Source of the DNA: a bacterium
GTDB lineage: Bacteria > Sysuimicrobiota > Sysuimicrobiia > Sysuimicrobiales > Segetimicrobiaceae
Length of the DNA: 40,620 bases
Direction: 5' to 3'
Assembly: GCA_035945995.1 (NCBI GenBank)
Contig: DASYZR010000064.1
Span: 1-40,620, forward strand
Below, in pieces: positions 1 to 40,620 of the stretch. A model generated the notes under the pieces. That model did not search any database and was not told the origin of the DNA. It saw nothing but the letters and a program-made list of their open reading frames with translations. Within the stretch, counting starts at the first letter, position 1. Every line of letters starts with the position of its first letter. The translations under genes and the position numbers were made by a program.

Positions 1-255
1 GGCCGCCCAGCCGGGCACGGACGGCTGCGCCAGCGCCGCCGCGAGGCCGGCCGCGGCCAGGATCTGCAGAAGCAGCAGTAGACTGCGCTCGATCCGGCGC
101 GACGGGCGAAACGCCGACGGCGACGGGGCGGACCTGACCCACAGGAGGATGCTGCTTACGACGTGCTCGCGGCGCCTGACCCGCAGCAGGTAGAGCGCGA
201 TGAGCGCCGGGACGGCGGCGAGCGCCCACAGCGCGGCGGGGACGCCGAACGTCAC
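1..255 (-). CDS. BatA-like aerotolerance membrane protein, N-terminal part (cut by window edge)
   Basis: An 85-codon reading frame runs off the left edge. It opens with GTG at 255-253, which overlaps the TGA stop of the DUF58 gene (GTGA). The translation starts VTFGVPAALWALAAVPALIA, a hydrophobic helix, followed by LYLLRVRRREHVVSSILLW, an 'SSILLW' stretch, a basic linker (RPSRRIERS) and a second hydrophobic helix (LLLLLQILAAAGLAAALAQP). This two-helix layout is the N-terminal BatA domain that precedes a von Willebrand A domain in the Bat (Bacteroides aerotolerance) proteins. The VWA part would lie outside the window. Position directly after MoxR and DUF58 genes fits the family. The function is an envelope-associated role inferred from context. 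Confidence 0.8.
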   Translation of the reverse strand, partial: MTFGVPAALWALAAVPALIALYLLRVRRREHVVSSILLWVRSAPSPSAFRPSRRIERSLLLLLQILAAAGLAAALAQPSVPGWAA

Positions 256-1175
256 CGTACCAATCCCGCCTGCCGGAGGTAGCGGAGCACGAGTGCGTCG
301 GCCGGCACGGTCGACGCGGTGCGGAGGTACTCGATCCCGTGGCGGAAGCAGAATCGCTGGAGGCCCTCGAGATATGCATCGCGCGCCGCGGCGTAGGCGC
401 GGAGCGCGTCGGCGTCCACGGTCACCTCTACCGCCCGGCCGGTCTCCACATCGACCAGGCGCAGCTCGCCGCCGAGAGGCGGGGCCAGCTCCTCCTCGGC
501 CAGGACGTGAATGACGAACGTCTGCAGCCGCTGGTGGCGCGCGCGCAGCAGCCCCTCTTCGTACCCCAGCGGATCGAGCATGTCCGAGATCAGGACCAGG
601 AGGCCCCGTCGCGCCGAGCCTTCGATGGTCCGGCGCAGTGCGAGACCCAGGTCCGTCGCGCCCTCCGGCCGGATGCCGTCGAGGAACCGCAGGAGATCGA
701 AGGCCCGGCCGCGGCCGCGCAGGCGGCTCAGACGCGGCCCGGGGCCGGACGAAAAGACGCCGATCTCCACGCGATCGAGGTTGACGAGGCCGACGTACCC
801 GATCGCGGCGGCCAGACGCTTCGCAAGCAGCAACTTGCTCGGCGTCCCCGCCGCCATCGAGCGGCTCGTATCGACCAGCAGATGGACATCGAGATCCTCT
901 TCTTCGCTGAACAGTTTGACGAAGAAGCGGTCGAGCCGGGAAGCGATGTTCCAATCGATGTACCGGTAATCGTCGCCGGGTTCATAGGCGCGGTAGTCGT
1001 CGAACTCGATCCCGCGGCCGCGGACCAGGCTGCGCCGCTCACCGCGCTGGCGTCCCCGCACGCGCCGGCGGCTGACGAGGCTCAGGGCCTCGAGGCGCTG
1101 CAGAAACGCCGGATCGAGGAGCCCGGCGTCGCCCCCAGGCGGGGACGGGCCGGCGGAGGGAGGATCGCGACGCAT
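252..1175 (-). CDS. DUF58 family protein with VWA-like fold
   Basis: The protein has 307 residues with an ATG start at 1175, chosen because the same frame continues upstream only as an antisense-like shadow of moxR. The DUF58 signature is clear around residues 55-95: GIEFDDYRAYEPGDDYRYID, then WN-(I)-ASR and FVKLFSEEEDLDVHLLVD. A MIDAS-like DTSRSM motif follows, as in VWA domains. There is no signal peptide or obvious membrane helix. DUF58 proteins are usually encoded next to MoxR ATPases and are thought to be their substrates or adaptors. Here moxR lies 17 bp upstream and the BatA-like gene overlaps the stop codon, so the three are probably translationally coupled. The molecular function is unproven. 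Confidence 0.88.
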   Translation of the reverse strand: MRRDPPSAGPSPPGGDAGLLDPAFLQRLEALSLVSRRRVRGRQRGERRSLVRGRGIEFDDYRAYEPGDDYRYIDWNIASRLDRFFVKLFSEEEDLDVHLLVDTSRSMAAGTPSKLLLAKRLAAAIGYVGLVNLDRVEIGVFSSGPGPRLSRLRGRGRAFDLLRFLDGIRPEGATDLGLALRRTIEGSARRGLLVLISDMLDPLGYEEGLLRARHQRLQTFVIHVLAEEELAPPLGGELRLVDVETGRAVEVTVDADALRAYAAARDAYLEGLQRFCFRHGIEYLRTASTVPADALVLRYLRQAGLVR

Positions 1176-1192
1176 CGCGGCGGCGGGCGCGC

Positions 1193-2224
1193 TCAGGCGT
1201 TGACCGCGGGGGCGGTCTCGGCCTCGGTGTGCCGGATCGCCTCCTCGATGATGCGCTCCGGATCGATGCCTTCGGCTTCGCCCTCGAAGTTCAAGAGAAT
1301 GCGGTGACGCAGCGACGGGAGGGCGAGCGCGCGGATATCCTCGGTCGCCACGTGCGCGCGGCCCTGCGCGAGCGCCCGCACCTTGCCGGCCCGCAGCATC
1401 GCCTGCAGTCCGCGCGGGCTCGCGCCGTACCGGACCAGCCGGCGCGACGTTTCCGGGGCGCCGGCCGGCTCCGGGTGCGTCGCCAGCACGAGGCGCGCCG
1501 CGTACTCCTGGACATGCGCCGCGACGGGGACCTGCCGGGCAAAGGCCTGCAGCCGGCGGACCGTGGCCGCGTCCACCACGCGCCGCGCGGCCGGCGGCTC
1601 CGGCCCTGTCGTGCGATCGGCAATCTCGCGCAACTCCTCGAGCCGCGGAAACGGCACGCGCAGCTTGAACAGAAACCGATCCAGCTGCGCCTCCGGCAGC
1701 GGGTACGTGCCTTCCATCTCGATCGGATTTTGGGTGGCGAGCACGAAGAACGGCTCCTCCAGCGGACGGGACTCTCCGGCGATCGACACGGCATGCTCCT
1801 GCATCGCCTCGAGCAGGGCGGACTGGGTTTTCGGCGTCGCCCGGTTGATCTCGTCGGCCAGCACGATCTGGGCAAAGACCGGCCCCGGCTGAAACTCGAA
1901 CCGCCGCCGTCCTGTCTCGTCCTGCACCAGCAGGTTCGTGCCGAGGATGTCGGCCGGCATGAGGTCCGGCGTGAACTGGATGCGCGCGAACCGTAGGTCC
2001 AGCGCCTGCGCCAGCGTGCGCACGAGCAGCGTCTTGCCAAGCCCCGGCACGCCCTCGAGGAGCACGTGGCCGTCGGCGAACAGCGCCGCGACCGCGAGGT
2101 CGAGCAGGTCGCCGTGCCCGACGATGACGCGGCCGAGCTCGCCTCGAACGAGTGCGAACGCGCGCCGGAATTCGTCGGCGGTCTGCGCGGCCACATCCGC
2201 GCCCGGATGATCTGCGATGCTCAC
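1193..2224 (-). CDS. moxR: MoxR-family AAA+ ATPase
   Basis: The protein has 343 residues and starts with GTG at 2224, inside a GTGA overlap with the stop of the upstream coiled-coil gene. Walker A is GVPGLGKTLLVRTLA (about residue 60). Walker B with its context is VLADEINRATPKTQSALLEA, and the sensor-I region reads ATQNPIEMEGTYPLPEAQLD, all diagnostic of MoxR (AAA_3 plus lid domain). MoxR ATPases act as chaperone-like remodelers of VWA-domain partners, which fits the adjacent DUF58 and BatA genes. The length is normal and no residue is missing. The specific client here is unknown; the neighbouring membrane proteins are the natural candidates. Confidence 0.93.
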   Translation of the reverse strand: MSIADHPGADVAAQTADEFRRAFALVRGELGRVIVGHGDLLDLAVAALFADGHVLLEGVPGLGKTLLVRTLAQALDLRFARIQFTPDLMPADILGTNLLVQDETGRRRFEFQPGPVFAQIVLADEINRATPKTQSALLEAMQEHAVSIAGESRPLEEPFFVLATQNPIEMEGTYPLPEAQLDRFLFKLRVPFPRLEELREIADRTTGPEPPAARRVVDAATVRRLQAFARQVPVAAHVQEYAARLVLATHPEPAGAPETSRRLVRYGASPRGLQAMLRAGKVRALAQGRAHVATEDIRALALPSLRHRILLNFEGEAEGIDPERIIEEAIRHTEAETAPAVNA

Positions 2225-3783
2225 GGCGTGCCTCCAAGATCGAAGTACCGGCGGATGAGGGTGACGTACGCCGGGGGCAGCGGGTCCCGCGCGAGCGTGC
2301 GGTCGATCTCGTGGGTCACGTCGGCCGGCGGGCGGCCGGGCGTGGCGCGAGCCGCCTCGGCGCGTCCCGGCCCCACGATCTCCTGCACGTGGGTCGTGCC
2401 GGGCGCCGGCAGTCCTTCGAGCCGGCTTTGGGACCGCGTGCCGCTGAGGCGCGGCGTCGCCGCCCCGAGTTGCCCGCCCGTGCCCCGACCGGGAAGACTG
2501 CCCTGATTCGGACCGGGCGGCGGCGGAGCGTCGGCGGGACCGGGCGCGAGGGGATTCGGGCCGGAGGCCGTCGGCGGCGACGTGTCGGAGCCGGACTGCT
2601 GCGCCGATTGGGCGCGGCCGGCGGCGCGGCCGGCCTGCGCGATCCGCTCCCCGGACTGCTGGACCTGCCGCTTGGCGTCGCCCAGCGCCTGCTCGTCGCC
2701 AAGCATCCGCTCGAGCCCCGCCAGATCCTGCAGCGCATCCCCGATGCCCGCTCCCGCGGCCGAGCGCTGACCCTGCTCCGCCGCGCGCCGAGCCCGATCG
2801 ACGGACGCGCGCACGCCGGGCGGCGCGCCCAACTGGTCGAGAGAGTCCGACAGAGCCCGCAGCCGCCTGGCCAGCTCCTCCGCAGACATCGCCGTTCCCA
2901 CGCCCTGCCCAACCGAATTAGCCAATTCCTGGAGCGCGAGCCGGGCGGCATCGACGCGCTGCATCTCGTCCCGGCGTCCATCCGCCGGGGCACGGGCCCC
3001 CGAGCGATCCGCACGGCCGCCGGACAGCGCCTCGTCGACGCGACGGCGCACTCCTTCCTGCGCGGCCTCGAGCCGGCGCACCATCTCACGCACGCGACCG
3101 ACGGCGTCGTCCCACCCGACACGCGGAGCTTCCAAGCGCCGGCCGGTGTCCTGGATGGCGGGCGCGGTGTGGAGGGTTTCCGGCAACTGCGCGGCGCGTC
3201 CGGCTTCGTCGAGCCGGCGGCCGAGATCGACGAGGAAGCGACCTTCGCGGTGGATGGTTGCGGCGGTCCGGCCGGCCGGCGTCCCCGGGAGGGTCAGCCC
3301 TGTACCGAACCGCCCCCACGCGGCCAGCGCAAGGCACACCGCAATGGCCAGCCAGGCGTCACGGCGCATGCGGACCGGCGCGACCGCCCTCGGCTCCACG
3401 GCGGCCGCCGCCCTGAGGGCGTCGCGAATCTGCAGCCGGCCCAATCCGGTCGGCGGCGTGCCGCGGGACAGCAGGTCCACCGCTGTGCCGAGGCGGTCGG
3501 CCAGCACGGCGCGCCGGTCGGCGACGCGCGCGGCGAGAAGGAGCGGCGGCCGGGCTCGCCGCGCGGCGACCAGCGCGAGGGCGGCGAGCGCCGCCGCCAG
3601 AGCGGGGGCGACGCGCGGCAACGGAAACGGCACCGGAAACACGGTGGTCAGAAGACCCCACAGGAGCAGCGCGCCTGCACCCGCGGTCGCGGCACGCGCG
3701 ACCACCCGGGCCGCCGCGGTGATCGCGAGCCGGCGGACGACCGGGCGCAGGAGCCGATGCAACTCCTGAGTCTCCGGGATCAT
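2221..3783 (-). CDS. Membrane-anchored coiled-coil protein of the MoxR/DUF58 cluster (DUF4175-like)
   Basis: The frame has 520 residues with ATG at 3783-3781 overlapping the TGA stop of the ABC permease (ATGA). It begins MIPETQELHRLLRPVVRRLA and has two hydrophobic helices near residues 20-50 and 55-75, a third around residue 140-155 (WLAIAVCLALAAWGRFG), and then a long Ala/Arg/Glu-rich helical region with coiled-coil character. The C-terminal third is a Pro/Gly/Ser/Gln low-complexity tract, and the last ~40 residues are ordered again (ADVTHEIDRTLARDPLPPAY, ending in FDLGGTP). Large membrane proteins of this architecture accompany MoxR-DUF58-Bat operons in several phyla, sometimes as DUF4175. 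I do not recognise a catalytic motif. It may be a scaffold for the complex; that is inference. Confidence 0.7.
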   Translation of the reverse strand: MIPETQELHRLLRPVVRRLAITAAARVVARAATAGAGALLLWGLLTTVFPVPFPLPRVAPALAAALAALALVAARRARPPLLLAARVADRRAVLADRLGTAVDLLSRGTPPTGLGRLQIRDALRAAAAVEPRAVAPVRMRRDAWLAIAVCLALAAWGRFGTGLTLPGTPAGRTAATIHREGRFLVDLGRRLDEAGRAAQLPETLHTAPAIQDTGRRLEAPRVGWDDAVGRVREMVRRLEAAQEGVRRRVDEALSGGRADRSGARAPADGRRDEMQRVDAARLALQELANSVGQGVGTAMSAEELARRLRALSDSLDQLGAPPGVRASVDRARRAAEQGQRSAAGAGIGDALQDLAGLERMLGDEQALGDAKRQVQQSGERIAQAGRAAGRAQSAQQSGSDTSPPTASGPNPLAPGPADAPPPPGPNQGSLPGRGTGGQLGAATPRLSGTRSQSRLEGLPAPGTTHVQEIVGPGRAEAARATPGRPPADVTHEIDRTLARDPLPPAYVTLIRRYFDLGGTP

Positions 3784-4484
3784 GCGCGGGCGTATCTCCG
3801 CAGCGACAGCCGCGCGGCCGCGTCGCACAACAGCCCGAATGCGATGTAACCGCCGTACGCGGCCGGCGACAACGTACCGCTTTGCGCCGCGGCGATGCCG
3901 AGCACGGGATTGACCGTCCGGGCCGGCATGGGCAGCGCCAGCGTCCCGACAAAAATCAGGAGCAGCCCGCTCCAGTGAACCAGCGTGCGGGAGAATTCGG
4001 ATTCGACGGCGATGCCCAGCCACAGACCCATCTGTCCTATGCTCCAGGCCACCACACCGGTGAACGCGGCGGCGCCGAGCACGCCGGCCGTGGGATCCCG
4101 ACGGATGCCGGCCGCGAGCGCCACGAGCGGCGCACCGAGCAGCAGCCAGTACCCGACCGTAACCAACGTGGCCACGCTCTTGCCCGCGATGATCGTCCGC
4201 GGCGCGAACGGCGCGAAGGCGAGATCCACGGAAGACTTTTCACTCTCCACGGCAATCTCCTGGGCGGCGCAGGCGGAGACGAAGTACGTCACGAGGATCC
4301 CCTGAACGACGAGGAGCGCCGTCGTGAGGCTCGCGGTTTGGTCCGCGGCGCGCGCCCCCAGCTCGGGCGCCATCCCGAACCACGCCAGCACCGCCAGCAC
4401 GCCGACATAGAAGAGCTCGATGGCCACGATCTTGCGGCTCGCGGCCCGGGCGCGGAGATCGCCCCGCAGGATGGGATTGGTCAC
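3780..4484 (-). CDS. ABC-2 type transporter permease
   Basis: The protein has 234 residues and starts with GTG at 4484, overlapping the stop of the upstream envelope protein (GTGA). The N-terminus MTNPILRGDLRARAASRKIV is a short cytosolic segment of the kind seen in ABC-2 permeases. About six hydrophobic segments follow, including IELFYVGVLAVLAWFGMAPE and TALLVVQGILVTYFVSACAA. The motif EIAVESEKSSVDLAFAPFAP, with the ESEKSS..L start of the coupling loop, is typical of ABC-2 permeases such as GldF/NatB. No ATPase partner lies in the window; it is probably left of position 1 or elsewhere. The substrate cannot be read from sequence. Confidence 0.82.
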   Translation of the reverse strand: MTNPILRGDLRARAASRKIVAIELFYVGVLAVLAWFGMAPELGARAADQTASLTTALLVVQGILVTYFVSACAAQEIAVESEKSSVDLAFAPFAPRTIIAGKSVATLVTVGYWLLLGAPLVALAAGIRRDPTAGVLGAAAFTGVVAWSIGQMGLWLGIAVESEFSRTLVHWSGLLLIFVGTLALPMPARTVNPVLGIAAAQSGTLSPAAYGGYIAFGLLCDAAARLSLRRYARA

Positions 4485-6343
4485 GGCACGCTCCGCGGCA
4501 CCGGCGGCCGCCCGCGGACGGGGAGTACGAGAACCACGTCCTCGGCACCCGCAGCCCTTCCACCGCTCGGGTCAGCGAGCGCAAATGCCGGCAGAGCCAC
4601 CGGCCACGCCCCGATGAGCAGGGGCTGGGGGGCCTGCGTGATGGCCCCTGGGATCTGGCTGCCGGGGGCCCGGAAGAATCGCCCGGGCGACCGCTGATCG
4701 GTCACGACATCCCCGGCGGGACGCCAGCCGGCACCGGGCACGCGCGATTCCGAGCGGCCCCCCGGCAGATCACCGAGCGGATATACGAGCCCGTGCCACC
4801 AGACGGCCGCGTCCCGGAGGCCCGCGGCCGGGAGATCGGCCGTGAGGCTCCCGGAGGCGGCGAAGTCCGCCGACGCGGACAGCGGCACGGCGGTCGCGGC
4901 CTCAAACACCCATGGTACGTCCGCGCGCATGCGGCCGGTCAGCAGCGTCGGGCCGCCGTCTCGCCGGATGCTGAGATCACCTATGACCGCGACCGGCGAG
5001 GCGGCCGCGCCGTCCGGCGCCCGTAGGGCGATGACCCCGCCGTACGGCACGGCGGTGGCGGCGACGATGAGCGCGCTCGCCACCTGCGTCTCCGGGGCCT
5101 GCTGCACCACCACGACCTGACTCAGCGCTGTCGACCGCGCCCGCGCGCCCGCGGCGAGGGTCGCAAAGACGGCGACGGCGACCACGGCGGCAACCGCCAC
5201 GGCGGCGCCGCCCATCAGCGTGGGCCTGCGGCGCCGGACGATCGCGAGTCCGCCGACGTAGACCGCCATCAGGAATCCAGCGGCGACGTGCGAGAATCGG
5301 TCCGCCGGTACCTGGAGATCCAGCACCCCGGCCAGCGCCGCCGGATCGGCCAGGGCCGGCGCCGGCGCACCGAGTGTCTCGGCCCACAACCGCGTCCCGC
5401 CGTCCCAGTCCGCGAGCGGCGGGATCGTTGGATCGAGCCCCCAGACGCTCACCCGGCCGTCCCCTTCCGCAGCCGCGGCGACGACGGGCATGCCGCCCGC
5501 GCGCACCACCAGCGCGGCCGGTTGCGGCACGAGCGCGACGATCGGCACGGGACCGGCCGGGACGGACGCACTGTAGCGCGCCGCGAGATCCGAGGCGGAT
5601 CGGAGCACCTGCGGCGGGCCCGCGTACGCCGGCATGATCGGCGTGAGGAACGCCGGGAGCGCCACGCCGGGACGCGCGATGACGACGAGCCGACCGCCGA
5701 GACGGACCCAGGTGAGGAGCGCGCCACGCTGCCGGTCGCTGAGCCGCGCGGGATCGATGTCGCGGAGGACCAGCAGATCGACACCACGGTACTCCTGCCA
5801 TTCCGAGGGCAGCGCGTCCGCCGCGACGTACGCGTCGACGACGGGTGGATCGGCACGCCGGAGAACACTCAGACCGGTGCGCACGGCGGAGACCAGGACG
5901 ACCAGCCGGCCGACCGCGCGGGTGGGATCAAGCGCCACGTCGGCGGCGGCCGCGGGCCGGCCGCCGACCAGCAGCCGGACGCGCAAGGGGCGGCGGAGAT
6001 CCTCGATCACCACGGGAACGGAAAGAGTCTGGGCCGCCCCGGCCACGGCCTGAAACCCCACGGTCGTGGAGACGGTGGCGCGGCCGGCCTGCGGCGTGAG
6101 AGCCGATGTCTCGAGGATGAGCTGCGCGGGCCCGCCGGCGGGCAGCGGCGGGATCTCCACGTCAACCGCCGTGGGCGCCCCGGGCCGGAAGGCGCCGTCG
6201 AACCCCACGGTGACGGCGAGCCGCGTCTGGGCCGACGCGGCGGAGGCGGCGATCCCGACGACCGCCACCGACGACGCGAGGGCGCGGCCTATCCGCCGCG
6301 TCCTCGCGTCGTCGCGCCTCCTACGACACGGTCCCGCCGCCAC
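4481..6343 (-). CDS. Large exported membrane protein with GATase-like domain, MoxR/Bat cluster
   Basis: The start is uncertain. No ATG/GTG/TTG lies near the strong AGGAGG at about 6323-6317. The best in-frame codon is GTG at 6343, giving 620 residues and overlapping fmdB by 23 bp. The N-terminus then has a basic region, a hydrophobic core (ALASSVAVVGIAASAASA) and an A-x-A cleavage site, so it is a signal peptide. Residues about 185-225 contain a Rossmann-like stretch (VDLLVLRDIDPARLS then LLTWVRLGGRLVVIARPG) resembling the glutamine-amidotransferase-like domains in such clusters. Two membrane helices fall at about 354-369 and 377-399. A C-terminal beta-rich domain ends the protein. It probably forms an envelope complex with the downstream permease; function unknown. 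Confidence 0.65.
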   Translation of the reverse strand: MAAGPCRRRRDDARTRRIGRALASSVAVVGIAASAASAQTRLAVTVGFDGAFRPGAPTAVDVEIPPLPAGGPAQLILETSALTPQAGRATVSTTVGFQAVAGAAQTLSVPVVIEDLRRPLRVRLLVGGRPAAAADVALDPTRAVGRLVVLVSAVRTGLSVLRRADPPVVDAYVAADALPSEWQEYRGVDLLVLRDIDPARLSDRQRGALLTWVRLGGRLVVIARPGVALPAFLTPIMPAYAGPPQVLRSASDLAARYSASVPAGPVPIVALVPQPAALVVRAGGMPVVAAAAEGDGRVSVWGLDPTIPPLADWDGGTRLWAETLGAPAPALADPAALAGVLDLQVPADRFSHVAAGFLMAVYVGGLAIVRRRRPTLMGGAAVAVAAVVAVAVFATLAAGARARSTALSQVVVVQQAPETQVASALIVAATAVPYGGVIALRAPDGAAASPVAVIGDLSIRRDGGPTLLTGRMRADVPWVFEAATAVPLSASADFAASGSLTADLPAAGLRDAAVWWHGLVYPLGDLPGGRSESRVPGAGWRPAGDVVTDQRSPGRFFRAPGSQIPGAITQAPQPLLIGAWPVALPAFALADPSGGRAAGAEDVVLVLPVRGRPPVPRSVP

Positions 6344-6680
6344 CGGATCGCGATGCCGATTTCGATGGCTTAGGATTGCTCTTCGCCCCATCGCTCGAGG
6401 CGGCGCTGCCGACCTTCCCGTCATCGCGCTTGCCTCCGTCGGCCGGCGCCTTCTCCGCTGCCTTGCTCGCGCCGTCGGACGGCGCGGGGGTCTTCCGGTA
6501 GTCGTTCACGTGAAATCCCGGACCCTTGAAGATAATTCCGACCGGGGAAAACACGCGCCGCACCTCGCGGCCGCACCGCTCGCACCGCGGCGGCGCTCCG
6601 TCGACCGCGTGCATCACCTCGAATTGATGCCCGCAGTGGGTGCAGCGGTATTCGTAGATCGGCAACGCCTCCACCCCCAT
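6321..6680 (-). CDS. FmdB-family zinc-ribbon regulatory protein
   Basis: The frame has 119 residues from ATG at 6680. The family normally begins MPIYEYRC; here the matching LPIYEYRCTHCGHQFEVM starts at a TTG (6665) six codons in, but the GGAGG there is only 2 nt away, so the ATG is preferred. Two CxxC knuckles, CTHCG and CERCG, form the zinc ribbon. The conserved FmdB tail FSPVGIIFKGPGFHVNDYRK follows. The last ~50 residues are low-complexity Lys/Ser/Asp/Gly. FmdB proteins are small putative regulators of unproven target. It is the first gene of the operon that runs to the BatA-like gene, directly behind the promoter at 6743-6771 and a leader hairpin. Confidence 0.88.
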   Translation of the reverse strand: MGVEALPIYEYRCTHCGHQFEVMHAVDGAPPRCERCGREVRRVFSPVGIIFKGPGFHVNDYRKTPAPSDGASKAAEKAPADGGKRDDGKVGSAASSDGAKSNPKPSKSASRSGGGGTVS

Positions 6681-6689
6681 ATAATGTCC

Positions 6690-6719
6690 GCGGCCCCGCC
6701 GCACGGTTGGCGGGGCCGC
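6690..6719 (-). other. Leader hairpin in front of fmdB
   Basis: An 11-bp perfect inverted repeat (GCGGCCCCGCC / GGCGGGGCCGC) with an 8-nt loop lies in the 5' leader of the fmdB transcript. It ends 9 nt before the ATG. It is not followed by a T-run on either strand, so it is not a standard intrinsic terminator. It could limit access to the start codon or act as an attenuator or protein-binding site. Confidence 0.6.
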
Positions 6720-6742
6720 CGCCCTGACACTACTCGTGATTC

Positions 6743-6771
6743 ATTGTCTCCCCGCCCGCCGGGTGTGTCAA
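6743..6771 (-). promoter_or_regulatory. Sigma-70 promoter of the fmdB-MoxR-Bat operon
   Basis: On the minus strand a perfect -35 box TTGACA (6771-6766) is followed after exactly 17 bp by GACAAT (6748-6743, 4 of 6 matches to TATAAT). Transcription would start near 6736 and give a leader of about 56 nt that contains the hairpin at 6690-6719. Confidence 0.75.
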
Positions 6772-6831
6772 GCGCGCGGGATGAGGACGCGGAGTGATGG
6801 CGCCGCGCGAGGAGCTTGCCGGGCCCCGGTC

Positions 6832-7932
6832 TCAGCGCCGCTCGAGCGTCGCGAGCCACACGAATCCCGCCGTCTCACCGGTGTCGGTGCCGAACGCGAG
6901 CCGGGTCCCACCGGGCGCCCACACGATGACGAGGGGGGCGTCGGACGCCGCCATCTCCGGCCGATAGTCGCCGACGTGGAGGCGCTGGCCGGTCAGCACG
7001 TCGGCGATCTCGAGGTCCGCCCACTCCCCGTCCTGCCGGGCGAAGGCGACGAGCGTGTCCGAGGGCGACCACGCAAGCCCGGTGTAATGGCCCGGCGGCG
7101 TCAACACACGGCGGCCGGCGCCGCCGGCGCGCACGGCGGCGACGCGCGACTCCCCTCCCCCGGCGTCCTCCAGATACGCGATGAACCGGCCCGCCGGCGA
7201 GGGCACGGGATCGCGGCCGCCGGCGGGAAGCCGTTCAATGCGCGACGCGGCACGGGCATCGGGCCGCAGGAACACAATCCGGTCGGCGTCCCCGCCGCCG
7301 GCCGCGGTGACCGCCACGCCGGCATCGCCGGCCAGCCAGATGAGCGACCGCGCAGCGATTCCCGACGGCAGCGAGCCGATCCGGAACGGCCGCTCCGCGT
7401 CCCGCAGCGCCCACACCGCCGTGCGGCCGCCGGCGGCGCTGGCGTACACCGGGCCCGAGAGACGGCCGGCACGTCCGAAGCCGCCGCGCGCCCCCACCGG
7501 CGGCCAGGCAAAGCACTGCACGCCGCGGGAGGGGACCAGCGGGCGCGGCGACGGATCATCGAGGTCGACCGTCAGCAGCCGGCCGCCCGCGAGCACAGTC
7601 ACCGCGCCGCCGTCAGGCGACCACGCCACCCGATCGACGCCGGTCATAGCGGTGAGGCGGTGCGGCTCGGCGCCGGCCTGTCCCCGCACGGTCCAGACGG
7701 CGTCTGCCGTGGCGAACGCGATCCGCCGGCCGTCGCCCGACCAGGCCGGCGGGCTCACCGCGCGGAGATCGGACATGCGCGCCAGTCCCGCGGACCGGAG
7801 AAACGGCGGGCCGGCGCCGATCGGCGCGCGCTCGACGGCACAGCCGCAAACAGATACGGCCGCCAGAATCGCTCCCAGCAGCCGTGTGGGACGAGACGCC
7901 CCGGGCGCGCCGCGGGACGCCGTGCCTAGCAC
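6832..7932 (-). CDS. TolB/PD40-type beta-propeller lipoprotein
   Basis: The protein has 366 residues and starts with GTG at 7932, overlapping the end of the mat gene by 7 bp. The N-terminus has arginines, a hydrophobic core (LLGAILAAVSV) and a V-C-G-C lipobox-like site, so it is likely a lipoprotein (signal peptidase II cleavage before Cys31). The mature part contains repeated WSPDG-type blades: WSGDGRRIAFAT, WSPDGGAVTVLAG, PSPAGRFIAYLE, WSPSDTLVAFAR and WAPGGTRLAFGT. These PD40/WD40-like repeats are those of TolB-type propellers. No enzyme motif is seen. It may bind a protein or ligand outside the membrane. Translational coupling to mat has no obvious functional logic. Confidence 0.78.
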   Translation of the reverse strand: MLGTASRGAPGASRPTRLLGAILAAVSVCGCAVERAPIGAGPPFLRSAGLARMSDLRAVSPPAWSGDGRRIAFATADAVWTVRGQAGAEPHRLTAMTGVDRVAWSPDGGAVTVLAGGRLLTVDLDDPSPRPLVPSRGVQCFAWPPVGARGGFGRAGRLSGPVYASAAGGRTAVWALRDAERPFRIGSLPSGIAARSLIWLAGDAGVAVTAAGGGDADRIVFLRPDARAASRIERLPAGGRDPVPSPAGRFIAYLEDAGGGESRVAAVRAGGAGRRVLTPPGHYTGLAWSPSDTLVAFARQDGEWADLEIADVLTGQRLHVGDYRPEMAASDAPLVIVWAPGGTRLAFGTDTGETAGFVWLATLERR

Positions 7933-9146
7933 ACCGCGTATTTACCGGCCGCGAGGTCGCGGCAAAAGACGTTGATCCCGGCCAGTTCGCGGTCGACGAC
8001 ATCGCGAACCTTGCGCTCCGCCGCGCTGCGGCGCACACCCTTCGCGAGGATGACCTGTGCCGCGGCGATGGGCAGGTCGATGGGCTTGCCGATCTGACTG
8101 ACCATCCAAATGTAGACTTCGCGAATGCCGGACACTTCCTCGTACACTTTCTGCGCGACCTGGTGCGTAAACACGGAGTAGATCTTGCCGACGTGCGAGA
8201 CGGGGTTCTTCCCCGCGGCGGCCTCGGTGCCCATCGGCCGGTTAATGGCGATCACGCCGTTCACCTTGTTGCCGCGGCCGACCTGGCCGCTGTCCCCCGA
8301 CTCCGCGGAGGTGCCGAGGACGGATAGGTACACGCCGTTCTGCCCGCGTCCCGGCTCGTCCAGCGTGTTCAGGTCGAACGTCACGCGCTCGAGCGTGGTC
8401 CGCTTGCGAAGAAATTCCATCACCGACTCATACAGCCGGTCTTTGCGCCGGAAGTATTGGTCCTCGTCCTCGATAAACCGATCGACGAAGGCCACCGCGG
8501 CCGTGAGGCGCAGCTCGGGCCCGAGCCGTACCCCCATGACCTTGACGTCCTCGCCGGCTTCGGGGAAGTCTTCCTTGAACGTCCGCGAGTTGATGTACTG
8601 CTCCGTCTCGCGCACCAGGCGCTCGGTTTCGGTCATGGGCCAGTAGCCGACCGCCGCGGACGTGTCGTTGGCCCCCGTGGTGTCGCGGCTGAAGATATCG
8701 ACGAGCTCGGCGGACCCGGGCTTCAGCTCGAGCTGGTAGGTGACGTGCGGCCCGTCCTGGTCATCCGAACCGCCCGGGTCGACGAATCTCAAATTCTCGC
8801 GGATCCAGTGCTTCGCCGTGCGAATCGCGATCTCGCGAATCGGCAGCTCCCGGTCGTCGATCCCGTACGTGGCCCGATCGCCAAAAATGAGGCGCATCGG
8901 CTCCTTGATCGTGCCGCCGCCGAACCGTGTCTCGGCGTCGCCGGCGACGAGGAAGGCCTTGTCGATGTTGTGGTGGAGGATGCGGCCGAACTGGCTGAGA
9001 TACTCCTTGCTCAGCTCCACGGACACCCGCTCCATGATCGCGTCGCAGATCGAGTCGGGATGCCCCACGCCCTTGCGCTCGACCATCTCGACCTGCAGGT
9101 CGCCCACGGGCACCCCGGGCAGAGTCTCGACCTTGATGTCACGCAT
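7926..9146 (-). CDS. mat: Archaeal-type S-adenosylmethionine synthetase
   Basis: The protein has 406 residues from ATG at 9146, chosen because GGAGG lies 8 nt upstream; two further ATGs lie upstream in frame. It makes S-adenosylmethionine from methionine and ATP. The sequence is of the archaeal class (COG1812/Mat), not bacterial MetK: GVGHPDSICDAIMERV near the N-terminus, GRILHHNIDKAFLVAG, RFGGG, DTTGANDTSAAVGYWPMTE, GRGNKVNGVIAINRPMGTEA and GKNPVSHVGKIYSVF. No MetK signatures are present. Length is normal for Mat. The gene follows ispG across a 70-bp tandem repeat and is coupled to the downstream lipoprotein. No other AdoMet synthetase is seen in the window. Its presence in a bacterium suggests ancient transfer or a lineage-wide replacement. 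Confidence 0.93.
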   Translation of the reverse strand: MRDIKVETLPGVPVGDLQVEMVERKGVGHPDSICDAIMERVSVELSKEYLSQFGRILHHNIDKAFLVAGDAETRFGGGTIKEPMRLIFGDRATYGIDDRELPIREIAIRTAKHWIRENLRFVDPGGSDDQDGPHVTYQLELKPGSAELVDIFSRDTTGANDTSAAVGYWPMTETERLVRETEQYINSRTFKEDFPEAGEDVKVMGVRLGPELRLTAAVAFVDRFIEDEDQYFRRKDRLYESVMEFLRKRTTLERVTFDLNTLDEPGRGQNGVYLSVLGTSAESGDSGQVGRGNKVNGVIAINRPMGTEAAAGKNPVSHVGKIYSVFTHQVAQKVYEEVSGIREVYIWMVSQIGKPIDLPIAAAQVILAKGVRRSAAERKVRDVVDRELAGINVFCRDLAAGKYAVC

Positions 9147-9162
9147 CCGCCGTTCCTCCATC

Positions 9163-9330
9163 AGCACGCGTCGGCCAGTGGCACCTCACGATCCACTGCC
9201 GCCAGGATCAACTGCGCGGTCTGGTGCGCCCGAGCACGCGTCGGCCAGTGGCACCTCACGATCCACTGCCGCCAGGATCAACTGCGCGGTCTGTTGCGCC
9301 CGAGCACGCGTCGGCCGGTGGCACCTCACG
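9163..9330. repeat. 70-bp tandem repeat, 2.4 copies, between ispG and mat
   Basis: Copies start at 9163, 9233 and 9303 with a period of exactly 70 bp; the third is a partial 28-bp copy ending just after the ispG stop codon. Copies 1 and 2 differ at a single base (9224 G versus 9294 T), and copy 3 differs at 9317. Each full unit contains a 6-bp inverted repeat (CAGTGG / CCACTG). Near identity points to recent amplification. The unit is not a multiple of 3 and the region is non-coding in my reading. It forms the whole leader region of mat. Confidence 0.9.
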
Positions 9331-9331
9331 G

Positions 9332-10423
9332 CTAGCTGCCCGCGGGCGCGCCGGCGGCGGCCTGTTTCTCCCTGACGACGGCCTCGACTTCCTTCATCAG
9401 CCCTTCGAGCAGTTCGGCTTCCGGCAGGCTCGCGACGATGCGCCCGCGCTTGAAGATGAGGCCCATGCCCTTGCCCGCCGCGACGCCGAGATCGGCCATC
9501 CGTGCCTCCCCCGGACCGTTGACGGCGCAGCCCATCACCGCGACCTTCACGGGCACCGGATACGCGGCGAGGCGGCGCTCGACCTCTTCGGCGAGGCCGA
9601 CGATGTCCACGTCGGCGCGGCCGCACGAGGGGCATGCCACGAGAATCGGTCCGCGCATCCGGAGACCGAGCGCCTTCAGCACCTCGAAGCCGGCCTTGAC
9701 CTCTTCGACGGGATCCGTGGCCAGCGATACCCGAATCGTATCGCCGATGCGCCGCGAGAGAATCGCGCCGAGGCCGACCGCCGACTTGACCGTGCCGGCC
9801 CACGTCGTCCCGGCCTCCGTAATGCCGACGTGCAACGGATACGGCATGCGCTCGGCGATGCTCACGTAGGCCTCGAGGGCCATTTCGACGTCGCTCGCCT
9901 TGACGGACACGATGATGTTATGAAACTCGAGCTCTTCGAGTATGCGGATCTCGTCGAGCGCGCTATCCACGAGGGCCGCCGCGCACGGCTCTCCGTAGCG
10001 GCGCAGCATCTCCTTGGACAGCGAGCCGACGTTGGCCCCGACGCGAATCGGCACGCCCCGGGCCTTGGCCTCGCGGGCGACGATGCGCACCCGCTCCTCG
10101 CTGCCGATGTTGCCCGGGTTGAGGCGGAGCTTGTCGACGCCGGCCTCGAGCGACGCCAGCGCCAGCCGGTAGTCGAAGTGGATGTCGGCGACGAGGGGGA
10201 CGTGGATGCGCGCCTTGACGCCGGGCAGCGCCTCGGCCGCCGCGCGGTCGGGCACCGCCACGCGGACGATTTCACAGCCGGCCTGTTCAAGGGCGAGGAT
10301 TTGCGCGACCGTGGCCTCAACGTCGCGGGTGTCGGTCGTCGTCATCGATTGGACGGCGATCGGTGCCCCGCCGCCCACCGGGACGCGGCCGATCTGCACC
10401 TGACGCGTCTGGGTCCGGTCCAT
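9332..10423 (-). CDS. ispG: 4-hydroxy-3-methylbut-2-enyl diphosphate synthase (IspG/GcpE)
   Basis: The protein has 363 residues and the start MDRTQTRQVQIGRVPVGGG is typical. It converts MEcPP to HMBPP in the MEP isoprenoid pathway using a [4Fe-4S] cluster. The TIM-barrel part contains PIAVQSMTTTDTRDVEATV, and HVPLVADIHFDYRLAL is the conserved ADIHF region. KLRLNPGN follows. The C-terminal cluster ligands are CPSCGR and the Cys in VMGCAVNGPGEARMAD. Length matches the short bacterial form. GGGAGG lies upstream of the ATG, and a possible -10 element lies at 10459-10464, so it may have its own promoter as well as read-through from rseP. Dxr and UppS of the same pathway lie in the same operon. Confidence 0.96.
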   Translation of the reverse strand: MDRTQTRQVQIGRVPVGGGAPIAVQSMTTTDTRDVEATVAQILALEQAGCEIVRVAVPDRAAAEALPGVKARIHVPLVADIHFDYRLALASLEAGVDKLRLNPGNIGSEERVRIVAREAKARGVPIRVGANVGSLSKEMLRRYGEPCAAALVDSALDEIRILEELEFHNIIVSVKASDVEMALEAYVSIAERMPYPLHVGITEAGTTWAGTVKSAVGLGAILSRRIGDTIRVSLATDPVEEVKAGFEVLKALGLRMRGPILVACPSCGRADVDIVGLAEEVERRLAAYPVPVKVAVMGCAVNGPGEARMADLGVAAGKGMGLIFKRGRIVASLPEAELLEGLMKEVEAVVREKQAAAGAPAGS

Positions 10424-10458
10424 CCGCTTCGCGGCCTCCCTTCGTTTCGACCGGCGCT

Positions 10459-10464
10459 ATTGTA
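10459..10464 (-). promoter_or_regulatory. Possible -10 element upstream of ispG
   Basis: TACAAT in the context GTGTTACAATAG lies about 36 bp upstream of the ispG start. No convincing -35 box is seen at 16-18 bp, so the call is weak. Confidence 0.35.
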
Positions 10465-10490
10465 ACACGGCCGGCGCGGTCACCGACACG

Positions 10491-11531
10491 TCACGGCAGG
10501 TTGAGATGCACGGGGTGCAGCGCGTCACGGACGCTGAGCGCGACGATCAGGCACACCAGCAGGGCCAGCCCCACGAGGTGGATGTAGCCCTCGCGCGCCG
10601 GGTCCACCGGCCGCCGTCGCAGGCCTTCGACCGCCAGGAACACGACCCGGCCGCCGTCGAGCGCCGGGAGCGGAAACAGGTTGAACAGACCGATGATGAT
10701 GCTGAAGAACGCCGTGAAGTACAGGAAGGTCTCCCCGCCGGCGTGCGCCGCCTGACCGAGCACGTTGACCGCCGTGAGTGGGCCGCTGAGTTCTCCAAGC
10801 AGCCGGCCGGTCCGAATCAGGTTGCCAATCGCGGCAAGATAGGTGACCGCGTCGCGGAACGTCGTCCCGGCACCCCACCAGACGGCCCGGGCGGGATCGA
10901 GCCGCCCGCGCACCACGGTCGGCGAAAATCCCGTCACCCAGACCTGCTGCTTCGCATCGTACCGGGTCGGCACGTGGACGATGAACCGCGCCGACCCGCG
11001 CTGCACGAGGATGGCGAGCGTCCGCTTCGCGCTGCGGTGGATCAGGTCGATCATCTGCTGTCCGTCCTGCATGGGCCGTCCATCGATCGAGATGATCCGG
11101 TCGCCCGCCCGCAGGCCGGCCTGCGCCGCCGGATAGTTGGGGAGGACCGTGCCGACCTGCGCGTTCACGCGCAGCGGAATGCCGTACGTCACCGCGACCA
11201 CGGCGAGCAGCACCACGGCCAGCACGAAGTTCATGACCGGGCCGGCCAGCACGATCGCGAGCCGCCAGAGCACCGATTGCCCGCGGAACGTGCGGTTCGC
11301 CGGGACGTCGGGGCTCTCCGCGTCCTCACCGGCCATGTTGACGAAGCCGCCGATCGGCAGGAGGTTGAGGCTGTATGTCGTCTCCCCGCGCGTGACCGCG
11401 AACAACCGGGGTCCGAACCCCATGGCGAAGGCGTGCACCGCGATCCCGGCGCGCTTCGCCACAATCAGGTGGCCCAACTCGTGGACCAGAATCATCAACT
11501 CGAGAGCCAGCAAGGCCAGGATGATCGTCAC
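10491..11531 (-). CDS. rseP: Site-2 zinc metalloprotease RseP
   Basis: The frame has 346 residues from GTG at 11531, which has a GGGGG Shine-Dalgarno 7 nt upstream; longer in-frame extensions run through dxr and are not real. The first helix carries the zinc motif HELGH (LMILVHELGHLIVAKRAG). A PDZ domain lies near residues 125-190 (QVGTVLPNYPAAQAGLRAGD). The second conserved site-2 motif is LFNLFPLPALDGGRVVFLAV near the C-terminus, which supplies the third zinc ligand Asp. About four membrane helices are evident. RseP-type proteases cut membrane segments of anti-sigma factors and signal peptides. The gene lies 22 bp after dxr, the usual arrangement in many bacteria. Confidence 0.95.
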   Translation of the reverse strand: MTIILALLALELMILVHELGHLIVAKRAGIAVHAFAMGFGPRLFAVTRGETTYSLNLLPIGGFVNMAGEDAESPDVPANRTFRGQSVLWRLAIVLAGPVMNFVLAVVLLAVVAVTYGIPLRVNAQVGTVLPNYPAAQAGLRAGDRIISIDGRPMQDGQQMIDLIHRSAKRTLAILVQRGSARFIVHVPTRYDAKQQVWVTGFSPTVVRGRLDPARAVWWGAGTTFRDAVTYLAAIGNLIRTGRLLGELSGPLTAVNVLGQAAHAGGETFLYFTAFFSIIIGLFNLFPLPALDGGRVVFLAVEGLRRRPVDPAREGYIHLVGLALLVCLIVALSVRDALHPVHLNLP

Positions 11532-11553
11532 ATCTCGTCCCCCGTTTCGTCGA

Positions 11554-12765
11554 TCACATCGAACGCCGGCCGGCGCTGCGGCGTGAGCCGGGACCGCGGC
11601 CGCTCTCGGCGGCGGCCGCCGCCTCCACGGCCGCGCGGGCTTCGCCGTCGGCCGCCAGCACGTCGTCGATCGAGACGACGGCGTGCGGCACGTGGGCCTC
11701 CAGCGCGCGGCGGACGGCCGCCGCAATCTCCGTGAAGCCGATACGCCCGTCCAGAAAGAGGTGGACCGCCGCTTCGTTCGCCGCGTTCAGCGCCGCCGGG
11801 GCGGTCCCCCCGCGGCGCAGCGCCTCACGGGCCAGGCCGAGGCACGGGAACCGCGCTTCGTCGGGCGGTTCGAACGCGAGCGCGCCGAGCGTCCGCAGGT
11901 CGAGGCGCTCCACCGCGTGCGGCAGGCGGTGAGGATACGTGAGCACATACTGGATCGGCAGACGCATGTCGCGCGGTCCGAGCTGCGCCAGGATCGATCC
12001 GTCGACGAGCTCCACGCACGAGTGCACGATGCTCTGCGGGTGCACGACCACGTCGATCCGGTCCGGCGCGACTCCGAAGAGCCAGTGCGCCTCGATGATC
12101 TCGAGGCCCTTGTTCATCAGGGTGGCGGAATCGACGGTGACCTTGGGGCCCATCTGCCAGGTGGGGTGCCGCAGCGCGTCCTCCCGGGTCACCCGCACCA
12201 TCGCCGCGGCCGGTGTCCGGCGGAAGGGCCCCCCGGACGCGGTCAGCCACAACCGCGCGATGTCGGTTGCCGGCCGCCCGTCGAGGCACTGAAAGATCGC
12301 CGCGTGCTCGCTGTCGACCGGCAGCAGGCGCCGGCCGGCGCGGCCCGCCGCGGCGACGACCAGCGCGCCGCCGGCGACGAGGGCCTCTTTGGTCGCGAGC
12401 GCGACATCGGCGCCGGCGGCGAGCGCGGCGAGCGTCGGCCGCAACCCCGCGACTCCCTCGACGGCCACCACGACGAGATCGGCCCCGAACGCCGCCACGC
12501 GGTCGAGGCCCTCGGGCCCCACGTAGATGTCGCCCTCCCACCCCGGCAGGGCGGCGCGAAGGGCCTCGGCGTCGTCCGCCCGCGCCACCGCCGCCACCGC
12601 GGGCCGGACCGCGCGGATCTGCGCCGCGAGGACCGTTACATTGCGCCGCGCCGCCAGCCCGACGACGTCGATGTCGACGCCCACGTCGCGCAGCCGGCGC
12701 GCCACGTCGAGCGTCGCGCGGCCGATCGAGCCCGTGGATCCCAGCAGGGCGATGCGGCGCTTCAC
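11554..12765 (-). CDS. dxr: 1-deoxy-D-xylulose 5-phosphate reductoisomerase
   Basis: The protein has 403 residues and starts with GTG at 12765, which overlaps the cdsA stop (GTGA). It catalyses the NADPH-dependent conversion of DXP to MEP, the committed step of the MEP pathway. The N-terminal NADPH-binding motif is LGSTGSIGRATLDV. The catalytic region contains ATKEALVAGG, PVDSEHAAIFQCL, TASGGPFRRTP and GPKVTVDSATLMNKGLEIIE, with the metal ligands Asp and Glu of the VDSEH and NKGLE motifs present. The C-terminus has a short Ala/Arg-rich tail beyond the usual end. uppS and ispG of the same biosynthetic route lie in the same operon. Confidence 0.96.
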   Translation of the reverse strand: MKRRIALLGSTGSIGRATLDVARRLRDVGVDIDVVGLAARRNVTVLAAQIRAVRPAVAAVARADDAEALRAALPGWEGDIYVGPEGLDRVAAFGADLVVVAVEGVAGLRPTLAALAAGADVALATKEALVAGGALVVAAAGRAGRRLLPVDSEHAAIFQCLDGRPATDIARLWLTASGGPFRRTPAAAMVRVTREDALRHPTWQMGPKVTVDSATLMNKGLEIIEAHWLFGVAPDRIDVVVHPQSIVHSCVELVDGSILAQLGPRDMRLPIQYVLTYPHRLPHAVERLDLRTLGALAFEPPDEARFPCLGLAREALRRGGTAPAALNAANEAAVHLFLDGRIGFTEIAAAVRRALEAHVPHAVVSIDDVLAADGEARAAVEAAAAAESGRGPGSRRSAGRRSM

Positions 12766-13655
12766 AGACCCAGCCACCACCGCATCGCCGCGTACCCGGC
12801 GACGGCGGCAAACAGCAGGCCGTCGAAGCGGTCCAGCATGCCGCCGTGTCCCGGAAGCACCCGTCCGGCGTCCTTGACGCCGACCTCCCGCTTGATCGCC
12901 GACTCCCACAGATCCCCGACGATGCTGACGGCGGCGCACAATCCGCCGACCGCGGCAGCCACCCCGACCGGCAGCGCCGCGGCCCAGGCGAACGCGACGC
13001 CCGTGAGGACCCCGGCGAGGACGCCGGCCCCCGCCCCTTCGCGCGACTTGTGCGGGCTCACCTGCGGCAGCAGTTTGTGCCGCCCGAGCGTCAGGCCGAC
13101 GAAGTAGGCGGTGCTGTCGGCGGCCCACACCGCGCAGATGACCAGCAGCGCCGGGATCGGGCTCGGCGCACCGCCCGGCGCGGCCGGGAGCGCCCGGAGC
13201 CGGATGACGTACGCCGCGAGATACGCGACGTAGATGACGCCGAGCAGCGTGATCCCGGTGTTGACGAGTGCGCGATCGGGGTGCCCGCGGCGCAGCTGGG
13301 TCAGGATCGTGTACACGAGCAGCGCCGGCAGCACAAACGGCACCCATCGGGCCGGCCACGCCGCCGGCCACGCCGCGGCCACCGCCAGCCACACGCCGGC
13401 CGTAAGCCCCGCCTCCCAGATCGGCTGGTGTCCGGCCCGGCCGGCCATCTGATAGAACTCGAGCAACCCGACGACGATGAGCACGCCGACCCCCGCCAGC
13501 AGCCACGGTCCGCCGAGGTAGACGAGCGCCACGACGAGCGGCACGCCCCACAACGCGGTGAGCACGCGCTGCCCGAGCGTCCGGCCGGGGCTCGTCGCGG
13601 AGGAGGCCGCATCCTTCCGCGCGAGCGGCACCGCGACGTCCTGCGCGCTATCCAC
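12762..13655 (-). CDS. cdsA: Phosphatidate cytidylyltransferase
   Basis: The protein has 297 residues with a GTG start at 13655, overlapping the 3' end of uppS by 8 bp. It makes CDP-diacylglycerol from phosphatidate and CTP in the membrane. The signature near the C-terminus reads SAIKREVGVKDAGRVLPGHG followed by GMLDRFD, a complete match to the CdsA pattern. About seven to eight hydrophobic segments are visible. The first ~25 residues are polar and may be a poorly conserved cytosolic tail. Position between uppS and dxr is the common bacterial order. Confidence 0.95.
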   Translation of the reverse strand: MDSAQDVAVPLARKDAASSATSPGRTLGQRVLTALWGVPLVVALVYLGGPWLLAGVGVLIVVGLLEFYQMAGRAGHQPIWEAGLTAGVWLAVAAAWPAAWPARWVPFVLPALLVYTILTQLRRGHPDRALVNTGITLLGVIYVAYLAAYVIRLRALPAAPGGAPSPIPALLVICAVWAADSTAYFVGLTLGRHKLLPQVSPHKSREGAGAGVLAGVLTGVAFAWAAALPVGVAAAVGGLCAAVSIVGDLWESAIKREVGVKDAGRVLPGHGGMLDRFDGLLFAAVAGYAAMRWWLGL

Positions 13656-14472
13656 GGTCCACTCCGCCGAACCGGCGCTCGCGCGCCTGGTAGGCGGCCA
13701 CGGCTTCGAAGAGGTGGGCCTGCGTGAACTCGGGCCACGGAACGTCCGTGAAGTACAGTTCGGCGTACGCGGCCTGCCACAGCAGAAAATTGCTCAACCG
13801 CTGTTCGCCGCCGGTGCGGATCAAGAGGTCCGGATCGGGAAGATCCGGCGTGAAGAGGTGCCGGGCGATCGTCTCCTCGTCGATCGCGTCGGGCCGAAGC
13901 CCGCCCGCGGCGACCGCGCGGGCGACGCGGCGGACGGCTTCGGTGAGTTCCCGGCGGCCGCCGTAATTCAGCGCCAGATTGAGCGTGATCGTCCGGTTGT
14001 TCTCCGTGAGGGCCGTGACCCGGTCGATCGCATCCTGGATCTCCCGCGGCATTTCCTCGACCAGCCCCGACGCCCGGAAGCGCACGCCGTTCGCGTGGAG
14101 CTCCTGCGCCTCGCCGTCGAGGGACTCGAGCAGCAGGGTCATCAGGGCGTGGACCTCGCCGGCGGGACGCCGCCAGTTCTCCGTGCTGAACGCGTACAGC
14201 GTCAGGATGCCGATCCCGCATTCGCAGGCGCCGCGCACGACGCGCCGCAGCGCTTCCCGGCCCGCGCGGTGTCCTTCCACCCGCGACAGGCCGTGACGCT
14301 CCGCCCAGCGTCCGTTACCGTCCATGATGATGGCGACATGGCGCGGAATACGCGCCGGATCGAGTGCCACGGGCCCGGTGGGATGCGGCTTGCCGTCAGG
14401 TCCGCCGGCGGCCCCCGACGGCAGCAGGGCGCGCTGCGCGGGCCCGACGCGTTCGGCCGGGGGCGCACTCAC
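13648..14472 (-). CDS. uppS: Isoprenyl (undecaprenyl) diphosphate synthase, cis-type
   Basis: The protein has 274 residues from GTG at 14472, inside a GTGA overlap with the preceding small gene. It makes the C55 lipid carrier for wall synthesis from FPP and IPP. Motifs are all present: HVAIIMDGNGRWAERHGL (with the catalytic Asp), VEGHRAGREA, LYAFSTENWRRP, LNYGGRRELTEAV and DLLIRTGGEQRLSNFLLWQ. The first ~40 residues are a non-conserved Pro/Gly-rich extension relative to the family, so a downstream start is possible. Confidence 0.95.
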   Translation of the reverse strand: MSAPPAERVGPAQRALLPSGAAGGPDGKPHPTGPVALDPARIPRHVAIIMDGNGRWAERHGLSRVEGHRAGREALRRVVRGACECGIGILTLYAFSTENWRRPAGEVHALMTLLLESLDGEAQELHANGVRFRASGLVEEMPREIQDAIDRVTALTENNRTITLNLALNYGGRRELTEAVRRVARAVAAGGLRPDAIDEETIARHLFTPDLPDPDLLIRTGGEQRLSNFLLWQAAYAELYFTDVPWPEFTQAHLFEAVAAYQARERRFGGVDRG

Positions 14473-14777
14473 GCCGGCGCGTCCTCGCTCCCGCCGCGCG
14501 CAAGACCGTCGTCCGCCAGCGCCGTGTCTTCGGCCCGCGCCGCCGGCCCGGAAGCCCCGGAATCGGCCTCGCCGTCGGCGGCCCGTTCACCGCTGATCAC
14601 AAGCGACACCCCGTCTAGGCCGGCCCGCTGGCGGAGCACGCGGAAGGGTTCACGCAACGCGCGGCGCGGCGGCCGGGTCTCCGTGACTTCGATCGTGTCC
14701 CAACCGGCCCCCGCCAGCACGGCCCGCGCCTCGGCGAGCAGGTAGCCGACCACGTTCGGCGGCGGGGACGCGCGCAT
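14469..14777 (-). CDS. Small PASTA-like domain protein between frr and uppS
   Basis: The frame has 102 residues. Its ATG at 14777 shares a base with the frr stop (TGATG), and its stop overlaps the uppS start (GTGA), so it is tightly coupled on both sides. Residues 7-40 (PNVVGYLLAEARAVLAGAGW, then DTIEVTETRPP) have the pattern of a single PASTA-like repeat: P.VVG....A...L..AG. The rest includes VLRQRAGLDGVSLVISGE and an acidic/Ala-rich tail. There is no signal peptide or membrane helix. PASTA repeats are usually extracytoplasmic wall-binding units, so a cytosolic single copy is unusual. Function unknown. Confidence 0.7.
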   Translation of the reverse strand: MRASPPPNVVGYLLAEARAVLAGAGWDTIEVTETRPPRRALREPFRVLRQRAGLDGVSLVISGERAADGEADSGASGPAARAEDTALADDGLARGGSEDAPA

Positions 14778-15331
14778 CAGACCTCGGTGATCTCCTTTTC
14801 TTTGGCCGCGAGCAGCGCATCGATCTCCTTGATGTGCTGGTCGGTGATCTTCTGGAGCTCGTCCTGGTGGCGCCGCGCGTCATCCTTGGAGAGTTCGCCG
14901 GACCGTTCGAGGCGCTCCAGCTTCTCGCGATGGTCGCGCCGGATGTTGCGGACCGCCACCCGCCCGTCCTCCGCCTGCTTATGCACCACTTTCACGAGTT
15001 CTTTGCGGCGGTCGCCGGTGAGCGGCGGGATCGGGAGCCGGATCACGGCGCCGTCCGTCGACGGCGTCAGCCCGAGGTCGCTCTTTAGAATGGCGCGTTC
15101 GACCTCTTTGACCAGCGCCTTGTCCCACGGCTGGATGACGAGCAGCCGCGGCTCCGGCACGGAGACGCTGGCCACCTGGGTGACGGGCGTCGATACGCCG
15201 TAGTACTCCACGGTCACCCGCTCGAGCAGCGCCGGGGCGGCGCGGCCCGTGCGCACGGTCGAGAACTCCCGCTTCGTCGCGTCCACGGCCTTCTGCATGT
15301 GGGTCTTGGCGTCAGCGATGACCGCGTGCAT
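14777..15331 (-). CDS. frr: Ribosome recycling factor
   Basis: The protein has 184 residues, the normal length, from ATG at 15331 with GGGAGG about 5 nt upstream. With EF-G it splits post-termination ribosomes. Family features are [60 protein letters not shown] and the long helical C-terminus ([20 protein letters not shown]). The gene overlaps pyrH by 20 bp and the small PASTA-like gene by one base. Confidence 0.97.
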
Positions 15332-16073
15332 CGCTCCCTCCCCCGACCAGCGTGCCGATCTCTTCGCCGAGCACCGCGCGCCGCAGGTTGCCCTGTTTCA
15401 AAATGTCGAAGACGATGATCGGCATGCCGTTGTCCATGCACAGCGACGTGGCGGTGGCGTCCATCACTTTGAGGCCGCGGTTCAGCACGTCCATGTAGTC
15501 GAGCGTGCGGAACCGCACGGCGCCGGCGCTCTCGCGCGGATCCTTGTCGTAGACGCCGTCGACGCCCTTCTTCGCCATCAGGATCGCGCCCGCTTCGACC
15601 TCGATGGCGCGCAGCGCCGCCGCCGTGTCGGTCGTGAAATACGGGCTGCCGGTGCCGCCGGCGAAAATAACGATCCGGCCCTTCTCCAAGTGCCGGATCG
15701 CCCGCCGCCGGATGTAGGGCTCCGCCACCTGACGCATCTCGATCGCGGTCTGCACGCGCGTCTCGAGCCCCTCGCGCTCCATCGCGTCCTGCAGCGCAAG
15801 CGCATTGATCACCGTCGCCAGCAGGCCCATGTAGTCGGCGGTCACGCGGGCGACGCCCGTCCGCGCCGCCAGCTGCACGCCGCGGGCGATGTTGCCGCCG
15901 CCGACCACGAGGGCCGCGTCGACGCCGGCCTCGCGGACGGCGCGGACCTCGCGCGCGACCAGATGCAGGATGTCGGAATCGAGACTCCGCTCACCGGCGC
16001 CGCTCCCGGCGAGCGCCTCGCCGCTCAGTTTCAGCACGACGCGCCGGTAGCGCGGGGCCGTCCCGTCGGTCAT
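15312..16073 (-). CDS. pyrH: UMP kinase
   Basis: The protein has 253 residues from ATG at 16073, which overlaps the tsf stop (ATGA). It phosphorylates UMP to UDP. Motifs: [12 protein letters not shown] (phosphate-binding Lys and Gly loop), [48 protein letters not shown], and [15 protein letters not shown] in the nucleotide-binding part. All are characteristic of the bacterial hexameric PyrH. Order rpsB-tsf-pyrH-frr is conserved across bacteria. Confidence 0.97.
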
Positions 16074-16675
16074 GCTTCGCCGAGCTTGAACCGCGCGAAA
16101 CGGCGGATCTTGATGTTTTCTTTGGTGCGCGAGATCGCATCCTTGACGACCTCGCCGACGGTGCGCGGCTTGGCCCCTTCGTCGCGAATGAACGGCTGGT
16201 CGAGCAGGCACACCGTCGCGAAGTACTTCTCGAGCTTGCCGTCCGCGATGCGCGCGGCGACCGCTTCGGACTTGCCGTCGGCGATCGCCTGCGCGATGTA
16301 GGCCGCGCGCTCGGACGCGACGGCCTCGGCCGGGATCTCCTCGCGCGACACGTACCGCGGGTCGGAGGCGGCGATCTGCATCGCGATGTCGCGGGCGAGC
16401 GTCTTGAACTCGTCGGTCCGCGCCACGAAGTCGGTCTCGCAGTTGATCTCGACGAGCACGCCGAGGCGGCCCCCGCCGTGGATGTACGCGGTGACGATCC
16501 CGTCGTTCGCGACGCGGCCGCTACGCTTGGCCGCCGCGGCGAGTCCCTTGGCCCGCAGCACCTGGACCGCCTTCTCGAGGTCGCCGGCCGTTTCGGCGAG
16601 CGCGTTGCGGCAGTCGATGATGCCGGCGCCGGTGCGCTCCCGCAGCGCCTTCACCTGAACGGCCGGAATCTCCAC
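16070..16675 (-). CDS. tsf: Elongation factor Ts (short form)
   Basis: The product has 201 residues from GTG at 16675, chosen because GGGAGG lies 5 nt upstream and the protein then begins [20 protein letters not shown], as the family does; an upstream ATG would add 8 residues. EF-Ts exchanges GDP for GTP on EF-Tu. The N-terminal UBA-like domain includes [20 protein letters not shown], and the core carries [20 protein letters not shown], with the conserved TDFV motif that contacts EF-Tu. It is the short ~200-residue type found in Thermus and many Terrabacteria, lacking the second core subdomain repeat of E. coli. It is cotranscribed with rpsB. Confidence 0.96.
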
Positions 16676-16715
16676 GCGTGCCTCCCCGTCCTTCCCCATC
16701 GCCGCTCGTCCGGCC

Positions 16716-17531
16716 TTACGCCTGGACCTCTTCCTCCTCGGCCGGCTCCTCCACCACTTCTTCCTCGCCGGGCAGCGGCGCCATCGGCGCCGGCTCGACG
16801 CCTTCCGCTTCCGCGGCGGCCTCCTCTTCGACGATCTCGGCCTTCCGCCGTTCCTCGTACCCTTCGAGCGCCGCGTTGGCGACGCGGTTGGTGATCAGGC
16901 GCACCGCCCGGATCGCGTCGTCGTTGCCCGGGATCGGGTACGCCGCTTCGTCCGGATCGCAGTTCGTGTCGATGATCGCGACCACCGGAATGCCGAGTTT
17001 GCGCGCCTCGGCGATCGCGATGTGCTCCTTGCGCGTGTCGACCACGTAGACGGCCGACGGCAGCGTGCGCATCGTCGCGATCCCGCCGAGGTACTTCTCG
17101 AGCCGGGCGAGCTCGTCCATCAGCTGCGTCTGTTCCCGCTTCGGCAGGATCTCCAGCGTGCCGTTGTCGCGCATGTCGACGAGCTCGTGCAGCCGCTCGA
17201 TGCGGCTCTTGATGGTCGCGAAGTTCGTCAGCATCCCGCCGAGCCACCGCTGGTTCACGAAGAACTGGTGGGCCCGCGTCGACTCCTCGCGGATCGCGTC
17301 CTGCGCCTGCTTCTTCGTGCCCACGAAGAGCACGGTGCCGCCTTGGCCGACGGTGTCGCGCACGAACCGGTAGGCCGCGTCGATCAGCGGCACCGACTTC
17401 TGCAGGTCGATGATGTGGATCCCGTTGCGCTGGGTGAAAATGAACGGGGCCATCTTCGGGTTCCACCGGCGCGTCTGATGCCCGAAATGGACCCCCGCTT
17501 CCAACAGCTGCTTCATCGTCACGACGGCCAC
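16716..17531 (-). CDS. rpsB: 30S ribosomal protein S2
   Basis: The protein has 271 residues and starts with GTG at 17531, with GGGGG 7 nt upstream. Family motifs: [65 protein letters not shown] and [20 protein letters not shown]. The last ~45 residues form a Glu/Ala/Pro-rich tail that is longer than in most S2 proteins. It is the first gene of the tsf-pyrH-frr-uppS-cdsA-dxr operon. A -10-like TATACT lies about 150 bp upstream. Confidence 0.97.
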
Positions 17532-17676
17532 ACGACTACCCCCTGTCCGGTTTCGCCTCCGCCCGGATCATTCCGCACCGGAACCCGACGCGGGCCGCGG
17601 CTCCTCGCCGCAGACACCGCCGCCTCTGCAGGGCACCGCCGGCGCGGTCACGCAGGCGTGCAAGAATCCTCGACGT

Positions 17677-17682
17677 AGTATA
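17677..17682 (-). promoter_or_regulatory. Probable -10 element of the rpsB operon
   Basis: On the minus strand TATACT (5 of 6 to TATAAT) stands in the only AT-rich patch between hslU and rpsB, in the context GTGTTATACTACG. No good -35 box is seen at 16-18 bp (TTCACC at 15 bp is poor). It would give a leader of about 140 nt ahead of rpsB that contains several GC-rich inverted segments, possibly an S2 autoregulatory leader. Confidence 0.5.
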
Positions 17683-17704
17683 ACACACCACCCGCCCGGT
17701 GAAG

Positions 17705-17729
17705 CGTTCGGCCGGAGCGCCGGCGAACG
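17705..17729 (-). terminator. Hairpin after hslU, possible weak terminator
   Basis: A 10-bp stem (CGTTCG-CCGG with CCGG-CGAACG, one bulged base, 4-nt loop) lies 15 bp after the hslU stop. On the minus strand it is not followed by a U-run, so intrinsic termination is doubtful. Confidence 0.3.
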
Positions 17730-17743
17730 GCCGCCGCGGTGGC

Positions 17744-19189
<1,446 letters not shown>

Positions 19190-19193
19190 GGCG

Positions 19194-19721
19194 CTACCCG
19201 AGCACCTCGACGGTCACCTGGGCATTCGTGTACACGCAGATGTCCGCGGCGATCCGCAGCGCCTCGCGCGCCACCGCCTCGGCGTCGAGCGACGAGTGCT
19301 GGAGCAGGGCGCGCGCGGCGGCCAGCGCGTACGGCCCGCCGGACCCGATGGCCGCCACCCCGTCGTCCGGCTCGATGATGTCGCCGCCGCCGGAGACCAC
19401 GAAGAGGTGCGCCCGGTCGGCGACCACGAGCAGCGCCTCGAGACGGCGGAGCACGCGGTCGGCCCGCCACTCCTTGGCCAGCGCCACGACCGCGCGGGGC
19501 AGGTCGCCCCGCGCCTCGCGGAGCTTGTCCTCCAGCCGGTCGTACAGGGTCAAACCATCCGCGGCCGAGCCCGCGAATCCGAGCAGCACGCCGTCGCCGG
19601 CCCGCCGGACCTTCCGCGCCCCGTGCTTGAGCACCGTCGAGCCGACGGTGACCTGCCCGTCGCCGGCCACGGCGACCCGGCCGTCGCGGCGCACGGCCAC
19701 GACGGTGGTGGAGCGGATCAG
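19194..19721 (-). CDS. hslV: ATP-dependent protease subunit HslV, probable CTG start
   Basis: The protein has about 175 residues. It is the threonine peptidase of the HslUV complex. Alignment to family members (TTIVSVRRNG in E. coli) puts the nucleophile Thr in [23 protein letters not shown] and [20 protein letters not shown] follow as expected, with [13 protein letters not shown] later. No ATG, GTG or TTG precedes the Thr within the local frame: the next in-frame candidates are far upstream inside topA. The best start is CTG at 19721, preceded by GGGGGA and overlapping the topA stop as CTGA, like the ATGA/GTGA overlaps elsewhere. That leaves a 4-residue propeptide (M-I-R-S). Starting at the GTG after the Thr would delete the active site. 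Confidence 0.88.
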
Positions 19722-21853
19722 TGACGTCCCCCGACGGGCTCCGGCTCGCGGGGTTGCGGCGCTTCCTTGTAGACGCACGTCTTGTTGCTGCAGACGATCG
19801 TGGGCGCCGCCCCCCGGCGCGCGCGCTTGGCGACCAGCATCGACCCGCAGGTGGGGCACATCCGCCCGGTGGGCCGGTCCCACGACGTGTACGTGCACGC
19901 CGGGTAGTTCGCGCAGCCGTAGAATACGCGGCCCTTCCGCGTTCGGCGTTCGACGATCTCGCCGCCGTCGAGCGGGCAGCGCACACCGATGCCGACCGGG
20001 CGCGTGTACGAGCACTCCGGGTATCCGGAACAGGCGATGAACTCGCCGTAGCGCCCGCGCCGCTTGACGAGCGGCCGCCCGCAGCGCGGACACGCCTCGC
20101 CGATCTCCTCCGGGGCCATCTCGACTTCTTCGATGGCATGCTCGGCCTTGGACAGCTCGGTCGAGAACGGGCCGTAGAAGCCCTCGAGGAGCCGGACCCA
20201 ATCCTGCGCGCCGTCCTCGACCCGGTCGAGGTTCTCCTCCATGCGGGCCGTGAACTCGACGTCCATGACGTTTGGGAAGTGCTCGACGAGCAGCGCGTTC
20301 ACGAGCATGCCGAGGTCCGTCGGGTAGAGCCGCCGGTCCTCGACCTCGACGTATCCTCGGTGCTTGATCGTCTCGATGATCGGCGCGTACGTGCTCGGCC
20401 GGCCGATGCCCCGGTCCTCGAGCGACCGCACGAGCGTGGCCTCGGTGTAGCGGGGCGGCGGCTGCGTGAAGTGCTGCTCCGGGTCGAGGCCGAGCAGGCG
20501 GAGGGTCTCGCCGACGGTGAGGTCGGGCAGCCAGCCCTCCGGCGTCTCGTCCTCCTCGGTGTCGCGCCCCTCCATGTACACGCGCAGGAATCCCGGGAAC
20601 TTCACCCGGGATCCGGTCGCCCGGAACACGTACGGCCCCGCCGTAATGTCCACCGCGAGCGTGTCCATCACCGCCGACGCCATCTGGCTGGCGACGAACC
20701 GCTCCCAGATCAGCTTGTAGACTTTGTGCTGGTCGGCCTTGAGGTGCGGCCGCACGGCGTCCGGCGTGCGATGGACGGACGTGGGCCGGATCGCCTCATG
20801 CGCCTCCTGGGCGCCGCGGCGCGACGTGTAGCGCCGCGGCTTCTCCGGCGCGTACTCGGCCCCGTAGGCGGCGACGATGTGCTCCCGCACCTGCTGCTGG
20901 GCCGCCTCGGCGATGTTGACCGAGTCGGTGCGCATGTACGTGATCAACCCGACGGTGCCCTCCGCCCCGACGTCGAGGCCCTCGTACAACTGCTGGGCCA
21001 CGACCATGGTGCGGGCGGCGGAGTATCCGAGCTTGCGGTTGGCCTCCTGCTGCAGGGTGCTCGTGGTGAACGGCGCCGCGGGGTGCCGCTGCTGATCGCG
21101 CCGCCGAATCTCCCCGACCGCATACGGCAGCCGCTCGAGCTCCTGGACGAGCGAGCGGGCCTCGGCCTCCGTCGCGATCGCGATCTTGTCCGCCCCTTTG
21201 GCGACGAGCTTCGCCGCGAACGCGGCGTCGGCGACCGGCGGTCCCCCCGCGTCGAGGCGGCTCAGACGCGCGGTGATCGACCAGTATTCAGTTGGAACGA
21301 ACGCGTCGATCTCTTTCTCACGCTCACAGATCAGCCGGACGGCGACCGATTGCACGCGGCCCGCGCTCAGACCGCCGCGGACCTTGCGCCACAACAGCGG
21401 GCTCAGCTTGTACCCCACCAGCCGATCCAGGATCCGGCGCGCCTGCTGCGCGTTCACGAGGCTCGTATCGATGTCCCGGGGGTGCGCCAGAGCGCGGCGC
21501 ACGGCGTCGCGCGTCACCTCGTGGAACTCGATCCGCTTGATCTTGGGGTTGACCGGGTGCAGGATCGTCGACAGGTGCCAGGAAATGGCCTCGCCTTCGC
21601 GGTCGGGGTCGGTCGCGAGGTAGACTGTCGACGCCTTCTTGGCCGCCGATTTCAGCTCTTTGATGACCGGACCCTTCCCCTTCGGCACCAGGTACTTGGG
21701 CGTGAACTCGTGCTCCACGTCCACCCCGAGCTGGCTGCGCGGCAGATCCTTCACATGCCCCATCGAGGCCATGACTTCATACCGCCCGTCGAGGAGCTTT
21801 TTGAGCGTCCTCGCCTTGGTCGGCGACTCTACCACGACCAGTGATCGTGCCAC
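19718..21853 (-). CDS. topA: DNA topoisomerase I
   Basis: The protein has 711 residues from GTG at 21853, with GGAGGG 5 nt upstream, so the product begins [20 protein letters not shown]. The Toprim domain follows, with [17 protein letters not shown] carrying the acidic metal triad. The nucleophile Tyr is Y306 in [12 protein letters not shown]. The C-terminal part has three zinc ribbons: CPRCG...CSGYPEC, CPLDGG...CANYPAC and CPTCG...CSNKTC. It relaxes negative supercoils. It has its own strong promoter (21993-22022). In related bacteria topA directly follows dprA; here a 4.1-kb island separates them. Confidence 0.97.
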
Positions 21854-21992
21854 TCCGTCCCTCCAGTTCCTGCGCCGGCCGCCGCGGTTCCGCACCGACA
21901 GCCGGCCGTCCGTCGGGGACGCCGTCGCCGTTCTTTATTTAATGGAAGCAACACCGGCTGCGGCGCCCTCATGGCGGAAGCTCCGATGGGCG

Positions 21993-22022
21993 ATTCTATA
22001 CCCCGACCTTTGCTATTGTCAA
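21993..22022 (-). promoter_or_regulatory. Strong sigma-70 promoter of topA-hslV-hslU
   Basis: A perfect TTGACA (22022-22017) and TAGAAT (21998-21993, 5 of 6) lie 18 bp apart on the minus strand, in a locally AT-rich patch. Transcription would start near 21986, giving a leader of about 130 nt. The -35 box lies only 13 bp from the direct repeat at 22036, so the island ends just outside this promoter. Confidence 0.8.
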
Positions 22023-22035
22023 ATTTGCGCCCTCC

Positions 22036-22076
22036 GGCTACTCTGTTGTTCCCCTTCCCCAACCGTCCGGCACGGC
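22036..22076. repeat. 41-bp direct repeat, topA-side copy (att-like)
   Basis: This copy matches 26157-26197 at 40 of 41 bases; the one difference is at 22048 (G) versus 26169 (C). The sequence reproduces the last codons and stop of dprA (it would read AVPDGWGRGTTE then stop in the dprA frame). It directly borders the topA promoter on one side and the LysR gene on the other. Outside the 41 bp the two flanks are unrelated. Confidence 0.88.
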
Positions 22077-22114
22077 CTCGATCGCCCGACGTGCAAACCA
22101 CCGGCTCGGGCACG

Positions 22115-23011
22115 TCATTTGCCGCCAACCGAGCTCATGTTGTCTACCACCGCGATGAACTTGACGACGGTAGGCGGCGGTGCGGCCGGACGCCAGACGA
22201 CCGCCAGCCGAAATCGCGGCCCGGCCGGGGTCACCCGACGGTACACGATTCCCGGGCCCGGGAAATTTTGCACCCACGCCGGGGCAAGGACGACCCCGAT
22301 CCCCGCGCTCACCAGGCTGAGGATCGAGTGCAACGGCTCCGCTTCCTGCACCACACGTGGCGCGAACCCGGCATCCTTACGGAGTGCCATGATGAGATCA
22401 TCGATGAGGCGTGTCTTCAGCGACAGGGGAAAGGCCGCGAACGGCTCGCGGGCCAGCGCGGTAAGCGGTACGCGGTGCCGCTCGGCCAGCGGGTGCCCCC
22501 TCGGAAGCGCCACGACGAGCGGGGCGTCGGCGATGATCTTCGAGCGGAAGGCAGATCCCGGGAGCGGCAGCGGGACGCAGATGACGTCGAACTGGCCGGT
22601 CTCCAATCCCTCCAACAAGCGTGGGATCGGACGCTCGTTGAAGGCGAGTTCGATCGCGGGGTAGCGGTCGCGGTAGGCCCGGAGCATCTTCGGGAACGCC
22701 GTCCACATCGCAATCTGGCTGAATCCTACCGAGAGCCGCCCGATGTGCCCCACGGCGGCTCGTTGCGCGGTGCGGACCGCCACATCCGTCTGGGCGAGCA
22801 CCCGTCGGGCCTCCTGAAGGAGTAGTCGGCCGGGCTCGGTGAGCTGCACCCGGCGCCTCGTCCGCGTGAACAGCAGCACTCCAAGATCGCGCTCCAATCG
22901 CTTGATCTGCTGGCTCAACGCCGGCTGCACGATGTGGAGCTGCGCGGCGGCACGGCCGAAGTGGAGGGTGTCGGCGACCGCCACAAAGTACCGGAGATGG
23001 CGGAGTTCCAT
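22115..23011 (-). CDS. LysR-family transcriptional regulator
   Basis: The protein has 298 residues from ATG at 23011 (MELRHLRYFVAVADTLHFGR), with AGGAG 7 nt upstream; a frame-extended ATG at 23032 is less likely. The N-terminal winged helix is typical: AAAQLHIVQPALSQQIKRLE. The substrate domain follows (LSVGFSQIAMW ... VCVPLPLP-type segments). It is divergent from the FMN reductase and EamA genes across a 97-bp gap containing a 20-bp palindrome that overlaps its own ribosome binding site. It probably represses itself and controls the divergent pair; the co-inducer is unknown. Confidence 0.92.
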   Translation of the reverse strand: MELRHLRYFVAVADTLHFGRAAAQLHIVQPALSQQIKRLERDLGVLLFTRTRRRVQLTEPGRLLLQEARRVLAQTDVAVRTAQRAAVGHIGRLSVGFSQIAMWTAFPKMLRAYRDRYPAIELAFNERPIPRLLEGLETGQFDVICVPLPLPGSAFRSKIIADAPLVVALPRGHPLAERHRVPLTALAREPFAAFPLSLKTRLIDDLIMALRKDAGFAPRVVQEAEPLHSILSLVSAGIGVVLAPAWVQNFPGPGIVYRRVTPAGPRFRLAVVWRPAAPPPTVVKFIAVVDNMSSVGGK

Positions 23012-23022
23012 AGAATCACTCC

Positions 23023-23042
23023 TGATGATCAATTGGTCATCA
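23023..23042. promoter_or_regulatory. Probable LysR operator palindrome
   Basis: TGATGATCAATTGGTCATCA is a 20-bp palindrome with one mismatched pair. It contains the T-N11-A core expected of LysR sites. It sits between the divergent genes and touches the lysR Shine-Dalgarno, which suits autoregulation. Confidence 0.6.
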
Positions 23043-23049
23043 TTTTGTA

Positions 23050-23079
23050 TTGGACGGTGATCAGGGGCGTCCCTATGAT
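23050..23079 (+). promoter_or_regulatory. Possible promoter of the FMN reductase-exporter pair
   Basis: TTGGAC (23050-23055) and TATGAT (23074-23079, 5 of 6) are 18 bp apart. The -35 box is poor, as expected for an activator-dependent promoter next to the LysR site. The start codon follows 30 bp after the -10. Confidence 0.45.
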
Positions 23080-23108
23080 ATCGGTGAGAACCGACACGGA
23101 GAGGTTCC

Positions 23109-23681
23109 GTGACTTCGAAGCGACTGCGGATTCTCGGAATTCCCGGCAGCCTGCGACGCCGTTCCTACAATCGCGGACTGCTCGAGGCGGCGGCCGAGCT
23201 TGCGCCCGATGGAATGGAGGTCGAGATCACCGACCTTGCATCGATCCCTTTGTACAATGCCGACGTCGAGGACGAGGGCGTACCGCCGTCCGTGCAGACG
23301 TTTCGGGCGCAAATTGCGGCGGCGGATGGCTTGCTCCTCGCCACCCCGGAATACAATCATATGCTGCCCGGAGTGCTCAAAAACGCCATCGACTGGGCCA
23401 CGGGGGACGGCAGGGGCAAAAACCCGCTCCAGGGCAAGCCCGCCGCGGTCATGGGCGCCTCAAGTGGAATCGTGGGGACCGCGCGCGCCCAGCTCGCGCT
23501 CCGCCAAGTCCTCGCGTCGACCGATTGCTACGTGCTGCTCCCCAACCCCCAAATCCTCGTCGGCGGCGCGAAAGACAGGTTCGACCCGGATGGCCGTCTT
23601 ACAGATGAACCAACGCGCAAGCGGATCCGGTTGCTGCTCAAGGTCTTTCGCGCATGGATCGATCGTCTCCGGCCGCGGTAG
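23109..23681 (+). CDS. NADPH-dependent FMN reductase family protein
   Basis: The protein has 190 residues and starts with GTG at 23109, with GGAGAGG upstream. It has the flavodoxin-like fold of the SsuE/ChrR/azoreductase group (FMN_red). The FMN phosphate loop is GIPGSLRRRSYNRGLLEAA. The other signature is LLLATPEYNHMLPGVLKNAI followed by DWA. GASSGIVGTARAQLALRQVL lies where the family has its GxxGG/R region. It probably reduces flavin, quinone, chromate or azo compounds with NAD(P)H. It is the first plus-strand gene behind the LysR operator and is followed after 55 bp by an exporter gene, so it may serve detoxification of a small compound. Substrate unknown. Confidence 0.85.
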   Translation: MTSKRLRILGIPGSLRRRSYNRGLLEAAAELAPDGMEVEITDLASIPLYNADVEDEGVPPSVQTFRAQIAAADGLLLATPEYNHMLPGVLKNAIDWATGDGRGKNPLQGKPAAVMGASSGIVGTARAQLALRQVLASTDCYVLLPNPQILVGGAKDRFDPDGRLTDEPTRKRIRLLLKVFRAWIDRLRPR

Positions 23682-23736
23682 CGTGGCACGAGCGGGTAAT
23701 CGCCGCGATGGCGATGGAGCCGCTACCTGCGGTGCG

Positions 23737-24639
23737 GTGAGTGGCAGGACATCGGCCCTGAACCATCGCGATATGGTGCTGGCTGCTCTGGCTTCGGTGA
23801 TCTGGGGCCTCGCATTCGTCGCCGCCAAGTTCGGACTGGAAAGCTTCTCCCCCCCGCAGTTAACGGCAGCCAGGTTCCTGATCGCGAGCCTCCCCGTTTT
23901 TCTGGTGCCGCGGCCGAACATCCCGTGGTGGTCGATCGCGCTGATCGGGATGACACTGTTCGCCGGGCAGTTCCTGTTGCTGTTCTTCGCCTACACTCAA
24001 GGGCTGGCCCCGGGCCTCGCCTCGGTCACCCAGCAGACGCAGGTGTTTTTCACGGTGCTGCTCGCCGCCGTATTCCTTCGCGATGTCCCGAACCGCAGAC
24101 AGTGCTTGGGCATGACGATCGCGTTCACGGGCCTCGTACTGATCGCCCTGACCATCGGATCGGACCTCACGCTCGCAGCGCTCGGCCTCGCGCTCGGGGG
24201 CGCCTTCAGTTGGGCCGTCGGGAACGTCCTGGTCAAGCGCACCGCCGACGTTCCTATGTTTCCCTTGATCGTGTGGTGCAGCCTGATTCCGCCGTTGCCC
24301 GCGATCGTTGTGTCGGCGGTCTACGATCGGCGCGTGTCGGTGTGGGAGGCGGCGGCGGGCGCTTCCTGGCTGAGCATCGGGGCCGCGGTTTACCTCGGAA
24401 CGATGGCCACCGTCGTCGCCTACGGGATCTGGGGTCATTTGCTCCAACGCTACCCGGCCGGGGTCGTCGCGCCGTTCGCCCTTCTGGCACCGTGCACCGG
24501 GATCGTGGCATCCGCCGTGACCTTCGGCGAGGTGTTTAGTCCGACGCGCTACGCCGGCATGGCCCTGATCCTTGCGGGTCTCGCTGTGATCGTCCGGCCC
24601 GCGGGTGGCACGCCCGCCGATGGACGGGGCGTGGCGTGA
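23737..24639 (+). CDS. EamA-family (DMT superfamily) exporter
   Basis: The frame has 300 residues from GTG at 23737. An ATG at 23773 is an alternative, but the longer form gives the usual short polar lead before the first helix. Two EamA repeats are visible: ASVIWGLAFVAAKFGLESFS at the start of repeat 1 and LGLALGGAFSWAVGNVLVKR at the start of repeat 2. Ten hydrophobic helices are expected; YAGMALILAGLAVIVRP closes the protein. DMT exporters of this type move amino acids, metabolites or drugs. Being linked to the FMN reductase and LysR suggests export of a related compound. The frame also runs upstream into the reductase gene, but that part is a shadow. Confidence 0.88.
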   Translation: MSGRTSALNHRDMVLAALASVIWGLAFVAAKFGLESFSPPQLTAARFLIASLPVFLVPRPNIPWWSIALIGMTLFAGQFLLLFFAYTQGLAPGLASVTQQTQVFFTVLLAAVFLRDVPNRRQCLGMTIAFTGLVLIALTIGSDLTLAALGLALGGAFSWAVGNVLVKRTADVPMFPLIVWCSLIPPLPAIVVSAVYDRRVSVWEAAAGASWLSIGAAVYLGTMATVVAYGIWGHLLQRYPAGVVAPFALLAPCTGIVASAVTFGEVFSPTRYAGMALILAGLAVIVRPAGGTPADGRGVA

Positions 24640-24749
24640 CGACGGCCTTGCTTCCCCCGGGGTTAGCGGATACCACGGCCCAGAACGGGAGAGAATAGGA
24701 TTGCCTTCTGGCCGATAGCCATCGCCTGGAGCCTTGCAGCGGCGGTTCG

Positions 24750-25034
24750 GAGTGCGGGCGTTTGCTCCGTCGGCTTGGACGTAGGCGGCCGTGGGGTGGT
24801 TCACACGGGCTACACGAAGCGGCGCCAGCTCGATGTCGACGGCGACGAGCGCGATGCCGGGGAATCGCGTTGCCAGTTGCGCCATCATGGCTCCCACGCC
24901 GCTACCGAGGTCGAGAACACGGTCTGCCGGCCGGATCTGCACGTCTCCCAGGTAAAACTCGCGACAAATGGCGCCTGAAACTCAAGTCGCGCCGCCTCGC
25001 GAGAATCTATCTTCCCGTGGATATACTCATGCAT
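24750..25034 (-). pseudogene. SAM-dependent methyltransferase, N-terminal remnant with frameshift
   Basis: From ATG at 25034 the frame reads MHEYIHGKIDSREAARLEFQ-APF, a typical methyltransferase N-terminus. It then shifts by one base near 24975-24990 and continues REFYLGDVQIRPADRVLDLG, followed by motif I (SGVGAMMAQLATRFP) and motif II-like VAVDIELAPLRVARVN. Homology stops after YVQADGANAR near 24755, so the C-terminal half is absent. No ribosome binding site is evident. The remainder of the 24640-25098 gap, 24640-24749, shows no gene. Confidence 0.7.
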
Positions 25035-25098
25035 GCGCTAGAGCGATGGCCGCTGTTTGTTGGCAGTAATACACGGACCGTCCGATGAACCTGACGCG

Positions 25099-25901
25099 CT
25101 AATGGCCGGCGTGAGCATCGAGCGGGCCGTAGACGGCTGTGCGCGGAAAGAAGGCGTACCATGCAAACCAGTACGTCAGAAATCCGCCGACTCGGGGCGC
25201 ACGACGTCCGTCGGCCGCCACAGCGGGCAGTACGTGAGCGCCACCGGCACGCCGCCGACAGTATCGTTCACCAGTTCGTGCCAGTCCATGATCCGAAGGG
25301 GGTACGCGCGCGCGTCGCCGCCGACAGCCAGCCCGAACACCGGCTCATTGGGCGTGAGATACGTCGCCATGTCGGCCGCGACCACCCGGGGATCCTCGAG
25401 GACGGGAATGCCGTCGACCGTGACGCCACCCCACTGTATCTCCTCGACGCTTACGCGGGCGGGGGCGCCGTCGCGCAAGAAGGTTTCGAACCGTGGATCG
25501 ATCCGTCCAAGTAGCCGGCCCTTCCACCCGACGAATCCCGGTGGCGGCGTGTTCGATGTCCCGCCGTACCACTCGACCCAGGCGATCCAGTCGTCGCCAT
25601 ACGCCAGGCCGGTAAGCCGGCGCAGCGCGGCGACGATCGCCCCGTCATCGAGATCTCGCGCGATACCCGCCTGACTCGCGCGGAGCAACTCGATCAGCAC
25701 GCCGACGTAACTGACGTCACGGGTGCGGACGATCTGGTCAAGCGCGTCGCGTCCCGGTGCCCCTCCGGCGGTCAGCGCATCCATGAGCGGGCGCGCCTCG
25801 GATTTTCGCGGCGAGGCCGCGACCGCCGGTAGGAGAACACCGAGCACGAGCACCGTCAAGACGGTCAGCCGGAGCCGGCGCACTCTCACGCGAACCCGCA
25901 C
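25099..25901 (-). pseudogene. DUF3179 family protein, internally deleted and frameshifted
   Basis: The 5' part (25901 to 25176, 241 codons) has a signal-like N-terminus (LRLTVLTVLVLGVLLPAVAA) and then DUF3179 features: DDWIAWVEWYGG, FLRDGAPARVSVEEIQWGGV, and ARAYPLRIMDWHELVNDTVG followed by VALTYCPL. The family should continue CPLCG...; here TYCPLW runs to an early TGA at 25176. A second frame of the same strand reads GGFLTYWFAWYAFFPRTAVY and GPLDAHAGH to a TAG at 25099, which resembles the normal C-terminus. So the middle of the gene is missing and the tail is shifted. A functional product is unlikely. The 25902-26156 stretch upstream holds no recognisable gene. Confidence 0.65.
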
Positions 25902-26156
25902 TCGCCTTCGGCGATCGTCAGACGCTCGTCAATGATTGCGGCCATCGTGTTTCCGGTTTTCCGTGTTCTAGATCAGACGTGGCGCATGGCGACGCACAAG
26001 ACCAACGCGATGGGGCCGACCCTGCCTTCGGCGCCGGCAACGCGAATTCCCAACTTGGCAACTTGACCGTCGTTTCCGCGTGCGCTGTTCTGCTTCCCGA
26101 GGCGGTGTAAGTGGACCTCGCCGGGCCCGCAGGGATCCACGATTTCCGCTCCGTCG

Positions 26157-26197
26157 GGCTACTCTGTTCTTCCCCTTCCCCAACCGTCCGGCACGGC
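26157..26197. repeat. 41-bp direct repeat, dprA-side copy (att-like)
   Basis: This copy is the 3' end of dprA (TAG stop at 26159-26161) and repeats 22036-22076 with one mismatch. It marks the right border of the island. See the island entry for interpretation. Confidence 0.88.
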
Positions 26198-27304
26198 GGT
26201 CTTGATGTACAGACCGCCCGCCGTCCGCCGGATGATCCCGCGCAGTTCAAGCGCCACGAGCGCCGCCGCGGCCACCGGCACGCTCAGACCGGCCGATGCC
26301 GCCACGCCGTCGATCGACCGGGCATCGCCGTCATCCAGCGCGGCGACTAGGCGGCGCTCGGGGGGCGTGAGATCCGCCGCCGGCCCCGGCTCGTGCGCCA
26401 CGCCGGGCCGGTCCGGGTCGCCTCCAGGGCGGCCGGCCCCGAGGCCGAGCACCGCCAAAACGTCGTCCGGGGCGGCGACGACCCGGGCGCCCGCGGCGAG
26501 CAACCGGTGTGGTCCTCGACTGCCGCGCGCGTAGACGTTTCCGGGCACCGCGAACAGAACGCGTCCCTGCGCCTGCGCCTGGCGCGCCGTGATCATGGCC
26601 CCGCTGTCCACGTCGCCTTCAACGACCACGACCGCGTCCGCGAGCCCGCTGATGAGCCGGTTCCGCGCGGGAAACGCCCGCGGCCCGGGCGCGGCTCCCA
26701 TCGGGGCTTCGGCCACGAGGGCGCCGCGCCTCACCATGGCCTCCATCAACGACCGGTGCTCCGGCGGGTACATGACGTCGACGCCGCATCCGAGTACCCC
26801 GACCGTCGACCCGCCGATCCGCACGACGGCCCGGTGAACGACGCCGTCGATTCCCCGGGCCAGGCCGCTCACCACGGTTACGCCGTGCTCGGCGAGCGCC
26901 GCTCCGAGGCGTTCGGCGACACCGAGGCCATAGGGCGTCGCGCGGCGGGTCCCGACGATGGCGACCGCGGGCCGGTCGTTGCGCCAGACCCCGCGGACGT
27001 ATAACACCGGTGGAGACGCGGGAATTCCGCGCAGCCGTCCGGGGTATCCCGCATCGAGCCACGTGACGATGCGTGCACCGCAGTCCGCGGCACGCCGCAG
27101 CATCCGATCCACGCCGTTCGCGTCGCGCGCCTCGGCGATCGCCTCTGCGATGGCGGCGCCCAGGCCCGGCACGTCGACAAGCGCGGCCCTCGGCGCCGCC
27201 CACGCGGCCGCCGCCGACCCAAAGTACTCGACCAGCCGGCCGATCCGGACTCCGCCGAGTCCCGGCACGAGCGAGAGGGCCAGCAGGCACCGGCGCTCGT
27301 CCAC
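26159..27304 (-). CDS. dprA: DNA processing protein DprA
   Basis: The protein has 381 residues from GTG at 27304 with GGAG 9 nt upstream; the frame continues past it only as a shadow of comF. DprA loads RecA on single-stranded DNA during transformation. An N-terminal helix-hairpin-helix region (LVPGLGGVRIGRLVEYFG, VDVPGLGAAIAEAI) precedes the Rossmann fold, with VAIVGTRRATPYGLGVAERL, VVSGLARGIDGVVHRA, LGCGVDVMYPPEH and FPARNRLISGLADAVVVVEG. A C-terminal winged-helix-like domain follows. The last dozen codons lie in the 41-bp repeat, so an island insertion may have replaced the original 3' end (TAVPDGWGRGRTE here). Confidence 0.94.
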   Translation of the reverse strand: MDERRCLLALSLVPGLGGVRIGRLVEYFGSAAAAWAAPRAALVDVPGLGAAIAEAIAEARDANGVDRMLRRAADCGARIVTWLDAGYPGRLRGIPASPPVLYVRGVWRNDRPAVAIVGTRRATPYGLGVAERLGAALAEHGVTVVSGLARGIDGVVHRAVVRIGGSTVGVLGCGVDVMYPPEHRSLMEAMVRRGALVAEAPMGAAPGPRAFPARNRLISGLADAVVVVEGDVDSGAMITARQAQAQGRVLFAVPGNVYARGSRGPHRLLAAGARVVAAPDDVLAVLGLGAGRPGGDPDRPGVAHEPGPAADLTPPERRLVAALDDGDARSIDGVAASAGLSVPVAAAALVALELRGIIRRTAGGLYIKTAVPDGWGRGRTE

Positions 27305-27309
27305 GGCGT

Positions 27310-28095
27310 CTATCTCCGCGGACGCCACGGCTGGCGTGCGAGCGCCACCGCGTCGACGGCGGCGGCGCCGCCCTCGTCGAGGATCACCCGCGCGCACTCG
27401 CTCACCGTGGCACCGCTCGTCAGCACATCGTCGACGATCAGCACGCGGGCCCCGCGCAGCAGCCGGGTCGGAAAGGCAAGCGCCACCGTCCCCCGCACGG
27501 ACCGCCACCGCGCCGGTTCCGACTGGGCCCACCGCGCCGGCCGAGGCCGGGTCTGCACAAGAAGCGGTGGCGCCAGGTCGTCGGCCCGCACGCGGGGCCA
27601 CACCGCCGGACGCGCACCCAAGTAGATCGACGTAAGCGGATGGGCGGGACGCCCCTGGAGCCCCGCGGCGTGAAAAGGGACGGGAAGGACCACATCGTAA
27701 CGCCGTCGCCCCGCGGCATCCAGGAGCCATCCGGCGAGCAGGCGGCCGAGTGCTGTGACGGCCCATCCCTCGAGGCGCTTCGCGGCGAGCACGAGCCGCT
27801 CGACGTCGCCGTGCTTATAGCCCAGCACCGCGTCCGCCCGGCGGATGCGGGACCAGCCGCGCACGCAGCCGAGGCTGCGGCAGGCGCCGCCGGTGCGCGG
27901 TTGGGCGCATCGCGGACAGGCATCGCCGGGAATCGGCGTGATGCAGGCCGCCAGACACGCGGGAGCAATGGGATAGCCGTTCCCGCAGCGCCGACACGGC
28001 CGGGCCGCCGGCGCGGCGTGTGCGCGCAGCATCCGCCACAGTTCGCCCGAAGCGGGGCCGACTGGAGCGGTGTCCGCATCAACCGCCGGCCACAT
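27310..28095 (-). CDS. comF: ComF-family double zinc ribbon phosphoribosyltransferase-like protein
   Basis: The protein has 261 residues from ATG at 28095. It has an N-terminal zinc-finger region (CRRCGNGYPI, CPRCAQPRTGGACRSLGC) and the PRTase-type motif VLIVDDVLTSGAT near the C-terminus. ComF is required for DNA uptake in natural transformation in several species. It lies between comM and dprA: comM ends 30 bp upstream and dprA begins 5 bp downstream. Confidence 0.93.
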   Translation of the reverse strand: MWPAVDADTAPVGPASGELWRMLRAHAAPAARPCRRCGNGYPIAPACLAACITPIPGDACPRCAQPRTGGACRSLGCVRGWSRIRRADAVLGYKHGDVERLVLAAKRLEGWAVTALGRLLAGWLLDAAGRRRYDVVLPVPFHAAGLQGRPAHPLTSIYLGARPAVWPRVRADDLAPPLLVQTRPRPARWAQSEPARWRSVRGTVALAFPTRLLRGARVLIVDDVLTSGATVSECARVILDEGGAAAVDAVALARQPWRPRR

Positions 28096-28125
28096 CAGGC
28101 CATCCCGGCCCCGGCGGCGTGAAAC

Positions 28126-29691
28126 TCACACCTGCGCAAGTCCGTCGGGCTCGCGCACGCGGTCGAGCGCCCGGTATCCGATCGCCTCCGCGACGTGGCG
28201 GACGTCGATCGACGGCGCGCCTTCGAGGTCGGCGATCGTCCGGGCGACGCGCGCCAAGCGATGGTAGGCGCGCGGGCTGAGGCCGAGCCGATCAAAGGCC
28301 TGGCGCAGCAGCGCCCGCGGCGCCGGTCCGAGCGCGCAGCAGGTTCGCGCGAGCGCTGCCGGCATCGTCGCGTTGACCGGGGCCACGATGCCCAACGCCC
28401 TTCCCCGCTCCGCCTGGAGGGCCCGCGCGCGCGTCACTCTGGCGCGGACGTCGGCCGACCGCTCGGCGGGTGCCGGCGCCGTGAGCTCGTCGGCGGACAC
28501 CGGCGGCATCTCGACGTGGAGGTCGATTCGATCGAGGAGCGGACCCGACACCCGCGCGCGATAGCGCGCCCGCTGCGGAGGGGTGCAGGTGCAGACGCGG
28601 CGCGCGTCGCCGAGGTGGCCGCACGGACACGGATTCATCGCGGCGACCAGCATACAGCGGGCCGGGAACATCACGGTCCCTCCCACGCGCACGATGACGA
28701 CCCGGCCGTCTTCGAGCGGCTGACGCAGCGCCTCCACAGCGTCGTGGTGAAACTCCGCCACCTCGTCGAGAAACAACACGCCGAGGTGGGCGAGGCTCAC
28801 CTCGCCGGCGGCCGGCGGGGTCCCGCCGCCGACGAGCGCGTGGGCGCTCGTGGTGTGGTGCGGGGCGCGAAACGGCCGCGCCGTGATCAGCGGGGACGAT
28901 GCCGGCAGACGGCCCGCCGCGCTGTAGATCCGCGTGACCTCGATCGCCTCCTCCGCGGACAGCGGCGGCAGGATCGTCGGCAGCCGCCGCGCCAGCATCG
29001 TCTTGCCCGTCCCCGGCGGTCCGATCAGCAGCAGGTTGTGCCCGCCGGCGGCGGCGAGCTCGAGCGCCCGCCGCGCGTGGGCATGGCCGCGGACGTCCCC
29101 GAGATCCGCCTCGTCGTCGGTCGGGCCGGCGGCGGCCGGGGCGCCGGGCGCGCCCGTCGGCGGCTGCAGCGGGAGGCTGCCCTCCCGAATCAGTGCCGCG
29201 ACGAGGGACGCCAGCGACGTCACCGGATGGACCCGCAGGCCCGTGACCACCGCGGCCTCCTCCGCGTTGGCGGCCGGCACCAGCACGGCCCGCGCGCGCC
29301 GCGCACGGGCGGCGAGGGCGATGTTGAGCACCCCGGCCACGGGACGCACCCCGCCGTCGAGCGACAACTCGCCGATGACGATACACCCGGCCAGCGCCTG
29401 CGGAGGGATTTGCCGGGTCGCGGTCAGGATGCCGAGCGCCATCGGCAGGTCGAACGCGGGGCCCACTTTGCGCAGATCGGCGGGCGCCAGGTTGACGGTG
29501 ACGCGGCGCGCCGGCATCTCGTAGCCCGCGTTGCGGATCGCCGTCCGGACGCGTTCCCGCGCCTCCCGCACCGCGGGGTCCGGCAGCCCGACGATCGCGC
29601 ACATCGGGATCCCCGCCCCGACGTCGACCTCCACGTCGACGGGCACCGCGTCGATGCCGATCACGGCGGCACTGTGCACACGCGCCAGCAT
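28126..29691 (-). CDS. comM: ComM/YifB family Mg-chelatase-like ATPase
   Basis: The protein has 521 residues from ATG at 29691, chosen for its GAGGAG Shine-Dalgarno; an upstream ATG adds 6 residues. ComM drives branch migration during integration of transforming DNA. The N-terminal Lon-like domain reads VDVGAGIPMCAIVGLPDPAV. Walker A is LIGPPGTGKTMLARRLP and Walker B is LFLDEVAEF. The zinc-like MNPCPCGHLGD and the Mg-chelatase-type SGPLLDRIDLHVE are present. The promoter at 29709-29737 fires about 11 nt upstream of the ATG, giving a very short leader. Confidence 0.95.
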   Translation of the reverse strand: MLARVHSAAVIGIDAVPVDVEVDVGAGIPMCAIVGLPDPAVREARERVRTAIRNAGYEMPARRVTVNLAPADLRKVGPAFDLPMALGILTATRQIPPQALAGCIVIGELSLDGGVRPVAGVLNIALAARARRARAVLVPAANAEEAAVVTGLRVHPVTSLASLVAALIREGSLPLQPPTGAPGAPAAAGPTDDEADLGDVRGHAHARRALELAAAGGHNLLLIGPPGTGKTMLARRLPTILPPLSAEEAIEVTRIYSAAGRLPASSPLITARPFRAPHHTTSAHALVGGGTPPAAGEVSLAHLGVLFLDEVAEFHHDAVEALRQPLEDGRVVIVRVGGTVMFPARCMLVAAMNPCPCGHLGDARRVCTCTPPQRARYRARVSGPLLDRIDLHVEMPPVSADELTAPAPAERSADVRARVTRARALQAERGRALGIVAPVNATMPAALARTCCALGPAPRALLRQAFDRLGLSPRAYHRLARVARTIADLEGAPSIDVRHVAEAIGYRALDRVREPDGLAQV

Positions 29692-29708
29692 GGGGCTCCT
29701 CGGCCCCA

Positions 29709-29737
29709 ATTGTAATGGACTGATGGCTAGATGTCTA
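29709..29737 (-). promoter_or_regulatory. Sigma-70 promoter of the comM-comF-dprA operon
   Basis: TAGACA (29737-29732, 5 of 6) and TACAAT (29714-29709, 5 of 6) are 17 bp apart on the minus strand. The start site would be near 29702, so the leader is only about 10 nt and is mostly Shine-Dalgarno. Confidence 0.75.
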
Positions 29738-29751
29738 GATGTTTATGGAAA

Positions 29752-29765
29752 TGACGCCTGCGTCA
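29752..29765. promoter_or_regulatory. Inverted repeat upstream of the competence promoter
   Basis: TGACGC-CT-GCGTCA is a perfect 6-bp dyad about 15 bp upstream of the -35 box of the comM promoter. The position fits an activator or repressor site; the binding protein is unknown. Confidence 0.35.
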
Positions 29766-29813
29766 AGGTGTGTCGTGGACTCTTTTTCTCATGTCAACAC
29801 TCGATGAGCAGGA

Positions 29814-31031
29814 TTAGGAAGCGGTCACCGCCAGGACGTCCCAGGCATTGTAGAAATATCCCTGGGGATTCCACAATCCCTCACGCGGCTGCGTGCGGTC
29901 CCGCCAGTCCGTCGCGCGTGCGGCAAGTTCGTGGCGGCCAGGGGCGAGCATCGTCGTGAACTCCCACTGATACCACGCGTACGCTGATCCGGCCGTCGTG
30001 ATTCGTGTCGGCCGCCACGGCCCACCATCGACCGAGACTTCGATCTTTGCGATCCCTGTCTCCCCCGCATATGCGACCCCCGAAAACGTCAGGGATCCCG
30101 CCCGGACCGTGTCGCCCGTAATGGGCGACGTAAAGAATGAGTTCACGGGGAACACCGTGGTAGGGACGAAGTCCTGGGAGAAGTTGAAGCTCTTGTCGGT
30201 CGGATTTATGGACACCGGGTTGATGCGGTAGAGGTCTTTCATGTACGGCCCGTTCCACTCCTGTTCGGCCAGGTGAATCGCTCGGATCCACTTCACGTTG
30301 GCCGATCCGACCCATCCCGGTACCAACGCTCGAACCGGGAATCCATGGAGGACCGGTAACGGTTGGCCATTCATCTCGAAGACCAGCAGCGTGTTCGGAT
30401 CGAGGGCCTTCTCGATCGGGATGCTGCGGACGTACGGCGGCGCGGCGCCGTTCGGATCGCTCCCCTCGAACGCCACATGATGCGCTTTCACAGTTGGGTT
30501 GGCCGACAGGAGAACGTCGCGCAAACGCACGCCGGACCAGCGGGCGTTCCCGACGGCCCCGCGGTCCCACTGCCCGCCCGCGGCCTTGGGCTGGAAGTGC
30601 CCGCGTCGGTTGCCCGCGCACTGGAGCCACGCCGTCAACTCGACGCGCGCAAACCGGTGCACGTCGGCCCACGCGAGACGCAGGGGTTGTCCGACTTCTC
30701 CATCCACGGTCATCTGCCACGCATCCCGGGTGAGCTGCGCGTACCCCGGCAGGTGCAGGCGGACGAAGAACCGGTCGTTGGGCGTGATCCATGTCCGCAG
30801 TGGCGGGATCGGTGTCTCCAGGTTGATCGGTGACCGGCTAATCACTTTCATCCCCGAGGCGACCCCGGGGATTGCCGGTTCCTGCGCCAAGGCATCGCGC
30901 GGCAGCGCCAGCGCCGGCGCCCCTCCGAGCGCAGCCACCCCAGCGATCGCCCCCGATCGGTAGAGCAACGCCCGGCGGGTCAGTCGACCGTTCCTCTTTA
31001 TGTCCAGTCCAGCCGCAGACTCACGGTCCAT
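29814..31031 (-). CDS. Sulfite-oxidase-family molybdopterin enzyme, Tat-exported
   Basis: The protein has 405 residues from ATG at 31031 with GGAGG about 9 nt upstream. A Tat signal is present: RLTRRALLYRSGAIAGVAAL with the twin Arg at 19-20. The Oxidored_molyb domain (about 60-260) includes WITPNDRFFVRLHLPGYAQL and the Moco ligand Cys138 in ELTAWLQCAGNRRG. The C-terminal Mo-co_dimer domain (about 290-400) has SPITGDTVRAGSLTFSGVAY and IEVSVDGGPWRPT. The family oxidises sulfite or reduces related substrates. It follows the sulfocyanin-like gene after 47 bp on the same strand, so it likely passes electrons to that copper protein. The gene's own promoter is not clear. Confidence 0.9.
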   Translation of the reverse strand: MDRESAAGLDIKRNGRLTRRALLYRSGAIAGVAALGGAPALALPRDALAQEPAIPGVASGMKVISRSPINLETPIPPLRTWITPNDRFFVRLHLPGYAQLTRDAWQMTVDGEVGQPLRLAWADVHRFARVELTAWLQCAGNRRGHFQPKAAGGQWDRGAVGNARWSGVRLRDVLLSANPTVKAHHVAFEGSDPNGAAPPYVRSIPIEKALDPNTLLVFEMNGQPLPVLHGFPVRALVPGWVGSANVKWIRAIHLAEQEWNGPYMKDLYRINPVSINPTDKSFNFSQDFVPTTVFPVNSFFTSPITGDTVRAGSLTFSGVAYAGETGIAKIEVSVDGGPWRPTRITTAGSAYAWYQWEFTTMLAPGRHELAARATDWRDRTQPREGLWNPQGYFYNAWDVLAVTAS

Positions 31032-31078
31032 CGGGGCCCCCTCCTGCTCGACGTCCGCGTCGCGCGTGACGACTCCAT

Positions 31079-31636
31079 TCACTTGGTGGTAGCGGACGGC
31101 GCGCTTAGCCCGTCCACCACATCGAGTTCGTCCCACATCCCTATCAGGGCATGGCCCGGCACGCCGCAGAGAAGGGTGTAGGTCCCAGCGCTGCGGGCGG
31201 TGAACGTGAAGTGCAGCGGAGGATCGTGCGAGGTGATGCCCGTCTCGAAGTCGCCGGACGCCGCACCAGGGAAGGCCGGCGTGAACCCGCTCCCTTTCGT
31301 GCGTTGGTCCCAGGGAGCCACCAGCAGACTGTGCGAGACGTCCGCCGCGATATTTCGCATCGTGACCTGCACCGTGCTCCCCGTCGGCACTTTCACGACC
31401 AGCGTGCCGCTCGCGTAACCGTTGAAGTTGTACCCGTCTGCCTGTGCCGCGGTGAGGCTCAAGGACACGGTGTGCGTCCCGTTCTGGTAGCCGATCGGTG
31501 GGACAGTCCCCGCCCCGAGGGCGGTGGTCACCGCGCCTGCCAGCATGAATGGGACGAATATCGCCCCGGACGTCCGCCTTCGCAGACGTCGGCAAACCCC
31601 GGTGCGATGCGGCCCGTGCGCGTCCGTCGCGGCCAT
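31079..31636 (-). CDS. Sulfocyanin-like blue copper protein
   Basis: The protein has 185 residues from ATG at 31636, with GGAGG 9 nt upstream; an upstream ATG adds 24 unlikely residues. A short basic N-terminus and one hydrophobic segment (SGAIFVPFMLAGAVTTALG) act as signal or membrane anchor. The mature part has ADGYNFNGYASGTLVVKVPT, as in sulfocyanins, and the type 1 copper ligands H102 (DVSHSLLV), C157, H162 and M167 (LLCGVPGHALIGMWDELDV). It probably carries electrons outside the membrane. The pairing with the molybdoenzyme immediately downstream suggests that enzyme as donor. It could instead be a nitrosocyanin or another small cupredoxin; the ligand set supports a type 1 site. Confidence 0.88.
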   Translation of the reverse strand: MAATDAHGPHRTGVCRRLRRRTSGAIFVPFMLAGAVTTALGAGTVPPIGYQNGTHTVSLSLTAAQADGYNFNGYASGTLVVKVPTGSTVQVTMRNIAADVSHSLLVAPWDQRTKGSGFTPAFPGAASGDFETGITSHDPPLHFTFTARSAGTYTLLCGVPGHALIGMWDELDVVDGLSAPSATTK

Positions 31637-31808
31637 TCCAACGTGCCTCCACCCGGGTACCGCCTGCGCTTCACCGTACCGGCTCACACGGTTTCGGACC
31701 ATTACCACTTGCCGCGGGCAGAGTCCTGCGGGGACGGGAACCCGCCAACCACAGTGCGGGCGGCTCCCGCGAACAACCTTCAGCCTCAGCCCTACTCAGG
31801 AGACACAT

Positions 31809-31949
31809 ATGGCCGACACTGCGACAATCCAGTTCGCGAAGGGAAAGGAGACCAAGAACACGATCCGGTACCAGGAACAACCCGAAGAAGGTCAGCCGCC
31901 GATCATCGGAACGCGGTCCCCGGTCCGGCGAAGGCCGACGAGAATGTAA
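31809..31949 (+). CDS. Small unrecognised protein, probably truncated
   Basis: A 46-codon gene on the plus strand starts at ATG 31809 with CAGGAG 6 nt upstream. It reads MADTATIQFAKGKETKNTIR, then YQEQPEEGQPPIIGT. The KETKNTxRYxE and PPIIGT pattern resembles small uncharacterised proteins that I recall as continuing past IIGT with an LYxxK-type strand. Here it ends RSPVRRRPTRM and TAA. The next frame reads VPGPAKADENVK just after, so the tail may be shifted or deleted. Function unknown. It lies divergent from the cupredoxin gene. Confidence 0.5.
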   Translation: MADTATIQFAKGKETKNTIRYQEQPEEGQPPIIGTRSPVRRRPTRM

Positions 31950-31960
31950 AGTCCCTTCGA

Positions 31961-32914
31961 TCAATCGTACTTGATGCGGGGATCGGCCCATCCGTACAGC
32001 ACGTCGGCCAGCAGGTTGCCCAGTACGGTCAGCACGCCAACGACGACGACGATGCCCAGCAGGATAGGATAGTCCCGGCTGCCCGCCGCGTCCCAGAAGA
32101 GTAGGCCCATACCGGGGTAATTGAAGACCGACTCGATGATCACTGCTCCGCTGAAGAGAAAGGGAAGTGAGAGTCCCACCAGCGTGATGAGCGGCAAGAG
32201 GGCGTTCTTGAACGCGTGGCGGACGAGGAGCCTGCCGCGGGAGAGGCCCTTCGCCTCCGCCGTGCGGATGTAGTCCTGGACCAGCGCCTCGGTCATCGAG
32301 GACCGCACGTAGCGGCTCCACCCGGCGACTGTCAACAGCACGAGCGTGGCAACCGGCAGCACCAGGTGCAGCATGAGCGCGCCGAGGCTTGGATGGAGGT
32401 CGGTCGGATTGGTGATGCCGCCCGCCGGCAGCCAGCCTATCTTGTACGAGAAGGTGAAGATCAGAATGATCCCGAGCCAGAAACTCGGCATAGAGTAGAG
32501 GAAGTAGACGACGCCGGTCAGCGCGTGATCCGTCCACGTGTTGTGATGTGTGGCCTGGTAGATGCCGACGGCGATCGCGATCAGGTGCGAGATCACGATG
32601 GCCGTGACGACCAGGACCAGGGTGTGCGGCAGATTGGTCAAGATCAGCCGGAATACCGTCTCGTGATATGTATAGGCGTATCCGAAATCGCCACGAAGGA
32701 GCTGCCCGAGCCAGATCAGGTACTGGACCGGAAGCGGCTTATCCAGGCCGAGGGAGTGGTTGATCTGCGCGACCAGCGCCGGGGTCGCCTGGTCTCCGAG
32801 CATGGCGGTGGCCGGCCCGCCGGGCACGATGTGGATGAGCACAAAGCTGAGGAGCGTGAGCAGAAAGAGCGTCGGTGCGGCTTCGACCGCCCGCCCAAGG
32901 ATCAGCCGCAGCAT
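31961..32914 (-). CDS. Peptide/nickel-type ABC transporter permease (DppB-like)
   Basis: The protein has 317 residues. It begins MLRLILGRAVEAAPTLFLLT, the usual DppB start, and has six hydrophobic helices. LGLDKPLPVQYLIWLGQLLR and GDFGYAYTYHETV are family features. The EAA loop is TAEAKGLSRGRLLVRHAFKN followed by ALLP. It imports oligopeptides or related solutes together with the DppC-like permease and binding protein upstream on the same strand. Order here is binding protein, DppC, DppB, and no ATPase genes follow: the gene ends next to a divergent fragment. Confidence 0.93.
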   Translation of the reverse strand: MLRLILGRAVEAAPTLFLLTLLSFVLIHIVPGGPATAMLGDQATPALVAQINHSLGLDKPLPVQYLIWLGQLLRGDFGYAYTYHETVFRLILTNLPHTLVLVVTAIVISHLIAIAVGIYQATHHNTWTDHALTGVVYFLYSMPSFWLGIILIFTFSYKIGWLPAGGITNPTDLHPSLGALMLHLVLPVATLVLLTVAGWSRYVRSSMTEALVQDYIRTAEAKGLSRGRLLVRHAFKNALLPLITLVGLSLPFLFSGAVIIESVFNYPGMGLLFWDAAGSRDYPILLGIVVVVGVLTVLGNLLADVLYGWADPRIKYD

Positions 32915-32964
32915 CGGTCAGCCTCTCCCCGCTCCGGGCAGCGGGACGTGTGTCGGGGACGCAC

Positions 32965-33873
32965 CTAGAGACTCCGGCGGAGGCGCGTGTCGAACGCCTC
33001 GCGCAGTGCATCGCCGAGAAAATTGACGGACACAACGGCGAGCAGGAGCGCGACTCCCGGCGGGTAGACGAGCCACCAGGCGTTCTGCGGCAGGTACGAC
33101 ATTGAGGTGGCCAGCATGGCCCCCCAGTTGGGCGCCGGCGGCGGCAGGCCCAGGCCGAGAAAACTCAGCCCGGCCACCAGAAGGATCGCGTCCGCAACCC
33201 GAAACGTGGCTGTCACGGCGATCGTGCCGATGGCGTTGGGCAGGAGGTGGACGAGCGCCACCCGGAGGCGCGAGGCGCCGGCGGCCCGAGACGCTTCGAC
33301 GTATGTGCGCTCCCGGAGCGACAGCACTTCCGCCCGTACGAGTCGGCTGACGTCGTGCCAGGCGACGAACGCGATCAGCGCGATCAACAGGCCGGCGTTC
33401 GGCTTGAACACGGAGTTGACGAAGAGGAGAAGGAACAGAGCCGGCACCGCGCGCAGCAGGTCGACGACGCGCATCATGACTGTGTCGGCCCACCGGCCGC
33501 CGTATCCCGCGGTGAGCCCGTAAGCGATGCCGACCGCCATCGACGCCAGCGCCGCCGCGAACCCGACTTCGAGCGAGAGCTGGCCGCCCAGCATCAGGCG
33601 GCTCAGCACGTCGCGGCCCAGCTCATCCGTGCCGAGCGGGTGAAAGGCCGACGGCGGCTGCAGGGTGCTCAGAATGTTGACGGCCATCGGATCGGTCTCA
33701 TACACGGGCGGACCGAGAAAACACAAGCCGACGATGAAGGCGAGCCCGGCGCCGCCCGCCCATGCCAGGGGATGCCGGCGGAGAACCCTCCAATTTCTGG
33801 CGTAGCGGCCCTCCGCCTGTGCCGCCCTGGGCACCGCGCGCCCGGCCGCCGCGGACTGTGCGCTCACGCGCAC
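32965..33873 (-). CDS. Peptide/nickel-type ABC transporter permease (DppC-like)
   Basis: The protein has 302 residues from GTG at 33873, with a second GTG two codons on. The signature HPLGTDELGRDVLSRLMLGG is typical of DppC/OppC permeases. An N-terminal cytosolic arm (NWRVLRRHPLAWAGGAGLAF) precedes the first helix. The EAA loop reads EASRAAGASRLRVALVHLLP. It pairs with the DppB-like permease 50 bp downstream. The start is 6 bp after the binding-protein stop. Confidence 0.93.
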   Translation of the reverse strand: MRVSAQSAAAGRAVPRAAQAEGRYARNWRVLRRHPLAWAGGAGLAFIVGLCFLGPPVYETDPMAVNILSTLQPPSAFHPLGTDELGRDVLSRLMLGGQLSLEVGFAAALASMAVGIAYGLTAGYGGRWADTVMMRVVDLLRAVPALFLLLFVNSVFKPNAGLLIALIAFVAWHDVSRLVRAEVLSLRERTYVEASRAAGASRLRVALVHLLPNAIGTIAVTATFRVADAILLVAGLSFLGLGLPPPAPNWGAMLATSMSYLPQNAWWLVYPPGVALLLAVVSVNFLGDALREAFDTRLRRSL

Positions 33874-33879
33874 CCTACG

Positions 33880-35625
33880 TCAACGGCCGATCCACCAGTA
33901 CTGCGGCAAGATCGCGCCCGTGAAATTATTGAGCGTCGACACCACACCGTGCACGTTCTTCTGGACCTCGTTGAGGATGTACGGCTTCGGCATCCAAATC
34001 TGCGGTAGCTGCCGCGCCACGTACTCCTCGTAGGCATTCATCGAGGCCTGCGCCGCCGCGGGCGTCGGGTGCGGTGCCAGGGTCGCGTCAATCAGCCGAT
34101 CCAGCGTTGGATCGGAGTACTCGTAAAAATTGTACGCGGCGCCGGTCCGGTAGATACCGTCGCCCGTCGGGTAGCTGGCGCCCCAGACCCAGCAGATGCC
34201 GCCCTGAATCTCCCACTGCGCGGCGTCGGCCTTCAGGTGCATGCCGACCATCTGGGCGAACGTTCGGGGCTCGAGCTGGATCGAGACGCCCTCCTTGGCC
34301 CAGTCGCTTTGGATGAGCTGCATCATGGCCTCGGTCGTGGTGTTCCCGCTCACGTACTGCATGGTGAACCGCAGCTTCTGCCCCTGCGCGTTGGTCACGA
34401 CGCCGTTCTGGAGACTCCAGCCGTGCTCCGCGAGGACCCTCTTGCCGGCCGCCGGGTCGAAGGCGTACGGCGGCGTCTTGAGTTTGGGATCGAGAAAGGT
34501 CGGCGGGATCAGCGGCACCGGGCCGCTGCCGATGACGGCTTGGCCATGGTACAGCTTGTCGATGATATCGCGCTGATCGATGCCCATCGCCATCGCCTGG
34601 CGTACGGGCAGCTGTTTCAGGATCGGTCCCGCCTCCGGGTTGGCGAAATTGAGGAAGAGGCGGCAGTACCCGTAGTTCGTGCTGGTGAAAAACCGGTCGT
34701 TCGAAAACTGATCGCGTATGCTGTAGTCCGTGGCCGGCAGATAGCCGACCTGGACCGCCCCGGTCCGCAGCGCGGCTTCTTCCGCGGCGTCGGACGTCTG
34801 GTAAGCATAGATGAACTTGGCCAGGTAGGGCTTGTGCCCGCTGTACGCGGGGTTGGGCACGAATGCCCACGACTGCTTGTCGGTGGCCGATTCCAGCTTC
34901 CAGGGCCCATCCACCACGCCGAAAAACGACGGATTGTTCCCGTTCTTTGTGAGGTAGGCCAGTTCGGCCGCGGGATCGTTCGGGTACTTGTTCCAATCAT
35001 GCGACGGCAGCGGACGGAGCTGCGAGAGCCCATCGTATTCGAACCAGAGCTGATTGACCGGATGTGTCAACGTGACGGTGAACTCTGTCGGACTGATCGC
35101 CGTCACGGCCTTCACGTCGTCGGGAATGCCGCCGAAACCCGATTGGGCGTACGGCCACGGCGCGGGCGCCGACTTCGCGCTGGCCGCCTGGATCACGTAC
35201 CAGGTGAACAGCACGTCGTCGGCCGTCACCGGCTTGCCGTCCGACCAGTGCCATTTGGGGTTCATGCGCACCGTGTAGACGGTGCCGTCCTGGTTCCAGG
35301 TAATGGCGCTCGCGACGCTGTGGCTGTAATCGATCTTGCCGTCCCCGCCGACCCAGAAGAGCGGCAGGTACATCATCGTGGCCGCCCTGCCGTCGACCAC
35401 GGTGTTGTACGCGGCGGGCCGTAGCGGCTGATACCAGTTGATGTCCTGCGGGCCTACGGCGTACACGACCGTCCCGCCGGTCTGCGGCGCCGCCGCCGTG
35501 GCACCTGTCCCGGCGCCGTACGTGGCCGGCAACACCGCGACGAGCGCCGCCCCAACGTACCAAAGCAGCCCGCGCCGCATCATCCCGTTCTTCGCGTGAG
35601 CGCGCCGCAGATGAATCCCATTCAT
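33880..35625 (-). CDS. ABC transporter substrate-binding protein, family 5
   Basis: The protein has 581 residues from ATG at 35625, with a strong GGAGGTGA Shine-Dalgarno. It has a signal peptide (MMRRGLLWYVGAALVAVLPA) and a mature start at about residue 45. Family 5 (SBP_bac_5) features are PQTGGTVVYAVGPQDINWYQ, NQDGTVYTVRMNPKWHWSDG, KPVTADDVLFTW, and later QAMAMGIDQRDIIDKLYHG. It binds peptides, nickel or related solutes outside the membrane. There is no lipobox. The two permease genes follow on the same strand. Confidence 0.93.
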   Translation of the reverse strand: MNGIHLRRAHAKNGMMRRGLLWYVGAALVAVLPATYGAGTGATAAAPQTGGTVVYAVGPQDINWYQPLRPAAYNTVVDGRAATMMYLPLFWVGGDGKIDYSHSVASAITWNQDGTVYTVRMNPKWHWSDGKPVTADDVLFTWYVIQAASAKSAPAPWPYAQSGFGGIPDDVKAVTAISPTEFTVTLTHPVNQLWFEYDGLSQLRPLPSHDWNKYPNDPAAELAYLTKNGNNPSFFGVVDGPWKLESATDKQSWAFVPNPAYSGHKPYLAKFIYAYQTSDAAEEAALRTGAVQVGYLPATDYSIRDQFSNDRFFTSTNYGYCRLFLNFANPEAGPILKQLPVRQAMAMGIDQRDIIDKLYHGQAVIGSGPVPLIPPTFLDPKLKTPPYAFDPAAGKRVLAEHGWSLQNGVVTNAQGQKLRFTMQYVSGNTTTEAMMQLIQSDWAKEGVSIQLEPRTFAQMVGMHLKADAAQWEIQGGICWVWGASYPTGDGIYRTGAAYNFYEYSDPTLDRLIDATLAPHPTPAAAQASMNAYEEYVARQLPQIWMPKPYILNEVQKNVHGVVSTLNNFTGAILPQYWWIGR

Positions 35626-35645
35626 CCGGTCACCTCCGCGTCTCG

Positions 35646-36050
35646 CTATGGTTCACCTCTAAGACGTTGGCAAGAGGGTCGTCGATTCCTTGTGGGGCCA
35701 CAGAGGCGTTCTACGTCCGCAGCCCGCGCCCGGTGCTCTGCGAAGGTACCGGCAGGTGTAGGCCGAATATCGGCGAGTCCAGCATCGCGGAGTACATCGG
35801 GGAGCCGGTCGGCAATCGTGTTATCCAAGCCGGCGTCTCTCCGCCAACCGAGGAACCGTTCGCAGAAAGTCCGCATGCTCTCCCTGGTCAGGTGTCCACT
35901 GGATCCGCTCGTGATGGTAATCGAGTACGACGATCCGGCCGCCCGACCTGGCCGTATCGCTCATGTTCCGGAGCCCACCGAGTGGATTCGCGAGCCATTG
36001 CAAAACCCGCGATGCGGTGACGATGCGCTGGAGAGCTCGATTGGGCGGCG
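35646..36050 (-). pseudogene. SAM-dependent methyltransferase, C-terminal remnant with frameshift
   Basis: One frame from about 36045 reads RIVTASRVLQWLANPLGGLR, then NMSDTARSGGRIVVLDYHHE and RIQWTPDQGE. A shift near 35880 continues in another frame as MRTFCERFLGWRRDAGLDNT, then IADRLPDVLRDAGLADIRPT. These are the middle and C-terminal parts of a class I methyltransferase. The tail (TFAEHRARAADVERL) runs to a TGA at 35646. The N-terminal half with motif I is missing. It complements the remnant at 24750-25034 in coverage. The 36051-36252 stretch shows no gene. Confidence 0.7.
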
Positions 36051-36252
36051 GGCATCTGGGGTCCTCCCTCCGGCACAAAATCACCCACTTTCGAGAGTTC
36101 CAGCAAGGACTGGCGACGGAAACTGACCCCGCGAGCTACGCCGTACTGAGCCGTATCCTTGCAGCAAGCACTGGCGGGATCTCCGGGTAGTTGCGCCAGG
36201 CGAGGCCGGGCTCCCGCTCTTTTTCCCTGTGATGAGCCACGAACTATCCCTC

Positions 36253-36799
36253 TTACCGGCCACCAACCTCGACGGGGACCTGCCACAGAAGGTAGTAGAC
36301 GGTGAGCGCCGCGTAGAGCATAAGACTGATTCTCGCGTTCACAAAAGCCAGCGGGATGCCGACAGCGTATGCCGGCGCCCCGCCAGTGAATCATAGCAGC
36401 AGCTTCCGTTTAGTGGCGTCGTCGCTCGTGGTGGTCCGAAGCTCATCCTTCCGTAGAACGTGGGCCGCGCCGGCCACGGCTTCGTCGTGACCTGCTTGGA
36501 GGTAGGTGGCCAACAAGGCCGTGGGAAGCGGGATCAGCGCCACAAGCAGTAAGAGAAGTAGGTTGAGCACCCGTAGGGGCGATCGACGCGGTGAAGATGG
36601 TCGAAGATGGCGTGGTGGTTCATCCAGATGATGCCGATGGTCAGGAAGTTGATGCCATAACTGACGTACGCGGGCCACGCATGAACGGCGGCGGATAGAA
36701 GATCCCGTGCGCGACAGGTACGTGGATCTCAAGCACGAGCAGCGTCGCGGCGATGGCGAACACGCCATCGCTGAATGCTTCCGTCCGACCAGGCTTCAT
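36253..36799 (-). pseudogene. TMEM175 (DUF1211) family potassium channel, multiply frameshifted
   Basis: From ATG at 36799 the frame reads MKPGRTEAFSDGVFAIAATL, then LVLEIHVP. This is the FSDGVFAIA signature of TMEM175-type K+ channels. After a shift near 36680 another frame gives AWPAYVSYGINFLTIGIIWM, then NHHAIFDHLHRVDR. After another shift near 36575 it is VLNLLLLLLVALIPLPTALL, then ATYLQAGHDEAVAGA. A third frame ends AYAVGIPLAFVNARISLMLY, then AALTVYYLLWQVPVEVGGR to TAA at 36253. All parts are in order but at least three frame changes and an internal loss separate them, so no full product is made. Confidence 0.75.
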
Positions 36800-36829
36800 C
36801 GGCTCCGCTCAGCCGAGCACGAGCCTATT

Positions 36830-37445
36830 CGCGAAGCCGCCAAGCGATTCGCCGATCCGGCCCAAGGGCGCCGTCAGGCTTGGGGCCCCTGCCCCCGATT
36901 CTGTCGCAGAAGCCGACCCCTTCCTGCAGGCGCTCTCGGATGAGCGCCCAGGCCGCAGCCGCGGGACGATCTCGCCCAGCTCCATAATGGGCGTCGCGCG
37001 CTCGATCGCCGCCAGGCCTTCCGCGTCGTCCAGCGCCATTCTCTCCGGTCGCTCGAGACACATGAAATGCCCGAGCGCCTGTCCGCCGAAGGGCATCAAC
37101 GCGAGTTGCACGCCGGCGGGATAATGGCCGGCCGGCGCGGGGAGGTGGGGGCGCGAGAGGTGGGGCGCGGCCCCGATCGCGGAGAGCAGATTTTGGACCA
37201 GGGCCAGGTGCAACATCTCCTGGGCGGCCACCCCCAGGATGACGCCTCTCCAACGCTGCACCATCTCCAAATGCGACTCGCTCAGGCCCTCCTCGGTGCT
37301 TGTTTGAGCGAGAAGGCGGCCAACAAATATTGGCACATGATGCCGTGCTCGAGCTCCGCGGCCTCGCAGAGCATATAGATGAGCGCCTCCCGATGCTCGA
37401 TGACGAAGGGCGCCTCGGGAGCGGCGTGCCCGTTAGACGACGCTC
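36830..37445 (-). pseudogene. Ferritin-like domain protein, frameshifted
   Basis: One frame reads HAAPEAPFVIEHREALIYML, then CEAAELEHGIMCQYLLAAFS (helix 1 with Glu/His). A shift near 37312 leads to TSTEEGLSESHLEMVQRWRG, then VILGVAAQEMLHLALVQNLL, and HLPAPAGHYPAGVQLALMPF. This is the ferritin-like fold (PF12902-type) known from VioB-like and related proteins, with the EMLH metal helix. A further shift occurs after IMELGEIVPRL. No start codon precedes the first helix in frame. The original gene probably ended near 36830; it is non-functional as it stands. Confidence 0.65.
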
Positions 37446-37470
37446 ACCACCAACCAGGCTCTTGGAGGAG

Positions 37471-38160
37471 TTAAGCACTCCGTTCAGCGGCGGATCCCGG
37501 GAATTCGGCGATCGCAACTCGGACCGCCGGATCCAGGACCAACCCCCAATGGTCGAGACCGGGGAAATATCGTTCCTCTGACCCATACAACGACGCAATC
37601 CGCCGGCCCCGCTCCTCTGGAAAACTGTCGCCGTAGACGACGAGGGACCGGCCGGGGATCTCTGGGATGGGAATGCCCCGCTTCCGCTCCGCTCGGGCGA
37701 GCAGCAATTCGGGTCGTGCTCGCTGGCCGGCGGGGAAACGACCGTATGCTTCCTCCGGGTCGAATGTGCCTTCGCGAAGTGCGACATCGGGATTGAACCC
37801 TTGAACTCCACCTGGTGGACTGGACTCCAGCAAGATCACACTGTCAGGCCTTATTTTCAGGGCGGCCAGAAGGACGACCAATCCGCCCATGCTCCACCCG
37901 CAGAGGGCCGTGGGCCGGCGCAGTCGCGCTGTCGCCGCCATGACGGCCGCGGCGTAGTCACGCATGCTGGCACTTCGGATGTCGAGGCCCTCTTGTAGGT
38001 CAATGGCCACCACGTCGATACCAGGAAAAGCCGATGCCCAACTGCGAAACACGCACGGTCCGCTACCGGCGCCGTGGACCAACAAGAGCGATGCGGGCGG
38101 GGTACTTTGCTTCTTTCCTCCAATTGCCCTGTACCCTACATTTCCGATTTGACTGCGCAC
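37471..38160 (-). CDS. Alpha/beta hydrolase
   Basis: The protein has 229 residues from GTG at 38160, with GAGG about 6 nt upstream; a longer frame from 38241 would run into the IS end and is less likely. Hydrolase motifs in order: LLLVHGAGSG (oxyanion loop), CGWSMGGLVVLLAA (nucleophile elbow Ser), VVYGDSFPEERG (acid region) and PGLDHWGLVLDP (His). The lid region is short and the C-terminus carries a short Arg/Ala tail. Substrate unknown. Start placement is uncertain because the IS lies directly upstream; the original N-terminus may have been altered by the insertion. Confidence 0.8.
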   Translation of the reverse strand: MRSQIGNVGYRAIGGKKQSTPPASLLLVHGAGSGPCVFRSWASAFPGIDVVAIDLQEGLDIRSASMRDYAAAVMAATARLRRPTALCGWSMGGLVVLLAALKIRPDSVILLESSPPGGVQGFNPDVALREGTFDPEEAYGRFPAGQRARPELLLARAERKRGIPIPEIPGRSLVVYGDSFPEERGRRIASLYGSEERYFPGLDHWGLVLDPAVRVAIAEFPGSAAERSA

Positions 38161-38179
38161 AAAGAACCTCGGGGATGCG

Positions 38180-39800
38180 TCGAATGCCTTTATGGATGCG
38201 GGTTTGCGCACGATGATCACGCCGGGGAGGTACGTACCCAATGGGTGAGGCCCAAAACCAGCCCTTCCAGCTCTCTTTCAACCCCGCGCTGAGGGTCGAG
38301 TTCCAGGGCTCCCGGGTCACCTCCGATGGCGGCTTGATCCTCGTGCGCGAGCTGGACGAGCGGTTGGGTTTCAGCGACTTGATCGCGCAGCACGTCACTG
38401 ACCCTCGGGGGAAGAACACCCAGTTTCCGCTCGCCGACTTGGTCCGGCAATCGGTCTACCGCCGATTGGCGGGGTACGAGGACGTCAACGACGCCGAGCG
38501 CCTCTCCCACGATCCGACGTTCCGGCTGATCGGGTCGGAGACGGTCTGGGAGCGCGGGGCCGCCCTGACGTCCCGAGTGCACTCGTTCGAGACGGAGTTG
38601 TTGACCCAAGACAAGAACCTTGTCGGGCTGGCCGCGATCAACCGGGAGCTGATCGCAAGAGTGGAGGCGCTGACCTCCCCGCAGCGGGTGGTGCTCGATC
38701 TGGACAGCACCGAGATCCCGGTCTACGGGCAACAGGAACAGAACGTCTACAACGGCCACTTCGAGTCGACCTGCTATCATCCGCTGCTACTGTTCAATCG
38801 GGAGGGCGACTGTCTGGCGGTGAAGCTGCGGTCGGGCAACGTCCACAGCGCCGAGGATTGGGACCAAGTGCTGCTGCCCGAGATCGAGCGGCAGCAGAAG
38901 CACGACAAGGACGTAGTCGTCCGGGCCGACGCCGCGTTCGCCAAACCGGAACTCTACGAAGCCCTGGAGAAGCGGGGCGTGAGGTACGCGATCCGCATCC
39001 CCTCCAACGACATCCTGGAGCGCGAGGTCGAGGAGTTGTTCCGGCGGTCCGTGGGACGACCCAGTCACAAGCCGGTGGTCCGGTACAAGAGCTTCCGGTA
39101 CCAGGCCGTCAGTTGGAAGACGGCACGGCGGGTGGTCGCGAAGGTCGAGTGGCACTGCGGGGAACTGTTTCCTCGAGTGGGCTTCATCGTGACGACCCTG
39201 GAAATGGACAGTCGGGCGGTGGTGCGATTCTACAATAAGCGGGGAACGGCAGAGCAATGGATCAAAGAGGGGAAGCAGGCGGTGAAGATGACGCGGCTGA
39301 GCTGTCACCGGTTCCGGCCGAACGAAGTGCGGCTGTGGCTCAGCATCATCGCCTACAACCTGGGGAATTTGTGGCGGCGGCTCGGGTTGCCGAAGCGGAT
39401 CGACACCTGGTCGCTGACAAGTCTGCAGCAACGCCTGATGAAGACGGGTGGCCGGCTCGTGAAACACGCGCGCTATTACTGATGGCTGCTGGCCGCAGGA
39501 TACCTGACGCGGACGCTATTCGGGGCGATCCTGCGACGGCTTGTCGCCCTGCCTGGGCCCGCAAGGTAGGCAGACACTGTCGTTGCAGCCAGGTCGGGCA
39601 GCCCAGCAGCCGAGGACGGAGAGGTGGCCGAGAAATCGCCCGCCGGTGCGGCCATCCCGGTGTTGGCGTTCTCAGGAAGGGCAGAACGGGCTCTTGTGGG
39701 CCCGCGCTGGAGGAAACTGGGGTGGAATCCTCCAATACAAGGCGTGCAGGTGCACACTGAAGATGACTCGAGAAGCCAAAACGCAAATTCCGGACTAGAC
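38180..39800 (+). mobile_element. IS1380-family insertion sequence (ends not resolved)
   Basis: The element carries an IS1380-type transposase. Left and right ends were placed by the transposase and by the point where a disrupted erythromycin-esterase frame resumes. I found no convincing terminal inverted repeats or target duplication by eye, so the coordinates are approximate. The 39571-39825 stretch is the non-coding 3' part of the element and holds no other gene. Confidence 0.7.
38241..39482 (+). CDS. IS1380-family transposase, interrupted by in-frame TGA
   Basis: The frame gives 413 residues from ATG at 38241. The N-terminus reads VTSDGGLILVRELDERLGFS. DDE-type features of IS1380 follow: VVLDLDSTEIPVYGQQEQNV with the first Asp, NGHFESTCYHPLLLFN, VRADAAFAKPELYEALEKRG with the second, and YNKRGTAEQWIKEGKQAVKM with the Glu. 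It stops at TGA 39480-39482 after KHARYY. The frame then continues without interruption as WLLAAGYLTRTLFGAILRRL and VALPGPAR to TAG 39568-39570, which is what an intact family member would read. The TGA is therefore probably a nonsense or 3-bp insertion mutation near the C-terminus. Activity is uncertain. Confidence 0.88.
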   Translation: MGEAQNQPFQLSFNPALRVEFQGSRVTSDGGLILVRELDERLGFSDLIAQHVTDPRGKNTQFPLADLVRQSVYRRLAGYEDVNDAERLSHDPTFRLIGSETVWERGAALTSRVHSFETELLTQDKNLVGLAAINRELIARVEALTSPQRVVLDLDSTEIPVYGQQEQNVYNGHFESTCYHPLLLFNREGDCLAVKLRSGNVHSAEDWDQVLLPEIERQQKHDKDVVVRADAAFAKPELYEALEKRGVRYAIRIPSNDILEREVEELFRRSVGRPSHKPVVRYKSFRYQAVSWKTARRVVAKVEWHCGELFPRVGFIVTTLEMDSRAVVRFYNKRGTAEQWIKEGKQAVKMTRLSCHRFRPNEVRLWLSIIAYNLGNLWRRLGLPKRIDTWSLTSLQQRLMKTGGRLVKHARYY

Positions 39801-39825
39801 AGAATCAGCACACAATGGAAGATAA

Positions 39826-40170
39826 TTAGGGTGGGCCTTTGAAACGCTCAGCTCGCGGGTCAAGCTTGCGTGCCTCGCGCGGATATCCGATGCCTATCGC
39901 ATCGTTGCCCGCGCGCATGCGTCGTTGGCGATCGCGCGCTCTGCGTATTCCATCGTTCAGGAGCTGATCGCACGATGCTCAAACGACTACGACGACGCGC
40001 GTGACGCGGGGATGGCGCAAAACGTGCGTTGGGTCGCCGACAGCCTATACCCCGATGCCAACATCGCGATCTGGGCCCACAACGGACACGTCGCGGCCTG
40101 GCCGTTTTCCGAAGGATCGGTTCTCTCGATGGGCACGTTTTTACGAGACCATTACGAAGCGTCACCCTAA
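39826..40170 (+). pseudogene. Erythromycin-esterase family protein, C-terminal remnant
   Basis: An open frame after TAA 39823 reads AFETLSSRVKLACLARISDA, then RDAGMAQNVRWVADSLYPDA and NIAIWAHNGHVAAWPFSEGS, then VLSMGTFLRDHY. The RDxxMAxNVRW, WAHNGHV and MGxFLRD motifs are diagnostic of PF05139 erythromycin esterases. The 5' half is missing where the IS lies, and it ends at TAA 40168-40170 with a shifted tail after HY. The base composition is less GC-rich than the core genes. It is a remnant. Confidence 0.75.
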
Positions 40171-40208
40171 CGAAACCTCAGGGAGATGTCTTTCGTTTAG
40201 GAGAGGAA

Positions 40209-40620
40209 ATGTACAAGTCTTTTAGCTTGCGAATCACTCGCGTGGCATTTGCCTTAGCGTTGATGGTGTTACCGCTTGCCGTTTGCGCGGCCAACACGCC
40301 GGCGCGCGACGGTGCGACGGTCGTCGATTCGGGTGCGACGGATTGGTGGGGATACAAAATGGACGTGTGGTCCGACGGCAACGCCGATCTCACGCTGCAA
40401 GATCGCGGGAGAGCGACGCATGGCCCCCTCAAAACCTTTACGATTGCGGCCTCGCTCGCTCACCGGTTCTTCGCCGATCTCAAAGCGGCGCGCGACGGGT
40501 TGGCGGTGGCGGGAGAGTTTTGCGGGACGTACGCCGGGAATGCAACGACGACGTACGTCCAATGGCACGGCTGGAGGTCGCCCGACCTCGCTTGCGCGCC
40601 TGCGCCCAATAGTGTGCTCA
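40209..40620 (+). CDS. Secreted protein of unknown function, N-terminal part (cut by window edge)
   Basis: An open frame from ATG 40209 (AGGAG 5 nt upstream) runs off the right edge, giving 137 residues. It begins with a clear signal peptide (MYKSFSLRITRVAFALALMV, then LPLAVCAANTPA). The mature part reads GATDWWGYKMDVWSDGNADL, with Cys residues later in FCGTYAGNATTTYV and LACAPAP. I do not recognise a family. It probably belonged to an operon with the esterase remnant upstream. Confidence 0.6.
   Translation, partial: MYKSFSLRITRVAFALALMVLPLAVCAANTPARDGATVVDSGATDWWGYKMDVWSDGNADLTLQDRGRATHGPLKTFTIAASLAHRFFADLKAARDGLAVAGEFCGTYAGNATTTYVQWHGWRSPDLACAPAPNSVL

Follow-up and report, generated by a model that had tools for sequence, protein, structure and literature searches.

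A 4.1-kb insertion between dprA and topA in a bacterium of the Segetimicrobiaceae, bordered by direct repeats that include the 3′ end of dprA

Integrative elements at gene ends

Cis-mobilizable elements (CIMEs), which are decayed ICEs or IMEs, are by definition devoid of an integrase and retain the attL and attR sites (PMC5704250). Islands found at rpsI are bordered by imperfect repeats and have a 61-bp core att site at the 3′ end of the gene (PMC5341023). The locus analyzed here lies in a window of 40,620 nucleotides, which corresponds to a complete contig (G000:C64) in a genome of 4.15 Mb, and it is similar to a CIME in that the cargo is placed between attL/attR-like repeats at a gene end in the absence of integrase and transfer genes. 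It is different from a CIME in that no related autonomous element is known for the island, the att sites are putative, and the tail of the host gene is unconserved. As in McRImecD at rpsI, the imperfect direct repeats take in the 3′ end of a gene, stop codon included, and the cargo consists of accessory genes. However, the rpsI islands carry a tyrosine integrase, and one of them excises as a circle; moreover, their site in rpsI is conserved between genera (PMC5341023), in contrast to the dprA tail.

With regard to dprA itself, the gene has been described as cargo of an rpsI island (PMC5341023), and a prophage study deals with the control of DprA levels, not with integration at dprA (PMC12637031). 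Our searches of the open-access literature found no islands or prophages integrated at dprA, which is in agreement with a preliminary description of this DNA, where no described att site at dprA was known; absence from this literature is no proof of novelty. Apparently, the locus is a genomic island of an ordinary kind, for which an integration site at dprA is unreported. For a lineage that is apparently uncultured, it adds a candidate integration site beside a competence gene, together with a clear pair of insertion and empty site. As it stands, this concerns a single decayed island from a single genome. If the integration was site-specific, mobile DNA would shape the tail of DprA, the loader of imported DNA for recombination.

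The empty site and the border repeats

The arrangement of the locus is summarized in Table 1. In all nine family members in which a single contig carries both genes, dprA is directly followed by topA, without the island and without the repeat, in the gene order comM, comF, dprA, then topA, hslV, and hslU. These testable relatives are two members of the same genus (G001 and G002) and seven of the same family (G003, G005, and G007 to G011), none of which is conspecific. Their dprA-topA gap is approximately 24–178 bp, or 266 bp in the fragmentary G011, where it was counted from the point at which the dprA alignment ends; among the family members tested, a gap of 4.3 kb is found in the window only. 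Because all nine relatives, including both congeners, have dprA directly before topA, it is well supported by these sequence comparisons that about 4.1 kb was inserted between the two genes in this lineage. The preliminary description had anticipated that an empty site with one 41-bp copy in close relatives would support integration; the empty site is present and argues for an insertion, and no copy of the repeat is found in it.

Table 1. Features of the dprA-topA region (positions in the window)
Feature	Position	Strand	Basis or remark
topA (host)	19718..21856	-	comparison with relatives
topA promoter, TTGACA-18-TAGAAT	21993..22022	-	conserved in both congeners
Extended left repeat	22027..22076	.	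50 nt, 92% identical to 26148-26197
Left direct repeat, attL/attR-like	22036..22076	-	partial dprA 3′-end copy encoding VPDGWGRGTTE* in frame
Inserted segment, ~4.07 kb	22077..26147	.	absent between dprA and topA in nine testable family members
LysR-type regulator, intact	22115..23032	-	Pfam; AlsR/HcaR-like, below NCBIfam cut-offs
TGATGATCAATTGGTCATCA, operator-like near-palindrome, 20 bp (18/20)	23023..23042	.	between divergent genes
NADPH-dependent FMN reductase, intact	23109..23681	+	Pfam FMN_red
EamA transporter, intact	23740..24639	+	Pfam; family-typical gene
Class I methyltransferase remnant	24690..24960	-	88 aa, SAM motif only
DUF3179 gene, truncated at 3′ part	25176..25901	-	241 aa; profile positions 2-67 of 292
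Extended right repeat	26148..26197	.	partner of 22027-22076
Right direct repeat	26157..26197	-	current dprA 3′ end, VPDGWGRGRTE*
dprA (host)	26159..27304	-	Pfam and comparison with relatives

G004 and G006 were left out of the count because topA is present and dprA was not found. In these two genomes (~96–97% complete), a genome-wide search gave no DprA match and topA is preceded by other genes, which could reflect a loss of dprA. Other families of the order vary: the dprA-topA gap is short in many, and 2.4–14.6 kb of other sequence occupies the interval in family f4 (G028 and G031), including an ABC-transporter-like ATPase gene in G028. The f4 gaps were rejected as the same insertion and judged to be family-level gene order.

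Alignment of the border sequences reproduces the 41-bp direct repeats, with one mismatch, that the preliminary description had reported, and also the distance of 13 bp between the left copy and the -35 box of topA (TTGACA, 22017-22022). The ungapped match extends to 46 identical positions of 50, and with two 1-nt gaps to approximately 56 nt, growing towards the topA promoter. The local score of the pair is 83, whereas none of 40 dinucleotide-shuffled comparisons of 5 kb with 5 kb scored above 40. Only two copies of the repeat are present in the 4.15-Mb genome, both at the borders, and a scattered intergenic repeat family, which had been named as a finding that would speak against an island, is thereby ruled out.

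The contig probably comes from a metagenome assembly, and the fragmented state of the genome (181 contigs, 2.6% contamination), together with a run of 28 identical bases that is common to both junction copies, could be taken as signs of a chimeric assembly. Nevertheless, several bases distinguish the two repeat copies, and a single contig carries both junctions, correctly flanked by dprA and topA. In addition, of the genomes searched, those of the same family contain the best relatives of the cargo. A chimera is thus an unlikely origin of the locus, to which we assign only a slight probability.

The stop codon of dprA (TAG on the minus strand) is located at 26159-26161, and therefore the right copy forms the present 3′ end of the gene. 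The earlier statement that this copy is the true end holds in this sense, whereas it is only a candidate for the ancestral end, the tail being missing in the congeners. When the flanks are joined with one repeat copy, an uninterrupted dprA frame is obtained, ending just upstream of the topA promoter AAATTTGACA...TATAGAATC, which is common to the window and both congeners. As counted from the sequences, 28 nt separate GGLY, the conserved end of DprA, from AAATTTGACA in the -35 region in both congeners, versus 59 nt in the joined site. The joined site is thus 31 nt longer and does not simply correspond to the ancestral site. The VPDGWGRG(R/T)TE tail is missing from DprA of both congeners, whose empty junctions contain no copy of the repeat, and the tail is unconserved across the family.

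Given the short junction and the absence of the tail in the congeners, either a longer native tail was duplicated or the repeat arrived with the insert. In the latter case, the repeat may have been carried by the element and not be a native dprA end: as terminal direct repeats of the insert, or as a recombined repeat, it would have replaced a short native tail, and the present end of dprA would be acquired. The 28-nt spacing and the tailless DprA of the congeners favor this origin, but the tail varies across the family, which makes a longer native tail possible, and no other copy of the repeat exists in the genome. We regard an acquired dprA end as improbable.

Cargo genes and their relatives

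The cargo had been described from the sequence as a LysR/FMN reductase/EamA cassette with two broken genes, and both parts of the description are upheld. Pfam identifies LysR, FMN_red, and EamA domains, and the broken genes are the methyltransferase fragment and the DUF3179 gene, whose 241 aa compare with 507 aa in an intact homologue of G003 (56% identity). The near-palindrome TGATGATCAATTGGTCATCA reaches into the first codons when LysR is read as its longest ORF; a start at ATG-MELRHLRYF is likelier. A sigma-70-like promoter match is also located between the divergent LysR and FMN reductase-EamA genes. All three genes are intact and may still work.

The G+C content of the insert is 62–68%, compared to 70–77% in most flanking genes and 69% in topA; the third-position G+C (76–84% in the insert versus 82–97% in the flanking host genes) is a weak signal. 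Homologues of the FMN reductase are found in G003 (69%) and G006 (64%), and those of EamA in G001, G006, G009, and G011 (68–73%) at other loci, where the nucleotide similarity is confined to the EamA gene. The homologues of FMN reductase, EamA, and DUF3179 occupy scattered, separate loci in the same family and are never found together. For this reason, the relocation of one native block was rejected, and the island looks as if it was assembled from pieces of the gene pool of the family instead of being moved as one block.

Recombinase search and origin of the duplication

No recombinase ORF was found in 22077-26147 by the ORF list and Pfam, as the preliminary description had noted. Across the genome, Phage_integrase gave seven hits and resolvase two (one weak and broken); the integrases are on other contigs, and the sequence fetched around these genomic integrases contains no repeat-like site (local scores of 19–25 versus 83 for the real pair). 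A transposon or IS insertion was ruled out by the lack of a transposase ORF and of terminal inverted repeats; the inner ends of the insert match each other in inverted orientation over 16 nt at best (score 22), which is no better than unrelated matches. A tRNA or tmRNA target was likewise ruled out, as none is present in the window, and no Rfam element was found there. In viral contigs, neither an exact 38-nt pattern from the repeat nor relatives of EamA were detected. In plasmids, only gene-level matches, mostly 67–74%, were obtained, and the island as such was rejected as a plasmid-borne unit.

The duplicated gene end had been interpreted as a trace of site-specific integration, with either a degraded island or a non-autonomous element using an unknown recombinase as the outcome. 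The insertion stands, and the interpretation is plausible, but no integrase accompanies a matching site and the putative attB falls in a variable part of dprA. Gene-end integrases as a rule target conserved ends, and the unconserved dprA tail is therefore the weakest point of a site-specific reading. A degraded island fits the two truncated gene remnants. Nothing positive was found for the non-autonomous element: the genome has no second copy of it, and the viral contigs gave no exact match. We consider it very unlikely that the dprA 3′ end is a genuine attachment site at which a small non-autonomous element, mobilized in trans by a recombinase, integrates and remodels the C-terminal tail of DprA.

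A different route involves no recombinase at all, since fill-in and end joining at a break can capture arbitrary DNA and leave a target duplication around it. In the present case, the 3′ end of dprA would have suffered a staggered double-strand break whose filling-in duplicated ~50 bp, and foreign or relocated fragments would have been end-joined, without any att site or integrase having ever been involved. This is a live rival because the genome encodes Ku (PF02735, E 1.4e-51), although Ku by itself does not demonstrate active end joining. The patchwork insert with relatives of its pieces at separate loci, the lack of an integrase, the unconserved target sequence, and an adjoining second rearrangement scar, an inverted internal dprA copy of 31–35 nt in the topA leader, all speak for such a capture. 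On the other hand, a fill-in duplication of 41–56 bp is long, and the cargo includes an organized transcription unit, an intact and regulated cassette that looks selected, unlike random debris. Taken together, we judge break capture to be possible but rather unlikely.

The insertion, the duplication, the mosaic cargo, and the gene remnants are shown at the level of sequence comparison, and their best and most economical explanation, in which we have moderate confidence, is a CIME-like island that lost its integrase and kept attL and attR. In this CIME-like scenario, a small genomic island would have recombined into the dprA-topA junction, using a site that overlaps the 3′ end of dprA, leaving attL-/attR-like direct repeats of 41–56 bp, one of which now forms the end of dprA. 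The duplication would have been made by a tyrosine recombinase, whose gene was presumably once inside the island. Subsequent decay would have truncated two cargo genes and deleted any integrase, and the product would be a relic with one intact LysR-controlled FMN reductase/EamA unit. The direct repeats found at the borders only, the empty junction in nine of nine relatives, and the clean joined dprA frame favor this explanation, as do the lower G+C content of the insert, the truncated genes, and the separate loci of the cargo homologues. The absence of a recombinase from the insert, and of a matching site from the sequence fetched around the genomic integrases, argues against it, as do a putative attB that lies in the unconserved dprA tail and is absent from the congeners and a joined site that is longer than the junction of both congeners.

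Several further rearrangements or repeats were observed in the window. A tandem repeat of 70 bp (2.4 copies, 97% matches) is located at 9163-9330, and the surrounding stretch is unalignable to either congener. An internal dprA sequence (26697-26727) occurs inverted in the topA leader (21960-21990), with 90% identity over 31 nt, or approximately 35 nt with a gap. Its score of 48 compares with a mean of 22.9 (sd 3.2, maximum 36) in 300 shuffles, and no such piece was seen in the topA leaders of the congeners. This inverted scrap suggests that the dprA-topA junction was rearranged at least once more. The same leader contains a quasi-palindromic element (GCCGTTnTTTAT..ATGGAAGYAACA, 21915-21965), which aligns best to that of the congener G002 in the opposite orientation.
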